Origin: Candidatus Gastranaerophilales bacterium
GTDB taxonomy: Bacteria > Cyanobacteriota > Vampirovibrionia > Gastranaerophilales > Gastranaerophilaceae
Assembly (NCBI GenBank): GCA_944323955.1
Contig: CALUUK010000002.1
Location: 62,001-126,000 of the forward strand
Reading direction: 5' to 3'
Length of the DNA stretch: 64,000 nt
Positions 1-64,000 of this stretch are shown here, one piece after another (position 1 is the stretch's first letter; each line of letters starts with the position of its first letter). The notes under the pieces are model-generated. The model saw only the letters and a program-made list of their open reading frames with translations, did not search any database and was not told where the DNA came from. The translations under genes and the position numbers were made by a program.

Positions 1-87
1 TTCATGAGAAAGTGGTTCATTGCAGCATTCTATTGCATGATTGAGCATTTTGATATTATTTTCATAAAGCTGTGAATAATCTTCCAT
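1..87 (-). CDS. possible N-terminal fragment of a gene running off the left edge
   Basis: On the minus strand an ATG at 87-85 opens a frame of 29 codons that stays open to the window edge and begins MEDYSQLYENNIKML. The composition is protein-like, with two adjacent cysteines and a helical pattern. No convincing ribosome-binding site precedes it, and the frame is also open upstream, so the start is uncertain. A GGAGG at about 108-112 on the plus strand precedes a 10-codon frame at 120, which may be chance. The product is not recognised, and the call could be a chance open frame. Confidence 0.3.
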   Translation of the reverse strand, partial: MEDYSQLYENNIKMLNHAIECCNEPLSHE

Positions 88-183
88 GAAAATAAATATA
101 GCATGATTGGAGGTTAAAAATGAACTTTTATGAGTATAAAGTAGTTTTATAATATGATATGATAAAAAGTGAGGTAAGGAATA

Positions 184-363
184 ATGAGTGCAATATTGAA
201 TTTTTTTAAAGGAATATTTATGTTAAATGAAGCGGAAACTGTTCCTATAGGCTTATGCGGTTTCGATTGTCCGCCTCAGCAGACCGCACCTAAAAAAAGT
301 AAACCGAAACGTAAACGGGAAATGAGATTATCTGAATTAATGGATAATAATATTGTTGAATAA
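184..363 (+). CDS. 59-aa small protein of unknown function
   Basis: The frame runs ATG 184 to TAA 363, preceded by GAGGTAAGGA, a plausible ribosome-binding site. The N-terminal half is hydrophobic (SAILNFFKGIFM). A central CGFDCPPQ segment carries two cysteines, followed by a very basic stretch (KKSKPKRKRE) and a short acidic tail. The family is not recognised. It lies about 60 bp upstream of ybaB on the same strand and may share its transcript. The paired cysteines could bind metal, but there is no further support for that. Confidence 0.55.
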   Translation: MSAILNFFKGIFMLNEAETVPIGLCGFDCPPQQTAPKKSKPKRKREMRLSELMDNNIVE

Positions 364-420
364 TATTATTTGTTAGATTATAATAAACTCACCGGATTAG
401 AAGGATATGGAGTTTATAAA

Positions 421-759
421 ATGATGAATTTAGCAAGTATGATGAAACAGGCACAACAAGTACAAAAAAGACTTCAAGATGCTCAGGCTGAACTTAGTAA
501 TACGGAAATAAAATCCGAAGCGGCAAACGGAGCTGTTGTTGTTGTATGTGACGGACATGGTAAATTTAAATCAATAAAACTGTCTAAGCAGGCAATTAAT
601 TCGGAAAATCCCGAATCTGTTGATGATGAAACGGTTGAAATGCTTGAAGATTTAATTACATCTGCAATGAAACAGGCAACAAGTGATGCGCAAAAAAAGA
701 TGCAGGATAAAATGAAAGGTATTGTTCCTGCAGGAATTAATATTCCCGGATTATTCTAA
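421..759 (+). CDS. ybaB: YbaB/EbfC family nucleoid-associated protein
   Basis: This is a small dimeric nucleoid-associated DNA-binding protein of the YbaB/EbfC family. The 112-residue product has the typical size and layout: an N-terminal helix rich in Met and Gln (NLASMMKQAQQVQKRLQDAQ), a central strand region (VVVVCDGHGKFKSIKL), an acidic helix with VDDETVEMLEDLI, and the C-terminal GIVPAGINIPGLF segment. The start at 421 is chosen because GGAG lies 8 nt upstream; the frame is open further upstream to 370 without a good start. The stop overlaps the recR start (TAATG), the classic ybaB-recR arrangement. Confidence 0.93.
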   Translation: MMNLASMMKQAQQVQKRLQDAQAELSNTEIKSEAANGAVVVVCDGHGKFKSIKLSKQAINSENPESVDDETVEMLEDLITSAMKQATSDAQKKMQDKMKGIVPAGINIPGLF

Positions 760-1358
760 TGGAATACACAAAGCCGTTAGCTCAATTAATAGAATTTTTT
801 CAGAAATTCCCCGGAGTAGGTCCTAAATCTGCACAGCGCATGGCGTTTCATCTTTTAAAAATGCCTTTGGGTGAAGTGCAGAGATTTTCTAATATACTTG
901 TTGAAGCTAAGGAAAATATTCATTATTGTAATATTTGCTTTAATATGTCGGCATCAAACCCTTGTGAAATATGCTCTGATACAAGAAGAGACAGATCAAC
1001 AATATGTGTTGTGGCAGAGACAAAGGATTTAATTGCTGTTGAAAAGACAAGAGAATATAAAGGTTTATATCATGTTCTTCAAGGTATGTTGTCGCCGCTT
1101 GACGGAATAGGTGTTGAAGATATAAGAATAAAAGAGCTTTTAACCAGAGCTGCAGATGAAAATATAAAAGAAATAATACTTGCTTTGAGCCCTTCAGTTG
1201 AAGGCGAGGCAACAAGTATGTATATAACAAAACTTTTAAAACCGTTTAATATAAAAATTTCAAGAATAGCTTTCGGGCTTCCCGTGGGGTCTGATTTGGA
1301 ATTTGCGGATGAAATAACTCTTGCAAAAGCTATTGAAGGAAGAAGGTTAGTAGATTAA
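759..1358 (+). CDS. recR: recombination mediator RecR
   Basis: RecR works with RecO, and RecF where present, to load RecA at gapped DNA. The 199-aa product is full length. It has an N-terminal helix-hairpin-helix (FPGVGPKSAQRMAFHLL), a four-cysteine zinc motif (CNICFNMSASNPCEIC), a Toprim domain (ICVVAETKDLIAVEKT, with LSPSVEGEATSMYI) and the C-terminal GLPVGSDLEFADEITLAKA motif. Its start overlaps the ybaB stop by one base, implying translational coupling. A 59-aa gene follows after 10 bp, so the unit is probably ybaB-recR-59aa. Confidence 0.97.
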   Translation: MEYTKPLAQLIEFFQKFPGVGPKSAQRMAFHLLKMPLGEVQRFSNILVEAKENIHYCNICFNMSASNPCEICSDTRRDRSTICVVAETKDLIAVEKTREYKGLYHVLQGMLSPLDGIGVEDIRIKELLTRAADENIKEIILALSPSVEGEATSMYITKLLKPFNIKISRIAFGLPVGSDLEFADEITLAKAIEGRRLVD

Positions 1359-1368
1359 GGAGACAAAT

Positions 1369-1548
1369 ATGGGTCAGATAACAATCAGGTCAGACAGAAA
1401 AACGGATTATACTTTTGTATATAAAGGCGAAGATGTTGTACTTGAAGCGGGAAGTGTTATCAGTATAGCTAACGGGCTTCAGGATGTTGTTCTTCCTACT
1501 TGCAAAATGAAAATTGCTAATAATCTGATTATTGTTAAGGATGAGTAG
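1369..1548 (+). CDS. 59-aa small protein behind recR
   Basis: The frame ATG 1369 to TAG 1548 is preceded by AAGGAGACAAAT, a near-ideal ribosome-binding site, 10 bp after recR. The product looks mostly beta-stranded (GQITIRSDRKTDYTFVYKG, VVLEAGSVISIANG, KIANNLIIVKDE) and has one cysteine. There is no signal peptide or membrane segment, and the family is not recognised. Operon position suggests it is made together with YbaB and RecR, but nothing in the sequence ties it to recombination. Confidence 0.7.
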   Translation: MGQITIRSDRKTDYTFVYKGEDVVLEAGSVISIANGLQDVVLPTCKMKIANNLIIVKDE

Positions 1549-1574
1549 TTAAAATCTTTATATAATTTGCGGAT

Positions 1575-1758
1575 TTGCAGCCGTATAATATTGATTTTAT
1601 GTTCCGTTCAATAATAATGATTTTCTTAAACTCAACATAAAAGCACGGCAAACTCGGTCTTTAAGACCTCAAACAGTGCCGTGCCGTGTTGTCTGTTTCG
1701 TTAAAGAAAATTACATTATTATTTCAAGTCACTAAAAATCAATATTATACGGCTGCAA
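1575..1758. repeat. interspersed palindromic repeat, copy A (divergent)
   Basis: Two perfect 24-bp inverted arms (1575-1598 and 1735-1758, outer end TTGCAGCCGTATAATATT) enclose a structured core. The core has a GGTCTTTAAGACC palindrome and a CACGGCA/TGCCGTG pair. It keeps the skeleton of the copies at 5027, 62270 and 63700: AAACTCGG, a hairpin, CTCAAACAG.G, then TGTTG.CT and GTTAA. The arms are unrelated to those copies. It sits between the 59-aa gene and the convergent ABC ATPase gene, so it may also act as a terminator. It contains no reading frame of note. Confidence 0.7.
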
Positions 1759-1771
1759 TATTATATAATTT

Positions 1772-2827
1772 TTAAATTCTCATGCCTGTTTCGGGATCGA
1801 AAAATAAAATATTTCCGGTATTTATTTTAAACAGAATTTCATTATCAATTTTTAATGACGGAGGAAGAATAGCCGCACATTCTTTATTATTTGCATTAAA
1901 ATATATCACTTGTTCATTTCCCAGCATTTCTTTTATGTTTATTGCTGCCGGAAAATTAAAGTTTGCATCAGGTTCATTAAAACTTTCGGCTCTTATACCC
2001 AGTAATACCAAACTTCTGTCTTTTAAAATATATTTTTGGGACTCATTTAATTCAAAAGATTTTCCGTTTATATTGACCTGTCCGTTAATAATATCTGATT
2101 TAATAAAATTCATTGCAGGAGAACCCAAAAATCCGCCCACAAAAGTATTAACAGGATTGTTATAAATATTTTGAGGAATATCCGTTTGCTGAATAATACC
2201 TTTATCAATAATTGCAATTCTGTCGCCCATAGTAAGAGCTTCTGTTTGGTCATGGGTTACATAAATAAATGTTGTTTGAAGTTTTTGATGTAATTTTTTA
2301 ATTTCCGCCCTCATTTGAACTCGTAATTTTGCATCAAGATTTGATAAAGGTTCATCCATTAAAAATACTTTAGGATTTCTTACTATAGCTCTTCCGAGAG
2401 CAACTCTTTGTCTTTGACCGCCCGAAAGCTGTTTTGGTTTTCTTTGAAGAAGTTCTGTTAAATTAAGTATTTGAGCTGCTTCTTTGATTTTTGCATCTAT
2501 ATCTTTTTTTGGCATCTTTCGCATTTTTAAAGGAAATGCCATATTCTCATAAACACTCATATGCGGATAGAGTGCATAATTTTGAAAAACAAAAGCAATA
2601 TCACGATCTTTTGGATGTACATTATTTACACATTTACCGTCAATAAAAATTTCACCTTGCGTTATATCTTCAAGTCCCGCAATCATTCTTAAAAGTGTAG
2701 ATTTTCCGCAGCCGGATGAACCGACAAGAACAAGAAATTCTTTATCTTTTACGGTTAAAGATACGTTATCAATAATTTTATTTTTATCGTAAATTTTAAC
2801 AACATTTTTTAATTCAACTTGTGCCAT
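1772..2827 (-). CDS. sugar-type ABC transporter ATP-binding protein (UgpC/MalK/MsmX type)
   Basis: This is the ATPase subunit of a carbohydrate importer of the UgpC/MalK/MsmX class. Visible motifs, in order, are Walker [11 protein letters not shown]-loop [12 protein letters not shown], signature [15 protein letters not shown], Walker [13 protein letters not shown] and H-loop [12 protein letters not shown]-terminal TOBE/regulatory region of about 110 residues follows. The start MAQVELKN at 2827 gives 351 aa, usual for the family, with AGGATAAT just upstream. No permease or binding-protein gene is adjacent, as is common for ATPases shared by several sugar importers. It directly follows the kinase-like gene with a one-base gap, so the two are surely co-translated. 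Confidence 0.9.
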
Positions 2828-2828
2828 A

Positions 2829-3983
2829 TTATCCTGCCGGTGTTTGTTCAATTATCGATTTATCAACAGGAATAACAAATACAAATGAAACCTGATTTGA
2901 ATATCTGGTATTAACCCAGATATCACCTTTTAATTTGTTAATATATTTTTTTGAGCTTCCGAGCAAAAGACTTTGCAGCAAGAACTTTTTAGAATTTTTA
3001 TCGACTTGCACGTAAGGATCAAAAATCTCGTCATTTGTATATTGTTTAGGATCCATACCTTTTGCAACAATTTCAAACATAAGATATGATTTGCTGCTTG
3101 TTTTTTCGGGGATTTCAATGCCTTTTGTGAGTAAAAATTCCGGAACCGGATTAGAAAGACTTACATTAATTGCGCCGGTTTCAATTGAACTTATGGCATT
3201 TTCAATAAGGTTATTCATAACGGTTTTCAATACATTTTTATCCGAATAACAATTCTGAGTAAGAAGATCAGAGGTATTTACGGTTATTTCAATGTCTTTA
3301 TTTTGAACTTTAACAGACATTTCATTTATTACAACCGAAAGCAATGCCGCGGCATCAAAGTTGTTATAATCAATTGTGTATAAGTCGGATTCAACCTGAG
3401 ATAATTCAACGAGTTTTTCAATAAACAATAATAACTCTGCTGAATTGGAATTCATTATTTGAAGATATTTTTTCTGTTTATCGTTAATTTCCCCGCTCAA
3501 ACCTTCAAGCATAGCCTGAGAAAAGCCTACAACCGAGTGCAGGGGCGAACGCAGATAATTTGACATTTTTGTTAACAGTACATTTTTTGTGTGATTAAGA
3601 ATTTTTTGTTCCTGACGTTCCGTAATTAACTGGTCAAGTAAGGAATGATCCTGAGTATTATCAATAATGGTAAGGATGTACCTTTTTCTTTTGGATGAAG
3701 ATACATCCGTTACCTTAACATCGGTTATTTTTGTATTTTGTTCCTGCGTAACTACTTTTAATATTTGTTTAATTTTTTCATCTTTGTTTCTGATAATATT
3801 GTCGGAATTTGTAATAAAGTAGTCATTTATGTTTTTTCCGCGAAGTTTGTTCGTTTCAAAAAGTTTAAACGATTGCTTATTTGCATAAATAATCTTACCG
3901 GTTTCATCTATTACAAGAACAGCCTCAGGCAAGTACGTAAGAACATTGTATTGTTTTCCCAAAAGTAAACTGAAAAAGTTCAT
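2829..3983 (-). CDS. PAS-domain histidine-kinase homologue lacking the phospho-accepting His
   Basis: The 384-aa cytosolic protein has a PAS domain at about 10-110 ([20 protein letters not shown]), a HisKA-like dimerisation helix at about 125-195 and a HATPase_c-like domain at about 245-375. The H-box reads [10 protein letters not shown] (141-150), where kinases have SHELRTPL, so the usual phospho-acceptor is Asn142. The N-box is kept ([10 protein letters not shown]), but no DxGxG ATP-lid motif is visible. It is therefore probably a sensor or partner protein, not an active autokinase, though phosphorylation at another His such as 149 cannot be excluded. It is upstream of and tightly coupled to the ABC ATPase gene. 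No response regulator is adjacent. Confidence 0.75.
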
Positions 3984-4056
3984 CTTATTACCCTAAATAT
4001 TTCTACGGATTATATTTTAGCATATCAGAGGGCAAATGAACAATACAAAATTATGA

Positions 4057-4998
4057 TTAGTCAATTAAATAGTCTTTCAAACATTTAATATTTTCGGCGG
4101 TTCTGAGTTTTTTAAGTGCAATACATTCAATCTGCCGGATTCTTTCTTTTGAAAACCCCATGTTTTTGCCAAGCTGTTCAAGTGTTTTTGGTTCTTCACC
4201 ATTAATGCCGAAGCGATTTATGATAATTTTGCGTTCTTTTGGTGATAATTCTTTCAAAATATGTTCTATATGAGCTTTTAGTATCATATTTTGGGTTTTA
4301 TCTTCGGGCGAAAGATAATTATCGTCAGGGATATAATCTTCAAGCGAAAGATTCTCGGCAACGGGAGCATCAAGACTGACGGGTTCCAGTTTAATGGTTT
4401 TCATAACCATTATAACCTGTTTTACGGGGAGTTTTGTCCTTTCCGCTATTTCGTTAATATCAGCTTCACGTCCGAGTTCATAGTTTAGGGAAAACATTGC
4501 TTTTTTGACGCTGCGAATTTTATCTATCATATGCACGGGGATTCTGATAAGTTTAGAGTTATTGGCTATTGCACGCACAATTGTTTGTCTTATCCACCAG
4601 GTTGCATATGTTGAGAATTTAAATCCTTTTGAATAATCAAATTTATTTGCTGCTTTAATAAGTCCCAAAGAACCCTCCTGCACCAGATCCATAAATAAGA
4701 CACCTTGTCCCGCATATTTTTTTGCAATACTGACAACCAGTCTTAGATTTGCCTGAATCAGCTTCTTTTTTGCTTTTATTGCTTTGTGCTTATCTCCCTC
4801 CATAATATCTTTTCCCAGAGCTTCTTCTTCTTCTCTTTTAAGGAGTTTTGTTTTGCCTATGTCTTTTAAATACATCTGCAGGATATCATCTTTAAAAACA
4901 ATATTGTTAAAAAAAGCAATTTCTTCTTCATCTTCATCATTTGCCAGATGTATAAATTGGTTTTCTTCTTCAAAATTTTCAATATACTGAATACTCAT
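4057..4998 (-). CDS. RpoD-like sigma-70 family factor (group 1/2)
   Basis: This RNA polymerase sigma factor has regions 1.2 to 4.2 and no long region 1.1. Visible are the region 1.2 segment [22 protein letters not shown], region 2 ([39 protein letters not shown] and [18 protein letters not shown]), region 3 ([17 protein letters not shown]) and region 4.2 ([28 protein letters not shown]). The start at 4998 is supported by GGAGG 8 nt upstream. At 313 aa it is close in size to the second such factor at 39526. The palindromic repeat at 5027-5202 ends 28 bp upstream of its ATG, so its promoter must lie in or beyond the repeat. Confidence 0.9.
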
Positions 4999-5026
4999 TA
5001 TAAATCCTCCGACTTAGTGTGTTTGT

Positions 5027-5202
5027 TTTAACCCTAAATAATAAAATCTTCGCCGGATATTTTTTCCTATACTGCTAAACTCGGCACAAAGCTCCGCAAC
5101 TCGCACTAAAAGTGCTCAAACAGCGCTCCGCCCTGCTGTTGCCTCGTTAAGCATTATTACGGAAAAAATATATGCCATCAGATTTTATTATTTAGGGTTA
5201 AA
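5027..5202. repeat. interspersed palindromic repeat, copy B
   Basis: Perfect 23-bp inverted arms at 5027-5049 and 5180-5202 share the inner half AATAATAAAATCT with the copies at 62270 and 63700, but have their own outer half TTTAACCCTA. A second nested pair, ATATTTTTTCC and GGAAAAAATAT, lies inside. The core has a GCACTAAAAGTGC hairpin followed by GCTCAAACAGCGCTCCGC, identical in all three close copies. It lies directly upstream of the 4057 sigma-factor gene. No transposase is encoded. Confidence 0.9.
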
Positions 5203-5288
5203 TATATGCTAAAGTTCTTTAGTATATTAACTAAAAAACTGATTAATTCTTATGACGGAAGATTTTTTTTTGAGTTCCTGAAATTTTT

Positions 5289-6023
5289 TTAGTATCCCAA
5301 AGAAAGTCCTGCACAGATATTTATGGATTGACCCGTTATGGATTTTGCATTATCCGAGATTAAATATTCACAAACAGATGCAATTTCCTCCGGTGTAACA
5401 AATCTTCTTTGCGGGATTGTTTCAATAATTTCATTGCGTGAAAAATCCTCTTGAAGATTTTCATTATTGATAAGCTCTGTATCTACCCAGCCCGGGTTAA
5501 TTATATTAACGGTTATATTATCCTGTGCCAGTTCAAGCGCCAGAGCTTTTGTCATTCCGATTAAAGAGGCTTTTGTCATGGAATATAATGATGCATTTGC
5601 TTCTCCCATAACTCCTGAGATAGAACCTATATTTATAATTCTGCCCCACTTTTGACTTTTCATATGCGATGCAAAGGATTTAATAAGAATTAAAGGTGCT
5701 GCACAATTCAGCATTAAAGAGTCATAGATGTCTTTGTTATTATAATTTTCAATAATCGAGTAAATATAGCTTCCCGCATTATTTATCAGAATATCAATAT
5801 TTGTATTTAATTTTTTATGAAAGTCTTCAATATTCTCAAATTTAGATAAATCGCAAGGGATAAATCCTGCGAAATTATTCTCATTGCATAGATTTTTAAG
5901 TTTTTCACCGTATCTTCCGGTTATAAAAACATTGTATTTACAGGCAAAATGTTTTGCAATCGCAAGTCCTATTCCTTGCGATGAACCTGTTATAAGAATA
6001 TTTTTTTTATCCCTGATCAACAT
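5289..6023 (-). CDS. short-chain dehydrogenase/reductase (FabG-like)
   Basis: This NAD(P)-dependent oxidoreductase belongs to the classical SDR family. The 244-aa product has the Rossmann glycine motif ILITGSSQGIGLAIAKHF near the N-terminus, INNAG at about 85, catalytic Ser in GSISGV and the YSMTK (YxxxK) pair at about 147, then the NIINPGWVDTELI segment and a C-terminal GQSINICAGLSLGY typical of FabG relatives. The substrate cannot be told. Its start overlaps the 108-aa gene upstream by 17 nt, making a co-translated unit with that gene and the HIT gene. Confidence 0.88.
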   Translation of the reverse strand: MLIRDKKNILITGSSQGIGLAIAKHFACKYNVFITGRYGEKLKNLCNENNFAGFIPCDLSKFENIEDFHKKLNTNIDILINNAGSYIYSIIENYNNKDIYDSLMLNCAAPLILIKSFASHMKSQKWGRIINIGSISGVMGEANASLYSMTKASLIGMTKALALELAQDNITVNIINPGWVDTELINNENLQEDFSRNEIIETIPQRRFVTPEEIASVCEYLISDNAKSITGQSINICAGLSLGY

Positions 6024-6333
6024 TTGTAATAAAACTCATTAATGCCATTATAAAAGAATTTACTAAATCTTTTTTTTCATTATCATTCAGTGTTTTAATA
6101 AATTCAATACAGGTATGAAGATTATAATTTTCGTCATACCATCTTTTATACCCCGGAGGCGCATTTTCATTAAGGTGTACAATTTTCTCATCAAAATTGC
6201 TTCCGTATTTTTCCATAATTATCTGAAGGAAATCCTGCGCGATAAGGTCAATATGCTCGTCATTAACTTGTTCTAATAAAGCTAATAATGATTTCAATTC
6301 GGGATATTTATCGTACCAACGGCTGTATTTCAT
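6007..6333 (-). CDS. 108-aa protein with two internal repeats, unknown function
   Basis: The product is built from two similar ~43-residue units. The first begins YSRWYDKYPELKSLLALLEQ and the second YKRWYDENYNLHTCIEFIKT; each continues into an amphipathic helix (DLIAQDFLQIIMEKYG and DLVNSFIMALMSFI). It has no signal peptide or cysteine pair. It sits between the HIT gene (2-bp gap) and the SDR gene (17-nt overlap), so it is certainly translated as part of this unit. AGGTTAATT upstream of the ATG can serve as ribosome-binding site. The family is not recognised. Confidence 0.7.
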   Translation of the reverse strand: MKYSRWYDKYPELKSLLALLEQVNDEHIDLIAQDFLQIIMEKYGSNFDEKIVHLNENAPPGYKRWYDENYNLHTCIEFIKTLNDNEKKDLVNSFIMALMSFITNVDQG

Positions 6334-6335
6334 AA

Positions 6336-6668
6336 TTAACCTGCCGGCCAGTTAAAGTTTCTGCCTGCCATAACATGTACATGTATGTGAAAGACGGTTT
6401 GCCCCGCGCTTTCACCTGTATTTATTACGGTTCTGTATTCTTTAATACCGAGTTTTTCCGCAATTTTGGGAACAGCGGAAAATATATTACCGAATGCTTC
6501 TTCTGAATCAATATCATTTAAAGATGCATAGTGTTTTTTAGGGATAACAAGAAAATGTACCGGTGCCTGAGGATTTAAATCATTAAATGCGACAACATTT
6601 TCATCTTCATAAATTAAATCTGCCGGAATTTCTTTATTTGCTATTTTACAAAATATACAATCTGCCAT
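6336..6668 (-). CDS. hinT: HIT-family nucleotide hydrolase (HinT-like)
   Basis: This is a purine nucleoside phosphoramidase-type histidine triad protein. The 110-aa product starts CIFCKIANKEIPADLIYEDE (the CxxC HinT signature), continues VVAFNDLNPQAPVHFLVIPKKHY and carries the catalytic triad HIHVHVMAGRNFNW. It has the usual HinT length. AAGAGG lies 8 nt before the ATG. It is the first gene of the unit hinT, 108-aa gene, SDR, and diverges from mnmE with an 87-bp shared promoter region. Confidence 0.95.
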   Translation of the reverse strand: MADCIFCKIANKEIPADLIYEDENVVAFNDLNPQAPVHFLVIPKKHYASLNDIDSEEAFGNIFSAVPKIAEKLGIKEYRTVINTGESAGQTVFHIHVHVMAGRNFNWPAG

Positions 6669-6743
6669 TTTAAACCTCTTAACTTCAACTTAATCAATTT
6701 TACAACATAACATTGATTTTATACAACGTTAATATTTTTATTT

Positions 6744-6749
6744 TATAAT
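6744..6749 (+). promoter_or_regulatory. -10 box placed for leaderless mnmE transcription
   Basis: A perfect TATAAT ends 6 nt before the mnmE ATG at 6756, so transcription would start at or next to the A of the start codon. No ribosome-binding site is present (TTTACT separates the two). No good -35 box is seen at the expected distance. Confidence 0.5.
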
Positions 6750-6755
6750 TTTACT

Positions 6756-8093
6756 ATGAAAAATGCATACGAAACGGATACAATAGCAGCAATAGCAACG
6801 CCTGTCGGAAACGGCGGGGTCAGTATTATAAGAATTTCAGGCTCGGATTCGTTTAAAATTATTGATAAAATTTTTACTTCCAAGAATTTAAACGCCGGAC
6901 AAATTTATCACGGAAGAATTCTTGATAATAACGAACAACTGGATGAAGTTATTGTACTTCCGTTTAAAGCGCCCCGAAGTTATACGGGTGAAGATATTAT
7001 TGAAATCCAATGCCATGGCGGAATACATATAACTAAAAAGATACTTGATATTGTTCTTATGCAAGGGGCAAGATATGCCGGGCGCGGAGAGTTTACCAAA
7101 AGAGCATTTTTGAACGGAAAGATGGATTTATCGCAGGCAGAGGCAGTTCTTGATTTAATTCATGCCGGAACTGAAAAGTTTGCCCAGCAAAGTGCCAAAA
7201 ATTTATTCGGGAAACTTTCAATAGAAGTCGGAAAAATAAGACAGCAGATTATGGATTTGCTTTCAAGAATAATTGCTGCTGTTGATTTTCCCGAAGATGT
7301 AGCTGAGCCCGAATATGAATATATAGAAAAGATACTGGAAGAAATTCTCGGTAAGATAAATCATATTTTGAGTTTTTCAAACAGTTCAAATATTTTCAGA
7401 CAGGGCATAAAAATTGTTCTGGCAGGAAGACCAAATGTCGGGAAATCCTCACTTTTTAATGCTCTTTTAAATCTGGACAGAGCTATCGTAACTGATATTG
7501 CAGGTACAACAAGAGATGTTCTACAGGAAACCATTGATATAGACGGTATTGCTGCTACCATAATCGATACCGCAGGTATCAGAGAAGGTGAAGATGTAAA
7601 TAAAGTCGAAGCAATCGGAATTGATTATTCCAAAAAATATGTTCAAGACGCCGATATTGTTCTGTTTTTATACGATATAAGCGAAGGTTTTACTCTTGAT
7701 GACGGTGAAATTTTTGATTCTGTTAAACATAAAAACTGTATTAAAGTTGCAGCGAAATCGGACTTGACCGAAAAAAGGGACAATGATTCAATTTGTATTT
7801 CTTTAAAGACGGGTGAAAATCTTGAATTGTTAAGAGATAAAATCAGACATGCCGTTTTAAATCAAAATCTTACAGAGATTGAGTTTATAACCAATCAAAG
7901 ACAGCAAAAATGTCTTGAAGAAACAAAAAATGCATTGATTAATGCTTTAATTGCCGCCCGGAATAAAGAAATTCAGGATTTAATTTCAATAGACGTCAAA
8001 TCGGCTCTTATGTATATATCCGAGGTATCGGGCGAAGTTATTACGGATGAAATTTTAAACAATATTTTTGATAATTTTTGTATAGGAAAATAG
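6756..8093 (+). CDS. mnmE: tRNA modification GTPase MnmE
   Basis: MnmE with MnmG installs the (carboxymethyl)aminomethyl group on wobble U34 of certain tRNAs. The 445-aa product is full length. It has the N-terminal formyl-THF-binding domain (DTIAAIATPVGNGGVSIIRISG, SYTGEDIIEIQCHGG), a helical domain and an inserted G domain with GRPNVGKSS (about 224), DIAGTTRD, DTAG and KSDL. It ends with the invariant FCIGK. The upstream region suggests a leaderless transcript. mnmG is not in the window. Confidence 0.97.
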   Translation: MKNAYETDTIAAIATPVGNGGVSIIRISGSDSFKIIDKIFTSKNLNAGQIYHGRILDNNEQLDEVIVLPFKAPRSYTGEDIIEIQCHGGIHITKKILDIVLMQGARYAGRGEFTKRAFLNGKMDLSQAEAVLDLIHAGTEKFAQQSAKNLFGKLSIEVGKIRQQIMDLLSRIIAAVDFPEDVAEPEYEYIEKILEEILGKINHILSFSNSSNIFRQGIKIVLAGRPNVGKSSLFNALLNLDRAIVTDIAGTTRDVLQETIDIDGIAATIIDTAGIREGEDVNKVEAIGIDYSKKYVQDADIVLFLYDISEGFTLDDGEIFDSVKHKNCIKVAAKSDLTEKRDNDSICISLKTGENLELLRDKIRHAVLNQNLTEIEFITNQRQQKCLEETKNALINALIAARNKEIQDLISIDVKSALMYISEVSGEVITDEILNNIFDNFCIGK

Positions 8094-8209
8094 TTTTTTA
8101 AATAATTTAAAATACTCCTGTCAACTGCTCAGTTGGGTGATAAATTTTTTCAAATTTATTTTTAAACTGTAATTAAAATCATAGCTGACAGATTTAGGAT
8201 AAGTGCAAA

Positions 8210-9265
8210 ATGAGCTTTGTGTTTAATTTTTTGAATAAAGAAACAGATTTTATAAAAGATGCATTTATAAATATTTCAAAATATTCAACGGGTGAAATAA
8301 TTATTACGGATGAGAAGTTCAATATAATTTTCCGTAACAGTTCGTCCGACAGCTGTCAAAATTTTTTGGATTTGGATAAAAATTTTGTTACTGCAGATTT
8401 TAAAAAGAACATAAACAATTTTAAAAAATCGGATAAAAATCATTTATTTATAAAAATGATTTTTAACAGTGACGGTGATTTTACCAATCTTCCAGTTGAT
8501 GTGCATATTTGTAAAATAAGAAACAAAAAAAATGTTCTTAAAGGTTTTGCCGTAATTATTCAGGATATTACAAATGAGATACAAAACAGAATTCAAAGAG
8601 AGACTTTTATAGATATTATTTCTCATGATTTAAGAAATCCTCTGCGTGCAAATGTTCAGATTTTAGAGCTTATTTTAAAAGATAAATTCGGCAAGGTGGA
8701 TAATAATCTCAGAGTAATGTTATCGGAGCTTTTAGACTCTTGTAAATTTATGAATTATATGGCGGAGAATCTTGTAACGAAATATAAGAATGAATTCAGC
8801 ATGTATGAACTTTTAAAAGAGCCGTATTCAATAGTAAAACTTATTAAAGACAGATATAATGCGCTTTCGGGGATGCTTGATAAAAAGCATCAAAGCATTG
8901 AACTTACCGTAAACGGAAAGATAGATGATGTTAATATCGATGTTGATGCTATGGAAAAAGTTATTAACAGTCTTATTATAAATGCGTCAGAGTCTAATCC
9001 TGAGGGGGCGACTATAAAAATCAAGGTGGAGAATCAACAAAACAATGCAGAGATAGTATTTTTTAATTGTGACGCAAAACATAAAAATTCGGCGGAATTA
9101 TTTGAAGAGTATTTATCATGTTCAAACAGATTTCGCAAAATCGGTTTCGGACTTGAGCTTTATAATTGTAAACGTATAGTTGAAGCACACTTCGGCAGTA
9201 TCAATGCAAAGAATTCGGGAAAATCGGGCATGAAAATATCTTTGAGTCTTCCCTTATACAGGTGA
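8210..9265 (+). CDS. PAS-domain sensor histidine kinase
   Basis: The 351-aa soluble protein has a PAS-like sensor at about 25-125 (TGEIIITDEKFNIIFRNSS, then VIIQDITNEIQ). A HisKA segment follows with the phospho-acceptor in ISHDLRNPLRANV (His139), and a C-terminal HATPase-like domain with N-box VINSLIINASES and GFGLELYNCKRIVEAHFG. The ATP-lid DxGxG motif is not obvious (FFNCDAKHKN instead), so nucleotide binding may be altered. There are no membrane segments. No response regulator gene is adjacent. GGATAAG about 7 nt before the ATG fits a ribosome-binding site. The 115 bp between mnmE and this gene show nothing else of note. Confidence 0.8.
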   Translation: MSFVFNFLNKETDFIKDAFINISKYSTGEIIITDEKFNIIFRNSSSDSCQNFLDLDKNFVTADFKKNINNFKKSDKNHLFIKMIFNSDGDFTNLPVDVHICKIRNKKNVLKGFAVIIQDITNEIQNRIQRETFIDIISHDLRNPLRANVQILELILKDKFGKVDNNLRVMLSELLDSCKFMNYMAENLVTKYKNEFSMYELLKEPYSIVKLIKDRYNALSGMLDKKHQSIELTVNGKIDDVNIDVDAMEKVINSLIINASESNPEGATIKIKVENQQNNAEIVFFNCDAKHKNSAELFEEYLSCSNRFRKIGFGLELYNCKRIVEAHFGSINAKNSGKSGMKISLSLPLYR

Positions 9266-9288
9266 TTGATTTATTTATAAAATTTCTT

Positions 9289-9467
9289 TATTCTGACAAT
9301 ATAAATATAGTGTATAAATTAAGAAATTTTATTATATGTACATAGTTAATTTATATACAGTTTTTCAGCTGTTCAGCGGCAAATATTATAACTATAAACT
9401 TAAAACGCTTGAAACGATTGCCGAATTCTTTAATTGTAAAATTAATGATATTTTAATAGAAGTTTAA
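9289..9467 (+). pseudogene. decayed XRE/Cro-type regulator
   Basis: The 304-bp gap between the kinase and clpB holds the remains of a small Cro/C1-type repressor. One frame from about 9289 encodes an XRE-like first helix (NINIVYKLRNFI) and then stops. A second frame, ATG 9336 to TAA 9467, ends with YKLKTLETIAEFFNCKINDIL, the characteristic last helices of Cro/C1 proteins. The recognition helix between them is missing. It is either a frameshifted relic or a 43-aa fragment that is still translated; no ribosome-binding site is seen at 9336. Confidence 0.5.
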
Positions 9468-9569
9468 AATCTTAATTAATTATAAATTTTTTCTGATTTT
9501 AAAAAAAATACCGTTAAACTGTATATGTAAGGTTGAATAAATCAATCTCAGGAAAAGAGGTGTTCTTTA

Positions 9570-12176
9570 ATGATAGATTTTAACAGATTAACGGATTATA
9601 CAAAGGAAATTTTATACGCTTCACAGCAAATAATGTACAGATACCGAAATTCCCAGCTTGAACCATTGCATATTATGCTTGCAATAGCTGAAGATAGTGA
9701 CGGAATAGCTAAAGATTATTGCCGGGAACTTAAAATAGACGGCGATAATTTTAAACATAAAATTGTCAATGCCGTATCAGAGCTTCCGCAGGTTCAAACT
9801 TCAAATCCCAATCAGCAGTTATATATGTCGCAGACAACAAATAATATGTTTGATATGGCGCAGGAATGTGCGGATAATTTAAAAGATTCTTTTATAAGCA
9901 TTGAACATATTTTAATTGCAATGACTGAACTTACAGGCTCAAAAATACAGGAAATATTAACCGATAATAAAGTAAATAAAAATACAATCTTAAATGCAAT
10001 GAAAAAAATAAGAGGAAACAGAAAAGTGGACAGCAAAAACGCGGAAGATTCATATAAAGCACTTGAAAAATATTCAACCGATTTAACGGCGCAAGCCCGT
10101 AAAGGAAAACTTGACCCTGTTATAGGCAGAGATGACGAAATAAGACGTGTAATACAGGTATTAAACAGAAAAACAAAAAATAATCCGGTATTAATAGGTG
10201 AACCCGGTGTAGGTAAAACGGCAATTATAGAAGGTTTGGCGCAGCGTATAATAAGAGGTGATGTTCCCGAAAACCTTAAAGAAGCAAAACTTGTAGCGCT
10301 TGACCTTGGTGCATTGATTGCCGGTGCAAAATTCAGAGGCGAATTTGAAGAACGTTTGAAGGCTGTATTAAAAGAGGTTGAAGATTCAAACGGCGAGATA
10401 ATAATGTTTATAGATGAACTGCACACCGTAGTAGGTGCCGGAGCCTCAGAAGGTTCAACCGATGCGGGAAATCTCTTAAAACCGATGCTTGCAAGAGGTG
10501 TTTTAAGATGTATTGGCGCAACAACCATAAATGAATACAGAAAGTATATAGAAAAAGACCCCGCGCTTGAGCGTAGATTTCAGCCCGTTATGGTTGATGA
10601 ACCGTCCGTTGAAGATACAATCAGTATTTTAAGAGGTTTGAAACAGAGATATGAAGTTCACCACGGAGTAAGAATAAAAGACAGCGCACTTGTTGCCGCC
10701 GCAAAATTATCCGACAGATATATTACGGACAGATTTTTGCCCGATAAAGCCATTGACCTTATTGATGAAGCTGCTTCTTCTTTAAGGATAGAAATAGATT
10801 CAATGCCCGAAGAACTTGATATGCTTGTTCGCCAAAAAATGCAGCTTGAAATTGAACGTGAAGCATTAAAACAGGAGGAAAATTCTGATAATGCCGAAAA
10901 AATTCAAAATATCGAAAATATATTAAAAGACCTTAATGAAAAGATAGATAAATTAAAAACTCAATGGGAGCTTGAAAAAAGCAGTATACAAGGCGAGGCT
11001 TCGATAAAAGAGGAAATTGAAAAAGTAAAAATTGAAATTGAAGCCGCAGAACGTGACATGGATTTGCAAAAAGCTGCGGAACTTAAATACGGTAAATTAA
11101 TGCAGCTTGAAAAACAGCTCAAAGAAGCAGGTGAAAATCAATCCGAACATAAAAATACTTTGTTAAAAGAAGAAATTGACGAAGATGATATTGCCGAAAT
11201 CGTAAGTAAATGGACGGGTATTGCCGTAAATAAACTCTTAGAAAGCGAAAAGCAAAAACTTGTTAATATGGAAGAGTTCTTGCACAAGCGTGTTATAGGT
11301 CAGGATGAACCTGTTGAAATAGTTTCTGATGCTATAAGACGAGCCCGCAGCGGCTTAAAAGACCCTAATCGTCCGATTGGTACATTTATGTTTCTCGGGC
11401 CTACAGGCGTCGGTAAAACAGAACTTGCTAAAGCATTGGCTGAATTTATGTTTAATGACGAAGATGCTTTAATCAGAATTGATATGTCCGAATATATGGA
11501 AAAACATACGGTTGCAAGATTGATAGGTGCACCTCCCGGATATATAGGTTATGATGAAGGCGGTCAATTAACAGAAGCTGTAAGACGTAAGCCATACTCG
11601 GTTGTTCTTTTTGATGAAATTGAAAAAGCTCACCCCGATGTATTTAATATAATGCTGCAAATTTTTGATGACGGCAGATTAACTGATTCTAAGGGCAGAA
11701 CCGTTGACTTTAAAAATACTTTAATTATATTAACAAGTAACATAGGCAGTGATATTATTCTGAAAAATACACTTCAGGCTATGCTTTCCGAAAAAGAAAA
11801 CGAACAGACAAAAGAAGAAGTAACGGCACTTTTGCAAAGCCGTTTTAAGCCTGAATTTTTGAACAGAATAGATGATATAATTTTCTTTAAAGCATTAAAT
11901 ATGGTTCAATTGGCTAAAATTGTTGATATACAAGTTGCACATTTACATAAACTGCTTGCTGAACAGGATATATCTCTTACCATAACCGATGATGCAAAAG
12001 AATATCTTGCCCAGAAAGGATATAATCCTATTTACGGTGCAAGACCGCTGAAAAGAACCATAAGACAACTTGTGGAAAATCCTTTATCAAAAAAAATATT
12101 AAAACAGGAGATATTACCTCAATCTCATGTTATAATAGATGTCAAAGATGACGAACTTGTTTTTGAAACCAAATAA
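9570..12176 (+). CDS. clpB: ATP-dependent disaggregase ClpB
   Basis: This hexameric AAA+ chaperone dissolves protein aggregates with DnaK. The 868-aa product has an N-terminal double Clp repeat ([26 protein letters not shown]), AAA-1 with Walker A GEPGVGKT at about 210 and Walker [11 protein letters not shown], a long middle coiled coil at about 400-530 (which separates ClpB from ClpC/ClpA), AAA-2 with [19 protein letters not shown] at about 610 and [14 protein letters not shown], and the D2-small domain ending [14 protein letters not shown]. No ClpP-binding loop is recognised. AGAGGTG precedes the start. No clear CIRCE element is seen upstream. Confidence 0.95.
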
Positions 12177-12210
12177 ATACAACTTATATAAATGTACACA
12201 CATCAATTAA

Positions 12211-12241
12211 CCCGAAGAAGCCTTATTCTTCGGGATTTTCT
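12211..12241 (+). terminator. intrinsic terminator of clpB
   Basis: CCCGAAGAA, loop GCCTTA, then TTCTTCGGG form a perfect 9-bp stem followed by ATTTTCTT. It lies 35 bp after the clpB stop. The stop codon of the convergent 110-aa gene lies in the loop, so both genes share the hairpin. Confidence 0.8.
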
Positions 12242-12555
12242 TGTTCTTTTTCTTCAAATGTTAAATCTTGTATGGCTTCTTCGTCTGTTTCTTCATTTAT
12301 TTCTTCCGAAGAACCCTGTTTTAGATTTTTAAAGAAGTTTTTAATTCTTGAGCCAATGGTGTCCATTTCATCAAGCAGTAATTCACTTTTATCTTCCTGT
12401 TTGGTAGAAGATTCAAAAATATCTTGTTCTTCTTTTTCTTCTTCTTTTTTCTTACGCTGTTTAAAATATCCCAAATTGCCCGCACCACCGTCATTTGTGT
12501 GGTGAGACTTTTGGATGGATGGAATATGATCAGGGCCGTTAATACCGAATGACAT
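12223..12555 (-). CDS. 110-aa acidic low-complexity protein
   Basis: The product starts MSFGINGPDHIPSIQKSHHT, continues with a run of mixed charge (KQRKKKEEEKEEQD) and ends in a long Glu/Asp-rich, presumably disordered tail around a short helix (TIGSRIKNFFKNLKQG). There is no signal peptide, cysteine or known motif. AAGGTAAGAG directly before the ATG gives a weak ribosome-binding site. The SFG start resembles that of the neighbouring 239-aa gene. The function is unknown. Confidence 0.6.
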   Translation of the reverse strand: MSFGINGPDHIPSIQKSHHTNDGGAGNLGYFKQRKKKEEEKEEQDIFESSTKQEDKSELLLDEMDTIGSRIKNFFKNLKQGSSEEINEETDEEAIQDLTFEEKEQENPEE

Positions 12556-12658
12556 CTCTTACCTTTTTTAGAAAAGTGAACAATTATTAGAAAATTATAG
12601 TATATATTATTATTATATACTACTTTTGTAGAAAATGAAATCATGTATATGTAGGATA

Positions 12659-13378
12659 TTAGTATACGGTATCTTCAAATAAGTCCATGGCAAGACCTAA
12701 TCTGTATGTATTATCATCAACATATACAGGCACTGCCGCCATCCCTGCATCTTTCATTGCAAAATACATACAATGATCCGGGGCATTTGTTTTTTGACTT
12801 AAACAAAAGGATATTGAATCTTGATTTAAGTTTTCTTTTCCGAAGTGTTCAATATAGTCAAGAGCATCATTTGTACCTGTCATCGAGGTTATATACAGTG
12901 ATGAAGCGGGAATATCATCGCCGCTTTTAAGCATAAAATCCAATTCGTCTCTATAGTATTTATTATAATCAGATTTGCAGTGTTCAAAATTGCTGTCTTG
13001 TTGTTCAAGCATTTGTTCTAATTTTCTTACGTTAACATAAGCGGTATGCATATTCTTCGGTGCCGGTTGAGTTCTGTGATTTATTGTTCTGGGCTGCATC
13101 AGACTGTTTGTAACATATCTTTTAAATTGTATGCCGTTTGAAACTAAAAATGTATCAATCATTTTATCAAAACGATCAGGAACAACTAAAGTTGCCTGTG
13201 TCGTACATGTCAGATTATAATCGGGTTTATTTAGTCTTGTATTTATATCTTCGGAATATTGAAATTGGTTTTTATCGCAAAATTCCACAAAATCACTGTA
13301 TCCCTGTCTTTGCTGTATGCTGTCTTTACCTGCAGCGCTTACTTTATATGTGCTTCCGAAAGATATATTTGAAATCAT
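12659..13378 (-). CDS. 239-aa protein of unknown function
   Basis: The product begins MISNISFGSTYKVSAAGKDS and is soluble, mixed alpha/beta, with no signal peptide or membrane segment. It has six scattered cysteines and no known catalytic motif. AAAAAGGAGTG about 7 nt upstream of the ATG is a strong ribosome-binding site, so the gene is real. It lies 103 bp upstream of the 110-aa gene on the same strand, and both share an N-terminal SFG sequence. The family is not recognised. Confidence 0.7.
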   Translation of the reverse strand: MISNISFGSTYKVSAAGKDSIQQRQGYSDFVEFCDKNQFQYSEDINTRLNKPDYNLTCTTQATLVVPDRFDKMIDTFLVSNGIQFKRYVTNSLMQPRTINHRTQPAPKNMHTAYVNVRKLEQMLEQQDSNFEHCKSDYNKYYRDELDFMLKSGDDIPASSLYITSMTGTNDALDYIEHFGKENLNQDSISFCLSQKTNAPDHCMYFAMKDAGMAAVPVYVDDNTYRLGLAMDLFEDTVY

Positions 13379-13501
13379 ATAAACACTCCTTTTTTTCTTC
13401 TAAAACCCGACAAGGAAAAAGTTGACTGTTTTTAAAAAAATAGTAAAGAAGTATTACGGTAAGAATTTTCTTTTTAAAAGACAATGTGTTACTTTATAAA
13501 T

Positions 13502-14488
13502 ATGTCAAATATAAATTGGAATCAGCTCTCAAATAATTATAATAATTTTAACGGAATGAATACAAAAAATGTTCAAAATACTCCGCTGAATCAAGCCAAT
13601 GCAAATACGCAGCAGCAAAGAACTCCGCTTGAAGTTTTATTTCCAAAATATATTTCTCAGCTCAGTCAAACGGTTAATGAACTTGCAATGCTAAATCAAC
13701 AGCAAATGACTAATATGATTAGAGACTTGCTTCAATTCCCGCGAAATTTTGAACAGCTTTTAACTCAATTGGCGGTTAATCCCGGTGAAATAAATCAAAA
13801 AATAGCAGTTTTACTTCTGGCTTCAAATATGAATATAACTCAATTGTCCGCTCTTTTGAAAAACAGTTCCAAAACGGCAATGACTAATTTATATCAAATG
13901 CTTGCGCAGTTTAATATAACCGGCATGAGCCTGAAAGATGAACAGATAGGGCAATTAACAAAGTTAATTTCTTTTATTGCCGCTTCATCATCCAGTGATG
14001 TTCAAACTCTTAGAACTACAATGCTTATGTATCTTCCCTGGCTTCCGTTAACGGATCCTGAGATGTTCAAGTTGGAATTTGACAAAAAAACTTCCGATGA
14101 CGGACTTTCTGCTGACGATAGTATAACTGTTTTAATTTCTACGGAAAATTACGGTAATATAAAGGCTGATATCTATAAAACGGACGCCGATGGAATTAAG
14201 ATAGAATTTATTTCTTCCGAAACTTTTCCTCTTGAAGAATTTAAAATTCTTATGAAAGAAGAGAGTAAAAAATACAGTATTAATATAAATTTTGACCTAT
14301 TTAAAAAAGAATCGTTTAATAAAAAAAAGAATGAGAAAGCTCAAACGAAGATATTTATGAATACAAGCCCAAAAGTTAATCCGTTTTTGCTTTTAATATC
14401 CAATGCTTTAATAAAAAATATTCATATAATAGACAGCAGGGAAAATCTGCATGAACTAAGAAAAGAGAAAATAAATGGCGAAAGTTAA
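13502..14488 (+). CDS. 328-aa protein with a FliK-like C-terminal domain
   Basis: The N-terminal 45 residues are Asn/Gln-rich. A helical region follows (FPKYISQLSQTVNELAML, MTNMIRDLLQFPRNFEQLL). After a Leu/Pro turn (LMYLPWLPLTD), a compact domain of about 90 residues is seen: SITVLISTENYGNIKADIYK, GIKIEFISSETFPLEEF, KEESKKYSININF. This strand-strand-helix order resembles the C-terminal hook-length-control domain of FliK. Residue identity is low, so this is a tentative call. The start at 13502 (MSNINW) is preferred to 13484, but neither has a good ribosome-binding site. The 3' end overlaps radA by 14 nt. No flagellar genes adjoin it. Confidence 0.55.
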   Translation: MSNINWNQLSNNYNNFNGMNTKNVQNTPLNQANANTQQQRTPLEVLFPKYISQLSQTVNELAMLNQQQMTNMIRDLLQFPRNFEQLLTQLAVNPGEINQKIAVLLLASNMNITQLSALLKNSSKTAMTNLYQMLAQFNITGMSLKDEQIGQLTKLISFIAASSSSDVQTLRTTMLMYLPWLPLTDPEMFKLEFDKKTSDDGLSADDSITVLISTENYGNIKADIYKTDADGIKIEFISSETFPLEEFKILMKEESKKYSININFDLFKKESFNKKKNEKAQTKIFMNTSPKVNPFLLLISNALIKNIHIIDSRENLHELRKEKINGES

Positions 14489-15848
14489 GACAAAATGGGT
14501 GTGCCAGAATTGCGGTTATGAAACACTTAAATATATAGGTAAATGTCCTGATTGCGGAAATTGGGGAACATTGGTTGAAGAAGTTGAAATTAAAAATACT
14601 TCTTCCGTATCACAAAGTGTTGTTATAGATGACAGTCCTGTTTGTTTAATTAATGAGATTGAAATAACTGAAAGTATAAAATCTTCTACGGGATTTGCTG
14701 AACTGGACAGGGTGCTTGGAGGCGGACTTGTTCAAGGTTCTCTTATTTTACTCGCGGGTGACCCCGGTATTGGTAAGTCTACTTTGATATTACAAACTGC
14801 TGGTAATGTATGTAGTCAGGATAAAAAACTTTTATATGTCTGCGCTGAAGAATCCGGTTCTCAGGTGAAACTCAGAGCGCAAAGGCTCAATGTTAATTCT
14901 GATAAATTGTATGTATACTCCCAGACAAATTTAGAGGCTGTTATAAATCAAATTGATGTTATAAAACCCGAAATTCTTGTTATAGATTCAATTCAGTCGG
15001 TATATACGTCAAATATTACAAGTTCTGCCGGAAGCGTTTCTCAAATTCGCGAATGCACGAATTTACTTATGGATATTGCTAAAAACAAAGGTATTACGGT
15101 TATAGTTATCGGGCATGTCACAAAAGACGGTAATATAGCGGGACCTAAGGTTTTAGAGCATATGGTCGATACCGTTATATATTTTGAGGGTGACAAGTAT
15201 AAATCTCAACGTTTATTGCGTTCCATAAAAAACCGTTTCGGCTCGACAAATGAAATAGGTGTATTTAATATGGTTGAATCAGGGCTTGAGGAGGTTACAA
15301 ATCCGAGCGAACTTTTTATGAAAGAACGAACTGATTCGGCAACCCCCGGCAGCGTTATTATTGCGGCGAATGAAGGAACAAGAGCGCTTCTGGTCGAAGT
15401 TCAGGCATTGGTCGGAAAAACTTCATATCCTTCTCCAAGACGTGTTTCTACGGGTGTCGAGTATAACAGATTACTTCAGATTATTGCCGTACTTGAGAAA
15501 AGAATAGGTCTGCAATTATCAAGTCATGACGTATATGTAAATGTTATCGGCGGGATAGAAATTGATGAACCTGCTGCGGATTTGGGTATTGCGCTTGCTA
15601 TTGCCACTTGTTTCCGTGATGTTGTTGTTTCTTCTGATTGCGTGATTATAGGGGAAATTAGTTTATCCGGTGAAATCAGAAATGTTTCTAATATAGAAAA
15701 ACGTATATATGAAGCGCAGAAACTCGGATTTAAAAAGGCGATTGTGCCAAAGCAAAATAAAAAATTATCGGAAAATTTTGATATTGAAATTGTCGAAGTG
15801 CCGCGCCTTATTGATGCCATAAAAGTTTGTGTGTCAAAAAGCAATTAA
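14475..15848 (+). CDS. radA: DNA repair protein RadA/Sms
   Basis: RadA is a RecA-like helicase that extends D-loops during recombination. The 457-aa product is full length. It has an N-terminal zinc finger (CQNCGYETLKYIGKCPDCG), Walker A GDPGIGKST, Walker B ILVIDSIQS, the RadA-specific KNRFG motif and a C-terminal Lon-protease-like domain (GIEIDEPAADLGIALAIA, GEISLSGEIRNV). The start codon lies inside the preceding gene (14-nt overlap), so the two are co-translated. The next gene is convergent; the hairpin at 16037-16077 may be its terminator. Confidence 0.96.
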   Translation: MAKVKTKWVCQNCGYETLKYIGKCPDCGNWGTLVEEVEIKNTSSVSQSVVIDDSPVCLINEIEITESIKSSTGFAELDRVLGGGLVQGSLILLAGDPGIGKSTLILQTAGNVCSQDKKLLYVCAEESGSQVKLRAQRLNVNSDKLYVYSQTNLEAVINQIDVIKPEILVIDSIQSVYTSNITSSAGSVSQIRECTNLLMDIAKNKGITVIVIGHVTKDGNIAGPKVLEHMVDTVIYFEGDKYKSQRLLRSIKNRFGSTNEIGVFNMVESGLEEVTNPSELFMKERTDSATPGSVIIAANEGTRALLVEVQALVGKTSYPSPRRVSTGVEYNRLLQIIAVLEKRIGLQLSSHDVYVNVIGGIEIDEPAADLGIALAIATCFRDVVVSSDCVIIGEISLSGEIRNVSNIEKRIYEAQKLGFKKAIVPKQNKKLSENFDIEIVEVPRLIDAIKVCVSKSN

Positions 15849-15996
15849 TTTCATTAGATTTCTAATAACTCCACATTATCTCTTTTTAATGAATAAATAA
15901 CATACTTTGTTGTTAATGTTAATAGTCTTATACTTAATCTTTTAAGCAGATAACTTATTTAGAGTTAATAACAAGTAACAAAAACAGGCTAAACAC

Positions 15997-16025
15997 TTGA
16001 CAAATAGTGAAAAATAGTGCATAAT
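15997..16025 (+). promoter_or_regulatory. strong sigma-70 promoter facing the abi gene end
   Basis: TTGACA (15997-16002), a 17-bp spacer and CATAAT (16020-16025) make one of the best promoter matches in the window. The heptamer AATAGTG occurs three times, at 16003, 16013 and 16026, inside and just after the promoter, and could bind a regulator. No reading frame follows; transcription from about 16032 would run straight into the hairpin at 16037-16077. Confidence 0.6.
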
Positions 16026-16031
16026 AATAGT

Positions 16032-16077
16032 GTATGACCCTAGCGACTTCCATTAAGTTGAGTTTCTAGGGTTTTTT
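16032..16077 (+). ncRNA. candidate ~45-nt hairpin RNA convergent with abi
   Basis: Starting 7 nt after the CATAAT box, the transcript would be only about 45 nt long and almost entirely a hairpin. The lower stem is ACCCTAG/CTAGGGT (16037-16043 with 16066-16072), the upper stem CGACTT/AAGTTG (16044-16049 with 16055-16060) has the loop CCATT, and a 5-nt bulge AGTTT lies on the 3' side. A run of six T ends it. The 3' end overlaps the last 12 nt of the abi gene on the other strand. It may be a small RNA gene, possibly an RNA partner of the HEPN protein, or simply the distal terminator of radA. Confidence 0.45.
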
Positions 16078-16737
16078 CTTTGCCATAACGCTATTAAAAT
16101 CACAAATTCTATCAAGATATAACAAACTGTCTTTTGAAATATAACCTAAAAGTTTTCTTAAATCGTTATAGCAGTTAATTATACCGTAAGGGTAATTTAT
16201 AACAATTTCATGGTGGAATATTCTGTTTCTTAATTTCAGCATTAGTTGAAGTGTTGGGGAAATTTTACCTAACTTATCAAATTCAGAGAAGTTAGGATAA
16301 TCAGCAAATACTGTTTTAAAGAAGCCTGCTTTGTGCCATAGAGTGTTTTTATACTTTCTTCCGCATAAATAAATCCAGAAACCTAATGATAATTCTGCAA
16401 TTAAGTCGTCTTTTGTAAATTTTTTATACCCTTTCTTTAAAAGTTTTTGTTTAGCATCTTGAAGTTTGTTAAATTCACCCGTTTGCAAAATATTTTGACT
16501 GTTGAGTTCTATCATCAACCAATCTTTTTGAATTGTATTTTCAATAGCTTGATTTATCCTGTTTCGCAAAGATATTTCAAGTATTGATAACAGCGGATAT
16601 AAAGACTTTGAAACTTCAATGTTAAACAAATACCTTTCAAGAGCAATAGAATCAGTGTCGTTAATGTCATATTTATAAGAACTCAAACGATTAGAGCTGA
16701 ATAAATTTACCAGATTGTTTTCTAAGGTATTTTGCAT
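16066..16737 (-). CDS. Abi-family HEPN protein (predicted RNase, abortive infection/toxin)
   Basis: The 223-aa protein has the layout of Abi-like (Abi_2/AbiD/AbiF-type) HEPN proteins: an N-terminal EISLRNRINQAI helix, a central ELSLGFWIYLCG segment and the HEPN signature LRNRIFHHE near the C-terminus, in which Arg170 and His175 form the RX4H catalytic pair. Proteins of this group are typically RNA-cutting toxins used in phage defence. It stands alone between radA and tRNA-Leu next to a duplicated tRNA tail, which suggests horizontal gain. Its promoter looks leaderless. A strong promoter plus hairpin converges on its 3' end, and its stop codon lies inside that hairpin. No protein antitoxin is adjacent. 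Confidence 0.85.
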   Translation of the reverse strand: MQNTLENNLVNLFSSNRLSSYKYDINDTDSIALERYLFNIEVSKSLYPLLSILEISLRNRINQAIENTIQKDWLMIELNSQNILQTGEFNKLQDAKQKLLKKGYKKFTKDDLIAELSLGFWIYLCGRKYKNTLWHKAGFFKTVFADYPNFSEFDKLGKISPTLQLMLKLRNRIFHHEIVINYPYGIINCYNDLRKLLGYISKDSLLYLDRICDFNSVMAKKKP

Positions 16738-16743
16738 AGTTGT

Positions 16744-16752
16744 ATTATAGCA
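16744..16752 (-). promoter_or_regulatory. extended -10 promoter of the abi gene
   Basis: On the minus strand TGCTATAAT is a perfect extended -10 element. The TATAAT ends 6 nt before the ATG at 16737, so the message would start at or next to the start codon. There is no ribosome-binding site between them. No good -35 is seen, which is usual for extended -10 promoters. Confidence 0.5.
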
Positions 16753-16983
16753 CAGACAAACATTTTATGATTGGAACTCGCCAAAACCACCTAAATACTA
16801 AAATAGAGCCTTATCATGGAGACTCTAAAAAGTTAAATGCAGATGAAGGGACTTGTCTTGAGTCGTAGGCGAGTAAAACGAGCCGTACGAATCAGGATAC
16901 TCGAACGGGTAAACCTGCGATTGTTTCGCCAGAAACAATTCGGGTGAAAAGTCCCGTTAAAAAGACTTCAAACGGAATCTTAA

Positions 16984-17004
16984 AAAAATGTCCGGAACGG
17001 GACT
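16984..17004 (-). repeat. partial copy of the tRNA-Leu 3' end (att-like)
   Basis: These 21 bp match the 3' end and flank of tRNA-Leu (17153-17173) at 20 of 21 positions, in the same orientation and 169 bp downstream of it. The stretch includes the acceptor half TGTCCGGAACGGGACT. Such copies usually mark sites of integrase-mediated insertion. The rest of the 420-bp gap 16738-17157 has no convincing gene. It holds a perfect ATTGTTTC/GAAACAAT hairpin near 16920-16939, a tRNA-T-arm-like ACTCGAACGGG near 16899 and a GC-richer stretch unlike the neighbouring spacers. Confidence 0.65.
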
Positions 17005-17157
17005 GTCTTGTTCGCTCGCAATAAACGGCGTTCAAAATGAAAACTCGACGTTTCCATTTTTCAGCCTCTGCTCGCTCACGCTTGAACCGATACAAAACTT
17101 CGTTTTGCAAGGGTTCTGCGTCCCTTTTATAATTTTATAATTTCATATAAACAAAAA

Positions 17158-17239
17158 TGTCCGGGACGGGACTTGAACCCACATGTCGCAAGACACATGA
17201 ACCTGAATCATGCGCGTCTACCAATTTCGCCACCCGGAC
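17158..17239 (-). tRNA. tRNA-Leu (anticodon CAG)
   Basis: The minus strand folds as a class II tRNA of 82 nt. The acceptor stem is GTCCGGG/CCCGGAC with discriminator A. The D-arm contains GGTAGACG. The anticodon stem CATGA/TCATG encloses the loop TTCAGGT with anticodon CAG. A variable arm TGTC-TTGC-GACA and a T-arm with GGTTCAAGTCC follow. CCA is not encoded. A partial copy of its 3' end lies 169 bp downstream. Confidence 0.95.
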
Positions 17240-17269
17240 ATTCATTGTTTATTCTATCATAAATATTTT

Positions 17270-18415
17270 TTATTGTTCATCTTTTACTAAATATTTTCCG
17301 TCTTTTATTCTTGCGGCAAAATATGGTTTGTCTTTTCCTTTTTCTTTCATAAATATAACAAACGGACGGTCAAAATAATAAAGATTATTTATATCAATCT
17401 CTCTTACGGGAGCTAAAGATGTTTTCATCATAACGCTCATGCCTGCTTCACTCTTTAGTTTTGCTCCTTCATTATCCAAATCAAATTTTATTGTTTGAAG
17501 TGTCTTTAATATTTCCCATGTATATCCTGTTGTATCATAGGTTTTATCTTTAATATCTTTTTGTGCCAGTTCTTTATCAAAGTTTAATTCTTCATCAATA
17601 TGTATAAACGGTATTTTATAATAGTTTTTGAATTTGACAGCTACGGGATATGAAGATTTAGCTTGTATTTCTTCTATTCTTTTTTGAGAATATTCATTTT
17701 TATTTGCACTTTTTTCAAGCATTTCAAGATATATCTCATCAAAAGATTTGTCTGATGAAGTTAAATATAAAATTATTTCATCTTTATTGTTTTTATCAGA
17801 AAATTTAACCGCAAAATCATTATCATTTGCATAGAATAATGATTCCGTGTAACTTTCTCTTAAAGGCTGGTTCTTTTTATCTTCCGCAGCAAATGTATAA
17901 CCGAAAAATTTGTATTTCTGACCTTCTTCGTTATTAAAATATTGGCTGTCCAGTATGCTGTATGGTTTGATAAATTTGAAATTTTTCAAAAGCATTGAAT
18001 AAATAAACCATTTATTGGTTTTTTCATCGGCAATATTTTCAAATTCAAAACTGTCTAAAATATCACTTGTTTCATTAAATTTTTCTTTAATAGCTTTTTC
18101 TATTTCTTTTTTATGTTTAAGAGTTTGTTTTGTAACTGAGATATAATAAGAATCTTCACTTAAATCATCTTTTGTGAATAATTGCTTGTTAAGCTCATCC
18201 GCTAAGGGCGGGTTGCCTTCAACATATTCAATTTTTTCCGTTCCGACAAGTTTTATGAACTCATTCCAGCATAATTGAAAAGTGGATGTCCAGGCATCTT
18301 GAGATGCCGTTTGTACAAGCGGTTCGGTTTGAATATTTTTAATGTCTTCTCCCTTGCATCCTGTTGCAGCTATGCCTATAGTGAGCATTAATAACATAAC
18401 TAATAATTTCTTCAT
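17270..18415 (-). CDS. lipoprotein resembling serpins
   Basis: The 381-aa product starts with a lipoprotein signal (KKLLVMLLMLTIGIAATGC, acylated Cys20), so it should sit in the cell envelope. The mature part has the size and several landmarks of a serpin. SMLLKNFKFIKPYS resembles the strand-3A AIYFKGKWKKPF segment, and EIILYLTSSDKSFDEI resembles the sheet-B LPN segment. EGAKLKSEAGMSVMM occupies the place of the reactive-loop hinge, and FDRPFVIFMKEKGKDKPYFAARI matches the C-terminal F.ADRPFLF.I....T..ILF.GR block. Whether the loop inhibits a protease is unknown. GGAGAAT precedes the ATG. It follows tsaD on the same strand after 21 bp. Confidence 0.6.
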   Translation of the reverse strand: MKKLLVMLLMLTIGIAATGCKGEDIKNIQTEPLVQTASQDAWTSTFQLCWNEFIKLVGTEKIEYVEGNPPLADELNKQLFTKDDLSEDSYYISVTKQTLKHKKEIEKAIKEKFNETSDILDSFEFENIADEKTNKWFIYSMLLKNFKFIKPYSILDSQYFNNEEGQKYKFFGYTFAAEDKKNQPLRESYTESLFYANDNDFAVKFSDKNNKDEIILYLTSSDKSFDEIYLEMLEKSANKNEYSQKRIEEIQAKSSYPVAVKFKNYYKIPFIHIDEELNFDKELAQKDIKDKTYDTTGYTWEILKTLQTIKFDLDNEGAKLKSEAGMSVMMKTSLAPVREIDINNLYYFDRPFVIFMKEKGKDKPYFAARIKDGKYLVKDEQ

Positions 18416-18436
18416 ATATTCTCCTTAAGTTATATG

Positions 18437-19489
18437 TTACATTCTTGAAAATACTTCAACAGCGAAAGAATCGGTTGTATTAGCCAGAAAATATGCACTT
18501 GATGCTATCATAGATGCGTTATCCGTACAGTATTTCATCTCGGGTGCATAAATTTTATATCCTTCATTGTTAAGTGCAAAGAACTTTTTTCTGATTTCCG
18601 AATTTGCTGCAACTCCGCCTGCAAGTACAATTGTTTTTGTGTTTATATTGTCCGCAGCTTTTTTAACTTTTTTAAATAAGGTTGACGACACATTCTCCTG
18701 AAAACTTGCAGCTATATCAGCTTTGGGAAGCTCATCATTTTCTTTTTTTAAACGTTGTATAAGTTGAAGTGATGCTGTTTTTAGACCCGAGAAGCTGAAA
18801 TCAAATTCGTTATGAAGTTTTGCCTCGGGCAGTTTATATGCGTGAGGATTTCCGCTTTGGGCAAGTTTATCCAGATTAACTCCGCCGGGATATGGTAAAC
18901 CTATAAGCCTTGCAACTTTGTCATATGCCTCGCCAACGGCATCATCAATTGTTTCACCGATAATACGCTGCTCAAGCCAGCTTTTAACTTCTATAATTTG
19001 TGTATGTCCTCCGCTGACAAGCAGTGCAACAAAAGGCGGTTTTAAATCAGTATTTAAATAGTTTGCACAAACATGCGCATTAAGATGATTTACGCCTATA
19101 AATGGTTTATCATTTGCTGCGGCAAGTGCTTTACCTGCATTCATACCGACAAGAAGTGAACCCACTAATCCCGGGCCTACCGTTGCCGCGAATGCGGTTA
19201 TATCATTTGACGTTAAGCCTGCCTGCTCAAATGTCTGAGCTATAACCAGATTAATGGCTTCAAGATGTTCTCTTGCCGCAACCTCAGGAACAACTCCTCC
19301 GAATTCAATATGGGTTTTTATTTGTGAAGCTACAACGTTTGACAATACTTCACGTCCGTTTTTTACAATGGCTGCCGCTGTTTCGTCGCAGCTTGATTCT
19401 ATTGCGAAAATTATATTGTCATATCCGCTTTCCGTACCTATTAATACGGGCTTATCGGTTATCGGGGTTCTGAATTCTTTAACAGGCAT
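18437..19489 (-). CDS. tsaD: tRNA threonylcarbamoyladenosine synthase subunit TsaD
   Basis: TsaD transfers the threonylcarbamoyl group to A37 of ANN-decoding tRNAs, together with TsaB and TsaE. The 350-aa product has the ASKHA-fold start IIFAIESSCDETAAAIV, the metal-binding pair in VNHLNAHVCANYL, LLVSGGHTQI, VGEAYDKVARLIGLPYPGG, FSFSGLKTA and the C-terminal LAGGVAANSEIR and CTDNASMIA motifs. It has about 25 extra residues before the usual start; an inner start is possible but none is clearly better placed. tsaB and tsaE are not in the window. Confidence 0.95.
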   Translation of the reverse strand: MPVKEFRTPITDKPVLIGTESGYDNIIFAIESSCDETAAAIVKNGREVLSNVVASQIKTHIEFGGVVPEVAAREHLEAINLVIAQTFEQAGLTSNDITAFAATVGPGLVGSLLVGMNAGKALAAANDKPFIGVNHLNAHVCANYLNTDLKPPFVALLVSGGHTQIIEVKSWLEQRIIGETIDDAVGEAYDKVARLIGLPYPGGVNLDKLAQSGNPHAYKLPEAKLHNEFDFSFSGLKTASLQLIQRLKKENDELPKADIAASFQENVSSTLFKKVKKAADNINTKTIVLAGGVAANSEIRKKFFALNNEGYKIYAPEMKYCTDNASMIASSAYFLANTTDSFAVEVFSRM

Positions 19490-19556
19490 TTTTTCTCTTT
19501 CGTTTTTCTAAATTTTATAATATCATCTAAATATAAAATGTGTGAGGATTTTTATT

Positions 19557-20822
19557 ATGGCAAGACCGATGAATATTACCGAAAAAATTTTAGCAAAGCA
19601 TTCAGGTTTAGATGAAGTAAAAGCAGGGCAACTAATAACGGCTAAAGTTGATATTACTCTTGCCAATGATATAACAGGTCCTGTTGCAATAAATGAATTT
19701 AATAAAATCGGTACGGATAAAGTCTTTGACAAATCACGTGTTGTATTTGTTCCTGATCATTTTGTTCCGAACCGTGATATTAAATCAGCTCAGCAGGTAA
19801 AGCAGGTCAGGGAATTTGCCAAAGCTCAGGGGCTTGAACACTTTTTTGAAGTCGGCAGAATGGGAATTGAACATGCGCTTTTGCCGGATAACGGTATAGT
19901 TACTGCCGGCGATGTTGTTATCGGGGCTGATTCTCATACATGTACATACGGCGCAATAGGTGCTTTTTCTACCGGTATGGGTTCAACTGATATAGCTTGC
20001 GCCATGGCATCGGGTGAAACATGGCTTAAAGTACCTTCTGCTATTAAAGTTGAGTTTAACGGTAAACTTAATAAATGGGTAACCGCAAAAGATTTAATTT
20101 TATATTTAATCGGTGATATCGGTGTTGACGGTGCATTATATAAGACTCTTGAAATAGGCGGAGGCACAATCCGTGAAATGCCTATGGACGGCAGGTTTAC
20201 CATTTGTAATATGGCAATTGAAGCGGGAGCTAAAAACGGTATTATTGAACCTGATGAGATTACAAAAAAATATCTTAAAAACAGAAGTATCAGAACCCCT
20301 GAATTTTACTGCAGCGATAAAGATGCAGAGTATGAAAAGGTTATTGTATACAATACGGAAGATATTGAACCTGTTGTTGCATTTCCTCATCTTCCGGGGA
20401 ATACAAAACCGGTATCAAAAGCAGGCGATATAAAAATAGATCAGGCTGTAATCGGCAGCTGCACAAACGGGAGATTATCTGATATTAAAGCGGCAGCTGA
20501 GGTTTTAAAAGGACGAAAAGTCCATAAAGACGTAAGATTAATAGTATTTCCTGCTACCCAGCAAATATATTTGGAAGCACTAAGAGCAGGATATTTGGAA
20601 ACGATAATAGAATCAGGCGGAGCAGTTTCAACACCTACGTGCGGACCTTGTCTGGGCGGGCATGCAGGAATTTTGGCTGCGGGTGAAAGAGCTATATCTA
20701 CTACGAACAGAAATTTTGTCGGCAGAATGGGACATGTTGAGAGTGAAGTATATCTTTCTTCTCCGTATGTTGCTGCCGCAAGTGCCGTTGCGGGAAGAAT
20801 TATTTCACCTGAAGCGCTTTAA
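19557..20822 (+). CDS. leuC: 3-isopropylmalate dehydratase large subunit (LeuC, aconitase superfamily)
   Basis: The large [4Fe-4S] subunit of isopropylmalate isomerase acts in leucine synthesis. The 421-aa length and motifs fit the archaeal/bacterial type of LeuC/HacA subunits: [51 protein letters not shown] and [12 protein letters not shown], the last two holding the cluster cysteines together with Cys in SHTC. GAGGA 8 nt before ATG 19557 sets the start. leuD, the small subunit, is not next to it nor in the window, so it must be elsewhere, or the substrate differs from isopropylmalate. Confidence 0.9.
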
Positions 20823-21059
20823 TTATTGTTTTGTTTGTGTAAGTTTAAAAGAAAGTTTACTGCAGGTACGAAATTGATTTTTGGTATTATTGATTAATCT
20901 TTGAGAAAGTATTATCAAATTAAAAATTTTATTATCATATGCATTGTGGGATTCTTCAAATTCATTTTTCAGTATATCAATGAGTGTCTTAATTATTGAT
21001 AAATTGCTGCTTACATTTATCATCTGAATTTCAAGTCTATCTGCCAGTTCTTTGTTCAT
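20823..21059 (-). CDS. 78-aa helical protein of unknown function
   Basis: The product is mostly helical and hydrophilic (NKELADRLEIQMINVSSNLS, IDILKNEFEESHNAYD), with one cysteine near a basic C-terminus. AAGGAGATACG directly before the ATG is a good ribosome-binding site. Its stop abuts that of the convergent leuC gene. It is not recognised; by size and helix pattern it could be a small structural or adaptor protein. Confidence 0.6.
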   Translation of the reverse strand: MNKELADRLEIQMINVSSNLSIIKTLIDILKNEFEESHNAYDNKIFNLIILSQRLINNTKNQFRTCSKLSFKLTQTKQ

Positions 21060-21187
21060 CGTATCTCCTTCTTAATATTGTTTAATATTTATAAAATAAT
21101 AATTTAATTTTAAAATATTATTTTATAAAATGCAATGGTTTTTTTAATTATTTCTTTAATTTTCAAAGTATATTATATTTTTAAATT

Positions 21188-21394
21188 ATGGATTTACGTG
21201 TTGAAATTAGAAAACTTGCTATGCAGGAAAATGTTACATTGACTGAACTGGCAAAATATATAGAAAATAAAAAACAAAGAGCATATTCTATTCAGAACCT
21301 GTCAACAAAAATAAAAAAAGGTACTTTGAATATAACCGAATTGGAAATAATTCTTGAAAAGCTCGGTTATAGTATTAATTTTAATAAAAAATAA
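21188..21394 (+). CDS. 68-aa XRE-like helix-turn-helix protein
   Basis: The small basic protein is all helix-turn-helix: VEIRKLAMQENVTLTELAKY, a slightly longer turn (IENKKQRAYSIQNLSTKIKK) and LNITELEIILEKLGYSINF. This order resembles compact Cro-like proteins in which the recognition helix is SIQNLSTKIK. It has no partner domain. A TATATT box lies about 8 nt before the ATG and there is no ribosome-binding site, so the message may be almost leaderless. Its target is unknown; autoregulation is likely for this type. Confidence 0.75.
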   Translation: MDLRVEIRKLAMQENVTLTELAKYIENKKQRAYSIQNLSTKIKKGTLNITELEIILEKLGYSINFNKK

Positions 21395-21403
21395 ATAAAG
21401 ATT

Positions 21404-22090
21404 TTAAATGCTTATTGTGACCCTGGAGCCCTCTTTGTGATAATTTCCTCCGCCGCAAATGGTTTCTATAACCTTTAGTAAAAACTCTCTTGGTGCTTCC
21501 ATCTGGTTAATATAAAATTCCTGATTGCCTAAATGTCTTATCTTTATTATGGCCTTTGCTGTTTTATCGGCAGGAACATATAAAGACGCAACCTCTAAAT
21601 CTAGCAGTTTTTGCTCGACTTCGTCATTATATCCATGTACAAGTTCGGGAACGGTTCCTTTAATTGCAATGATTCTTCCCGTAAATAACGGAGTATCTTT
21701 TTCCCGATGCAAAGCCTTTGGTTTGTCTTTCATATTTGATGCAAAACTTATTGAATGCCATAAGATATTTAAAAGTGCAATGTGTCTTTGTTTATCGTAT
21801 TCACAGTAAATGTTCTCTGACGGAATGCCCCTTGTTGTAAATGATTGCTTTAAATATTCAACAGTAAGCGCCATATTTTCAACCATTTTATCAAATAAAA
21901 CGGCAGTATTTGCGTTTGATTGCTGGTATTCAAGAAATTGTTTGTACATATGACTTGATACAAGACTCATTCTCTCTTGGATTACGGAAGATTTTCTTGC
22001 CGTTGTTTCTAAATCGTCAAAATTGCCGTTCAAAAAATACCGTCCTTTTCTTGAATTTATTTTATTAGAAAATAACTTTTTATAAAACAA
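21404..22090 (-). CDS. 228-aa protein of unknown function
   Basis: The product is soluble, with a helical first half (SSVIQERMSLVSSHMYKQFLEYQ, FDKMVENMALTVEYLKQ) and a mixed second half with strands (GRIIAIKGTVPELVHGY, KAIIKIRHLGNQEFYINQ) ending HKEGSRVTISI. It has no signal peptide and no known motif. The start is TTG at 22090 with AAGG about 8 nt upstream; the next in-frame ATG is far inside. It converges with the XRE-like gene, with 9 bp between stops. Confidence 0.65.
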   Translation of the reverse strand: MFYKKLFSNKINSRKGRYFLNGNFDDLETTARKSSVIQERMSLVSSHMYKQFLEYQQSNANTAVLFDKMVENMALTVEYLKQSFTTRGIPSENIYCEYDKQRHIALLNILWHSISFASNMKDKPKALHREKDTPLFTGRIIAIKGTVPELVHGYNDEVEQKLLDLEVASLYVPADKTAKAIIKIRHLGNQEFYINQMEAPREFLLKVIETICGGGNYHKEGSRVTISI

Positions 22091-22193
22091 TTTTAAACCT
22101 TTTTATTACAAAAACCCATACTTAATTTACATTATTTGTTTTTTTCTTCGTTATTTTTTGATTTTTTATTTTGTCTTAAATATCATATTGTTT

Positions 22194-23144
22194 ATGAAGA
22201 TTGTAATTGTCGGATATGGTGAAATGTTTGATGCTCTGGTCGCAGGTGTTATGGAATCAGGACATGATTTGGTTGGGGTTTTCAGGCAGGAAAATATTAA
22301 ATACGGGTTTTTCCGCCGTTTAATTCATGATATATTTATGCCGTCCGCCAACAGGCTTTTTGTTAGATCTCTCGGATTATACGATATAAAAGCCAACAGT
22401 GTTAATTCTGAAAAATTCAGAAGGGAAATAAAAAAACTTCAAGCTGATATTATTCTTGTGGGGTCCTGGGGTGAAAAATTTTCCGCTCAAACTATTAATA
22501 CTCCGAAACTTGCCTGTGTGAATGTACATCCGTCGCTTTTACCTAAATATAGAGGACCTAATCCTTATACTCGGGTAATATTAAACAATGAAGAAGAAAC
22601 GGGTGTTACCTTCCATGTTATGGATATAAATTATGATACAGGTTCAATCTTACATCAGGTAAAAACTTCGGTATCAAAGGAAGAAACAGGATTGAGCCTG
22701 AAGCTGAAATGCTGCTATATCGCAAAGCGTGAAGTTCCCGTGCTTCTAAAATCTTTTAAGTATAAATTAAAAAATCAAATAAGCCAGAATGAACAAGATT
22801 CTTCATATTATCCTCAAATTTCACTTGCCGATACAATTCTTGATTTTGAAAAAGATACCGCCGATGACATCTCGCGTAAAATAAGGGCGCTTACTCCCTG
22901 GATTAATTGTTATATACCGTATCGGGAAGAATTTTTTGAATTTAAGAAATATCATGTTTCGGATAAATATGCTTCTATGCCGCCTGCGACAATTATTGAG
23001 AAGACGGATACCGATTTATTTATTGTTTGCAAGGACTTAAAAATTATAAAATTTTCACAGGTTAAATTGAAAAGACCCATTCTTAGAATATTTAATAAAT
23101 TTTATATAAGAAAATTTGTTGAAATAAACTCTAAAGCAATATGA
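22194..23144 (+). CDS. Fmt-like formyltransferase
   Basis: This is a 10-formyl-THF-dependent transferase of the Fmt/PurN fold. The start MKIVIVGYGEMFDALVAGV at 22194 gives 316 aa, the length of methionyl-tRNA formyltransferase. The catalytic Asn-His-Asp set is present as Asn110 and His112 in VNVHPSLLPKYRGPNPY and Asp148 in DINYDTG. A C-terminal domain of about 110 residues follows. The N-terminal part lacks the usual Fmt FAGTPEFA start, so it could be Fmt itself or a relative that formylates an amino sugar. No def gene or sugar-nucleotide gene is adjacent. Confidence 0.75.
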   Translation: MKIVIVGYGEMFDALVAGVMESGHDLVGVFRQENIKYGFFRRLIHDIFMPSANRLFVRSLGLYDIKANSVNSEKFRREIKKLQADIILVGSWGEKFSAQTINTPKLACVNVHPSLLPKYRGPNPYTRVILNNEEETGVTFHVMDINYDTGSILHQVKTSVSKEETGLSLKLKCCYIAKREVPVLLKSFKYKLKNQISQNEQDSSYYPQISLADTILDFEKDTADDISRKIRALTPWINCYIPYREEFFEFKKYHVSDKYASMPPATIIEKTDTDLFIVCKDLKIIKFSQVKLKRPILRIFNKFYIRKFVEINSKAI

Positions 23145-23186
23145 TTTGTTGTATAATGTAAATAATCAGATAAACAGGCAGGATAA

Positions 23187-24017
23187 ATGTTAGATTTAAA
23201 TGCAAATTATGAAGTTATAACTTTTGCTATCGGTGATACCAAAGCAGGTTCCAAAATGGGTAAACTTCAGGTTAAAAATATAGAGAACGGCAGTACTCTA
23301 AACTGCATCTTGTGGGAAGAAACACTTAACAGACTTGATTCTAAACTTTTTCGCTCGGGTAACGTTATAAAAATAAATTCGGGAACTTATAATGAAAAAT
23401 ATAATAACTGTTTGGTTTCAGAACTTTCATTAATAAAAGAAGCACGCCTCGGGCTTGATGAAAATCAAAGAGAAGAACTTTTTAACAAAATTGTAAGTTA
23501 TACGGAAGAAATAAAAGATAAAAAATTGGCAGGATTTGTTTCCGAGCTTTTGTTTGAACATGAAGAAAAACTGAAAATTGCGCCTGCGGCAAAAATGATG
23601 CACCATAATTATATCGGCGGTTTGTTGGAACATACTTATGAGTGTCTTGATTTTGCAAAAACAATTCTGACAAAATGCAACAACAAAATAAATCCCGATA
23701 TTGTTTATGCGGCCTGTATTATGCATGATTTCGGAAAAATCTTTGAATATAACATTGATACCGAAACAGGACTTATTGAATATAATGAAGATTTCAGAAA
23801 AGACTGGAGAACCCATTCTCAATGGGGATTTTCTGTCTGTATGAATAACGGATTTAAAGATGTTGCAAAAATGATTGCCGCTCACCACGGAAGAGCCGAA
23901 TGGGGCGCATTAATAGATTTAGACGAAAAAGATGCGGAACCGTTTATGTATATCATTCATCATATTGATGATTTATCCGCAAAATTCGGTAAAATTTCAA
24001 TTGCAGATTTAAATTAA
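23187..24017 (+). CDS. yhaM: OB-fold/HD-domain 3'-5' exoribonuclease, YhaM-like
   Basis: The 276-aa product combines an N-terminal OB-fold (residues about 5-85, GKLQVKNIENGSTLNCILWE) with an HD phosphohydrolase domain: MMHHNYIGGLLEHTYECLDFA, then IMHDFGKIFEY with the HD pair, HSQWGFSV and AAHHGRAEWGA, then IIHHIDDLSAKF. This domain order and the HH..H..HD motifs are those of the YhaM 3'-5' exoribonuclease. A TATAAT at about 23150 and AGGCAGGATAA provide promoter and ribosome-binding site. The secreted-protein gene follows after 12 bp. Confidence 0.85.
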   Translation: MLDLNANYEVITFAIGDTKAGSKMGKLQVKNIENGSTLNCILWEETLNRLDSKLFRSGNVIKINSGTYNEKYNNCLVSELSLIKEARLGLDENQREELFNKIVSYTEEIKDKKLAGFVSELLFEHEEKLKIAPAAKMMHHNYIGGLLEHTYECLDFAKTILTKCNNKINPDIVYAACIMHDFGKIFEYNIDTETGLIEYNEDFRKDWRTHSQWGFSVCMNNGFKDVAKMIAAHHGRAEWGALIDLDEKDAEPFMYIIHHIDDLSAKFGKISIADLN

Positions 24018-24029
24018 AGGATAAAAATC

Positions 24030-24734
24030 ATGAAAAAATTATTTTCATTAATATTGTTGTTTGCCTTATTTTCTTTATTTAATATGAATATTGCTTATTC
24101 TGCAATAAATAAGCAGATAAATGCGAACATAAAAACCAAAAGAGTACCGGCAGGAACGGTTATAAAACTGAGACTGCTTGATCCGATTAATACATCAATG
24201 ATGGAGCTTGGCGACAGTTTTGATTTGGCAGTAATTGATAATGTAAAAGTTGATAATTCCGTTGTCATACCTCAGGGTACTTTAGTTCGAGGCAGTGTTG
24301 AGGAAATAAGAAAACCTGCAATACTTTATAAAGGCGGGCTTGTACGTTTGTATTTTGACCATATTGTAAGTCCTACGGGGAAACAAGTTTCTTTTGTCGC
24401 AGGCATTTGTAATAATTCTTTGATTACTTATGACGGAGCATTAAGTTCTAAAACAAATTACGGAACGGCACTTATGAATACGGCAGAAACAACAAAGAAT
24501 ATTGTTGTTAAACCTACAACATGGGCTTGGGAAAAAGGGGAAGATATGTTAAACGGAGGTCCCAAATATGTTTTTGCCCCGTTAACCGCGCTTGTTTGCA
24601 TTCCTGTTGCCGGAATCTATTTTGTAGGCGACTCGATTGTTGATATATTTAAAAAAGGTAAAGATGTCAATATAAATCAGGATGAGACAATTCAGGTACA
24701 ACTTTTACAACCTGTTGACATGCCGGTATACTAA
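24030..24734 (+). CDS. 234-aa secreted protein of unknown function
   Basis: An N-terminal signal peptide (KKLFSLILLFALFSLFNMN, probable cut after AYSA) leads into a strand-rich domain at about 35-130 (VPAGTVIKLRLLDPINTSMM, VVIPQGTLVRGSVEEI). This resembles domains that coat or anchor at the envelope. A hydrophobic stretch (FAPLTALVCIPVAGIYFVGD) near 190 may be a membrane segment. The final part reads IQVQLLQPVDMPVY. The family is not recognised. It follows the YhaM-like gene after 12 bp and its stop is one base from the pncC start, so these form a unit. Confidence 0.65.
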   Translation: MKKLFSLILLFALFSLFNMNIAYSAINKQINANIKTKRVPAGTVIKLRLLDPINTSMMELGDSFDLAVIDNVKVDNSVVIPQGTLVRGSVEEIRKPAILYKGGLVRLYFDHIVSPTGKQVSFVAGICNNSLITYDGALSSKTNYGTALMNTAETTKNIVVKPTTWAWEKGEDMLNGGPKYVFAPLTALVCIPVAGIYFVGDSIVDIFKKGKDVNINQDETIQVQLLQPVDMPVY

Positions 24735-24735
24735 T

Positions 24736-25290
24736 ATGAATTTTAAGCAATTATTTATAAATATTTGCTATGTCGTAAAAAACATATTACCTGTTTTATG
24801 TTTATCCCGTGAAAAAAAAATAGCTGATTACCTCATAAGAAATGCTCTTAAAATTGCAGCTGCGGAATCGTGCACGGGAGGACTTATCAGTTCAAGACTT
24901 ACTGATATGTCGGGTTCAAGCGCTTATATATTTCAAAATTTTGTAACATATGCAAATAAAGCCAAAGTGGAGTTATTGGGCGTAGAGCAAGATACAATAA
25001 ATAAATTCGGGGTTGTATCAGAAGAAGTTGCACTTCAGATGGCACAAGGTCTTTTAAACAGGTATGATTGTACAATTGCCGTTGCAACAACCGGTATTGC
25101 AGGTCCTCTCGGCGCAAGCGAAACAAAACCTGTCGGGCTTATTTGTATTGCCGTTGCGGATAAAAATATGACAAAAACATACAGCTATTATGCTAATCCG
25201 CTTTTATACAGAAGAATTATGAAATATGCATTTTCAGATAAAGCATTGGATTTACTTTTAGAGTTTTTACAAAACTATTATAAATTATAA
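24736..25290 (+). CDS. pncC: nicotinamide-nucleotide amidase (CinA C-terminal domain protein)
   Basis: PncC/YgaD-type proteins deamidate NMN in pyridine-nucleotide salvage. The 184-aa product starts at ATG 24736. It contains AAAESCTGGLISSRLTDMSGSSAYI, VTYANKAKVELLGV, FGVVSEEVALQMAQG and VATTGIAGPLGASETKPVGLI, the hallmark of the CinA C-terminal domain. The N-terminal CinA/MoaB half is absent, so it is the stand-alone form, with about 20 extra N-terminal residues. It overlaps the convergent lepB by 13 nt at the 3' end. Confidence 0.92.
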   Translation: MNFKQLFINICYVVKNILPVLCLSREKKIADYLIRNALKIAAAESCTGGLISSRLTDMSGSSAYIFQNFVTYANKAKVELLGVEQDTINKFGVVSEEVALQMAQGLLNRYDCTIAVATTGIAGPLGASETKPVGLICIAVADKNMTKTYSYYANPLLYRRIMKYAFSDKALDLLLEFLQNYYKL

Positions 25291-25901
25291 TTTTTATCTT
25301 TAAAATATATTAAACGATGAAACGGCCAGAAAATAAATTTGGCTTTACCTATAAATCTGTCTTTTTTCAACACGCCCCAATACCTTGAATCTTGTGAATT
25401 TCCCCTGTTATCACCCATCATAAAATATTCGTCTTCACCTAAAGTTAAAGGGCCGCAGTGCATATCTTCAGTGCAGACTCTATAATCGAACCTGTCAAGA
25501 ATGTAAGGTTCTTCAAGTACTTTATCATTTATTAAAACATCAGAAGAGCCGTCTTCATTACGGATAATTTCTATTTTGTCCCCCGGAGTTCCTATTACAC
25601 GCTTAATATATGCAATATCTTTGCAGAAAAATCCGGTTAGTCTGCTGAATAAAGATAAAGGATCATACTTTAAAACAACATCCGGCGGATAGAAAATCAT
25701 TATATCGCCGCGTTTCGGTGAAGAATAAAATCTTGAATAATTCTCAACTATAACCCGATCACCCTCCAGAAGAGTGGGATGCATTGATGCAGATGGTATC
25801 CATCTTGCTTCACCTATAAAAAATCTTATAATTATAAGTGCAACAATAACAAAAACAACGGTTTCTACAGTGTCTCTTAAAAATGATTTTTTTTCTGCCA
25901 T
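25278..25901 (-). CDS. lepB: signal peptidase I
   Basis: This membrane-bound serine protease removes signal peptides. The 207-aa product has one N-terminal membrane segment (TVVFVIVALIIIRFFIG), the catalytic Ser in RWIPSASMHPTLLEGD, the catalytic Lys in YIKRVIGTPGDKI, then the GDNRGNSQDSRYWG box and the C-terminal IGKAKFIFWPFHR. A longer insertion near residue 100 has SRLTGFFCKD. It follows the polyprenyl synthase with stop and start touching (TAAATG), so the two are coupled. Confidence 0.95.
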   Translation of the reverse strand: MAEKKSFLRDTVETVVFVIVALIIIRFFIGEARWIPSASMHPTLLEGDRVIVENYSRFYSSPKRGDIMIFYPPDVVLKYDPLSLFSRLTGFFCKDIAYIKRVIGTPGDKIEIIRNEDGSSDVLINDKVLEEPYILDRFDYRVCTEDMHCGPLTLGEDEYFMMGDNRGNSQDSRYWGVLKKDRFIGKAKFIFWPFHRLIYFKDKNYNL

Positions 25902-26804
25902 TTATAATGCCCCGTTTAGCTTCCTGCTGTATTTTATAATACTTTCTTTATATTGATTATCTTGCATAAATCCCAATGATGCAATAGCCTTATTTATATA
26001 TTCATTAATGGTTTCTTGTGTCTTGTTCAATATTGCCGGATTCTTCCGCAATTCGGCTGTGATTTCTTCATTATTCATTTTTGTAATGTCTTTAATATTT
26101 TCAGCCAGCAAAATAACGGGCAATGTATATATTCCGTTGTGAATATCGGATAAAGAAGGCTTTCCTTCATCAGTATTTAAGATGTTATCAAGGTCATCTT
26201 TTATTTGGAAAGCTATGCCGAAATTTATTGCAAAATTGCGAATGTCGCTTCTATAATTCGAATTTTCAATAATACATAATGATTCAAGCGCTGCTGCGAA
26301 AAGCTCTGCGGTTTTATTTTGTGTTTTCCTCAGATACTCTTCAATTGTCGGGATTTTGTTAAGAGAAAAATGTTGGTTTATTTCACCTTCGCACATCTTT
26401 TGCAGTGTAAATGAATATAATTCAATTATTTCCATATCTCCCAGTTTGGATAAAAGCTGCATGGCGGCGGATAATAAAATATCACCTGAAAGTACGCTTA
26501 AATTATTCCCCAGAGTGATATTTAAAGAGGCGTTGCCCCGTCTTATATCAGCATTGTCTATAATATCATCATGAATCAATGTAGCATTATGGATAAGTTC
26601 AACCGCAGCCGATAACATTAAAATTTTATTCGATATTTTATAATTCATTGCATTTGCAACGAAAAATATTAAAGCGGGTCTTATTCGTTTTGACTTTGAA
26701 AAAACGAAATTATTAATATCTTTTGATATTTCCTCAGGTACTATATTTAGTGCATTTCCCAGTAATTTATTTAGTAAATTTAATTCATTTTCTATAATTT
26801 TCAT
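25902..26804 (-). CDS. trans-polyprenyl diphosphate synthase
   Basis: This enzyme makes linear isoprenoid chains by condensing isopentenyl diphosphate onto an allylic primer. The 300-aa product has the first Asp-rich motif in LIHDDIIDNADIRRGNASL, the LSGDILLSAAMQLL segment and the second Asp-rich motif in FQIKDDLDNILNTDEGKPSLSD. Chain length cannot be set from sequence alone, but the size and motifs fit medium- or long-chain synthases better than farnesyl synthase. A TAAAAT box ends 6 nt before the ATG and there is no ribosome-binding site, so a leaderless message is possible. It is coupled to lepB. Confidence 0.88.
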   Translation of the reverse strand: MKIIENELNLLNKLLGNALNIVPEEISKDINNFVFSKSKRIRPALIFFVANAMNYKISNKILMLSAAVELIHNATLIHDDIIDNADIRRGNASLNITLGNNLSVLSGDILLSAAMQLLSKLGDMEIIELYSFTLQKMCEGEINQHFSLNKIPTIEEYLRKTQNKTAELFAAALESLCIIENSNYRSDIRNFAINFGIAFQIKDDLDNILNTDEGKPSLSDIHNGIYTLPVILLAENIKDITKMNNEEITAELRKNPAILNKTQETINEYINKAIASLGFMQDNQYKESIIKYSRKLNGAL

Positions 26805-26875
26805 AAATATATTTTATTACAAATAACAAATTTTTTTATGTTTGATTGTTCATCCTGATAAGGGTAAGCGCTAAT

Positions 26876-27244
26876 ATGAATATACTGGCAAACATAAATG
26901 AACTTCCGAAAGGCAATTTGCAAAAATCAACGCAGCCTGACATAAAAAAAGAAACTCCTTTAAAAAAGGATGCATATAAACCTGACGTTTTAGATTTTCT
27001 GAGTGAAAAAGTTGTAAATAAAAATGACTTGAATGACATGGTAACAACACCTAGAGCTATTTTTAAAGGTTATTTATGTTTTACGGCCGGAACGGCGATA
27101 AATACAATTGCAAGTTTTATAAAAAATAATAAAATAGCAAATCCTTTAAAAATTTTGGGATGTATAACATCAATTATCGGTACATATAATTTTGTAAAAC
27201 CATATCTTATAAGAAGTGATAAATTGACTGAAACGGGAAAATAA
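26876..27244 (+). CDS. 122-aa protein with one or two membrane segments
   Basis: The first half is hydrophilic and Lys-rich (LPKGNLQKSTQPDIKKETPL). The second half has a likely membrane hairpin (YLCFTAGTAINTIASFI, ILGCITSIIGTYNFV), then a short polar tail. The start at 26876 is chosen because AAGGGTAAG lies 8 nt upstream; the frame extends 10 codons further without support. The family is not recognised. It is followed after 47 bp by another small membrane protein. Confidence 0.6.
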   Translation: MNILANINELPKGNLQKSTQPDIKKETPLKKDAYKPDVLDFLSEKVVNKNDLNDMVTTPRAIFKGYLCFTAGTAINTIASFIKNNKIANPLKILGCITSIIGTYNFVKPYLIRSDKLTETGK

Positions 27245-27291
27245 TATAATATACAACATATGGCAGTGCTTTTTATTGAGAGGTGTTTGTT

Positions 27292-27531
27292 ATGAATAAG
27301 ATATTATTTTGGCTTTGTGTTCTTGGATTGCTTGTGTATGCTCAGCAAAATAACTGGTTTAAACCGATAGGTGATTTTTTTGGAATGATAAAAAGCGATA
27401 TTGAATATCAGAAGAACTTGATGCCTGAAGATGAGCCTGAAATTGATGACGGCGGTATTTTGACCCTGGAAAAAGGCGAGAAAAAAGTTGTAAGAAGAAG
27501 CGCTTTAGGAAGAGTATACAGCGGACAATAG
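27292..27531 (+). CDS. 79-aa single-pass membrane protein
   Basis: The product starts with a membrane segment (KILFWLCVLGLLVYAQ), followed by a short amphipathic stretch (FKPIGDFFGMIKSDIEYQKN), an acidic patch (PEDEPEIDDGG) and a basic C-terminus (KKVVRRSALGRVYSGQ). AGAGGTG 8 nt before ATG 27292 sets the start. The pattern of a short anchor plus charged tail suggests a small envelope or assembly factor, but the family is not recognised. It lies about 95 bp before tRNA-Gly. Confidence 0.6.
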   Translation: MNKILFWLCVLGLLVYAQQNNWFKPIGDFFGMIKSDIEYQKNLMPEDEPEIDDGGILTLEKGEKKVVRRSALGRVYSGQ

Positions 27532-27624
27532 TTTCGATGCCGATTTTGCCGTATTGAAATAAGTTGATTAAAATACCACTTGAAAAAAATAATTGTGCAT
27601 GTATAATAAAATCACCAAGTAAAT

Positions 27625-27696
27625 GCGAGAGTAATTCAGTGGTAGAATGCTTCCTTGCCAAGGAAGATGTCGCGAGTTCGAGCCTCGTCTCTCGCT
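27625..27696 (+). tRNA. tRNA-Gly (anticodon GCC)
   Basis: The 72-nt gene folds as a canonical tRNA. The acceptor stem is GCGAGAG/CTCTCGC with discriminator T. The D-arm contains TTCAGTGGTAGAA. The anticodon stem CTTCC/GGAAG encloses TTGCCAA with anticodon GCC at 27657-27659. The T-arm contains GTTCGAGCC. CCA is not encoded. A strong terminator follows at once. Confidence 0.97.
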
Positions 27697-27734
27697 AATA
27701 AAGAAGCCCCGCCTGTTGGCAGGGCTTCTTTATT
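27697..27734 (+). terminator. intrinsic terminator of tRNA-Gly
   Basis: The arms AATAAAGAAGCCC and GGGCTTCTTTATT form a perfect 13-bp stem (27697-27709 with 27722-27734). The top loop contains a further GCC/GGC pair. The T-rich 3' arm supplies the U-tract. It begins on the base after the tRNA. Confidence 0.85.
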
Positions 27735-27843
27735 GCGTTAGCAAAGGTTTGAAAAACGAGCGACAGTCGCGATACAAAGCGAATTGGTCGAGCTGAGGCG
27801 AGACAAATGAGCCTGTATGCGGAGGCGAAAGCCGAAGCTGTGA

Positions 27844-27860
27844 GAGCCTCGTCTCTCGCT
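27844..27860 (+). repeat. 17-bp copy of the tRNA-Gly 3' end (att-like)
   Basis: GAGCCTCGTCTCTCGCT is an exact copy of the last 17 nt of tRNA-Gly (27680-27696), in the same orientation and 164 bp downstream. The 109 bp between the terminator and this copy (27735-27843) are GC-richer than the surroundings and have no gene. The arrangement is that of an integration scar and closely parallels the copy next to tRNA-Leu. Confidence 0.7.
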
Positions 27861-27879
27861 CCATTTAAAAGATAATAAC

Positions 27880-27906
27880 AGCAAGCATTTTACAGCTTGC
27901 TTTTTT
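27880..27906 (+). terminator. intrinsic terminator after the tRNA-Gly tail copy
   Basis: AGCAAGC, loop ATTTTACA, then GCTTGCT run into six T (27901-27906). It lies 20 bp after the duplicated tail and has no gene of its own upstream, so it may have come with the inserted segment. Confidence 0.6.
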
Positions 27907-27956
27907 AATGCGGATTTTTAGCTTGAAATCCTTTTGTGCATATTTTGTGTAGTTTT

Positions 27957-27977
27957 CTACTACTGAATTACTCTCGT
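27957..27977 (-). repeat. inverted copy of the tRNA-Gly 5' end
   Basis: Read on the minus strand these 21 nt match the first 21 nt of tRNA-Gly (27625-27645) at 19 positions, differing only at the first and seventeenth bases. The copy lies 16 bp beyond the stop of the broken integrase gene. It may be an attachment site or the rest of a second tRNA-Gly. The remainder of the gap 27861-28368 holds the terminator, the integrase remnant and about 160 bp of AT-rich sequence without features. Confidence 0.6.
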
Positions 27978-27992
27978 ATTTGTTTATGTGTT

Positions 27993-28208
27993 TTAATATT
28001 CTTTATAATTTGATAATGCTTCAATGGCTGAAATTTTTTGTGCGTGTATTGTATGTGCATATCTCATTGTTGTTTGTATTTTTGCATGGTTAAGTATTAA
28101 CAAGTTGATTACAGCTACACAGTTATTCTCAAATATTAAATTAACACTATCAGCAAGGTTAACTATAGCGAACAAGACCAAATTGATTACAGTTATTCGA
28201 TTATACAA
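27993..28208 (-). pseudogene. C-terminal remnant of a tyrosine recombinase (integrase)
   Basis: The last 33 residues are typical of the end of a phage-type integrase: LNHAKIQTTMRYAHTIHAQK, with the conserved His after Leu-Asn and the nucleophile Tyr in TTMRY. The residues before this (INLVLFAIVNLADSVNLIFE) do not fit an integrase, and the R-H-R box is missing, so the gene has been cut and frame-shifted. The plus-strand frame over it shows no family features. With the tRNA-Gly copies on the same side, it marks a decayed integrative element. Confidence 0.65.
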
Positions 28209-28368
28209 TAAGGTTTTCTTTTTTCAAAGCAAACAATGGCTGATTTACAATCTAGTCGGAAAATATCGGGGATGCTGTTTATAATTAATATAATTACAGT
28301 CGTATAAGAACGACAGTATTCGCTTTATAAAGAAAGATAATCAAAAGTTATAAAAATATAATAAATAC

Positions 28369-29763
28369 TTAAATGTCTTGATTCAGGCTGTATAAGTCTA
28401 TTCCGCCTGCCGCTTTATATAAACTTATGGTTGAAATTATTGAGTTGATTTTATTTGATACTTCTTCTTTCTCGCTTATTAAATATGCTTCCTGTGCATA
28501 TAAAAGTTCTATATTACCGGAAGCTCCGATATTATTTTTATCTTTTGCAAGTTCAAATATTTTAGTTTGAGTTTTAAGCCTGCTGCTACTTTCTTCATAA
28601 TTTCTCATTGCGGTTTTATATTCTAAAAGTCCGGAATTAACCTCTTTTATAGCTTCCAATATAGTCTTTTGATAATCATTCAGAGCTTCTTCATACTGGA
28701 ATTTTTTGAACTTAAAAAATGCCATTTTTCTTCCGCCTGAGAATATATCCATAGACGGCATTACTCCAAGATTTAAGAATTGCGAAGGTGAATTAAGAAG
28801 ATTACCCAGCTTATAAGCGTTTAATCCGAACTGACCTACGATTGTGAATTTTGGAAGAAATTCTCTTTTTGCAACTTTTACGTCAAATCCTATTTTTCTG
28901 ATGTTTGCTTCTTCTTGCTTAAAATCAGGCCGATTTTCTATTATCGTGGAATTGTAACCGTCGGGTATATTTCTTAAAAGAGTTACGTTTTGATAGTCAT
29001 TTCTGGTTATTTTTTCATCATTTCCAAATGAAAGATAAACTTTCATGCTCTCTTCCAGAATATCTTTGGTTAATTTATGTTTGTTTCTTTCTTCTTTTAA
29101 GGAGGTTAAAAAAGATTCTTCGGCAAGTACTTCGTTTACGGAACATAAACCTGCTTTATATTTTTCAGAAGTTAAAGAAACAATTTTTTCCTGAATGCTG
29201 ACAAGTTCATCTTGAATTTGAAGAAGTTTATCGGCTTTAATAAGATTAAAGTAATCAGCTGAGAAATCAGAAGTTAAGGAGATATAAGTTGCTCTTTGAG
29301 CTTGTTTGACGATTTCCAATTGTTCTTTAACACTTTTTGTTTTTAATCTGTTTGAACCCCAAATATCAACTTCATATCCCATTGTAAACGGAAGATAGTA
29401 GTTATATTGCGAATAACTCGGAATTTGCATTGCAGGCCCGAATTGCTGCATTGATGTTCTTAAGTCTCTGTTTATATCACCTGAAAAACCAAGGAAAGGA
29501 AGTTCCGATGCAAATTGCATTTTTACAAGTTTTTCATTTTCCTTAATTTTTAGTTCGGCATTTTTTAAGTCATAGTTATTCTTATAAACGGTTATTAGAT
29601 TATCTGTGAGATAATCATCATTGAATTTTCTCCACCAGTCGAGATTTAAATATTCAAGAGTTTTTTCATCCTGAAGATTTGTTTTTGTTTCCTCTTTGTT
29701 TTTGGAGTATGCCGGCAATATTATTAATGTTATTAATAAGGTTAGTATAAAAAATTTTTTCAT
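28369..29763 (-). CDS. TolC/OprM-type outer-membrane efflux channel
   Basis: The 464-aa protein has a signal peptide (KKFFILTLLITLIILPAYS) and two outer-membrane-efflux repeats of long helices, with LDWWRKFNDDYLTDNLITVY at the N-terminus, as in NodT/OprM-type channels. Further motifs are YEVDIWGSNRLKTKSVKE, YKAGLCSVNEVLAEES, RPDFKQEEANIRKIG and PSMDIFSGGRK, all standard for the family. There is no lipobox. It is divergent from the marR-emrA-emrB genes and shares their operator, so it should be the exit duct of this efflux pump. Confidence 0.9.
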   Translation of the reverse strand: MKKFFILTLLITLIILPAYSKNKEETKTNLQDEKTLEYLNLDWWRKFNDDYLTDNLITVYKNNYDLKNAELKIKENEKLVKMQFASELPFLGFSGDINRDLRTSMQQFGPAMQIPSYSQYNYYLPFTMGYEVDIWGSNRLKTKSVKEQLEIVKQAQRATYISLTSDFSADYFNLIKADKLLQIQDELVSIQEKIVSLTSEKYKAGLCSVNEVLAEESFLTSLKEERNKHKLTKDILEESMKVYLSFGNDEKITRNDYQNVTLLRNIPDGYNSTIIENRPDFKQEEANIRKIGFDVKVAKREFLPKFTIVGQFGLNAYKLGNLLNSPSQFLNLGVMPSMDIFSGGRKMAFFKFKKFQYEEALNDYQKTILEAIKEVNSGLLEYKTAMRNYEESSSRLKTQTKIFELAKDKNNIGASGNIELLYAQEAYLISEKEEVSNKINSIISTISLYKAAGGIDLYSLNQDI

Positions 29764-29779
29764 GGTAAATATTCTTAAA

Positions 29780-29813
29780 TTTTTCTTGTGCTATAATTAC
29801 ATCACAAGAAAAA
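29780..29813. promoter_or_regulatory. MarR-type palindromic operator between the channel gene and marR
   Basis: TTTTTCTTGTG and CACAAGAAAAA form perfect 11-bp inverted arms around a 12-bp centre that contains TATAAT (29792-29797). A regulator bound here would cover the -10 box of the marR operon and lies 17 bp upstream of the divergent channel gene start. Both directions are probably repressed together. Confidence 0.75.
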
Positions 29814-29827
29814 AGGAAAATCAATTT

Positions 29828-30283
29828 GTGAAAAAAATAATTTTTGGAAAGAGAATAGTTACAAGCATATATAATACAGGAATTGTATTAAGGGCATTGT
29901 CATCTCAAACTTTTTCCGAGATGGGATTTGAAATAACACCCGAACAATATCTTATACTTGATTTGATAATTGAAAACGGTGCTTTGTATCAGAGACAAAT
30001 CGCCGAAATTACACTTAAAGACAGAGGTAATGTTGCAAGGATTATTAAAATTCTGGAAGAGAAAAATCTTATTACAAAATCACAAGCAACACAGCGCAGA
30101 AGAATATACAAAATATCCGTAACCGAAAAGGGCAGGGAATTGAGAGATAAGATGAAGCCGGTTACAGAGAATTTGAGAAGAACTTTTGCAAAAGATGTGT
30201 CCGAAGAAGAACTTACAATTACTTTAAATACACTAAAAAAAGTATACGGAAACGCCAGGGGATTGGTTAAATTACAAATATAG
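29828..30283 (+). CDS. MarR-family transcriptional regulator
   Basis: The winged-helix regulator has the MarR layout: an N-terminal dimerisation helix, TPEQYLILDLIIENGALYQRQIAEI, the recognition helix GNVARIIKILEEKNLITKS, the wing QRRRIYKISVTEKGRELRDK, and C-terminal dimer helices. The start is put at GTG 29828 with AAGGAAAA upstream (151 aa); the frame runs further back through the operator, which makes earlier starts unlikely. It is 11 bp before emrA and almost surely represses the pump by binding the palindrome at 29780-29813. Confidence 0.88.
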   Translation: MKKIIFGKRIVTSIYNTGIVLRALSSQTFSEMGFEITPEQYLILDLIIENGALYQRQIAEITLKDRGNVARIIKILEEKNLITKSQATQRRRIYKISVTEKGRELRDKMKPVTENLRRTFAKDVSEEELTITLNTLKKVYGNARGLVKLQI

Positions 30284-30294
30284 AGGGAAAGAAA

Positions 30295-31248
30295 ATGGCC
30301 GAAGACAAAAGACATATATATGAAAAAAAACGTGTAATAGTACCTGCAATTACAGCATTTATAATACTTATTCTCGGAACAATAATTTCGATAAATTCAA
30401 TGTTTTATAAATCGACAGATGATGCTTTTGTTGAAGGACATATAATAACTGTGGCTCCAAGAATATCGGGGCCTGTAATAAAACTGAATGTTGAAGATAA
30501 TCAGGAGGTAAAAAAAGGAGATTTATTGCTCGAAATAGATCCTGTTGATTATGAAACAAAATTGAAACAATCAAAAGCAAAATTGGAGGAGGCAAAAGCC
30601 GCACTGGTCAGTTCAGAAAATCAAGTTGAGAAAAGTTTTTCCGAGTTGGAATTTGCCGGGAATGATTATGAAAGATATTCTCAAATGTATGAAAAAGGAA
30701 TTGCTTCAACGCAAGATTATGATACAGCAAGAACAAGACTTGCAACTGCACAATCAGAGAATAAATCCGCTAATGCAAGACATGATGAACTCACGGCTTC
30801 CGTTAAAAGACTTGAAGCCGAAGTTGAGGAAGATGAGTTAAATCTTTCATATACAAAAATTTATGCTGTTGCAGACGGAAAAATTACACACAGAAAAGTT
30901 GAACAGGGAAATTATGTACAGGTTGCTCAGCCTCTGTTTTCTATAGCGCAGGATAATGTCTGGGTTGTTGCAAACTTTAAAGAAACTCAGGTTGCTAATA
31001 TGAAAAAAGGGCAGAGTGTAAAAATTAAAATAGATGCATACGGAAATAAAAAATTTAACGGTGAAGTAGACAGCCTCCAGATGTCATCAGGTGCAAAGGC
31101 AAGTTTGTTTCCGCCTGAAAATGCCGTCGGAAGCTATGTAAAAATTGTTCAGAGAATCCCCGTAAAAATAATTTTTACCGATGATATTTCAGAATATAAC
31201 ATAATTCCCGGGATGTCTGTTGTACCGACAGTTAAAGTAAAAGGGTAG
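30295..31248 (+). CDS. emrA: EmrA/HlyD-type membrane fusion protein
   Basis: This periplasmic adaptor links the inner-membrane transporter to the outer-membrane channel. The 317-aa product has one membrane anchor (VIVPAITAFIILILGTIISI), then SMFYKSTDDAFVEGHIITVAPRISG, the lipoyl half-motifs VKKGDLLLEIDPVDYE and ADGKITHRKVEQGNYVQ, an alpha-hairpin of about 90 residues and the beta-barrel VWVVANFKETQVANMKKGQ. All are standard for EmrA. It is the second gene of marR-emrA-emrB. Confidence 0.93.
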   Translation: MAEDKRHIYEKKRVIVPAITAFIILILGTIISINSMFYKSTDDAFVEGHIITVAPRISGPVIKLNVEDNQEVKKGDLLLEIDPVDYETKLKQSKAKLEEAKAALVSSENQVEKSFSELEFAGNDYERYSQMYEKGIASTQDYDTARTRLATAQSENKSANARHDELTASVKRLEAEVEEDELNLSYTKIYAVADGKITHRKVEQGNYVQVAQPLFSIAQDNVWVVANFKETQVANMKKGQSVKIKIDAYGNKKFNGEVDSLQMSSGAKASLFPPENAVGSYVKIVQRIPVKIIFTDDISEYNIIPGMSVVPTVKVKG

Positions 31249-31256
31249 GTTGTAGT

Positions 31257-32783
31257 TTGGCAAACGAAGTAAATACAGCGGCAAGACAAGTTCCGATATG
31301 GCTTATAGCAGTATCAATATTGATGCCTACGTCGTTTTCCGCTTTGGCAACTACGGCAACCAATGTTGCTATTCCACATATTTCCGGATATTTTGCCGCA
31401 ACTGCAGATGAAGCAAAATGGATTGTTACATCATATATGGTAGCAAATGCCTGCATGATTATGCTTTCTGGCTGGCTGGAACATTTGTTCGGAAGAAAAC
31501 AATTTATGAAAATCAGCATAATAATTTTTACGTTAGGTGCTTTAATTTGTGCGGTTGCTCCGTCTTTAAATATTATGGTAATAGGCCGTTTGATTCAGGG
31601 GATAGGGGGAGGTCCGATGACCCCGATGTCTCAAACTGTTTTATTGTCGGCTTTTCCTCCGGACAAAAAAGGAATAGCAATGTCATTATTTGGTTTTGCC
31701 GTAATGGTTTGTGCAATTTTAGGGCCTTCTTTCGGCGGTTTTCTTGTTGATAATTTAAATTGGCATTATATTTATTCTATTAATATTCCGGTCGGGATTG
31801 TATCTTATATGCTGGTGTGCAGAAATATTAGAGATACTGAACCTGAAAAAGGCGAACATCATATGGATTTTGTCGGGATGGGCGCTCTTATTCTATGGCT
31901 TGTTTCAATGCAAATAGTTTTGGACAAAGGTCAGCAATATAACTGGTTTGATTGCGGATGGATTGCATGGCTGTCAGGATTTTCACTTGTGGCATTATCA
32001 TTTTTAATTGTTTGGGAAATTGAAAATAAAAATTCTTTTATGCAATTAAGATTATTTAAAGATAAAAACTTTCTGACAGGTACAATCATCTCAACCGCAG
32101 TGAGTATGGTAGTTTTTACAACAATGTATCTTGCACCGCAGTTTTTGCAGAATGTTTTGGGCTATACGGCGCTTTTAAGCGGTATTACAATGGCACCGAG
32201 AGTAATCTCTTGTCTGATTATGCTGGCACTTATACCTTATCTGATGAAATTGTATGACAGCAGATTGTTGATAGCAATCGGATTTTTCTTTTTGGGACTT
32301 GCCACTTTTTGGTATACAAATGTAAATCTGTCCGTATCGTTTTTGTATGTTTCAATACCGAATATTCTTTTAGGGGTCGGGGTAATTCTGACTTTTATTC
32401 CGGTTTCCGCGCTTGCGCTTGGTACATTACCCAAAGAACAGCTCGCAAACGGGGCAAGTTTACATAATTTTTGCAAAACAATAGGTGTTGCGATTGTTGT
32501 TTCCATGTCTTCAACCCTTGTTGCCAGACATTCACAGATGCATCAAAATTATCTTGTTGATAATCTTTCAGCATTTAATCCCGTATTTCAGGAAAAGATG
32601 TCAGTGTGGATTAATATGTTTATCAGCGGTGCATCATCTTCTTTTGCCGTTGATAAAGCAAATGCATATGTCTATAAACAAATGGTTTCTCAATCAACTT
32701 TATTTGCTTATGTTGATACGTTTGCAATAGTTGCGGCACTGGCATTTTTGTTAATTCCTGTTGCATTTTTTATGAAAAAATAA
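31257..32783 (+). CDS. emrB: EmrB/QacA-type drug:H+ antiporter (MFS, DHA2)
   Basis: The 14-TM major facilitator exporter of 508 aa has the DHA2 start IWLIAVSILMPTSFSALATTATNVAIPHI, the WIVTSYMVANACMI motif, GWLEHLFGRKQ (motif A), VIGRLIQGIGGGPMTPM, and motif C FAVMVCAILGPSFGGFL. The likely start is TTG 31257 with GGTAGG upstream, 8 bp after emrA; no ATG exists in the first part. With the EmrA, channel and MarR proteins it makes a complete tripartite multidrug pump. The substrates are unknown. Confidence 0.93.
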   Translation: MANEVNTAARQVPIWLIAVSILMPTSFSALATTATNVAIPHISGYFAATADEAKWIVTSYMVANACMIMLSGWLEHLFGRKQFMKISIIIFTLGALICAVAPSLNIMVIGRLIQGIGGGPMTPMSQTVLLSAFPPDKKGIAMSLFGFAVMVCAILGPSFGGFLVDNLNWHYIYSINIPVGIVSYMLVCRNIRDTEPEKGEHHMDFVGMGALILWLVSMQIVLDKGQQYNWFDCGWIAWLSGFSLVALSFLIVWEIENKNSFMQLRLFKDKNFLTGTIISTAVSMVVFTTMYLAPQFLQNVLGYTALLSGITMAPRVISCLIMLALIPYLMKLYDSRLLIAIGFFFLGLATFWYTNVNLSVSFLYVSIPNILLGVGVILTFIPVSALALGTLPKEQLANGASLHNFCKTIGVAIVVSMSSTLVARHSQMHQNYLVDNLSAFNPVFQEKMSVWINMFISGASSSFAVDKANAYVYKQMVSQSTLFAYVDTFAIVAALAFLLIPVAFFMKK

Positions 32784-32849
32784 AAAATTAATTTTAATGC
32801 TTTATTTGATTGATAGATAAATTTTTGACTTAAAAAAACTTTTTATTAA

Positions 32850-33500
32850 ATGAGATATATGATAAGAAAAGTTAAACAATTTTTTAGAAAACTATTTAAA
32901 CCTGTAGATAACCCCGGTGAACAATGTGTCTTGGATCAGGTAAATTCTTTATATAATTCACTTAACGACGACATAATACATATATCTTTAGGTGATGACT
33001 TGATACCTTTTATAGAAATGATTATAAACACGACTTTTAATGCAAGAACAGCAATAAAAAATCAAACAGGATTTATCATGCCGGCAATAAAATATTCATC
33101 TGATTCAACTCTTCAGGAAAATGAAATATCAGTCATGATAAGAGGGAACATCGCTTTTAATAAATTTGTAATTCCGAATAAAGAGAATATTGAAAAAGAA
33201 ATTAAAGATACACTGGATGAACTGTATTTAAATAACCTTTCTGATATATTTTCTAATGAAATGGCTGAAAAATATATAGATGCGGTGATAGTTAAAAATA
33301 GAAAATTAGTGGCAGATATAAGCTATTATTTTTCAACTGTTGAAATAAAATATATTTTAAAAGAGTTATTGGAAAATGGTATATCTATATATAATATTGA
33401 TTTGATTTTTGAAAAAATATCCGAACAAATTTTTATGCATAATAATTCCCGAAAACATGACATTTATTCTATTTCAAAAAAAATAATAAAGGGTATGTAA
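32850..33500 (+). CDS. soluble FlhA C-terminal-like protein (FHIPEP family fragment)
   Basis: The 216-aa protein has no membrane segment but resembles the cytosolic domain of FlhA/InvA export-gate proteins. IIHISLGDDLIPFIEMI corresponds to the L.LG..LIPLVD segment. TGFIMPAIKYSSDSTLQENE followed by ISVMIRG corresponds to GIV.PP.RIRDN..L.P..Y.I..KG. VEIKYILKELLENGISIYNI corresponds to the L..VLQ.LL.E.VSIRDL segment. Order and spacing are right. The N-terminal eight-helix channel of FlhA is absent and no flagellar or type III genes adjoin it. It may bind export-type chaperones or be a domesticated relic. The start could be Met1 or Met4; no ribosome-binding site is obvious. Confidence 0.65.
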   Translation: MRYMIRKVKQFFRKLFKPVDNPGEQCVLDQVNSLYNSLNDDIIHISLGDDLIPFIEMIINTTFNARTAIKNQTGFIMPAIKYSSDSTLQENEISVMIRGNIAFNKFVIPNKENIEKEIKDTLDELYLNNLSDIFSNEMAEKYIDAVIVKNRKLVADISYYFSTVEIKYILKELLENGISIYNIDLIFEKISEQIFMHNNSRKHDIYSISKKIIKGM

Positions 33501-33605
33501 TTCATCTCGGCAATTTAATTTTTTGCAACATTGCTTATTATTTTATGTAATAGAAGAATTTTTTTGTTAAAATCGAAGAAGGATTTCATTATACAGGGGA
33601 TAATT

Positions 33606-34907
33606 ATGAAAAATAAAATAATAATGTTTTGGGTAATCATTGTATTAACTTTAATATCAATTTTTGTAATTCATTCAATGCCTACAAGGTTGGGACTTGA
33701 TTTAAAAGGCGGATCAAGAATTGTTCTTGAAGCTCAAACTACAGAAACAATCCCCAAAGTAACGCAGGATATGATGGATGCACTTAAAGCTACTTTGGAC
33801 AGAAGAATTAATCCTCAGGGAATATCCGAAATAACGATTCAGCAAATAGAAGATAAAAGATTATTAATTGAGATTCCGACGGATTCGGATTTGAAAGAAG
33901 TAAGAAGAAAATTAAGCGAAATAGCCGAACTTGAGTTTAAAAAACCGATACTTGATGAAAACGGTAATGTTTTAAGCTGGGAATCATCCGGTCTTACGGG
34001 TAAAGATTTGGAAAAAGCTGCTGTAGATACCGATGAAGCGGGAAAATGGGTTATTAAATTAAGTTTTAATGCGCAGGGTGCTAAGAAGTTTGCCCAGTTG
34101 ACAAAAGAATTCAGAGGCTACCCTATTGCAATATATTTCAACGGTGAAATGCTTTCCGAACCGGTTGTTAAACAGGAAATTATAGGCGGACAGGCACAAA
34201 TCTCGGGTGATTATACACATGAGCGTGCAAAAGCGGATGTTGACCTTTTAAATGCAGGCGCCCTCCCTGTTCCGGCCAAAATACTGGAAGAAAATGCCGT
34301 CAGCCCCACGCTTGGTGTTGACAGTTTAAATAAAAGCTATGTTGCAGGATTCATTGGTCTTGTATTCGTAATGCTGTTTATGCTTTTCTGGTACAGAGTG
34401 CCGGGATTAATAGCAGACATTGCTCTTATAATTTATTCTTTAATTACATTTGCAGTGTTTAAAATTACTGGTGTTACACTGACCCTTGCGGGTATAGCCG
34501 GTTTTATCCTGAGTATAGGTATGGCGGTTGACGCTAATATCCTTATTTTTGAAAGAACAAAAGAAGAATTGAAATCAGGAAGAACTTTGTTTACCGCAAT
34601 TAATGCAGGTTTTGACAGAGCCTTTACGAGTATTTTTGACTCTAATATGTCTACAATAATTACTTGTATAATCTTATATTTCTTAGGCTCTAATATAGTT
34701 AAAGGTTTTGCTCTTACACTGGCAATAGGTGTAGTGGTAAGTATGTTTTCTGCAATCACGGTTACAAAGAACTTTATGCACCTTATGTTCGGTACCGGAC
34801 AATTGAAACATCCTGCATTATTCGGTTTGAAAGAATCTGATATAAATGAAGCATATGAGGTTTCCGAAACGCAGCGTGAAAAAGCAAAATTTGGAGTTTT
34901 AGATTAA
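33606..34907 (+). CDS. secD: protein translocase subunit SecD
   Basis: SecD with SecF uses the proton gradient to help pull proteins through SecYEG. From ATG 33606 (GGGGATAATT upstream) it is 433 aa, on the short side for SecD. It has an N-terminal membrane segment, LGLDLKGGSRIVLEA, the P1 periplasmic domain with QGISEITIQQIEDKRLLIEIP, and the C-terminal membrane domain with LTLAGIAGFILSIGMAVDANILIFER. secF follows after 17 bp. Confidence 0.95.
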   Translation: MKNKIIMFWVIIVLTLISIFVIHSMPTRLGLDLKGGSRIVLEAQTTETIPKVTQDMMDALKATLDRRINPQGISEITIQQIEDKRLLIEIPTDSDLKEVRRKLSEIAELEFKKPILDENGNVLSWESSGLTGKDLEKAAVDTDEAGKWVIKLSFNAQGAKKFAQLTKEFRGYPIAIYFNGEMLSEPVVKQEIIGGQAQISGDYTHERAKADVDLLNAGALPVPAKILEENAVSPTLGVDSLNKSYVAGFIGLVFVMLFMLFWYRVPGLIADIALIIYSLITFAVFKITGVTLTLAGIAGFILSIGMAVDANILIFERTKEELKSGRTLFTAINAGFDRAFTSIFDSNMSTIITCIILYFLGSNIVKGFALTLAIGVVVSMFSAITVTKNFMHLMFGTGQLKHPALFGLKESDINEAYEVSETQREKAKFGVLD

Positions 34908-34924
34908 ATTTAAGGAGTATAAAA

Positions 34925-35911
34925 ATGTCATACAGTGTTTTAAACACAAAAAAAATTATAGATGTTGTTAAATACAGATGGCTATGGCTTACAATATCAT
35001 TTTTACTTTTAATCCCGGGTGTTATAGCCATGATTTATTCCGTTATTCAATATCCTACGCATTCGCCTTTACGTGTGGGTATTGATTTTACGGGCGGCTC
35101 TATTATTCAGTATTCGGTCAGCGAAAATGTTTCTTCCGAAAACGTCAGTGATATAAGAGCTAAATTAGTAGAGCATAATGTAGAAAACCCTGTTATTCAA
35201 GTATTAAAGCCTTCAACTTCAGATTCTGAAAACTCAATAAAATATATTTTATCCATAAAAACAAAATTTGCCGAAGAAAATCAGAGTGAAGAAATTGAAA
35301 AAATTACGGAAATTATACATACCGACTATCCTGATGCACAGGTTGTACAAACCAACTCCGTAGGTCCCGTATTAGGCCAGCAATTGTTTATTAACTCAAT
35401 GATTGCGGTTACACTGGCTCTTCTGGGTATTATTATTTATCTTACAATAAGATTTCATTTTGAATTTGCACTTGCCGCAATACTTGCCCTGTGTCATGAC
35501 TTACTGTTTGTTCTTGGTGTTTTCTCCATACTTGGACTTGTTGCAGGTGTGCAGATAGACAGTTTATTTGTTACGGCGGTGCTTACCGTATTAGGTTTCA
35601 GTGTTCATGATACTATTGTTGTGTTTGACAGAATAAGAGAAAATAATAAATTTTATGCTAAAAAAGCAACATATGATGATATTGTTAATGCTTCCGTAAA
35701 TCAGACTCTTGCAAGAAGTATTAATACATCTTTAACAACATTGATTACGCTGGGGGCATTATATTTCTTTGGCGGTGTTACAACAAAGGATTTTGTACTG
35801 GTTATGATTTTAGGTATTGCTATAGGAACATATTCAAGTATATTCTTTGCAAGTACACTCGTTGCGTGGTGGAATGATGTTGTTATGGCAAAAAAAGCAG
35901 GAAATAATTAG
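34925..35911 (+). CDS. secF: protein translocase subunit SecF
   Basis: This is the partner of SecD. The 328-aa product has an N-terminal membrane segment, RVGIDFTGGSIIQYSV, the periplasmic P1-like region and the membrane domain with VTAVLTVLGFSVHDTIVVFDRIREN, the SecF signature, and LARSINTSLTTLITLGALYFFGG. AAGGAGTATAAAA sets the start. The helix-turn-helix/zinc-ribbon gene begins 2 bp after its stop. Confidence 0.95.
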   Translation: MSYSVLNTKKIIDVVKYRWLWLTISFLLLIPGVIAMIYSVIQYPTHSPLRVGIDFTGGSIIQYSVSENVSSENVSDIRAKLVEHNVENPVIQVLKPSTSDSENSIKYILSIKTKFAEENQSEEIEKITEIIHTDYPDAQVVQTNSVGPVLGQQLFINSMIAVTLALLGIIIYLTIRFHFEFALAAILALCHDLLFVLGVFSILGLVAGVQIDSLFVTAVLTVLGFSVHDTIVVFDRIRENNKFYAKKATYDDIVNASVNQTLARSINTSLTTLITLGALYFFGGVTTKDFVLVMILGIAIGTYSSIFFASTLVAWWNDVVMAKKAGNN

Positions 35912-35913
35912 TA

Positions 35914-36333
35914 ATGCAATATGAAAAATCATTAGCCCAATTTATACAAGAGACTCGCGAAAAAGCGGGTCTTTCGATTTCGGGTCTTGCCAAAAAGACG
36001 GCAATACCGTTAGAGCAGCTTGAAGATATTGAGTCGGGAAAAGATTTATTCTTGCCTGCCACCGTCCGTCAAAAACTGGCTAAAGGTTTAAAAATTAATC
36101 CTTCCGATATTAAACAGTATGAACGAATAATGCTTGTTTCATATGATAAAGTTAATGAAGATTATATTCAGAATGTTAAAAAAGCAATACTTGAGGGCGA
36201 GACTGATAATTTAAGATGTCCTATCTGCGGTTCTAAATTAAATACAAAAATCACAAGGCTTATTGATCTTGAAAATAAAATTGCATTGCACCCGAAGGCA
36301 CAATGCAGTAAATGTTCTTTTCAAATTAAATAA
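35914..36333 (+). CDS. XRE helix-turn-helix protein with C-terminal zinc ribbon
   Basis: The 139-aa protein starts with a Cro/C1-type domain (FIQETREKAGLSISGLAKKT, then IPLEQLEDIESGKD, residues about 8-62). A C-terminal metal-binding ribbon follows, with Cys pairs CPICGSKL (about 102) and CSKCSF at the end. It lies 2 bp behind secF and is probably translated with secDF. Such two-part proteins can be regulators, but no operator is seen here. The convergent pilO-like gene ends 4 bp away. Confidence 0.75.
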   Translation: MQYEKSLAQFIQETREKAGLSISGLAKKTAIPLEQLEDIESGKDLFLPATVRQKLAKGLKINPSDIKQYERIMLVSYDKVNEDYIQNVKKAILEGETDNLRCPICGSKLNTKITRLIDLENKIALHPKAQCSKCSFQIK

Positions 36334-36337
36334 TTAA

Positions 36338-36931
36338 TTAAAGTGCAGCCGATGCGGCTTTCTTTGAATATAAAGTTATTGACATATTAATTAAAATATA
36401 GTCAGTATTTTCACTGAATGCCGTAACGTTTAATCTTGATATTGAAACAAGATATTCAAATTTGTTAACCATTGCATCAAGAAAAGATCTTAATTGCGTA
36501 TAACTTCCCACAAAGAAGAATTTTAATTCACATACGTTATATATATCGCTGAAGTTCTGGTAAATAGCGTCATCCATCGGATTCATTTCGTATTCAATGG
36601 AACGAAGCAATAGACCGCTTTCTTTTGAAAGAGCAATTACTTTATCAAACATTCCTCCGAAAACACCGAGGCTTTCTCCGTCCGAATCGTCGGGTTCTTG
36701 AATTACAGGTTTAATGGAACTAAGTTTGCTTTTTTCTTGTTCTTGTTGTTCCGCAAGTTCTTTTGCCTGCTGTTCCAGTCTTTGAGCACTTTGTTCGGCT
36801 TCTATACTCATTGCTTTTGCATTTTGTATATCTTCAACATTTCCTTTTATCATAGAAACAAGAATACAGACAAACAACAAGGCTGCTGCAACAAAACATA
36901 TTATTATAACTAATTTTTTATTTTTTTTCAT
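36338..36931 (-). CDS. PilO-like type IV pilus assembly protein
   Basis: The 197-aa product has one N-terminal membrane segment (LVIIICFVAAALLFVCILV), a coiled-coil stretch of about 50 residues (QSAQRLEQQAKELAEQQEQE) and a C-terminal ferredoxin-like domain: ALSKESGLLLRSIEYEM, LKFFFVGSYTQLRSFLDAM, EYLVSISRLNVTA. This is the layout of PilO, which pairs with PilN in the inner membrane. It lies 15 bp behind the PilM-PilN-like gene. Confidence 0.8.
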   Translation of the reverse strand: MKKNKKLVIIICFVAAALLFVCILVSMIKGNVEDIQNAKAMSIEAEQSAQRLEQQAKELAEQQEQEKSKLSSIKPVIQEPDDSDGESLGVFGGMFDKVIALSKESGLLLRSIEYEMNPMDDAIYQNFSDIYNVCELKFFFVGSYTQLRSFLDAMVNKFEYLVSISRLNVTAFSENTDYILINMSITLYSKKAASAAL

Positions 36932-36946
36932 AATTTCCTCTATTCA

Positions 36947-38602
36947 CTATATTACCGGAGGCGGAGGTGTCAAAGCACCGTTCATTAATCTTTTTTTCGG
37001 TGCGGTATTATTCCTTTGACTGCTTGCTGCCTGCGGAATTATATTTTCTTGTTCATTTAAGAAAACTTCTTTGCTTGCGGTTTTAATTTCAAATGTGAGA
37101 CCGCTTCTTTCTGTTCCGTCTGGCAAAATAGAATCTTCAGAGTTTAAGGAAACTTTAGATACCATTAAGTCGGAATTTTTTTCTCTTAATTTGGTAACAA
37201 AAGTTTCAACCAGATCACTTGATTTTGCTTCGCCAAGAATACCGATACCGCCGTTTGGAGTAGTAACAAATTTCTTAATATAAACATTATCCGGAATTTC
37301 GGTGGCAAGTTGTATATATACATTTACAACAGATGCATTATTATCTATGATTTCTTTTAATACCGGGAATATATTTTTTGTTGTTTTTGTTTTATCTTGC
37401 TTAATACGCTGCTGGAATGCATTAATATCATTTTCAGATGCCAGTTTATCGGTTTGAAGGTTATCTATACTTGAAGATAACAGCATATTAATACATGATG
37501 CGATTAAAAATGCCAGTACAGCGGATATCAATAACAAAATGGTTATAAATCTGTATAAATCAACTTCATATCCGCCGATTTCAATTAAGTTTGCATTTAT
37601 TCTGCTTTGCGGTACAAAGTTTATGTTTGTTTCAAAATCATCGTAATCACCAACTGCTGCACCTACGGCTTCAATTGTCAGATAAGAAATCATATTTGAG
37701 TCTATATCTGTTGGTGAACCGGTAATATCAATAAAGCTGTCGCTTTGGTTCAAACTTTTGTTAATATAATCGTTTTGACCTGCAAAATCAATTCTTGAAG
37801 CAAGCAATTCCGCATTAACTTCATCGGTTTCACTTATGATAATCAGGTTTGCGGGTGAGTCTTTTGATATTGCGGTCGTTGTTGTTTTTAAAACTGTTGA
37901 ATAAACTTCTTCAATTGATAAAGAACGGACTGCAATAGGCTCTTCCGTATAATCCGTAAGTTTTCTTCCGATGAAAGAGAAAGTATTACAGCTGCTTTGT
38001 GTAAGTAATACAACCAGAGTTTTTTCTTCGTTCTCAAAATATTTTGAAAATCTGTCCGTATACTGGATAGCTTTTATTAAAGCAGAATAAGAGTTATCAA
38101 TTCTTACAAGGTCAATTTGAAGGGCATCAAAAATTTCTATGATTCTTCCTATTACATTTGTCTGCATTGCACTGTATGCAATTATCTGCTGATTTCTTTT
38201 TGCGGAATATGCAAGTGTTGAATAAGAAATAGAAGGTTCATTTCTTTTAAAAATGTATAAATCTTCAATTTCCATTTGCAGATTTTCAATAATATAAGGA
38301 GCTTCATACGTAGCTTCAAATTGGGTTAAACCAAAATGAACGTTAGGCAGATTTAAAGTTACACTGCACTCTGACGGGTTTAAACCGGCTTCCGAGAACA
38401 AATTTTCAATTACTTCGGTGAACTCTTCATAGTCCATAATCTCTTTTATGGCATTGTTATATTTAACATTGCCGGATACATATTTCACTACGCTTTTTGT
38501 AACCTTATCAATACATACAAGTTCAACAAAATTGTTTTGCGATAATGAAATACCTACATGCGTTCTTTTCTTAAATCCCAGTTGTTCTAATAAATTAGCC
38601 AT
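36947..38602 (-). CDS. fused PilM-PilN-like type IV pilus assembly protein
   Basis: The 551-aa protein joins two parts that are usually separate. Residues about 1-330 look like the actin-like PilM (HVGISLSQNNFVELVCIDKV, CSVTLNLPNVHFGLTQFEAT, LQIDLVRIDNSYSALIKAIQ). After EIGGYEVDLYRF comes one membrane segment (FITILLLISAVLAFLIASC), a coiled coil and a PilN-like domain (LATEIPDNVYIKKFVTTPNG, EAKSSDLVETFVTKLREKN). A Pro-rich tail ends it. The start MANLLEQLGF at 38602 has AGGTTAATT upstream. With the PilO-like gene behind it, this gives an M-N-O platform in two genes; no pilP, pilQ or pilin is adjacent. Confidence 0.8.
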   Translation of the reverse strand: MANLLEQLGFKKRTHVGISLSQNNFVELVCIDKVTKSVVKYVSGNVKYNNAIKEIMDYEEFTEVIENLFSEAGLNPSECSVTLNLPNVHFGLTQFEATYEAPYIIENLQMEIEDLYIFKRNEPSISYSTLAYSAKRNQQIIAYSAMQTNVIGRIIEIFDALQIDLVRIDNSYSALIKAIQYTDRFSKYFENEEKTLVVLLTQSSCNTFSFIGRKLTDYTEEPIAVRSLSIEEVYSTVLKTTTTAISKDSPANLIIISETDEVNAELLASRIDFAGQNDYINKSLNQSDSFIDITGSPTDIDSNMISYLTIEAVGAAVGDYDDFETNINFVPQSRINANLIEIGGYEVDLYRFITILLLISAVLAFLIASCINMLLSSSIDNLQTDKLASENDINAFQQRIKQDKTKTTKNIFPVLKEIIDNNASVVNVYIQLATEIPDNVYIKKFVTTPNGGIGILGEAKSSDLVETFVTKLREKNSDLMVSKVSLNSEDSILPDGTERSGLTFEIKTASKEVFLNEQENIIPQAASSQRNNTAPKKRLMNGALTPPPPVI

Positions 38603-38756
38603 AATTAACCTATTTTTTACTCTCAAATATTATTATAAATATAATATTTGATATTTGCATTTTTGACAAGAAACTTAACGTATTATTTAATACATTTAGA
38701 CTATATCAATTAATGTATAATAAATAAAGTTTCATGTGATAAATAGGGCAGAGAAT

Positions 38757-39506
38757 ATGGAAAACTATGTATTTGGCAGAAATAATGTATTTGAACTCTT
38801 AAATGACGGTTCAAGAGAAGTAAATAAAATTATACTGATGAAAGGAATGAAAGAAAATTCCAAAATATCTCAAATTATTGACATAGCGAAGAAACGTTCA
38901 ATAGTATTTCAATTCTTGCCGAAAGAAAAGTTCAATCAATTTAATGAATATACGCACCAGGGCGTGGTTGCTTATGTTGCACCGGTTAAATATGTTGATT
39001 TGGAAACATTTCTTTCAAAAGAAAAAAAATATAAGAAAATTATAATAACAGATGGTGTTGAAGATCCTCATAACTTTGGATCTATAATAAGAACAGCGGT
39101 TTGTGCCGGATATGATGCAATAATTTTTCCGTCAAGAAGAAATGCGCAGGTCAATTCTACAGTTGAAAAATCATCCCAGGGTGCCGTTAACCATATTGAT
39201 ATTATAATGGTTAATAGTCTTTCGTCTACAATTGACAAATTAAAAAATAACGACTTCTGGATAATTGCAACAGATATAAATGCTGAGGATAATTATTACG
39301 ACATCAATTATTGCAATATGAATTTTGCGATAGTGATGGGTTCCGAAAGGGATGGGATTTCTGCCACTGTACTAAAGCAGGCGGATTTTAGGGTAAAAAT
39401 ACCGATACTTAATAACTTTGATTCTTTAAATGTGGCAAATGCCGCAAGTATTGTTATGTATGAGACTGTAAGGCAAACGGTGCAAAAATCCTCTGTTAGT
39501 GTATAA
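38757..39506 (+). CDS. rlmB: SpoU-family rRNA 2'-O-methyltransferase (RlmB-like)
   Basis: This SPOUT methyltransferase has an N-terminal substrate-binding domain (YVFGRNNVFELLNDGSREVN). Its catalytic domain carries IITDGVEDPHNFGSIIRTAVCAGYDAIIFP, FAIVMGSERDGIS and IPILNNFDSLNVANAASIVMYE, the three SpoU motifs. The 249-aa length and domain order fit RlmB (23S rRNA G2251) or TrmH-type relatives. The start at 38757 follows AGGGCAGAG. A TATAAT box at about 38717 is a possible promoter. The sigma factor gene follows after 19 bp. Confidence 0.88.
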   Translation: MENYVFGRNNVFELLNDGSREVNKIILMKGMKENSKISQIIDIAKKRSIVFQFLPKEKFNQFNEYTHQGVVAYVAPVKYVDLETFLSKEKKYKKIIITDGVEDPHNFGSIIRTAVCAGYDAIIFPSRRNAQVNSTVEKSSQGAVNHIDIIMVNSLSSTIDKLKNNDFWIIATDINAEDNYYDINYCNMNFAIVMGSERDGISATVLKQADFRVKIPILNNFDSLNVANAASIVMYETVRQTVQKSSVSV

Positions 39507-39525
39507 TATTTTTGATGGAGGCTAA

Positions 39526-40503
39526 ATGGCTGAAGAACAGGATAACTTTTCTATAGATGAAGATATACAACAAAGCGAAATTGCTTTGCATGAAAACAGT
39601 GATGATATATTTTCGGCGGTTGAAGAGCCAAAAACACAAGAAACTCAAAACAGTGCAATTGCCGATGATTCTGTTAAAATATATTTGCAGCAGATAGGAA
39701 AAATTAAACTTCTTTCTCCTGAAGAGGAAATTCAGGTCGCGAAAAAAATAAAGGAAGAAAATTCCGAAGAAGCTAAGAAGGTTCTTGTTAATGCCAACTT
39801 AAGGCTTGTTGTAAGTATTGCAAAAAAGTATATAGGCAGGGGCTTATCTTTTCTTGATTTAATTCAGGAAGGTAATATGGGCTTAATGCGTGCCGCCGAA
39901 AAATTTGATTATACAAAAGGTTATAAATTTTCAACATATGCCACATGGTGGGTACAGCAGGCTATAACAAGAGCAATTGCGGATAAGTCAAGATTAATAA
40001 GACTGCCTGTTCATATGATAGAAACCCTCAGTAAAATAAAGAAAATTTCCATGGATTTAACCATTGAAAACGGTGCAGCACCTACCAAAGAAGAGATTGC
40101 TTATAAAATAGGCATGCCTGTTGCAAAACTGACGGCATTAATTGAATCGGCACAGGGAACAATAAGCATTGAATCACCCGCGAATCAAAAAGATGAAAAT
40201 GCCAAATTATCTGATTTTATTGTGGATGAAAGCACCCTTTCTCCTGATACAAAAGTTACACAGGATAATTTATTCTGTGATATTAAAAAAATGCTTAATC
40301 ACCTTAGCGAAAAAGAGCGAAATGTTCTTATTATGCGCTATGGGTTGAATGAAAACGGAGAAAAGAAAACGCTTGAAGAAATAGGCACATACTATGGAGT
40401 TTCAAGAGAGCGCATAAGACAAATTGAAAACAGAGCCATGAGTAAACTTAAGAAACTTTGCAGAAATAATAATATAACTACTAATCTTAAAAATTATATT
40501 TAA
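39526..40503 (+). CDS. RpoD-like sigma-70 family factor, second copy
   Basis: The 325-aa sigma factor has an acidic N-terminus of about 45 residues, then region 1.2 ([21 protein letters not shown]), region 2 ([48 protein letters not shown]), region 3 ([16 protein letters not shown]) and region 4.2 ([30 protein letters not shown]). GGAGG lies before the start. Regions 2.4 and 4.2 are so close to group 1 that it should read ordinary -35/-10 promoters. Together with the 4057 factor the window has two RpoD-like paralogues, and it is not clear which one is essential. Confidence 0.92.
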
Positions 40504-40554
40504 TAATTTCTAAAATATGTTATAATCTTTGCATAGACTAAATGGAGATTTGCT

Positions 40555-40947
40555 TTGAAAGAAGTCGCTTCTGATAAATTTGCAAGTGTTATAGCGCGTG
40601 TTTTGGATGACAGACAGGCAAAAGATATTAAAATTTTAAATATATCAAATATTTCCGTACTTGCGGATTATTTTGTTATATGTTCATCTGATACTCCCAC
40701 GCATGTTAAGGCATTGACGGGATACGTCAGAGAAAAGATAAAGGATTTTTTCGGACGAATTCCTATCGGGGAGGAGAATGATGCCAAAAATCGCTGGAAT
40801 TTACTTGATTACGGTGATGTAATAGTGCATGTTCTGCATAGAGAAGAAAGAGAAACATATGCAATAGAACGTTTCTGGAATCACGCTTTCTGTGTTGATC
40901 AGGAAGAGTGGATGAAAAAATCGGAAGAATATTCTGAATATAAATAA
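40555..40947 (+). CDS. rsfS: ribosomal silencing factor RsfS
   Basis: RsfS binds protein L14 and keeps ribosomal subunits apart when nutrients are short. The 130-aa product has the conserved IKILNISNISVLADYFVICS, THVKALTGYVREKI, WNLLDYGDVIVHVLHREERE and YAIERFW segments. The start is TTG 40555 with GGAG 7 nt upstream. A TATAAT at 40520 gives a possible promoter. The C-terminus carries about 15 extra charged residues. Confidence 0.93.
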   Translation: MKEVASDKFASVIARVLDDRQAKDIKILNISNISVLADYFVICSSDTPTHVKALTGYVREKIKDFFGRIPIGEENDAKNRWNLLDYGDVIVHVLHREERETYAIERFWNHAFCVDQEEWMKKSEEYSEYK

Positions 40948-40973
40948 AATGTACTTTAGATAAGGAGTAAGAA

Positions 40974-41453
40974 GTGGATATTAAGAAATTATTTTTAGTT
41001 CCTGTTATGGCAATTATGTTGCTTTTTGGTGCTGTTTTAAGTGCTCATGCATATATTAACGGAGAACAGGATTTATATAATAAGATTCAAAAGCTGCAAG
41101 AGCTCAGAGCCTTTGATGTTACATCATTGATAAATAAAGGCGATCTTATAGGCTATAGATTGGATGATTTTAACAGGGCACGCCAGACATATAATTCTTC
41201 CATAAATTATGCTATTGATCAATTGAACCAAATAAGAGACGATATATATAAATTCCAAAATATGGAAGGTTTGTCGGAACAGGAAAAAACCGTACAGGTT
41301 CAAAAACTTTATCAGGATGCCAATAAAGTTATAAGTGATCTGAACAGTGCGACAAGTGCATTTGTTTATCTGGTAAAAAATCCTATGCCGACTTTGACAT
41401 ATCAAAGATTTGAAAAGAAGTTCTGGAATTATTATTATTCACTCGGATTTTAA
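40974..41453 (+). CDS. 159-aa secreted helical protein of unknown function
   Basis: The start is GTG 40974 with AAGGAG 6 nt upstream. A signal peptide (LFLVPVMAIMLLFGAVLSAHA) is followed by an all-helical mature part with amphipathic helices (LYNKIQKLQELRAFDVTSLI, SINYAIDQLNQIRDDIYKFQ) and a Tyr/Trp-rich C-terminus. No cysteine or known motif is seen. It directly precedes the anti-sigma/ECF operon and may belong to the same envelope function, but that is inference. Confidence 0.7.
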   Translation: MDIKKLFLVPVMAIMLLFGAVLSAHAYINGEQDLYNKIQKLQELRAFDVTSLINKGDLIGYRLDDFNRARQTYNSSINYAIDQLNQIRDDIYKFQNMEGLSEQEKTVQVQKLYQDANKVISDLNSATSAFVYLVKNPMPTLTYQRFEKKFWNYYYSLGF

Positions 41454-41457
41454 AAAT

Positions 41458-41482
41458 GAACTTTTTTATTTTGTTCCTCGTT
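41458..41482 (+). promoter_or_regulatory. candidate ECF-sigma promoter of the anti-sigma/ECF operon
   Basis: GAAC (41458-41461) and CGTT (41479-41482) are 17 bp apart, the AAC-N17-CGT spacing of many ECF promoters. The predicted start near 41490 leaves a short leader with AGAGGAA before ATG 41509. No sigma-70-type promoter is seen in this gap. This would fit autoregulation by the ECF factor encoded downstream. Confidence 0.35.
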
Positions 41483-41508
41483 TAATAAAATGTAAGAGGA
41501 ATTAAAAA

Positions 41509-41862
41509 ATGAAGAATAAACAAAAATGTGATAAATATGAAGCCTTTTTCGTTTTCAATGACGAAAAGGCTTTTTATGAACATATTGAAAATTGTCCCGA
41601 TTGCAAAGCTCAACATGAAAAATACTTAAAAGTATCATCTCTTGTAAAAGAGGTTGCGGCTGAGTATTTAAAGAAACGGGAAAAGAAAAAATCAATTATT
41701 TTGAAACAGGTTGCTTGTTTACTGGTATTAATTGCCGGTTTAAGCGGTTTTACAGGATATAAAATATATGATGAAAATTCCTTTCAGGTAAGCAGTGCGG
41801 ATGAGTCATATATTTGTGCAATGGGACTTCCCACCGATGAATACGGATTTTTGGAACTGTAG
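41509..41862 (+). CDS. single-pass zinc-finger-type anti-sigma factor
   Basis: The 117-aa protein has FYEHIENCPDC, the H-x3-C-x2-C core of zinc-binding anti-sigma (ZAS) proteins, at about 23-33. One membrane segment (QVACLLVLIAGLSGFTGY) at about 64-81 is followed by a short periplasmic tail. This is the build of a membrane-bound anti-sigma factor. It lies 14 bp upstream of the ECF sigma gene, with which it should pair. The 35-residue outer part could sense envelope change directly or through the Spy-like protein. Confidence 0.7.
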   Translation: MKNKQKCDKYEAFFVFNDEKAFYEHIENCPDCKAQHEKYLKVSSLVKEVAAEYLKKREKKKSIILKQVACLLVLIAGLSGFTGYKIYDENSFQVSSADESYICAMGLPTDEYGFLEL

Positions 41863-41876
41863 GTAAAGGTAAAAAT

Positions 41877-42368
41877 TTGAAAGAAATATTGACCCGATAC
41901 GGAAATAATATAAGAAAAATTATTTCCAATATGACAGGCTCAAATAACGAGGATATAGAACAAGAAGTCTATATAAGAGTCTATAAACATCTTAATACGT
42001 ACAAAGAACAAGGTAAATTTAAAAGTTGGATAAACCTTATTACCGCAAATTTGTGCAGAGATTATATGAAATCTTCATATTTCAGACATGCTCAAACTTC
42101 CGTCACGGAAGATGATGTATTGATTCAAATAAAAGATGAAAAAGAAAATATAGAAAATGAATTTATCAAAAAACAAAGACAGAAACAAATAATGGATGCC
42201 ATAGATGCATTAAAACCCAAACTTCGTGAAGTAATTATTATGTATGAAATGCAGGATATGGATTATGAAGAAATAGCAAAGAAATTAAATTGTCCGGTAG
42301 GAACTGTAAGATCAAGATTATTTAATGCGCGCAAAGAACTCAGTATAACTTTAAAAGATTTAATTTGA
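41877..42368 (+). CDS. ECF-type RNA polymerase sigma factor
   Basis: The 163-aa sigma factor has only region 2 (EDIEQEVYIRVYKHLNTYKE, FKSWINLITANLCRDYMKS) and region 4 (LREVIIMYEMQDMDYEEIAK, CPVGTVRSRLFNARKEL), as ECF factors do. The start is TTG 41877 with AAAGG about 8 nt upstream. It is encoded between its probable anti-sigma factor and a Spy-like periplasmic protein. Confidence 0.9.
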   Translation: MKEILTRYGNNIRKIISNMTGSNNEDIEQEVYIRVYKHLNTYKEQGKFKSWINLITANLCRDYMKSSYFRHAQTSVTEDDVLIQIKDEKENIENEFIKKQRQKQIMDAIDALKPKLREVIIMYEMQDMDYEEIAKKLNCPVGTVRSRLFNARKELSITLKDLI

Positions 42369-42380
42369 AAGGAGATTAAA

Positions 42381-43007
42381 ATGAATAAAAAATATTTAGT
42401 ATTATCTGCGGCTCTTTTATTGACTATGGCAGGCATGAATCTTGCATATGCAGAAGATAATGCTGTTGATGCCTCAAAAGTTAAAGGAAATGTTGAGACA
42501 AATAAGCCTGACTTTGGTGAGTTTCAAGGGCCTCCGCCGGCTCATGAATTTGGTGCTCCTCCAATGAAACACCATCCGCCAAAACATTTTGAAGGTAAAC
42601 GTCCTACACCGGAAGAAATGCAGGCTAAAAAAGCTGAGTTTGAAAAACGCCTCAAACTTACTGATGAGCAGAAAAATCAAATTGAACTTCAAAAACAGCA
42701 GGATAGAGAAAAAATTAAACCGATTATAAATGATATACATCTTAAAAAACAGGAATTCAGAACAATTCTTGAAGATGAATCGCTTTCTCAGGCTGACAAA
42801 GATAAAAAACTTAAAGAATTAAAGGACGGTTTAAGAGAATTGAAAAATCAGGCAGAAGAATTAAGAAAAGAAAATATGAATAATTTTGAAAGTATTCTGA
42901 CTGATAAACAAAAGAAAGAATTTTCAAAAATTAAAGAAGAACAGAAAAAAGAAATGGAACAGAGAAGAAAACATTTCGAAAAAAGAATGCAAAAAGAAAG
43001 AAAGTAA
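42381..43007 (+). CDS. Spy/CpxP-like periplasmic protein
   Basis: The 208-aa product has a signal peptide (KKYLVLSAALLLTMAGMNLAYA), a Pro/His-rich linker (PPPAHEFGAPPMKHHPPKHF) and a charged helical domain with LKLTDEQKNQIELQ and ILTDKQKKEFSKI, the two LTxxQ-type motifs of the Spy/CpxP/CnrX group. Such proteins act as periplasmic chaperones or stress sensors. The His-rich linker could bind metal. It is the last gene of the anti-sigma/ECF unit, with AAAGGAG before its ATG. Confidence 0.82.
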   Translation: MNKKYLVLSAALLLTMAGMNLAYAEDNAVDASKVKGNVETNKPDFGEFQGPPPAHEFGAPPMKHHPPKHFEGKRPTPEEMQAKKAEFEKRLKLTDEQKNQIELQKQQDREKIKPIINDIHLKKQEFRTILEDESLSQADKDKKLKELKDGLRELKNQAEELRKENMNNFESILTDKQKKEFSKIKEEQKKEMEQRRKHFEKRMQKERK

Positions 43008-43013
43008 AAATAT

Positions 43014-43036
43014 AAAAGGAGCATTTGCTCCTTTTT
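43014..43036. terminator. bidirectional terminator
   Basis: AAAAGGAGC, loop ATTT, then GCTCCTTTTT form a 9-bp stem that has a T-tract in both directions. It lies just behind the Spy-like gene and the stop codon of the convergent AsmA-like gene touches its edge. Confidence 0.8.
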
Positions 43037-46000
43037 ATTTTACCCATTTAAAACTTTGTACATATCCTGACTCATTAATATTACCGTCAATAATTGCCTG
43101 AAAGATTCTTGCTTCATAATCACCGTTAGTGAAAGACGGTATTTTTTCCACATCTTCAATGAAATCCTTTCTGCTAAAGTCAAATAATGAAATACCGGGT
43201 ATTAGTTTAAAGAAGGTATTTAAAGATGTATTTCCGAGTGTTCCGAAAATTGTGGATATACGGTTAGAGAGTTTACCCAGAATTTCCATATCAGCGTGGG
43301 TTTTATTAATATCATAGCTGCCGTGAATATAAAGACTTAAATTTTCACCCTTGGAAAAGATTTCTATATTTTGCGCGATACCGTTTTCAATTATGCACGA
43401 GCCGTTAATATTTGAAAAATAACCGGTTTTAATTAAATTCAAAAGTTCAAGAATACTGTTTATGGTAAATCCTGTAATGCCGTTTTTCAATATATTGCTG
43501 GCTCTTAAAAGGTATTCCAAAGATCCGAGTTTCGGCATTCTGCCGTCTGATATATCGAAATAAACATAGCCCATAAGGTTTTTGATTCTTTCTTCTTCCG
43601 TTAATCCTTTTGTGTTTATAAAAATTTGTCCGTTTGCATTACCGAATATCTGGCTTTTTCCTTCAAATAAGGTTTCGGCAACATAGTTTGAATCAACATC
43701 GGTAAGTTCAAAATTACCCGTTATTTCGGTATTTTCAAGATTATATGACATTTTTCCGTTAATCGTTCCTTCTCCGATTTGGGCTGAAATATTCTCAGCT
43801 GAGAACATACCTTTTTCGTCAATTGAAAAATCCGATGTAAAGTCTTTTGCAATGAAGTCTTTGATTATCAGTTCTTTAACTTCAAGATGCCCGTTATCAA
43901 CGGATAATCTTCTTAAATCAATATTCTTTATCTGATTATTTTCGTTCATTGCACTATGGGCGCGTGCCATAAGTTCAAGCAATTTGTTTTTGTCTATTTT
44001 ATCCGCATAAATATTTAAAGAGTTAACTTGCGGTTTATCGGATAAAGAATTCTTTATTTTTGCTTTAACTCGGACTTTTTCCTCCGATAAAAATCCAAAT
44101 AATGATAAGTTTATGTTTTCATTGTCGGCATCCAGTCTTATATGTTTAATCACAGTATCAAATAACGGTATATCAATATTTCTGAAATCAATACTTCCCG
44201 TTATTCTAGATGTTCCGTCATCTGTATTATTTTTGTATTTTAAATTTCCGTTAAAAGCGCCTTGTTTTAATATGTGTGATTTAAGCATTACATTTAAGAA
44301 TCTTGCAGGCATGCTCTTATATGTTTCAAGAGTTATTTCCTCCGGAATTATTATGTTATCCGCTGTTCTTAATGTGCCTGATATGTCCATAAACTTTATG
44401 GGATATTTCTTGTTATTTTGTGATGATATATATTTTGTGTAACCGATATTTTTGACAAATATATTATCGTGCCGCAGATTTATAAATCCTTGAATTTCTC
44501 TTTTTTCATTTATATCTCCCAGATTTATGTTCTCATATGAAATATCCGCCGCTTCCTGCAGCGTGAGTTTTGGTTGTATATCCAGATTGCTCGGGGTTCC
44601 GGATATTTTTGAACTTAAATTTATATCGCCTTTTAATTTTATTTTATCTGCAGCTTCTTTGTTAAGATAATTGTCAATAAAAGTTTGAGTTAATTTTGAA
44701 GTGAAAAATCCGTCTATAAAAGGCGTTTTGTAATAATCGTAAACTGTAAAGTTTCCGAAGAACGGTATATCGCCTATACTTGCGGTAATATTCTTCATAA
44801 TTATTTTTTTATCATCAAAAAAAACATTAAAATCATCAAATGCCATAGGTATATTTGTTGATTTGTGAATTAATTTTGGTGATTTTAATTTTATCATTCC
44901 TTTTAATAAATTATCTTTTAACCGGATATTAATATCGGCAAACCCTTGATAATTACTAAAGATGTTAAATATGTTATTTGTTGTTTCGGGCATTATTGAA
45001 ATGTCCGCTGTATTATTAAGGTGTTCAAGATTAAAATCCGATGCTTCAAATTCAAGATTGTAAATCGGATTTAATGTATCAATATGTTTAACATTTCCGT
45101 TAATTAATACTTCGGAATCAAAAAGTGATGTAACGACATTATCAACGGTTACAACCGCTTTTTCAACGGTTACATGTCCCGATTTTGTTTTTATCGGATC
45201 ATTGTGGTCTTCGGGGATAAAGTTCATAACCGCATATGCTTTATCCGTAATAAAATCGATTGATTTTGCTTTGTATTTAAAATAAAGGTCATGTTTTGCT
45301 TTGATTCCGTATAGATTTGATATATCGGGATAATCTTTCGGATACAGATATGATTCCGTCAAAAACTGTATTGTATCTTTTAAATTGACACTGCCGCTTG
45401 TAATCGTTATATCAATATCCGGAATTTTTGTTTTTAAATCTGTTATGACATTTCCGCTTATTGTTAACGGTGATGTACCTACAACTCCGTTTACGGGATT
45501 TATTTTAACATTTGTTTCCGTAAAATCAACAACACCGTTAATATGTTCAATCGGTGTTTCAAAACCTTCAATATTACAGGTATTATCAAACAGTTCAACA
45601 CTTCCTTTTACTTTCATATCTTCAAATGCTTCCTCAGGCGGTAAAGGAGGGTGTCCGAACGGGACGGGTACGATTTTTGCTTTAATGTTTGTTTCAAGTT
45701 TAATAGGGTTTGAAACTTGTGTAAATAAAGCCAGACCCGATTTTACATCTTTTAAAAGACTGCTGTTATTTATTATCTCAAGTGCATCTTTTGCTTCAAC
45801 ACTATCGGATAAAATATTAAAATCAAGATTATCATTAATTTTTACAAAACCGTTTACGCTTAAAGGATTTGTTTTCACGTATGCCTGTTTGGACATAAAC
45901 TTTATTATATCTTCTTTAAAATCAAGTCTTCCCGCAGCTTTTTCAACTTTGCCGTATAGTCCGTTATATGTAAGAGCTGCATTTCTGAATTCCGCAAAGC

Positions 46001-47549
46001 CGTTCATATTAATAGAATCAATTGAGCCTTGAACATTCATGTCAATTATGCCTTTACCCGATAAAATATCCATTTCCAAAACAGGCCCTAACATGAAGTT
46101 AAATACTTTACTGATGGGAATTACTATTTTTTGTGCGAGAGATAAATCAATACTGTCGGTTGTTTTAATATCGACATTATTTATCCCGTCTCTGTACATA
46201 TATGTATAACCCTTGATTTTGGCATTTTGTCCGCCAAAAAGTTCAACGAGAATATCCATATATAACTTGCGTTTGTCAAAGGTTATATCAACGGTTCCTT
46301 TATGCAGTTTATGTATGGATTTATCAAGTACATGAACATTTCTGCCTTTAACATATCCTGTTATATCGGGCTGGGGAATTTTTCCTTTTATATCGGCTTT
46401 TCCTTCTATATCGCCATATACTTTGTAGAATTTAACCTTTTCAATTGTTCCGAGTTTTTTTGTTAAATTTTGAGGCAGCATTGCAAGGATTTTTTCCGCT
46501 CTTGAATTTTTTATTTGTGCTGTTATATCAAGTTCGGGTAATTTATCCGAAAAATCAATATTGCCGTATGCTTTAATGTCGGCTTTATCCGCTTTCAGAC
46601 TGAATGATTTGATATTAAGTTTATTTTTTTCGGGTTCAATATGCGTGCTTATCTTACAATCGCCTTTTATATTGATATTATTTGTCCAATCTTCTCTGTC
46701 ATAGATAAAATCTTTTAACAGAGTATTAACTGAAATTTGGGTCTTTCCGTTGTCTTTTCCGGTTGAAATCTGAAGATAGTCAATTTGTCCCGAAAGCAGT
46801 TTTGTATTTTTATCAAAAAACTTTATTAAATACGGCGATATAAGATCAAGATTAATATTGTATATAACACAACTGCCTTCCGTTATATTATTTTTAATTT
46901 CTTTTGAGAAAGGAAATCTTGATGATATATCTGTTTCAAATTCGCTTTTTATGTTGTTATTAATTGTATAGCCTTTTGTTTTCAGAAAAATTTTGTTTTT
47001 GTTTCTTATTGAGGCTTCGTCTAAATTTCCTGCAAGGATGAAGGATTTGTCTAAATTTTTATCTTCAAATATTAAGTAATAATCATTAATTTTAATTTTG
47101 TTATTTTTTAATAATAACTTAAACGAAGATTTTCCTTTCTTGGGAAAAAGTTCTTCGATATTTGACATACCGTTTTTATCCCGAAAGATATACAAATTAA
47201 GGTTTTTAGAGTTTATATTTTTTATATTTATTTTTTTTCTTAAAATATCCGCCAAAGATATTTTTATTTCCAATTCATCGGCATTCAATAATTTATAAGA
47301 AAGCTCTTTATCGCTTATACTGACTTGTTTAAAAAACACTGTAATATCCGGTTTTATGCATGTAGAAATTTTATAATCCGAATAATTAAAAGAAGCATTT
47401 GTATATTTTTCCGCTTGATTTTTAAGCAAATTTTCAGGCAAATAATGATTTAATACGGGCGGAAGTGCATATAAATACAGGCATTCAAAAATGGCAAATA
47501 CAATTGCGATTTTAAAAATTTTTTTTATTATTCCGGTTTTTATATGCAT
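43035..47549 (-). CDS. giant AsmA/TamB-like envelope protein
   Basis: The 1504-aa product has one N-terminal membrane segment (IFKIAIVFAIFECLYLYALP). A very long periplasmic part follows, made of repeating beta-strands with typical AsmA-type phrases (DITAQIKNSRAEKILAML, GKGIIDMNVQGSIDSINMNG, INGKMSYNLENTEITGNFEL). The C-terminal AsmA-like block is GYVYFDISDGRMPKLGSLEYLLRASNIL. Proteins of this family form a lipid-carrying groove between the two membranes. The gene stands alone on the minus strand. Confidence 0.85.
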   Translation of the reverse strand: MHIKTGIIKKIFKIAIVFAIFECLYLYALPPVLNHYLPENLLKNQAEKYTNASFNYSDYKISTCIKPDITVFFKQVSISDKELSYKLLNADELEIKISLADILRKKINIKNINSKNLNLYIFRDKNGMSNIEELFPKKGKSSFKLLLKNNKIKINDYYLIFEDKNLDKSFILAGNLDEASIRNKNKIFLKTKGYTINNNIKSEFETDISSRFPFSKEIKNNITEGSCVIYNINLDLISPYLIKFFDKNTKLLSGQIDYLQISTGKDNGKTQISVNTLLKDFIYDREDWTNNINIKGDCKISTHIEPEKNKLNIKSFSLKADKADIKAYGNIDFSDKLPELDITAQIKNSRAEKILAMLPQNLTKKLGTIEKVKFYKVYGDIEGKADIKGKIPQPDITGYVKGRNVHVLDKSIHKLHKGTVDITFDKRKLYMDILVELFGGQNAKIKGYTYMYRDGINNVDIKTTDSIDLSLAQKIVIPISKVFNFMLGPVLEMDILSGKGIIDMNVQGSIDSINMNGFAEFRNAALTYNGLYGKVEKAAGRLDFKEDIIKFMSKQAYVKTNPLSVNGFVKINDNLDFNILSDSVEAKDALEIINNSSLLKDVKSGLALFTQVSNPIKLETNIKAKIVPVPFGHPPLPPEEAFEDMKVKGSVELFDNTCNIEGFETPIEHINGVVDFTETNVKINPVNGVVGTSPLTISGNVITDLKTKIPDIDITITSGSVNLKDTIQFLTESYLYPKDYPDISNLYGIKAKHDLYFKYKAKSIDFITDKAYAVMNFIPEDHNDPIKTKSGHVTVEKAVVTVDNVVTSLFDSEVLINGNVKHIDTLNPIYNLEFEASDFNLEHLNNTADISIMPETTNNIFNIFSNYQGFADINIRLKDNLLKGMIKLKSPKLIHKSTNIPMAFDDFNVFFDDKKIIMKNITASIGDIPFFGNFTVYDYYKTPFIDGFFTSKLTQTFIDNYLNKEAADKIKLKGDINLSSKISGTPSNLDIQPKLTLQEAADISYENINLGDINEKREIQGFINLRHDNIFVKNIGYTKYISSQNNKKYPIKFMDISGTLRTADNIIIPEEITLETYKSMPARFLNVMLKSHILKQGAFNGNLKYKNNTDDGTSRITGSIDFRNIDIPLFDTVIKHIRLDADNENINLSLFGFLSEEKVRVKAKIKNSLSDKPQVNSLNIYADKIDKNKLLELMARAHSAMNENNQIKNIDLRRLSVDNGHLEVKELIIKDFIAKDFTSDFSIDEKGMFSAENISAQIGEGTINGKMSYNLENTEITGNFELTDVDSNYVAETLFEGKSQIFGNANGQIFINTKGLTEEERIKNLMGYVYFDISDGRMPKLGSLEYLLRASNILKNGITGFTINSILELLNLIKTGYFSNINGSCIIENGIAQNIEIFSKGENLSLYIHGSYDINKTHADMEILGKLSNRISTIFGTLGNTSLNTFFKLIPGISLFDFSRKDFIEDVEKIPSFTNGDYEARIFQAIIDGNINESGYVQSFKWVK

Positions 47550-47683
47550 AATCCTGATTTAATACAAATACCACTTAAATAATTATATATTCTACGTACT
47601 AAAAGTTCAAACAATTCCGGCGGATTTGCAAAAAGTACTTATTGTTGTAAAATGAGTTTAATATATTAATAAGCGGTTGTAAT

Positions 47684-49792
47684 ATGAGAAAACTTAATAT
47701 AAATCAGTTTGCTGAATTTTTTAAATCTCCGAAAATGGTTATTAATACTCTGTTAATAACGGGTTTTATAATTTTATTTACGGGGATTATCGTATCAAAA
47801 TACTTCTTTTTTCAAACAATAGTTGACTCTGATAATATAAGTAAAGTCACTGTTGCTGCGCCTAAAGATATTGAAGTTATCGACAGTATAAAAACCGAAA
47901 AAAGGAAAAGAGAAGTCTCACAAAAAGTAAGTCTTGTATATTCGCCTGCCGATGACGGATATATTAAGAATAATTTAAATGAAATAATCCAATTAATTAC
48001 GGAAATAAGACACAGGGATATTCCCGAAAAAGATAAACAAAAAGAATTGGAATCTGTACTGGATATTTCTGACAGTCAGATTAAATCATTTACAATATCA
48101 TTCTTTTTAAATGCAAATGAAGAAACATTAAATCAGGTATTTGATTCTGCGGAAAAAACACTCGTTTCGGTATTAAACGAAGGAATTACGGAAAAAGATT
48201 TTGAAGAAAATTCTTTATCAAAGATTATAAGAAGAAATATAGAAACAAATACCATAAAAAATAAAATAAATGTAATAACCGCACTTTTAGAGCAGGTTAT
48301 TGTTCCGAATATGATTATAGACGAAGCGGCTACCGAGCTTGCAAGAAAAAATGCCAGAGAAATGGTCTCTCCCATAAAGGTGAAATTTAATAAAGGAGAT
48401 ACAATTGTTAAGGTCGGAGAACCCGTTACTCAGGTAAAAAAAGAAGCCTTAAGCCAGGCGGGATATAATATATTAAGAATTAATTTTAAAGGAATTCTAG
48501 GTATTTTTTGTCTGGTTTGTATCGGCGTTTCCTGTGTATTTTTTTATTTGAAATATTTTGAACCTAAATTCCTAAATAAAAAATATACTTTGATAATCGG
48601 TGTGCTTGCAATATTTATGGCGGTATTATCCATATTATTACCTCCGTCCTGGTCGGTATTTATCTTGCCGTTTCCGTTCTTTGCAATAATTCTTTCTGTA
48701 TTTTTAAATGCGAGAACATCATTTTTTGTTACGGTAACGCTTCTTACAATCATTACATTGTCTTTACAGTTTTCGGCGCTTGCAATGTCCGTATTTATTT
48801 TATCGGTAATTGTTTCGACAATAGGGGTTACAACCGTTAAATATTCAAGAAGATATGATATTGTTAAAGTAGGCGGTGTTACTGCAGTTGCAATGGCGGT
48901 TATAATACTTTGCGTATATTACGATTTGGGTTTTGAAAAACTTACTCTTGATATTTTTACCGGTGTTCTAAACGGTTTTATGTCAGGTATTCTGGCTCTG
49001 GGAATGATACCGATATTTGAAAATGTATTTAAAGTAATAACTGCATTCGGTCTTGCGGAATTGGGCGATTATAACCAGCCTTTGCTTAAAAAATTGCATG
49101 AAGCGGCTCCCGGTACTTTTGAACACAGTTTAAGAGTTTCAAATCTAACCGAATCGGCAGCGGAAGCAATCGGGGCAGATCCTGTTCTGGCAAGGGTCGG
49201 CGCGCTTTATCATGATGTAGGTAAAATCGTAAGACCGCTGTTTTTTGTTGAAAATCAAACCTACAGCGGTATTGAAAATCCGCACGAAAAACTAACACCG
49301 CGCTCCAGTAAGATGGTTATTACGTCTCATACAAAAGACGGTATAAATCTTGCGAAAGAATATCATATTCCTGATGTTATACAGGATTTTATTATTCAAC
49401 ACCATGGTGATTCTCTGGCAAGCTATTTTTACAATCAGGCTGTTCAGCAAGAAGGTGCCGAAAATGTTAAAGAAGATCAATTCAGATATACAGGCCCAAA
49501 ACCGAATACCAAAGAAACCGCTATTCTAATGATTGCAGATGCGGTTGAATCTGCTTCAAGAACTCTTAAAGACCATTCTCAGGAGGAACTTGATGCACTT
49601 ATCAACAAAATTATTCAGGACAGACTTAATGATAATCAATTGTCTGACAGCCCTTTGACATTAAAAGATATAAAAATTATTGCCGCAACGCTTTCAAGAG
49701 TTCTTCGTTCGGTATTCCATAAAAGAATTAAATATCAGGAAACCATAGATGATATCAAAGAAAGAGAAAAAAATAATCAGGGGAATGTATGA
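47684..49792 (+). CDS. pgpH: 7TM-HD phosphodiesterase (PgpH/YqfF type)
   Basis: The 702-aa membrane protein has the PgpH layout: one N-terminal membrane segment, an extracytoplasmic 7TMR-HDED domain at about 40-265, seven membrane segments at about 275-465, then a cytosolic HD domain with FEHSLRVSNLTESAAEAIGA, ALYHDVGKI, HTKDGINLAKEY and QHHGDSL. Relatives hydrolyse c-di-AMP. No diadenylate cyclase gene is in the window. It overlaps ybeY by 4 nt (ATGA), the usual gene order in many bacteria. Confidence 0.93.
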   Translation: MRKLNINQFAEFFKSPKMVINTLLITGFIILFTGIIVSKYFFFQTIVDSDNISKVTVAAPKDIEVIDSIKTEKRKREVSQKVSLVYSPADDGYIKNNLNEIIQLITEIRHRDIPEKDKQKELESVLDISDSQIKSFTISFFLNANEETLNQVFDSAEKTLVSVLNEGITEKDFEENSLSKIIRRNIETNTIKNKINVITALLEQVIVPNMIIDEAATELARKNAREMVSPIKVKFNKGDTIVKVGEPVTQVKKEALSQAGYNILRINFKGILGIFCLVCIGVSCVFFYLKYFEPKFLNKKYTLIIGVLAIFMAVLSILLPPSWSVFILPFPFFAIILSVFLNARTSFFVTVTLLTIITLSLQFSALAMSVFILSVIVSTIGVTTVKYSRRYDIVKVGGVTAVAMAVIILCVYYDLGFEKLTLDIFTGVLNGFMSGILALGMIPIFENVFKVITAFGLAELGDYNQPLLKKLHEAAPGTFEHSLRVSNLTESAAEAIGADPVLARVGALYHDVGKIVRPLFFVENQTYSGIENPHEKLTPRSSKMVITSHTKDGINLAKEYHIPDVIQDFIIQHHGDSLASYFYNQAVQQEGAENVKEDQFRYTGPKPNTKETAILMIADAVESASRTLKDHSQEELDALINKIIQDRLNDNQLSDSPLTLKDIKIIAATLSRVLRSVFHKRIKYQETIDDIKEREKNNQGNV

Positions 49793-50289
49793 CGACAATA
49801 AATGCTTTTGTTGAAAATACTTATCCCGACTTTGATATAGACGAAGTTAAGGTTTTTAATAATGTGTCTAAACTTACGGATTTTATAATCAAAGACAGAG
49901 ATATTTTTTCAAAATCCTGTCTGAAAAATTATAAATTTTCAGTTATTTCCTTTGATATTGTTTTGTGTAATAACGAGGATATTCATAGAATTAATAAAGA
50001 ATACAGAAACAAAGACAGTGCAACGGATGTAATTTCTTTTGCAATATTTGCGGATTCTTTGCCTGAAGAAAGGTTTATTATTGACGATGAAATAAATCTC
50101 GGTGAGATTATTATTTCTCTGGATAAAACAGAAGAACAATCAAAAAATAATAATGTAACATTTGATTCTGAATTGTATTATCTTATAAGCCACGGCATTT
50201 TACACCTTTTGGGATTTGACCATCAAACGCAGGAGGAATATGATTTCATGGTAGAAAAACAGAATATTGCAAAGGCAGTTGTTTTATGA
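49789..50289 (+). CDS. ybeY: endoribonuclease YbeY
   Basis: YbeY is a metal-dependent RNase acting in 16S rRNA maturation and ribosome quality control. The 166-aa product has NKEYRNKDSATDVISFAIF, GEIIISLDKTEEQS and the zinc motif HGILHLLGFDH. It overlaps pgpH by 4 nt at the start and dgkA by 4 nt at the end, so the three genes are translationally coupled. Confidence 0.95.
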   Translation: MTTINAFVENTYPDFDIDEVKVFNNVSKLTDFIIKDRDIFSKSCLKNYKFSVISFDIVLCNNEDIHRINKEYRNKDSATDVISFAIFADSLPEERFIIDDEINLGEIIISLDKTEEQSKNNNVTFDSELYYLISHGILHLLGFDHQTQEEYDFMVEKQNIAKAVVL

Positions 50290-50663
50290 CCAGATTTAAA
50301 TCATCAAATGTTTTTGAAAGTATATCAAATGCCGTAAGAGGCTTAAAGTTGGCTGTGTTCTCACAAAGAAATTTCAGAATAGAACTTCTTATTTCATTTT
50401 TTGTTATTTCAATTGCTATATTTTTAAAATTTTCACATACCGATATGTGTATTCTTTTTATTATGATAGCTATTGTTATTGTGTGCGAGTTTGTTAATTC
50501 TGTTATTGAATTTACGTTAGATGCTGTTTATAAGAATCATTATTCAAAACTTGTGGAAATGGCAAAAGACATGTCTGCGGGTATGGTAATGTTTGCGGCA
50601 ATGGTTAGTGTTATTGTGGGTGTTATATTATTCGGGCATTATATTTTATCTTATATTGCCTAA
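50286..50663 (+). CDS. dgkA: DgkA-type diacylglycerol/undecaprenol kinase
   Basis: This small membrane kinase has three membrane segments. The 125-aa product has SISNAVRGLKLAVFSQRNFRIEL, the catalytic segment VIVCEFVNSVIEFTLDAVY and KLVEMAKDMSAGMVMFAAMVSVIVG. In bacteria with this gene order the substrate is often undecaprenol, but diacylglycerol is equally possible. It is the last gene of pgpH-ybeY-dgkA; the repeat at 50682 follows. Confidence 0.92.
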   Translation: MTRFKSSNVFESISNAVRGLKLAVFSQRNFRIELLISFFVISIAIFLKFSHTDMCILFIMIAIVIVCEFVNSVIEFTLDAVYKNHYSKLVEMAKDMSAGMVMFAAMVSVIVGVILFGHYILSYIA

Positions 50664-50681
50664 AACAAATAAATAATAATA

Positions 50682-50826
50682 AATAAAAAATAAATAAAGG
50701 TTCATTGTGCAGTACAGTTAAACATCTTATTGAAGCAACAGCAAAGCGAGCGTTGTTTAGCGAGCTCGGGCTGAAATTAGATGTTATCTGTACGAAACAG
50801 CCGAACCGTATTTATTTTTTATTTAT
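50682..50826. repeat. interspersed palindromic repeat, copy C (divergent, reverse orientation)
   Basis: Outer AT-rich arms ending GGTTC (to 50703) and beginning GAACC (from 50802) are inverted copies with one mismatch and one gap. An inner pair GTACAG..ACATCT and AGATGT..CTGTAC lies inside. Read on the minus strand, the core CAACGCTCGCTTTGCTGTTGC matches the CAGCGCTCCGC..TGCTGTTGC block of the copies at 5027 and 62270. It follows dgkA. The rest of the gap to the helicase gene (50827-51074) holds the minus-strand hairpin at 50854 and a TATAAT at 51036, the probable helicase promoter. Confidence 0.65.
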
Positions 50827-50853
50827 ATTAAAAAATTATATTGAAAAATTGGT

Positions 50854-50907
50854 AAAAAAAAGACCGAAAAATTCGGTCAAACAGTTTACGAGTGAGAGTG
50901 GAATATG
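50854..50907 (-). ncRNA. candidate short RNA ending in a strong terminator
   Basis: On the minus strand GACCGAA, loop TTT, TTCGGTC and eight T (50878 down to 50854) make a textbook intrinsic terminator. No minus-strand gene precedes it: the next features upstream are the start of the plus-strand helicase gene and its promoter. A TATAAT at 50919-50914 on the minus strand would give a transcript of about 54 nt. The -35 region is poor. It may be a small RNA or a relic terminator. Confidence 0.35.
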
Positions 50908-51074
50908 TATAGCATTATAATAAGTGTTTGGATTTAAATAACATATTAACCGTTTGTATATTTTTTAGACTTATGTTGAAATGCATTCAAGTATAATCCT
51001 TTTTTTGTATGAGATGCTTTAACAGTGAAAATGTTATAATTTTCGTGGATTATAATGACTATATAGGTGCACTC

Positions 51075-54000
51075 ATGCTTCAGGAAGCAACAAAAATATT
51101 AAATTCAGCGTTTCATAACAGTTTTATTAAAAAATTAAGTTTATATCTTCACGACTGTGTGCGTGAAGAAGTTCAAAGTTCCACTTTTCGTAATTTGAAA
51201 CAAGATAAAGATAATAAGTGGATTTTTCTTGAAGCACAAAATAATAAAAAGAGTGAAACACCGTCCATACTGGATAACGAAAAAATGTTTACGGAATTTC
51301 CGCAGCCGTTAAAGCTGGACGGGGCGGATTCTTATTTGACGGAATTGATGCTTTTAAGCGAAAACAGCCAAAAGGATAAATATTTAATATACGGTTATTT
51401 GTTTCTTGTTGGTAAGAATGCAAAAACAAAAAGAAAGAATGAATTTTTAACTCCTCTTTTGTATTCCGCTTGTAAACTTGAAAGAAACGGTATGAATATT
51501 GAATGTTCATTGTTGGAAGAAGGGCTTTCCCTGAATACCGCAGCACTTACAAGTTTAATGAATTTGTCGGGCGAAGAAGACGAAATTGATAATATGCTTG
51601 ACGGGCTTTTGGATGTTGTTCCTAAGCTGCCTTTGAAAGAAGATGATTTGAATGTATTTTTAACAACTTTAAAATCTTTAATTCCCGATTTGGATATTGA
51701 ATTAGCCGAAGAAGAAATACTTGAAAATAATGTAGATAAAGAGGCTTCAAGTTTTTATGAAGACAGAAAAATTAACTATGAAAATCTTGAAGAAACGCTT
51801 GAAGATATACAGGCAAATGAAAAGCCCAAACAAAATCTTAAGGCGGATAAAGTTGTTTTAACCAATAAAAGTGCAATAATACTCACAAAACGTCCTCTGG
51901 TAACGGCGGGAGTTTTGTATGAATTAACACAAATAGCAGAGCAGCCGTCAGGCATTATAAGAGAAACCGCTTTGAATGTTGTCAATGAAGAATATTTGCA
52001 GGGCAAAGGCAAAATGGCGGCAAAACCGATTAAAGATACAAATTTAAAAGATTTTGTTGCAATAACTCCATTGTCTCTGAGTGATTCTCAGGAGGATGTT
52101 ATTAAAAACCTTGAGGATAATAATATTCTCGCTGTATACGGGCCTCCGGGCACTGGTAAATCACAAACAATCGTTAATCTTATATGTCATCTTGTATCAA
52201 ACGGCAAAACGGTTCTTGTTGCATCAAGAATGGATAAAGCAACAGATGTTATCGCAAAAAGGCTGAATGATTTTGGAGCTCCCTATCTCGCATTGAGAGC
52301 CGGCAGAGCAAATTATCAAAAACAATTATCTTTTGATCTTCAGGACTTGATTTCAAATAAAGTTGATTTGGATACAAATTTTGAAAATTCACTTCTTGTT
52401 GATGTTGAAGATATGCAAAAACTTGTTATGTCTATAAGAGAAAAAGAAGATAAATGCGAACAAATTATTAAACTTGAAAATGAATGGCATAATGTTATAA
52501 AAGAACATGATGAAAAAGAAAAACAACTTGGTAAACTTGAGTTTTTAACAGGCAAACTTACTTTGCAGGAAGTTGATGATATTGAAAATGCCGTTAAAAA
52601 TCTTGAAAAAAACTTTGAGAAAAAGGGATTTTTTGCCGATATAACAACAAAATATGCAAATCATAAACTGAAAAAGATTATTCAAAATAAAACATTTAAA
52701 CCGGATATTGAAAATCTTGAAAGGTTAAAAGTTGAGCTTATTACGGCAAGACTTGCCGCAAAAGCGCGCTATATTGAAATGCAGATTATAAAAACCGGCA
52801 ATATTCATACTCTTTTAGATGAAATAAAAATGCTTAAACGTAAACAAAAAACACTTGCAATAGATATCTTGAAAGGTAAAAGAAGAACTTCACTAAAGAA
52901 TTTGCTTCGTGATCAAATAAAACGTCAAAGGCTGATTGTACATACAAAAGCACTTGTTACGAGAAAGAAAAATCTTCAAAACAGACTGCTTGAAGATGAA
53001 GACTTCAAGCCGCTTTTGGAAGCATTTCCATGCTGGTGCGTGACAACATATGCGGTTTCGGACTCACTTCCTATAAAGCCTGCTATGTTTGATGTTGCTA
53101 TTATTGATGAGGCGTCACAATGTGATATTGCAAGCTGCCTGCCTATATTATACAGATGTAAAAAAGCGGTAATAGTGGGTGATGATAAGCAATTACCACA
53201 CCTTTCTTTCCTTGAAAAATCAAAAGAACAATCTTTTATGAGCCAGTATGAAATACCTGATAAGTACCAATTGATGTGGAGATTCAGAACAAACTCCATG
53301 TTTGATCTGGCAAATTATTATTCAACGAAACCTGTTCTTCTGGATGAACATTTCAGAAGTTATGCACCGATTATTGATTTCAGTAATAAAGAATTTTACG
53401 GTGACAGAATAAGAATAATGTCACAATGCAGCGATAATGATGTTTTAGAGTTAATTGAGGTGCCTGACGGCAAGGTAGATTTTGATGTTACGCGTAATAT
53501 GAGAGAAGTTGAAGCAATTATGCAAAAACTTCAAGAGATTATTCAAAATGACGACAGAATAACCGATGAAAATCATGAACCCGTTACAGTCGGTATTATA
53601 TCGCCGTTCAGAGGGCAAGTTGAATTGATTAAAAAAGCAATCAATCAAATATTCAATGAAACCACGATAAGGAAGCATAAACTTGAAGTCGGTACGGCAC
53701 ATACATTTCAGGGAGATGAAAGAGATATAATTATGCTTTCGTGGGCAGTTGCGAACAATAGTTTTAATCAGAGTTTGACGTTTCTTCAAATACCTAATTT
53801 ATTTAATGTTGCAATAACACGTGCAAGGAAAAAGCAAATAATTTTCCTCTCAAAAGACCCGAAATCCCTGCCTCAGGGCTTATTAAAGGATTATATCGAA
53901 TTTGTTCAGGCATATATTGCAAGAAATAAACTTAAAGAAGAAATTCAAATTGATGAAAATGTTTATAAGAATTCTTTTGAAAAAGAAGCAGCGGATTTCT

Positions 54001-54269
54001 TGCGCAGTGAAGGGTTTGAAGTAACTGCAGGCAAAACGGTTGCCGGTCTGAGCAGTGATTTAACCGTTAAAGATCCTACAGGAAGAGTTATTATTGTTGA
54101 ATGTGACGGTGTAGAAGATAATATACGCATGAATAAAACCCAAATAAAAAAGCAAACACTTATGGAACGTTCCGGTGTTTTAGTCGAAAGAATTTCATAT
54201 CGTGAATGGTACCACAGCCCGCAAGGCTGCGTTGAAAGAATTAAAAATATATTTACCGAAATTGTGTAA
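51075..54269 (+). CDS. large superfamily 1 helicase with C-terminal nuclease-like domain
   Basis: The 1064-aa protein has an N-terminal region of about 330 residues of unknown role. The SF1 (UPF1-like) motor follows, with AVYGPPGTGKSQTIVNLI (Walker A, about 354), a helical insertion of about 250 residues, VAIIDEASQCDIASCLPIL, VIVGDDKQLPHLSF, LLDEHFRSYAPI, VGTAHTFQGDERDIIMLSWA and NVAITRARKK. The last about 100 residues (FLRSEGFEVTAGKTVAGLSS, DLTVKDPTGRVIIVECDGVE) look like a PD-(D/E)xK/Vsr-type nuclease. The start 51075 has AGGTG upstream and lies behind a TATAAT; 51009 lies before that box. Relatives occur in defence islands, but no partner gene is adjacent here. Confidence 0.82.
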   Translation: MLQEATKILNSAFHNSFIKKLSLYLHDCVREEVQSSTFRNLKQDKDNKWIFLEAQNNKKSETPSILDNEKMFTEFPQPLKLDGADSYLTELMLLSENSQKDKYLIYGYLFLVGKNAKTKRKNEFLTPLLYSACKLERNGMNIECSLLEEGLSLNTAALTSLMNLSGEEDEIDNMLDGLLDVVPKLPLKEDDLNVFLTTLKSLIPDLDIELAEEEILENNVDKEASSFYEDRKINYENLEETLEDIQANEKPKQNLKADKVVLTNKSAIILTKRPLVTAGVLYELTQIAEQPSGIIRETALNVVNEEYLQGKGKMAAKPIKDTNLKDFVAITPLSLSDSQEDVIKNLEDNNILAVYGPPGTGKSQTIVNLICHLVSNGKTVLVASRMDKATDVIAKRLNDFGAPYLALRAGRANYQKQLSFDLQDLISNKVDLDTNFENSLLVDVEDMQKLVMSIREKEDKCEQIIKLENEWHNVIKEHDEKEKQLGKLEFLTGKLTLQEVDDIENAVKNLEKNFEKKGFFADITTKYANHKLKKIIQNKTFKPDIENLERLKVELITARLAAKARYIEMQIIKTGNIHTLLDEIKMLKRKQKTLAIDILKGKRRTSLKNLLRDQIKRQRLIVHTKALVTRKKNLQNRLLEDEDFKPLLEAFPCWCVTTYAVSDSLPIKPAMFDVAIIDEASQCDIASCLPILYRCKKAVIVGDDKQLPHLSFLEKSKEQSFMSQYEIPDKYQLMWRFRTNSMFDLANYYSTKPVLLDEHFRSYAPIIDFSNKEFYGDRIRIMSQCSDNDVLELIEVPDGKVDFDVTRNMREVEAIMQKLQEIIQNDDRITDENHEPVTVGIISPFRGQVELIKKAINQIFNETTIRKHKLEVGTAHTFQGDERDIIMLSWAVANNSFNQSLTFLQIPNLFNVAITRARKKQIIFLSKDPKSLPQGLLKDYIEFVQAYIARNKLKEEIQIDENVYKNSFEKEAADFLRSEGFEVTAGKTVAGLSSDLTVKDPTGRVIIVECDGVEDNIRMNKTQIKKQTLMERSGVLVERISYREWYHSPQGCVERIKNIFTEIV

Positions 54270-54845
54270 TTACCATTTCAAAGCTATTTCAACAGGTTTG
54301 TACGATTTTAAATATTCATACATTTCATTGATATTTGAAGCCTTATAGTAAAGGTTTCTTACTTCTTCTTTTGCAAATTTATCAGTATATACAGTTTCAA
54401 ACATTTTGAACATATTGTCATAAAATCCGTCAAAGTTAAAGAAAATGACAGGTTTATTGTGATAACCCAGTTGTTTTGCAACGAGTATTTCAAATATTTC
54501 TTCAAATGTACCGAATCCGCCCGGGAGTGCAATAAAAGCATCGGCATGCTTTTCCATTGTGGCTTTTCTTTCGCGCATATCTTTTGTGATTATAACTTTT
54601 GCCAAATCAGGATGTTTAAGTCCGAAACTTGCAATTCTTTCGGGGATAACGCCTGTAACTTCAGCACCCGTTTTAAGTGCATTATTTGCAATAACCCCCA
54701 TCATCCCGACGGTTGTACCTCCGTATACCATATTGTAACCGTTTTTACCGAGTTTTTCACCGAATTCTTTTGCAAATATATAAAATTTTTCATCAAGAAA
54801 ATTACTTGATGAACAGTATATGCATAATGTTTGTTTTACAGACAT
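54270..54845 (-). CDS. LOG-family protein (Rossmann-fold nucleotide hydrolase)
   Basis: The 191-aa product has the LOG motifs YGGTTVGMMGVIANNAL and PGGFGTFEEIFEILVAKQLGYH, with MRERKATMEKHADAFIALPG between them. Family members remove the base from AMP-type nucleotides and are known as cytokinin-releasing LOG proteins in plants. The bacterial role is less clear. Its stop abuts that of the convergent helicase gene. It lies 14 bp behind the response regulator gene on the same strand. Confidence 0.9.
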   Translation of the reverse strand: MSVKQTLCIYCSSSNFLDEKFYIFAKEFGEKLGKNGYNMVYGGTTVGMMGVIANNALKTGAEVTGVIPERIASFGLKHPDLAKVIITKDMRERKATMEKHADAFIALPGGFGTFEEIFEILVAKQLGYHNKPVIFFNFDGFYDNMFKMFETVYTDKFAKEEVRNLYYKASNINEMYEYLKSYKPVEIALKW

Positions 54846-54859
54846 TAATAAATCCCCCG

Positions 54860-55507
54860 TTATCCTTTTGCAAACTGTTTAAATGATTTAACCACGACCT
54901 GAGTTCTGTCTTCAACTCCGAGTTTCTGGATAATACTGCTTACATGAACTTTAACGGTATTAACACTTACATCAAGCAGTTTTGATATTTCGCTGTTTGT
55001 AAATCCTTCACACAAATATTCAATTACATCTTTTTCTCTGTCCGTAAGATTATAATTGTCCATATTTTCGTTGTTTAAAATTTTTCTGTTATTACTTAAT
55101 GCATTTATTACTATATCAGCGATTTTAGCATCAAACCATAAGTCTCCGTTTATAACGGATAATACTATATTGGCAATTATTTCAGGATTTATATCTTTTG
55201 AACAGTATGCCCTTGCTCCTGCTTTTATAGAATTTATGACTTCTTCTTCGCTGCTGTGAGAAGTTAATATTATTATTTTAATATCATTTTTTATTGCTTT
55301 AATTATTTTTGTTGCTTCAATTCCGTTCATTAAAGGTAATCCTAAATCCATGATTACCGCATCAATATTTTTATTTTTAACAATATTAACGGCATCTTCG
55401 CCGTTTGAGGTTTCGTAAATTTCGTTTATAAATTCTTTTGTTTCAAAAGCGGTTTTAAGTCCGAACCTTATGAGTGCATGATCTTCCACTATTAGTATGT
55501 TATACAT
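54860..55507 (-). CDS. NarL/FixJ-type response regulator
   Basis: The 215-aa protein has a receiver domain with the phospho-acceptor Asp54 in VIMDLGLPLMNG, Lys in the YCSKDIN segment and Thr in IILTSHS. A C-terminal LuxR-type helix-turn-helix (LTDREKDVIEYLCEGFTNSE, SVNTVKVHVSSIIQKLGV) follows. Its start overlaps the end of the GAF/HD-GYP gene by 8 nt, so the two work together. No kinase gene is adjacent, so the partner kinase is unknown. Confidence 0.93.
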   Translation of the reverse strand: MYNILIVEDHALIRFGLKTAFETKEFINEIYETSNGEDAVNIVKNKNIDAVIMDLGLPLMNGIEATKIIKAIKNDIKIIILTSHSSEEEVINSIKAGARAYCSKDINPEIIANIVLSVINGDLWFDAKIADIVINALSNNRKILNNENMDNYNLTDREKDVIEYLCEGFTNSEISKLLDVSVNTVKVHVSSIIQKLGVEDRTQVVVKSFKQFAKG

Positions 55508-57245
55508 TTACGGTTTCCTGTTTTTTTCGTATGTAATATTTATTAAATGTTGCATTTATTTTTTGTTCTTCTTCGGTCATTTCTTTTTTATTTAAGATTT
55601 GAACAAACTGATTTAAAGATATACCCGAAAGCAGTGCTCTGTCGGCTCCTGTTATAATTATTTCATATTCGGAAGCCAGAATATCGGCGATTATATCACA
55701 GGAAATGCTTAAGAATGCGTCTGTTATTTCAGGGTCAAAGTGTTTATTTTTTCCTTCCGCGATAATGTTTAAAGCATCTTTTATCGGCATTCTGTCACGA
55801 TAGTGACGAACGGAAGTAATTGCGTCGAATACGTCACTTACGGCAAGTATTCTTCCGCCGAGCGGAATCTCTTCTCCTTTAAGTCCACGGAAATAACCTG
55901 TTCCGTCATACTTTTCATGATGAGAAGCTGCTATTTCCGTTATTTCGGTAAAGTTTTCATTTATATTTGTCTGACATAAAATATCATATGTTATTCTTAC
56001 GTGTTCTTTAATATGTTCATATTCTTCTTTTGTAAGTTCGCCCTGTTTTTGAAGAACTGCATCTTTTGTGCCTATTTTCCCTATATCATGAAGCATTGCG
56101 GCTTTTGAAATTATGTTAATTTGTTCTTTCGGCAGATTTAATTGTTTTGCAATTAATTCGGAATATAATCTTACTCTTGTGGAATGCCCCAGTGTTAAAC
56201 TGTCTTTAGCATCTATTGAAACGGCTAAAGCATCAATAAGGCTTTCAAACATTTGTTTTTGTTCATCCAGCATATTTTGCTGAATATTGAATAAAAGGTT
56301 ATTTTCTATTGCTATACCTGCGTTTGTTCCGATTGCAAAAAGTATATCTTCATCAGAGTCCGTAAAGTTACCGCTTTTTTTGTTTAATACCTGAAAAACA
56401 CCTATTAATTCATATTTTATATTGTGAATGGGCATACAAAGCATATTATACGTTTTATATCCCGTTAGTTTATCTATTTCGGGATTAAACCTTTTATCAC
56501 GATATGCATCTTTAATTCGAATAGTTTTTCCTGTTTTTACTACGGAGCCGGCTATACCTTTGTCGGCACAAAAACGGATTTCTCTGCTTCCAAGTCCTAA
56601 TGCAACTTTTGACCACAGTTCGTTTCTCTCTTTGTCATATAAAAACACTGTGCACCTATCGGCATCAAGCACAAACTTTGTTTGCTGGGCAATGGTGATG
56701 AGCAGTTTGTCAATGTTTGTTTCCGCGCTTACCGCTCTTGCTATATTTGAAAGAGCAAGAACCAGTGTTGTATCTTTAGAATTTCTCGGCATATATCTCT
56801 TTTTTTGTTTTCCTGATGCGGATTTAATAATTTTCAGTGCTTCTTCCTGTAAAACCGGAAAAACATCAAGTTTGTTTATAATATTTGTTAAATATAAAAG
56901 AGAATCATTATATTTTTTTTCAACGTAATATATTTGCGCAAAAGCAAAACGGTTAATTACACTGTCAATTGTGTCTTCTGAATTTTCTGCCAGAAATTTT
57001 GCATCTTCAAGCAGCATCATTGAATTATAATAACCTTCTTCTTTATTTAAATATTTAATAAGAGCCGTAAGAGAAAGACAAATTGAAACAAAATCAATTT
57101 TTTTGTTTGCCAGAAATATTTTATGTGCGATTGATAAATTGTTTAATGCATCTTTCCACTTTTTACGTTTATAAAAACCGAGAGCTTTATCCAAAAGCAG
57201 ATATGCATTGTCAATCGTTTCATTATTGTTTTGTTTTGCGGGCAT
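55500..57245 (-). CDS. GAF and HD-GYP domain phosphodiesterase
   Basis: The 581-aa soluble protein has an N-terminal TPR-like helical part at about 10-140 (YLLLDKALGFYKRKKWKDAL), a GAF domain at about 170-315 (DADRCTVFLYDKERNELWSK, GIAGSVVKTGKTIRI) and an HD-GYP domain at about 335-535: HSTRVRLYSELIAKQL, MLHDIGKIGTKDAVL, HHEKYDGTGYFRGLKGEEIP, RILAVSDVFDAITSVRHYRD. The HD and GYP (here GTGYFRG) residues are complete, so it could hydrolyse a cyclic dinucleotide. It is read just before, and overlaps, the NarL-type regulator. Confidence 0.9.
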   Translation of the reverse strand: MPAKQNNNETIDNAYLLLDKALGFYKRKKWKDALNNLSIAHKIFLANKKIDFVSICLSLTALIKYLNKEEGYYNSMMLLEDAKFLAENSEDTIDSVINRFAFAQIYYVEKKYNDSLLYLTNIINKLDVFPVLQEEALKIIKSASGKQKKRYMPRNSKDTTLVLALSNIARAVSAETNIDKLLITIAQQTKFVLDADRCTVFLYDKERNELWSKVALGLGSREIRFCADKGIAGSVVKTGKTIRIKDAYRDKRFNPEIDKLTGYKTYNMLCMPIHNIKYELIGVFQVLNKKSGNFTDSDEDILFAIGTNAGIAIENNLLFNIQQNMLDEQKQMFESLIDALAVSIDAKDSLTLGHSTRVRLYSELIAKQLNLPKEQINIISKAAMLHDIGKIGTKDAVLQKQGELTKEEYEHIKEHVRITYDILCQTNINENFTEITEIAASHHEKYDGTGYFRGLKGEEIPLGGRILAVSDVFDAITSVRHYRDRMPIKDALNIIAEGKNKHFDPEITDAFLSISCDIIADILASEYEIIITGADRALLSGISLNQFVQILNKKEMTEEEQKINATFNKYYIRKKQETVNV

Positions 57246-57325
57246 TACTTATCCTTAACAAATTAACAAACAGTTTCTTTCATTATACAATATATTTCAT
57301 GGTTTTAATATACAGTCGGTAAAAA

Positions 57326-58018
57326 ATGAAAAAGGTTAGTATTATAGTTCCCATACATAATGAAAAAAACACGCTTCTTTTAATATTGGAAAAAATTAAT
57401 CAGGCAAATTTTTCGGGACTGGAAAAGGAAATAATTCTTGTTGATGATGCCTCTTGTGACGGAACAAAAGAAATTCTGGAAAAATTAAACGATGATTATA
57501 TAATTTTATTTCACGGAAAAAATCAGGGGAAAGGTGCTGCAATAAGAACTGCGCTTAAAAAAGCAACGGGGGATTTTATTGTTATTCAAGATGCCGATTT
57601 GGAATATTTACCTGATGACTATGATAAATTACTTCCGTTCTTAATAAATGATGAGGCGGATGTTGTTTACGGTTCAAGATTTATAAATCCTGAAAATATG
57701 AAGAATTTTATTCTTAAAAATAAAATAGCCAACAAATTTCTTACAATTTTAAATAATATATTATACGGAACACGTATTACTGATATGGAAACATGTTATA
57801 AAGCATTTAAATGCGGATTTATTAAAAATATAGAAATAAAATCCGACCGTTTTGATTTTGAGCCCGAAATAACCGCAAAAATGATAAAACAAAAAGCCAG
57901 ATTTAAAGAAGTTCCTATAAGTTATAACGGCAGAGGGCATAATGAGGGTAAAAAAATTAACTGGAAAGACGGAATTCAGGCAATTTTTACTATTTTAAAA
58001 TATCGTTTTTTTGATTAA
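57326..58018 (+). CDS. family 2 glycosyltransferase (dolichol-phosphate mannosyltransferase-like)
   Basis: The 230-aa product has the GT-A start VSIIVPIHNEKNTLLLIL, EIILVDDASCDGTKEIL, the metal-binding DADLEY in VIQDADLEYLPDDYDKLLP, VVYGSRFINPEN and DMETCYKAFK, as in DPM1/GtrB-like enzymes that load sugars on polyprenyl phosphate. There is no C-terminal membrane segment, so it is the soluble DPM1 form. It is 39 bp upstream of the histidine kinase gene, which has its own -10 box. Confidence 0.9.
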   Translation: MKKVSIIVPIHNEKNTLLLILEKINQANFSGLEKEIILVDDASCDGTKEILEKLNDDYIILFHGKNQGKGAAIRTALKKATGDFIVIQDADLEYLPDDYDKLLPFLINDEADVVYGSRFINPENMKNFILKNKIANKFLTILNNILYGTRITDMETCYKAFKCGFIKNIEIKSDRFDFEPEITAKMIKQKARFKEVPISYNGRGHNEGKKINWKDGIQAIFTILKYRFFD

Positions 58019-58044
58019 TTTGTAGCTTAAATGCAAAAAAGTTA

Positions 58045-58050
58045 TATAAT
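58045..58050 (+). promoter_or_regulatory. -10 box placed for leaderless kinase transcription
   Basis: A perfect TATAAT ends 6 nt before the ATG at 58057, the same spacing as for mnmE and abi, and no ribosome-binding site is present. The -35 region is weak. Confidence 0.45.
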
Positions 58051-58056
58051 AATCAT

Positions 58057-58812
58057 ATGGCAAAAGTTAATGAAGATAAGACAAACGAATTAGAACAGGC
58101 TCATTTGGATTTTATATCCACCGTCAGCCATGAACTCAGAACACCGCTTACCAGTATAAGGGGATTTGCGGATACCTTACTTTTGTCTTATGACAAGATT
58201 TCGCCCGAACAACGTGAAAAATTTCTGCATATTATAAAAGACCAATCGAACAGACTTATAAAACTTGTGGAAAATCTTTTAACCGTTTCTAAAATGCAAT
58301 CCGATAAAGAACTTATGGTATATAAAGCGGTTGATGCGGTTCCTCTTGTTGATAATTGTATTCAAATTGTTAAACTTCAATACAAAACACATAATTATAT
58401 ATGTAATTATGATAAAAATTTACCCAAAATTCTTGTTGATACAGATAAATTCCAGCAGATAATGATTAATTTACTGGATAATGCTTCAAAATATTCACCT
58501 GAAGGCTCAAATGTATATGTAAATATATCTCAAAATTATGAAGATAATACATTGAACATATCAGTAAAAGATGAAGGTATCGGTATTTCGGAAGAAAATC
58601 TTAGTAAAATATTTAATAAATTCTCAAGAATAGATTCACCTTTAACAAGGAAAATACAAGGCAACGGTTTGGGGCTTTATATTACAAAAACCCTTGTTGA
58701 AAAAATGAACGGAAAAATCAGTGTTCAAAGCGGTGAAAAAGGCAGTGTTTTTACGGTGGTATTTCATGGCGCAAATCCCGATGATGAAGTTTTGAAGAAA
58801 ATAAAAGAGTAG
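58057..58812 (+). CDS. soluble sensor histidine kinase
   Basis: The 251-aa protein is only a kinase core: HisKA with the phospho-acceptor His25 in STVSHELRTPLTSIRGFADT, and HATPase_c with N-box MINLLDNASKYS, DEGIGISEENLSKIFNKFSR and GNGLGLYITKTLVEKMNG, all complete. The first 20 residues are too short for a sensor domain, so its signal must come through another protein. It lies 2 bp before the REC-GGDEF-REC gene, its likely partner. Confidence 0.93.
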   Translation: MAKVNEDKTNELEQAHLDFISTVSHELRTPLTSIRGFADTLLLSYDKISPEQREKFLHIIKDQSNRLIKLVENLLTVSKMQSDKELMVYKAVDAVPLVDNCIQIVKLQYKTHNYICNYDKNLPKILVDTDKFQQIMINLLDNASKYSPEGSNVYVNISQNYEDNTLNISVKDEGIGISEENLSKIFNKFSRIDSPLTRKIQGNGLGLYITKTLVEKMNGKISVQSGEKGSVFTVVFHGANPDDEVLKKIKE

Positions 58813-58814
58813 GT

Positions 58815-60128
58815 ATGCTTGTAAAAGTTGTTTTATTAATAGATAAAAGAAAAGAACAATCCGTCAGGTATAAGAAAATACTGGAGGGTGCCGGCGTAAC
58901 CGTATTCACCGTATCGGATTTTGCTATGGGGCTTAATATAATGAATTCTTTTGAGCCTGATTTAATACTTATTTCTGACAGTTTGAAAATTGATGTTAAA
59001 AAAGCAATAGAACAAATTAAGGTGCTGACTTATAATACAAGACCCTTAATAGCAGTGTTATCTAAGTCTAATCATATTCAGGATAAAATTGATTATTTAG
59101 ATGCCGGTGCGGATGATTTCTTAAGTGAACCAATAAACAGTGAAGAGTTTAAAGCAAGAATTTGTGCACATTTAAGACGCAGTTTTGAAAATTGTTTTTC
59201 CGATAAAACCATGCTTTTTAACTCTAAGATTTCCTATAAAATGATAAAACGTGCCATTAATGAAAAAAAACAATGGGCAATAATGCTTATAGATGTTGAT
59301 AATCTGGAATTCTATAAAGAAATTTACGGCGAGCTTGCAACGGATAAATTATTACAGACATATTCCGCCATAATTCAATCATCTCTGGAAAAAACAGATT
59401 ATATAGGGCAGCTTTCGGATGATGATTTTATTGTTATTATGCCGCCCGATAAAGCCGAAAAAGTTGCAAATTATCTTATATATGCATTTAATACAGTTGT
59501 CTCGAAGTTTTACTCGGAAGCTGATGCTCAAAGAGGGTTTGTTTTTATGAGCGGCGATGATGAGGCGGAAGATAAAGTCAGTCTTGTTTCTACAAGTATT
59601 GGCATTATAACGAATCAGTATAAAAAATATACGGATATTAAAGAGGTTATAGGTTCTTTAATAACAACGCATAAACTTGCAAAATACAAAACCGGTTCAA
59701 ATTATATAATGGAACGCCCTAAAATAAGTGCGGACAATGCTGTTGTCGAAAAAGAAATTAACAAAAACATATTAATTATGGAGCCTGATGAGGCGCTTTC
59801 AATACTTCTTGAAGCAACTGCGATAATGCAGGGATATAAAGTGCGTGTTGTAAATGAGTTTGATGAAATAATTCAAGCTATAAAAGGATTTGAGCCCTCA
59901 ATAATAATTCTTGATGCAGGTGATGCACAAACACTCAAAGGGCTTGATATATGCAGGAAATTAAAATTTGAAACTGCCAATTCCGCCGTTAATATCATAT
60001 TTACAACAACTGTACATGATAAAGAAATGGTACTGAATGCGGGGGCTGATTTGTATCTGCCAAAACCATATGAACTGTCGGTTTTATTTGGCTGGATTAA
60101 AAAATTTAATGAGAATTATAATAAATAG
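58815..60128 (+). CDS. response regulator: REC, degenerate GGDEF, REC
   Basis: The 437-aa protein has three parts. REC1 (about 3-122) has Ser54 at the usual phospho-Asp place (LILISDSLK, with an Asp one residue later) and SEPIN instead of the KP motif. A GGDEF-like domain (about 140-300) reads LSDDDFIVIMPP where GGDEF should be, so it should not make c-di-GMP. REC2 (about 317-435) is normal, with IIILDAGDA (Asp about 367) and LPKPYE. The middle and first domains look like binding or dimerisation modules. It follows the histidine kinase after 2 bp. Confidence 0.85.
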   Translation: MLVKVVLLIDKRKEQSVRYKKILEGAGVTVFTVSDFAMGLNIMNSFEPDLILISDSLKIDVKKAIEQIKVLTYNTRPLIAVLSKSNHIQDKIDYLDAGADDFLSEPINSEEFKARICAHLRRSFENCFSDKTMLFNSKISYKMIKRAINEKKQWAIMLIDVDNLEFYKEIYGELATDKLLQTYSAIIQSSLEKTDYIGQLSDDDFIVIMPPDKAEKVANYLIYAFNTVVSKFYSEADAQRGFVFMSGDDEAEDKVSLVSTSIGIITNQYKKYTDIKEVIGSLITTHKLAKYKTGSNYIMERPKISADNAVVEKEINKNILIMEPDEALSILLEATAIMQGYKVRVVNEFDEIIQAIKGFEPSIIILDAGDAQTLKGLDICRKLKFETANSAVNIIFTTTVHDKEMVLNAGADLYLPKPYELSVLFGWIKKFNENYNK

Positions 60129-60137
60129 GAGAAATAT

Positions 60138-61616
60138 ATGAAAATTAAAATTGAAAATAAGTCTATTCTTGATGTTAAAGCTGATGCAATAGTTGTTAAT
60201 CTTTTTGAAGGCGTAAGACATCCATCCGGTGTTACGGGAATTGTGGATAAAACGTATGAAGATGTTATAAGTAATTTTGTAATAAAACAGGAGAACTTTG
60301 AGGGGAAATACGGTGAAATTTATATGCTTCCTCTTGTAAAAGAAAATAAAAAAATATTTGTGGTTGGACTTGGCAAGCAAGAAAATTTTGATTTAATAAA
60401 AATAAGAAATTTAAATGCAAAACTGATAAGAAAAATAAACGCCTGTAAAAATATTAAGAAAGTTGTATCAATATTGCATGGTGCAGGTATTATGGGACTT
60501 TGCCCGTTTGCTTGCGCACAGATGATTACGGAAGGTGTTATAAGCGGTCTTTACGATTTTGATAAATACAAATCAGATAAGAAAGAAGTAAATATAAAAG
60601 AATTTATTATTGCTGAACTTGATGAATCCAAATTTAAAAAAGCAAAAAAAGGTTTGGAACAGGGTCTAATTATCGCACAAAGTGTTAATGATGCCAGAGA
60701 TTTGATTAACGAATCTTCTCAATATCTATATCCTGAAACGCTTGCGGATTATGCCGTTAAGAATTCAGGTGTTAAAACAACGGTTTATAATAAAACTCAA
60801 ATAAAGAAAATGGGTATGAATGCATTTCTTGCAGTAGGACAAGGCAGCGTGCATGAACCCAAGTTAATTCATATGGAATATATTCCCGAGAGAAAAGCAA
60901 AAAGAAAAATAGCCATAGTCGGAAAAGGTATTACATTTGATTCCGGAGGTTTGGATTTAAAACCGCCGTCATCTATGCTGACAATGCGTGATGATATGTC
61001 GGGTGCTGCTGCTGTTATTACGACAATGAAGGCGATATCACAGTTAAAACCTGATGTTGAGGTTCATGCAATAGTTGCGGCATGTGAGAATATGCCATCG
61101 GGCAGTTCATATAAACCCGGTGATGTTATAATTGCAAAAACAGGCAGAACTATTGAAATAGATAACACGGATGCCGAAGGCAGAGTTACTCTGGCAGACG
61201 CACTTGCTTATGCCGAAGAACTGGGAGTTGATGAAATAATTGATATAGCAACTCTGACAGGTGCTTGTATGGTGGCTCTGGGTACTGTCGCAAGCGGTAT
61301 TATGGGTAATGACGATAACAGAATAAAAGAATTCATTGAAACGGCAAAACAGGCAGGTGAAAAGTTCTGGCAGCTTCCGATGGATGAAGAATACGGTGAC
61401 AGCCTTAAAAGTGACATAGCTGACACTAAAAATACAGGCGGAAGAATGGGCGGCGCTTCTACTGCAGGGATTTTCCTTTCAAAATTTGTTAAGAAAACCC
61501 CATGGATTCATATTGATATTGCGGGTACCGCGTTTGTTGATAAAGCAAATGCAGAGGGAATTAAAAATGCAACGGGTGTCGGCGTCAAAAGTTTAATTAA
61601 ATATATTGCCGGATAA
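60138..61616 (+). CDS. pepA: leucyl aminopeptidase (M17)
   Basis: This cytosolic two-metal aminopeptidase has 492 aa. It has an N-terminal macro-like domain, then VGKGITFDSGGLDLKPPSSM, MRDDMSGAAAVI, the family signature NTDAEGRVTLADALAYAEEL, LTGACMVALG and a C-terminal GGRMGGASTAGIFLSKFV, all metal and active-site residues included. AGGAG lies before the start. It follows the regulator gene after 9 bp and overlaps or abuts the M14-type gene. Confidence 0.95.
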   Translation: MKIKIENKSILDVKADAIVVNLFEGVRHPSGVTGIVDKTYEDVISNFVIKQENFEGKYGEIYMLPLVKENKKIFVVGLGKQENFDLIKIRNLNAKLIRKINACKNIKKVVSILHGAGIMGLCPFACAQMITEGVISGLYDFDKYKSDKKEVNIKEFIIAELDESKFKKAKKGLEQGLIIAQSVNDARDLINESSQYLYPETLADYAVKNSGVKTTVYNKTQIKKMGMNAFLAVGQGSVHEPKLIHMEYIPERKAKRKIAIVGKGITFDSGGLDLKPPSSMLTMRDDMSGAAAVITTMKAISQLKPDVEVHAIVAACENMPSGSSYKPGDVIIAKTGRTIEIDNTDAEGRVTLADALAYAEELGVDEIIDIATLTGACMVALGTVASGIMGNDDNRIKEFIETAKQAGEKFWQLPMDEEYGDSLKSDIADTKNTGGRMGGASTAGIFLSKFVKKTPWIHIDIAGTAFVDKANAEGIKNATGVGVKSLIKYIAG

Positions 61617-61626
61617 CGGGTGTATT

Positions 61627-62271
61627 GTGTTAAAGACGGTAAAAACTGTAAAAACCCCGAAAGGTAACAAAATAGAACTTATTGAAACTCAAAATAACAA
61701 GTATGGTAAAACCGTACTTGTTATTGGGGTTTTTCATGGCGAAGAGCCTCAGGGCGAATATTTGATAAATGAATTTTTGAAATCTGATTTATCCGGCATA
61801 AGAAACAAACTGCTTTTTGTGCCTTGTTTGAACCCTGACGGAAAGAGCGTAAATAAAAGGCAAAATTCAAACGGAATTGATTTAAACAGGAATTTTCCCA
61901 CAAAAAACTGGAGACATACTGATAGCTCTGAATACTTTGGCGGGAATGCACCTAATAGTGAAGTTGAAACACGGTTTATGGTTGAGATTTTAAACGATTA
62001 TAAAATTGATGCTGTTTTGTCAATCCATGCACCTTTTAAAATAGTTAATTATGACGGGCCTGCTAAAGAATTGGCGGATAAAATTTCCGAATTAACAGGT
62101 TATCCCGTGCAGGCGGATATCGGTTATCCCACTCCGGGCAGTTTTGGTAATTATTCGGGAGTTGAGCGGCAAATTCCTACAATAACTTTAGAACTTCCCG
62201 AAGATGTTACAAATGAGAATCTATGGATTGTTAATAAGCCTGTATTTGATTATTTGGCGTATGAATTTTAA
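61627..62271 (+). CDS. M14-family zinc amidohydrolase (MpaA-like)
   Basis: The product of about 214 aa has the zinc carboxypeptidase marks: VIGVFHGEEPQGEYLI (HxxE), KRQNSNGIDLNRNFPTKNW with the substrate-binding Arg and Asn-Arg, AVLSIHAPFKIVNYDG (third zinc His) and a C-terminal ITLELPEDVTNENLW with the catalytic Glu. Relatives such as MpaA cut peptide-linked cell-wall fragments. The start is unsure: GTG 61627 has GGGTG upstream, while TTG 61606 would overlap pepA by 11 nt. There is no signal peptide, so it acts in the cytosol, plausibly finishing peptides with PepA. Confidence 0.85.
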   Translation: MLKTVKTVKTPKGNKIELIETQNNKYGKTVLVIGVFHGEEPQGEYLINEFLKSDLSGIRNKLLFVPCLNPDGKSVNKRQNSNGIDLNRNFPTKNWRHTDSSEYFGGNAPNSEVETRFMVEILNDYKIDAVLSIHAPFKIVNYDGPAKELADKISELTGYPVQADIGYPTPGSFGNYSGVERQIPTITLELPEDVTNENLWIVNKPVFDYLAYEF

Positions 62272-62447
62272 ATTTTATAAATAATAAAATCTTCAGCCGG
62301 ATATTTTTTCCTATACTGCTAAACTCGGCACAAAGCTCCGCAACCCGCACTAAAAGTGCTCAAACAGCGCTCCGCCATGCTGCTGCCTCGTTAAGCATTA
62401 TTACGGAAAAAAATATATGCCATCAGATTTTATTATTTATAAAATTT
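62270..62447. repeat. interspersed palindromic repeat, copy D
   Basis: Perfect 23-bp inverted arms at 62270-62292 and 62425-62447 carry the shared inner half AATAATAAAATCT and their own outer half AAATTTTATA. The core is nearly identical to that at 5027-5202 (GCACTAAAAGTGC hairpin, GCTCAAACAGCGCTCCGC, TGCTGCCTCGTTAAGC). The left arm starts inside the stop codon region of the M14-type gene. The remainder of the 303-bp gap before efp is AT-rich with no other feature than a possible efp promoter. Confidence 0.9.
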
Positions 62448-62574
62448 ATTAATTATTAAGCATATCTGATATACATATGTTTGTTACGCTATGGTGGTTA
62501 CAATCTATGAAAAATTAAAAGTTTATGTTATATTTTATGAGAAAGAATAATTATTATTAGAAAAGGACGAATGA

Positions 62575-63132
62575 ATGATATCTGTAAATGATTTAAAAAC
62601 AGGCTTAACACTTGAAATAGACGGCGGGCTTTGGAACGTTGTTGAATTTATGCACGTAAAACCGGGAAAAGGTGCCGCTTTTGTCAGAACAAAACTGAAA
62701 AATGCAGAAACAGGCAACGTAATTGAAAAAACGTTCAGAGCCGGTGAAAAAGTTGCAAAAGCTACACTTGATAAAAGAGATATGCAATACCTTTATAAAG
62801 AAGGTAATGATTTTGTAATGATGGACTTAGAATCTTATGAACAGCTTTCCGTTGCTGCTGATAAAATCGGTGACGGTGTTAAATATTTAAAAGAAAATAT
62901 GAATGTTGCAATTTTATTTCACGGCACAAATATTATCGGTATAGATATACCTAATTTTGTTGAACTTGAAGTTGTTGATACACCTCCGGCAGAAAAAGGA
63001 AATACCGCTCAAGGCGGTACAAAGCCTGCAACACTTGAAACGGGTGCTGTTGTTAACGTTCCTTTCTTCGTTACAAACGGTACCGTTATCAGAGTTGATA
63101 CGAGAACAAATGAGTATTTAGACAGAGTCTAG
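62575..63132 (+). CDS. efp: translation elongation factor P
   Basis: EF-P relieves ribosome stalling at proline stretches. The 185-aa product is full length with three beta-barrel domains. Domain I has the modification loop [16 protein letters not shown] with Lys32 at the tip. Domain III ends [34 protein letters not shown] precedes the ATG. It is 10 bp upstream of accB, an order known from cyanobacteria and others. Confidence 0.97.
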
Positions 63133-63142
63133 GGACAGAAAA

Positions 63143-63601
63143 ATGAAATTTAATCTTGAATATTTGGAAAAACTGGCAAATATTGTTTATGATAATGATT
63201 TATCGGAAATAACATTAGAAGATGATGAACAGGCATTATCGATAAAACGTGAAAAACCGCAGCAAGCGGCTATTGCCCCTGTCGTAATGCCGTCAACGGT
63301 TACTTCTCAGGTTGTGGCACCTCAGGCAAAGCCTGCCATAGAACAGGCAAAACCTGCAGCACATAAGGGGAAACCTATTACGGCTCCAATGGTTGGTACA
63401 TTCTACAGTGCGCCGTCACCTGATGATGCTCCTTTTGTTAAAGTCGGTGATAATATAGCAATCGGTCAGGTTGTTTGTATTATTGAGGCTATGAAGTTAA
63501 TGAACGAGATTGAGGCAGAGGCATCGGGTCAAATAACTGAAATTTGCGTTAAAAACGGCGACAGTGTTGAATTCGGCCAGGTTCTTATGTATGTTGAGTA
63601 A
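63143..63601 (+). CDS. accB: biotin carboxyl carrier protein of acetyl-CoA carboxylase
   Basis: AccB carries the biotin that shuttles CO2 in the first step of fatty-acid synthesis. The 152-aa product has an N-terminal helix, an Ala/Pro/Lys-rich linker at about 38-78 and a biotinyl domain starting [20 protein letters not shown], with biotin-Lys118 in [14 protein letters not shown]. accC is not behind it; a terminator follows. Confidence 0.96.
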
Positions 63602-63619
63602 ATAATTTAGAAACATATG

Positions 63620-63650
63620 AAAACAGACCTTGATTTTCGGGGTCTGTTTT
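63620..63650 (+). terminator. intrinsic terminator of efp-accB
   Basis: AAAACAGACC and GGTCTGTTTT form a 10-bp stem with an 11-nt loop; the 3' arm ends in the U-tract. It begins 18 bp after the accB stop. Confidence 0.8.
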
Positions 63651-63699
63651 ATTATGGATTTTATTTAATTTATATTCAAGATAAATTCAAGATATATCA

Positions 63700-63876
63700 G
63701 ATTTTTATAAGTAATAAAATCTTCTGCTTGATATTTTTTCTTATAATGCTAAATTCGGCTAAAAGCTCCGCAACTCGCACTAACAGTGCTCAAACAGCGC
63801 TCCGCTTTGCCGCTGCCTCATTAAGCATTCTCACTGAAAAAATATATGCTGTCAGATTTTATTACTTATAAGAATC
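63700..63876. repeat. interspersed palindromic repeat, copy E
   Basis: Inverted arms at 63700-63722 and 63854-63876 match at 22 of 23 positions. They share GTAATAAAATCT with the other close copies (AATAATAAAATCT there), and their own outer half reads GATTTTTATAA. Note that the inner G for A change is present in both arms. The core keeps GCTCAAACAGCGCTCCGC and the TTAAGCATT block. It lies 99 bp after accB. Confidence 0.88.
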
Positions 63877-63951
63877 ATTATATACATCTGTAGTGCTTAT
63901 ATGGTAGTGGTGCTTTTCAAGATATAGATAATTCTATGAGCTTAGTATAAT

Positions 63952-64000
63952 CTACGCATTAATTTGTTCTGTAAGGAGTTTTATATCTTCGGCTAAGTGA
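63952..64000 (-). CDS. C-terminal end of a gene running off the right edge
   Basis: On the minus strand the frame that enters at the edge reads HLAEDIKLLTEQINA and stops with TAG at 63954-63952. The helical, charged ending looks like a real protein C-terminus. Nothing more can be said about the product. The 75 bp between it and the repeat show no other feature. Confidence 0.4.
   Translation of the reverse strand, partial: HLAEDIKLLTEQINA

Follow-up and report, generated by a model that had tools for sequence, protein, structure and literature searches.

Three copies of a palindromic element found in one stretch of DNA from Candidatus Gastranaerophilales (hereafter the window, 64 kb out of a 1.96-Mb genome in 28 contigs) raise the question of how the two arms of a hairpin can stay complementary within each copy while differing from one copy to another. 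The initial annotation had proposed three answers: insertion of the element into existing palindromes, correction of the arms against each other, or selection for base pairing. Copy 1 (5027-5202, plus strand) is located in a presumed leader, with a promoter-like region on one side and a sigma-factor gene on the other. Its left arm (5027-5049, plus strand) is composed of an outer 10 bp, TTTAACCCTA, and an inner 13 bp, AATAATAAAATCT, and its right arm (5180-5202, plus strand) is the exact reverse complement of the left one (arm sequence TTTAACCCTAAATAATAAAATCT, 23/23 positions paired). A motif composed of GGAAC(T/A)C and CGTC, separated by about 16-18 bp, is present on the minus strand at about 5253-5278 of the window, and also upstream in L087-L115 (L and G numbers are our handles for loci and genomes). 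This motif is conserved upstream of the sigma-factor gene of copy 1 in most of the genus and resembles promoters of the ECF/stress-sigma kind; with the motif on one side and the start codon on the other, copy 1 would occupy the leader.

Copy 2 (62269-62448, plus strand, with arms at 62269-62292 and 62425-62448) has all 24 of its arm positions paired. Its core is 97% identical to that of copy 1, whereas outside of the shared unit the two copies are unalike, with sharp boundaries. The stop codon of an MpaA-like gene located upstream coincides with the start of its left arm. Copy 3 (63700-63876, plus strand, with arms at 63700-63722 and 63854-63876) is located downstream of accB, has a core 87% identical to that of copy 1 and exhibits a single mismatch in its arms (22/23 paired). 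The complementarity described by the initial annotation was thus recovered in each copy, as was the inner A-to-G change, which copy 3 carries on its two arms alike; the inner part common to the three copies is also real, but measures 13 bp instead of 12 (AATAATAAAATCT, replaced by AGTAATAAAATCT in copy 3). The unit common to the three copies corresponds to the two 13-bp arms and the sequence between them, bordered by TA on both sides in 3/3 copies. Beyond this unit, the outer 10 bp pair at 10/10 positions in copies 1 and 2 and at 9/10 in copy 3; a random pair of intergenic 10-mers reaches 10/10 with a probability of 2.6e-5, and at least 9 with a probability of 2.2e-4. These outer arms had been described as private to each copy, which is correct for copy 1, unrelated to the other two (2-3/10 positions agreeing), but not for copies 2 (AAATTTTATA) and 3 (GATTTTTATA), which agree at 8/10 positions on the left and 7/10 on the right. 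Had the outer arms undergone slow compensatory drift, one would not expect such a sharp edge between copies 1 and 2 next to cores that are 97% identical.

Searches with a covariance model derived from 13 copies detected relatives in 37 of the 41 genomes of the genus, with a maximum of 30 per genome, and a few weaker relatives in other genera of the same family. Copies 1-3 are members of a lineage-restricted superfamily of ~180-bp non-coding intergenic hairpins in Candidatus Gastranaerophilales, apparently undescribed so far; palindromic intergenic repeats are already known as a general kind, and it is this lineage-restricted family that is new. The window contains five members, two of them divergent and overlooked in the initial annotation. 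The fourth (1575-1758, plus strand, core 1586-1748) has perfect 24-bp arms (1575-1598 and 1735-1758), TTGCAGCCGTATAATATTGATTTT, which are unrelated in sequence to those of copies 1-3, and the fifth (50674-50830, minus strand, core 50682-50822) has arms of about 22 bp with one interruption and approximate ends. Elsewhere, members also occur as pairs in opposite orientation (e.g., L144, L157 and L039) and as tandem repeats (L140 and L148). At L140 (3262-4302, G024:C3), three elements follow one another in tandem at intervals of 440 bp, and a fourth copy of the unit is present in L199. At L135 (50-452, G001:C104), an element and its upstream flank are tandemly duplicated at the start of the contig, a duplication that close relatives do not have. 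Locus X (L167, L233, L237 and L285), a tRNA-adjacent gap, harbours element types and arms that differ by lineage, indicating that one site was reoccupied or that the element was replaced. A separate repeat of ~117 bp, GTCCGAGAAAATTTCGCGATAAGGAA...CACTGGATTAGATT, forms a clean filled/unfilled pair between L222 and L226 (near 548-660), being present in G027 and not in G014; it is related to repeats in L151 and L094.

Most types carry the apical motif AACTC-hairpin-TCAAACAG. The stems of the core covary and are interrupted by conserved internal loops, while the outer arms of about 20 bp have no consensus; the whole ~160-bp interior is likewise a covarying hairpin, a point absent from the initial annotation. 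In the alignment of A-type elements, 96.8% of 594 cells pair, and two-sided changes are found at 18 of the 46 pairs. They affect 66 cells, versus 9 cells with one-sided changes that keep a standard pair. None of 500 shuffles matched these values, either for cells paired or for two-sided changes, and two-sided cells never exceeded 8 when the structure was slid along the alignment. The apical motif CGTAACTC...TCAAACAGACGRRGC was found in 28 GTDB contigs, of which 25 belong to Candidatus Gastranaerophilales and the remaining three to one MAG, and in no IMG/VR contig. The exact core string had no match in GTDB genomes, the element had none in a phage collection, and Rfam scans of the window and the relatives yielded no matching family, just tRNA, 5S and 6S RNAs elsewhere. 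Integron attC sites, brought to mind by GTTAAGC/GCTAAAC boxes, were rejected: the boxes are not conserved in G032, and the neighbouring genes efp and accB are core genes.

Several known systems share features with these hairpins. ERIC, RUP and Correia (NEMIS) elements are intergenic imperfect palindromes of about 100-170 bp with terminal TA and defined terminal repeats. The resemblance extends to size, intergenic location, imperfect palindromy and the TA edges of copies 1-3, but the defined terminal repeats of those elements contrast with the lack of an outer-arm consensus here. The unit of copies 1-3 is bordered on either side by TA, a feature of MITEs related to IS630/Tc1-mariner, and these copies probably first spread by insertion at TA dinucleotides. 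An IS630-type (DDE_3) transposase was detected in none of 40 genomes of the genus. Among the genomes compared, copies 1-3 have no close unfilled ortholog in which a TA target duplication could be read (the nearest, G058, is too diverged), and the other loci are too diverged or deleted. REP/BIME/REPIN elements are also palindromic, intergenic and often arranged as inverted pairs of two types, but REPs are shorter, with 20-40 bp (PMC3733652); no Y1 (RAYT-type) transposase is present in the window's own genome. We make no claim that long hairpins survive here through absence of SbcCD. Indeed, although no genome passes the NCBIfam cut-off for SbcD, a 424-aa SbcD/Mre11-like nuclease is encoded below this cut-off at L287 (1483-2757), and the genus seems to have this divergent form only.

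The arms of the hairpins become re-matched after species separate. Since the chance expectation for counts of concerted arm changes is uncertain in A/T-only sequence, we compared arm identity within copies to arm identity between orthologs. If arms evolved independently from a matched ancestor, identity within a copy should not exceed identity between orthologs. For diverged orthologs (flanks 76-90% identical), arm identity is 0.94 within a copy versus 0.83 between species, the within value being higher in 11 of 16 pairs, with 3 ties (Wilcoxon p=0.002); in four of these 16 pairs, the locus is occupied by elements of different types, and without them the difference remains but is weaker (7 higher, 3 ties and 2 lower). 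These four pairs imply that replacement of the whole element contributes too. Close orthologs (flanks 93-98% identical) show the reverse, with 0.93 within a copy and 0.97 between species, and arm mismatches can persist in them. Mutations thus start on single arms; divergence of the two arms comes first, and re-matching follows. Clear cases involving the same element are L168/L043, L172/L177, L169/L156, L224-L228/L234-L236 and L170/L175. For instance, ATAAAAATCT corresponds to ATTAAAATCT on both arms between L168 and L043, both arms of L177 carry GCATAAG where both arms of L172 are AATAAAAA-like, and a homologous core is framed by CAGGATTATAAG in L234/L236 versus AATGAAAAAATATAAT in L224/L228. 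At the L164/L176 locus, both arms are AATAATCCAATAT in G022, and both are AATAATACGATAT in G033 and G016.

The core also flips relative to its flanks. With orientation called as the strand that scores higher with a model that is almost palindromic, and checked by eye at four loci, the core is inverted at about half of the comparable loci, i.e., those with both flanks aligned. Seven inverted loci carry a single element (L182; L219; L188 versus L163/L171; L160; L174 versus L162/L170; L220; L170/L175), and at L039/L040, where the flanks are 97.4% identical, a pair of elements is flipped as a unit. The flanks of inverted loci are 97.0% identical for L182/L172, 95.9% for L220/L227 and 94.9% for L219/L228, which makes these flips recent. 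Non-inverted cases are loci 14, 16 and 18, the two halves of the L144/L157 pair and locus 19, at which the arms are degenerate, pairing is lost and the element has kept one orientation at the same place in five species. The genomes being short-read MAGs, a palindrome assembled wrongly might account for one apparent flip, but this is hardly plausible for seven loci. At L143/L144/L159, a chromosomal rearrangement between G034 and G025 has its breakpoint at a hairpin pair, since the sequence to the left of one element pair of G025 is fused, in G034, to sequence flanking a different pair.

Replication template switching between the two arms is probably the best explanation for the re-matched arms and flipped cores taken together, and we infer that it caused both. 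The hairpin would stall or misdirect DNA synthesis, and the polymerase could then switch template from one arm to the other, rewriting one arm from its partner and restoring pairing. Rewriting that at times reaches into the flanking DNA would produce copy-specific arms, and switching between strands would leave the core inverted. In published cases, template switching in inverted repeats results in arm homogenisation and spacer inversion (PMC8604942) and can generate or mend a hairpin stem in a single step (PMC8794818). Template-switched quasi-palindromes and inverted repeats from yeast, E. coli and RNA genes exhibit the same arm homogenisation, one-step stem creation or repair and spacer inversion as found here (PMC8604942, PMC8794818, PMC7202029). 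In the cases published for yeast coding sequences, one short repeat with 7-16-bp arms inverts a spacer of just a few bp, whereas the present superfamily is dispersed and shows the phenomenon at many loci, with arms of ~20 bp and a hairpin spacer of 140-200 bp. The outer 10 bp of copies 1-3 would have been written from one flank; the right arm of copy 2 mirrors a left arm that starts at the upstream stop codon, which is only a hint of flank copying. Perfect yet different outer arms in copies 1 and 2, despite 97% identity, require either frequent switching or arm formation at insertion. No single switch event was caught together with its donor flank, and the conserved mismatched loops in the core indicate that switching leaves some parts unhomogenised. 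Among the three options of the initial annotation, correction of the arms against each other is the one best supported, by re-matching after speciation and by core inversion.

Selection could instead keep the pairing, compensatory mutations being retained because the hairpin, as RNA or extruded DNA, would have a function, for example in terminating transcription from both directions, in RNA processing or as a site recognised by a mobilising protein; we judge this unlikely. The pairing pattern is general: the own-arm pairing score of 145 copies has a median of 17, far above the median of 8 for arms taken from different copies in different genomes. The arms are AT-rich, which leaves their alignments somewhat ambiguous. 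The narrow arm length (111 distinct arms, median about 21 bp, interquartile range about 19-23 bp) would be expected under selection, as would the strong covariation of the core stems with their conserved internal loops, the conservation of elements at the same intergenic loci across species with flanks 75-85% identical, and the A-rich left and T-rich right arms, which recall two-way terminators. However, mismatches in the 111 distinct arms comprise 19 G.U, 20 A.C and 48 others, and the similar numbers of G.U and A.C point to no strand bias towards RNA pairing, although such a bias could be hidden by transcription from either strand. Moreover, blocks of several bases change together, the clade with degenerate arms retains its element at locus 19, the leader of a sigma-factor gene (copy 1) is an odd place for a terminator, and selection alone does not flip cores. 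Pairing selection is thus a possible contributor to arm maintenance, but the arms have no G.U excess and the inversions are left unexplained, which favours template switching.

A more far-reaching reading, which we find quite improbable, is that these elements represent a distinct class of self-inverting hairpins whose arms are written from target DNA during insertion, one flank being copied into the other, and that they spread without a conventional transposase and act as orientation switches or genome-rearrangement points of these gut bacteria.

Insertion at the centre of pre-existing palindromes, the outer arms being the two halves of the target, is very unlikely. It would fit the sharp boundaries of copies 1 and 2 and the reconstructed sites of copies 1-3, which are centred on TA (TTTAACCC-TA-GGGTTAAA), and this mode of insertion has been proposed for IS1272 and YPAL (PMC5678879, PMC2229807). 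IS1272 (IS1182 family), which bears a transposase, targets inverted repeats of 21-38 bp and replaces the target repeat (PMC5678879). Such targeting would be one route to private paired flanks, but an element that replaces its target leaves no flanking arms, and the elements described here encode no transposase. YPAL (RU-2) of Yersinia is similarly palindromic, with about 168 bp; it generates target duplications of 3-26 bp, has no terminal TA, is not A+T-rich and inserts within or close to regions of dyad symmetry (PMC2229807). The palindrome that the initial annotation had suggested seeking at unfilled sites is absent at three orthologous loci, none of which corresponds to copy 1, 2 or 3 of the window. 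At the L164/L176 locus, G019, G026 and G063 lack the element, and the stop codon is followed by nothing more than a short gap (flanks about 85-90% identical); at locus Y, the genes of G019 are just 7 bp apart without it; and at the L168 locus, G010 and G022 have neither element nor palindrome. These unfilled loci may be ancestral gaps or clean deletions, several lineages having the element at the same place. Other apparently unfilled sites are deletions, with a partial element left (L276 and L283) or a short core-less hairpin (L272); the latter, in G063, can be read as an unfilled palindrome or as a deletion remnant. Furthermore, neither the 64-kb window nor 83 kb of other loci contains a perfect palindrome with arms of at least 9 bp, i.e., a ready pool of targets, and the concerted change of arms continues after insertion, which template switching accounts for and target choice does not. 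The proposal of insertion into existing palindromes thus found no support.

Finally, RecA-type recombination or gene conversion between inverted arms, or a dedicated recombinase, would both match arms and flip cores. This would agree with the inversions, found for about half of the loci compared and also at the level of pairs, and with copies at chromosomal rearrangement breakpoints (L143/L144/L159), but is highly improbable: freely varying arms offer no fixed recombinase site, the arms, at about 20 bp, are on the short side for homologous recombination, and plain crossing-over within them would leave pairing unextended into the flanks. The last two points favour template switching over plain recombination.

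Copy-specific paired arms are usually taken as proof of selection for RNA structure. Here, the members of one superfamily serve as natural replicates, dozens in number, of arm re-matching and core flipping between species, and stem maintenance driven by mutation can thereby be separated from selection by sequence data alone. The superfamily is also a warning that intergenic hairpins of bacteria may covary without any function as RNA, and a natural system in which to measure template-switch rates in uncultured bacteria. The observations fit a known mutational mechanism, displayed unusually clearly, and on an unusually large natural scale, in the hairpins of Candidatus Gastranaerophilales.

What the first reader, a model, noticed from the sequence alone, without database searches (positions are those of the whole stretch)
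32850..33500. Orphan soluble FlhA-type cytosolic domain
The 216-aa protein follows the FlhA/InvA C-terminal domain in three separate blocks but has no membrane channel and no flagellar neighbours. FlhA's cytosolic part binds chaperone-substrate pairs. A free-standing version could be a regulator of a distant flagellar or type III-like system, or a domain put to a new use. Together with the FliK-like gene at 13502 it hints at scattered export-apparatus relatives.
Basis: partly seen in the sequence, partly recalled or inferred. Interest (0 to 1): 0.6.

Follow-up and report, generated by a model that had tools for sequence, protein, structure and literature searches.

The report
Channel-less partner of a type III exporter
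A gut bacterium without flagellin makes a small cut-down copy of the inner sorting ring of a flagellum-type protein exporter, one of several such copies in its order, which suggests that an overlooked second export machine is tuned by spare ring parts.

Summary
Window 32850-33500 (+) encodes 216 aa (probable start Met4, 32859). It matches FHIPEP/FlhA (Pfam 5.8e-14), and its AlphaFold model (pLDDT 87.6) superposes on FlhA cytosolic domains (Z 16.2). It has no membrane channel.

The finding becomes more specific. The protein keeps D1 and D3 (linker-docking domains) but lacks D2 and D4, the chaperone clamp, so the chaperone-docking idea is weakened. It is a patchy, fast-evolving but selected family: 23 of 383 genomes of its family, dN/dS 0.29-0.41, open in all 23. 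It is closer to a second FlhA (FlhA2) than to flagellar FlhA in 23 of 23 copies scored.

That FlhA2 belongs to a complete, flagellum-like but non-flagellar export apparatus carried across Gastranaerophilales. 32 of 36 flagellin-positive relatives have two or more FliP; none of 62 flagellin-negative ones has more than one. The window genome has only this second system and no flagellin. The FliK-like gene at 13484 also belongs to it by synteny.

Best guess: an accessory partner of the FlhA2 ring that cannot dock chaperones. Identity and ancestry are well shown; the mechanism is inferred.

The parts
32850..33500 (+). ORF of 216 aa, FlhA-C (D1+D3) paralog; probable true start 32859 (Met4), 213 aa
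32859..32897 (+). N-terminal basic amphipathic stretch (residues 4-16), pattern M[LI]xx[IL]Kx[LI][FL] in most orthologs; possible membrane-surface anchor (inferred)
   Evidence: mean net charge +3.0 in the first 12 residues of 23 members against -0.37 in control 12-mers; amphipathic moment only modestly raised (0.50 against 0.33)
32928..32966 (+). Linker-like helix (residues 27-39) with an aromatic at residue 35 in 12 of 12 orthologs; near the position of Salmonella FlhA linker Trp-354 (correspondence inferred)
32967..33179 (+). Domain D1 (residues 40-110), family-specific GxDL (in the place of FlhA GYXLI) and QENE motifs
33165..33188 (+). Junction where FlhA carries domain D2 (about 45 residues); D2 absent in all orthologs aligned
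33180..33497 (+). Domain D3 (residues 111-216); D4 absent after it
13484..14488 (+). The FliK name itself is not supported by any profile
   Evidence: no Pfam or NCBIfam match that names it

Best explanation
It is a channel-less paralog of FlhA2, the export-gate ring protein of a second, non-flagellar type III export apparatus of Gastranaerophilales, reduced to domains D1 and D3 with an N-terminal basic helix. Shown: fold, missing domains, closeness to FlhA2 rather than flagellar FlhA, selection, presence of the second apparatus in the same genome. Inferred: it works at the cytosolic FlhA2 ring. It keeps the two domains onto which a neighbouring subunit's linker docks, and lacks the two that bind and clamp chaperones. 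It would therefore sit in or beside the ring, probably held at the membrane by its N-terminal helix, as a subunit or cap that cannot load cargo, lowering or redirecting export through that machine.
For: Fold and domain content. D2/D4 missing. Published FlhA work: the chaperone dimple lies at D1/D2 with Asp-456, Phe-459 and most other residues in D2; the D2/D4 cleft opens and closes; the linker of one subunit docks on D1 and D3 of the next (PMC10965912, PMC9431611, passages only). Closer to FlhA2 than to flagellar FlhA in 23 of 23 copies scored. The tree places all paralogs among FlhA2, away from flagellar FlhA (97.3/97). Second system in the same genome. A related FlhA-C paralog is fused to a domain of the second system's FliG-like protein in 7 of 7 distinct proteins tested. 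The family occurs both with (15) and without (8) flagellin, so it does not need a flagellum. dN/dS 0.29-0.41.
Against: No experiment and no complex prediction. The gene is not in the export operon, and no neighbour is shared between genera. Patchy: 23 of 383 genomes, 3 of 41 in its own genus. Evolves much faster than its neighbour (46% against 93% identity for SecD), which a ring subunit need not do. D3 is no closer than D1 to FlhA2 (24% against 31% mean identity; against the 490-aa class the order is reversed, 31% against 25%), so ring packing through D3 gets no clear support. GYXLI is altered to GxDL. 15 of 23 carriers do have flagellin, more than expected (Fisher p 0.016, uncorrected for kinship), so a flagellar link is not excluded.
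Confidence: 0.42

Rival explanations
1. The domain has been put to a new use outside export: a membrane-surface adaptor, for instance for type IV pili or chemotaxis, using the FlhA D1-D3 scaffold.
For: No shared neighbours with export genes; fast evolution; FlhA-type export proteins control twitching in the non-flagellated Lysobacter OH11 (PMC7277350, abstract); one copy lies near CheW-like and response-regulator genes (L078; names read from sequence).
Against: A sister paralog is fused to the FliG-like domain of the second export system; one copy adjoins the 490-aa FlhA-C gene and one lies about 1.1 kb from another FlhA-C paralog (L070, L078).
Confidence: 0.24
2. It is a soluble chaperone-substrate docking platform or decoy.
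For: FlhA-C fold; FlhA-C is the known chaperone docking site (PMC10965912, passages).
Against: D2 and D4 are missing, and with them Asp-456, Phe-459 and most dimple residues named in PMC10965912. The 490-aa soluble paralog, which keeps D1-D4 (Z 24.5 over 319 residues), is the better candidate for that role.
Confidence: 0.1
3. It regulates the true flagellum.
For: 15 of 23 carriers have flagellin; in one genus it lies near gyrB with FliD or flagellin genes within 5 kb (L072, L074, L077; names read from sequence).
Against: 8 of 23 carriers, the window genome included, have no flagellin. 23 of 23 copies score higher against FlhA2 than flagellar FlhA. The gyrB place is seen in one genus only.
Confidence: 0.1
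4. A duplicated fragment without a role, in slow decay.
For: Patchy distribution, fast evolution.
Against: All 23 copies open (the stops printed for G203 lie upstream of its start); dN/dS about 0.3; invariant GxDL and QENE-type motifs; conserved N-terminal pattern.
Confidence: 0.14

Closest known systems
FlhA/SctV cytosolic domain (FHIPEP family; FlhA-C of Salmonella and B. subtilis, MxiA, CdsV)
   Same: D1 and D3 fold, Z 12.7-16.2; Pfam FHIPEP above cut-off
   Different: No membrane part, no D2, no D4; GYXLI replaced by GxDL; not in an export operon
490-aa soluble FlhA-C paralog of Gastranaerophilales (this genome, G000:C4:57833-58837)
   Same: Channel-less FlhA-C paralog, closer to FlhA2 than to flagellar FlhA
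   Different: Keeps D1-D4, has an N-terminal alpha/beta domain and helices, and is widespread rather than patchy
FlhA2 of the second export apparatus (G000:C1:170400-172376)
   Same: Probable parental gate family
   Different: Full-length 701 aa with membrane channel
Flagellar-type export genes of the non-flagellated Lysobacter enzymogenes OH11 (PMC7277350, abstract and outline read)
   Same: Export apparatus kept in a bacterium without flagella and functional there
   Different: No channel-less FlhA-C paralog is mentioned in the abstract or outline; the rest was not read

Membership tests
FlhA/SctV export gate (FHIPEP) | Sequence above the curated Pfam cut-off | tested here: met
   52 bits against 29.1
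FlhA/SctV export gate (FHIPEP) | NCBIfam full-length FlhA or SctV cut-off | tested here: not met
   56.1 against 772.1; 17.1 against 692.25
FlhA/SctV export gate (FHIPEP) | N-terminal multi-pass membrane domain | tested here: not met
   216 aa, match begins at profile position 288; hydropathy
FlhA/SctV export gate (FHIPEP) | Cytosolic domains D1 and D3 | tested here: met
   Z 15.8, rmsd 1.9, chain 359-582 of 6ch1
FlhA/SctV export gate (FHIPEP) | Cytosolic domain D2 with most of the chaperone dimple | tested here: not met
   Gap in all orthologs aligned; residues named from PMC10965912
FlhA/SctV export gate (FHIPEP) | Cytosolic domain D4 | tested here: not met
   Protein ends at the end of D3
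FlhA/SctV export gate (FHIPEP) | GYXLI motif | tested here: not met
   GxDL in place of GYXL: G in 12 of 12, Y in 0 of 12
FlhA/SctV export gate (FHIPEP) | Nonameric ring formation | not testable with these tools
   Needs complex prediction or biochemistry
Bacterial flagellum (for the second system in this genome) | Flagellin | tested here: not met
   0 matches in own genome
Bacterial flagellum (for the second system in this genome) | Export gate, ATPase, MS-ring and rod proteins | tested here: met
Injectisome (for the second system in this genome) | Secretin, needle, translocators | not tested
   No search made

The most novel reading that the evidence does not exclude
Gastranaerophilales run a second, rod-bearing but filament-less type III export machine whose FlhA ring is not made of one protein. 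Channel-less FlhA-C paralogs (490-aa D1-D4, 216-aa D1-D3, and membrane-anchored forms fused to a FliG-like domain) enter or cap the ring as exchangeable subunits, so that cargo choice is set by ring composition. To my knowledge that would be the first export gate with a mixed, tunable ring.
Probability: 0.2. Interest if true: 0.85.

Novelty: new variant of a known kind. Interest (0 to 1): 0.57.

Why it matters
FlhA-type rings are treated as homo-nonamers fixed to a membrane channel. A selected family of channel-less, clamp-less copies, related to the ring of a second export machine, gives natural separation-of-function variants: the domain pair D1-D3 without the chaperone clamp. It also points to a conserved, apparently filament-less export apparatus in gut bacteria that earlier genome papers, in the passages read, took for partial flagellar gene sets (PMC3787301, PMC4040986, PMC5877343).

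Tried and rejected
Rejected: truncated pseudogene (23 of 23 copies open; dN/dS about 0.3). An early notebook entry of mine that the G203 copy carries two stops was wrong: they lie upstream of its start. Rejected as proof: naming the 13484 gene FliK; no profile supports it, only conservation and synteny do tie it to the second system. Weak: the amphipathic moment of the N-terminal helix (0.50 against 0.33; individual shuffles mostly not significant). Unresolved: whether the immediate parent is FlhA2 or the 490-aa paralog (18 of 23 copies score best against the latter, 5 against FlhA2; tree support low at that node); the grouping with the 509-aa paralog (97/100) may be long-branch attraction. 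The tree used 61 of 105 distinct hits: 490-aa class thinned to 18, two fragments dropped, the G158 copy not in the set, one flagellar FlhA as outgroup. Comparing D1 and D3 conservation gave no clear support for ring packing. dS is above 1 in all pairs, so the ratios are rough. Of 30 secD loci fetched to compare the site in the genus, my script recognised the gene in 7 only (2 with the 216-aa gene, 3 with a recA-like gene upstream, 1 with other ORFs, 1 with none listed); the other 23 were not read. Literature searches for a soluble or channel-less FlhA paralog found nothing; searches on Gastranaerophilales, Vampirovibrionia or Melainabacteria with flagella, type III secretion or FlhA gave papers of which I read passages only. 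Absence from print is therefore not shown.

Full report
What is there. The ORF 32850-33500 (+) encodes 216 aa. Orthologs begin at the residue equivalent to Met4 (11 of 12), so the likely start is 32859. Pfam FHIPEP matches at 5.8e-14 in two stretches, NCBIfam FlhA at 2e-15. AlphaFold on 19 sequences (12 of the family, 7 of the 490-aa class) gave pLDDT 87.6 and pTM 0.76. The model matches FlhA/SctV cytosolic domains and nothing else at that level: Foldseek 1.6e-9 for 6ch1, VIA-align Z 16.2 for 3mix and 15.8 for 6ch1, rmsd 1.9 over 173 residues, covering Salmonella residues 359-582. The organism is a Candidatus Gastranaerophilales member by its nearest named relatives, mostly rumen and gut metagenome assemblies.

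What it lacks. Between D1 and D3, FlhA has about 45 more residues, domain D2; the family has none. It also ends with D3, without D4. Published work (passages read: PMC9431611, PMC10965912) places the chaperone dimple at the D1/D2 interface, with Asp-456, Phe-459 and most other named residues in D2 (the assignment of each residue to D2 rests partly on the gap in the alignment), the open-close cleft between D2 and D4, and the docking of one subunit's linker on D1 and D3 of the next. So the protein keeps the linker-docking domains and loses the chaperone clamp. GYXLI, a motif needed for domain motion, reads GxDL here (G 12 of 12).

Is it real and selected? A profile of five orthologs found 23 copies of this class (E up to 1.1e-41) among 383 genomes of the family, in seven genera, 3 of 41 genomes in its own genus (counts by genus). 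The cut at 1.1e-41 is mine, set at the gap where other architectures begin (2.1e-31 and weaker). In a 286-genome sample of the order no copy of this length appeared outside the family, the only outside match being a 338-aa frame (the output does not say how many of the 286 lie outside the family). All 23 are open; two stops printed for G203 lie upstream of its start. dN/dS is 0.30, 0.29 and 0.41 for three pairs, with dS above 1, against 0.01 for SecD and 0.06 for SecF. Identity between the window and G038 is 46% for this protein and 93% for SecD. It is constrained but fast.

Context in the window. Upstream are MarR-, HlyD- and MFS-type efflux genes, downstream SecD and SecF (names read from sequence). 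G038 shares the place before secD; of seven secD loci read, two carry the gene, three have a recA-like gene there, one has other ORFs and one none (23 further loci were fetched but not read). In other genera the gene lies elsewhere: beside gyrB in genus g54, while in G009 of the same genus it adjoins the 490-aa FlhA-C gene. No partner gene is shared across genera.

The second export system. The window genome has one full FlhA, a 487-aa channel-less FlhA-C, a 509-aa form with a hydrophobic stretch, and the 216-aa protein. It has no flagellin, like 39 of the 41 genomes of its genus. Yet it has FlgF/G-like (two), FlgB, FlgC, a lytic transglycosylase, FliE, FliF, a FliG-like protein, FliH, FlhA and FliI in one cluster, FliMN, FliO, FliP, FliQ and FliR in another, and FlhB. 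The FliG-like protein has only a weak MgtE_N match (0.0009, below cut-off) and no NCBIfam match; its name is mine. Only two proteins with the rod/hook C-terminal domain were found. Among 98 relatives, 32 of 36 flagellin-positive genomes have two or more FliP, and 0 of 62 flagellin-negative ones do (56 have one, 6 none). Full-length FlhA falls into two main score classes, about 860-890 bits and about 670-740 bits, with a few flagellin-positive genomes outside the order between them (G088, G093); the high class is seen in flagellin-positive genomes only. In G056 both clusters are seen whole: FliPQR-FlhB-FlhA of the flagellum, and FlgC-transglycosylase-FliE-FliF-FliG-like-FliH-FlhA2-FliI (names by order and sequence, the FlhA and FliP by profile). 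So flagellin-negative genomes do not just keep a broken flagellum; they keep a second system that flagellated relatives have besides their flagellum. Di Rienzi 2013 lists two flhA among 13 shared flagellar genes (PMC3787301, passages), and Soo 2014 speaks of gene subsets that would not make a flagellum (PMC4040986, passages). I saw no description of two systems in those passages, but did not read the papers whole.

Ancestry. Profiles of the C-terminal parts of flagellar FlhA (8), FlhA2 (15) and the 490-aa class (20) were scored on 23 family members: all 23 prefer FlhA2 to flagellar FlhA; 18 prefer the 490-aa profile, 5 FlhA2. In a tree of 61 sequences the family is one clade (75/74), and all paralogs lie among FlhA2, away from the single flagellar outgroup (97.3/97). 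Seven 590-595-aa paralogs carry an N-terminal domain homologous to the second system's FliG-like protein (E 7e-16 to 6.5e-13, 7 of 7): a fusion that ties FlhA-C paralogs to that system. Model residues 156-487 of the 490-aa class superpose on a complete D1-D4 FlhA-C (Z 24.5; pLDDT 71.7).

The FliK-like gene. The gene at 13484-14488 is found in 35 of 35 genus genomes searched and in 16 of 23 others. In 9 of those 16 it is on the same contig as FlhA2, 6.8-7.8 kb away; in the other 7 it lies on a different contig from FlhA2 or no FlhA2 place was listed. No profile names it FliK.

Mechanism. Most likely the protein acts on the FlhA2 ring as a non-docking subunit, cap or linker-binding modulator, perhaps held at the membrane by its basic N-terminal helix (mean charge +3.0 in 23 members). 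This is inference from domain content. Against it: D3 is not better conserved than D1 relative to FlhA2, the gene is patchy and unlinked, and 15 of 23 carriers have flagellin. A new use outside export, a flagellar role, a docking decoy and decay remain as rivals with lower weight.

Verdict. The thing is a new variant of a known kind: a channel-less and clamp-less FlhA-C paralog related to a second, apparently non-flagellar export system.

Noticed in passing
G000:C1:163400-173800 (L036, L037), G000:C4:28200-31700 (L126), G000:C1:44685-45710: Second, flagellum-like export apparatus with rod proteins and a lytic transglycosylase in a genome without flagellin; 32 of 36 flagellin-positive and 0 of 62 flagellin-negative relatives have two or more FliP.
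   Followed up: partly
13484-14488: FliK-like gene: conserved in 35 of 35 genus genomes, 6.8-7.8 kb from FlhA2 in 9 of 16 genomes of other families; no known family names it.
   Followed up: partly
L038:11795-13258 (-), G000:C4: 487-aa soluble FlhA-C paralog with all of D1-D4, an N-terminal alpha/beta domain and helices; the class is widespread in the order.
   Followed up: partly
L011:1096-2877 and six similar loci (L062-L064, L066-L068): 590-595-aa paralogs fusing the second system's FliG-like N-terminal domain, a hydrophobic stretch and an FlhA-C domain.
   Followed up: partly
L039:9472-11001 (-), G000:C9: 509-aa protein with a hydrophobic stretch and a divergent FlhA-C domain (Pfam 3.4e-15).
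   Followed up: no
L078:4156-4872 and 5992-6639: Two different FlhA-C paralogs about 1.1 kb apart, beside response-regulator and CheW-like genes (names read from sequence, no profile run).
   Followed up: no
L096, L101, L103, L104, L105: Homologs of the second system's FliG-like protein lie within about 5 kb of the 490-aa FlhA-C gene.
   Followed up: no
L072, L074, L077: In genus g54 the 216-aa gene lies next to gyrB with FliD or flagellin genes (read from sequence) within 5 kb on the far side.
   Followed up: no
L046, L049, L051, L053: A conserved 76-aa small protein with a hydrophobic start lies close to the 216-aa family gene in four genus g55 genomes (in L053 it is the end of a 92-aa frame).
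   Followed up: no
L119: A contig labelled Muribaculaceae carries a 490-aa FlhA-C gene of Gastranaerophilales type; probably a binning error.
   Followed up: no
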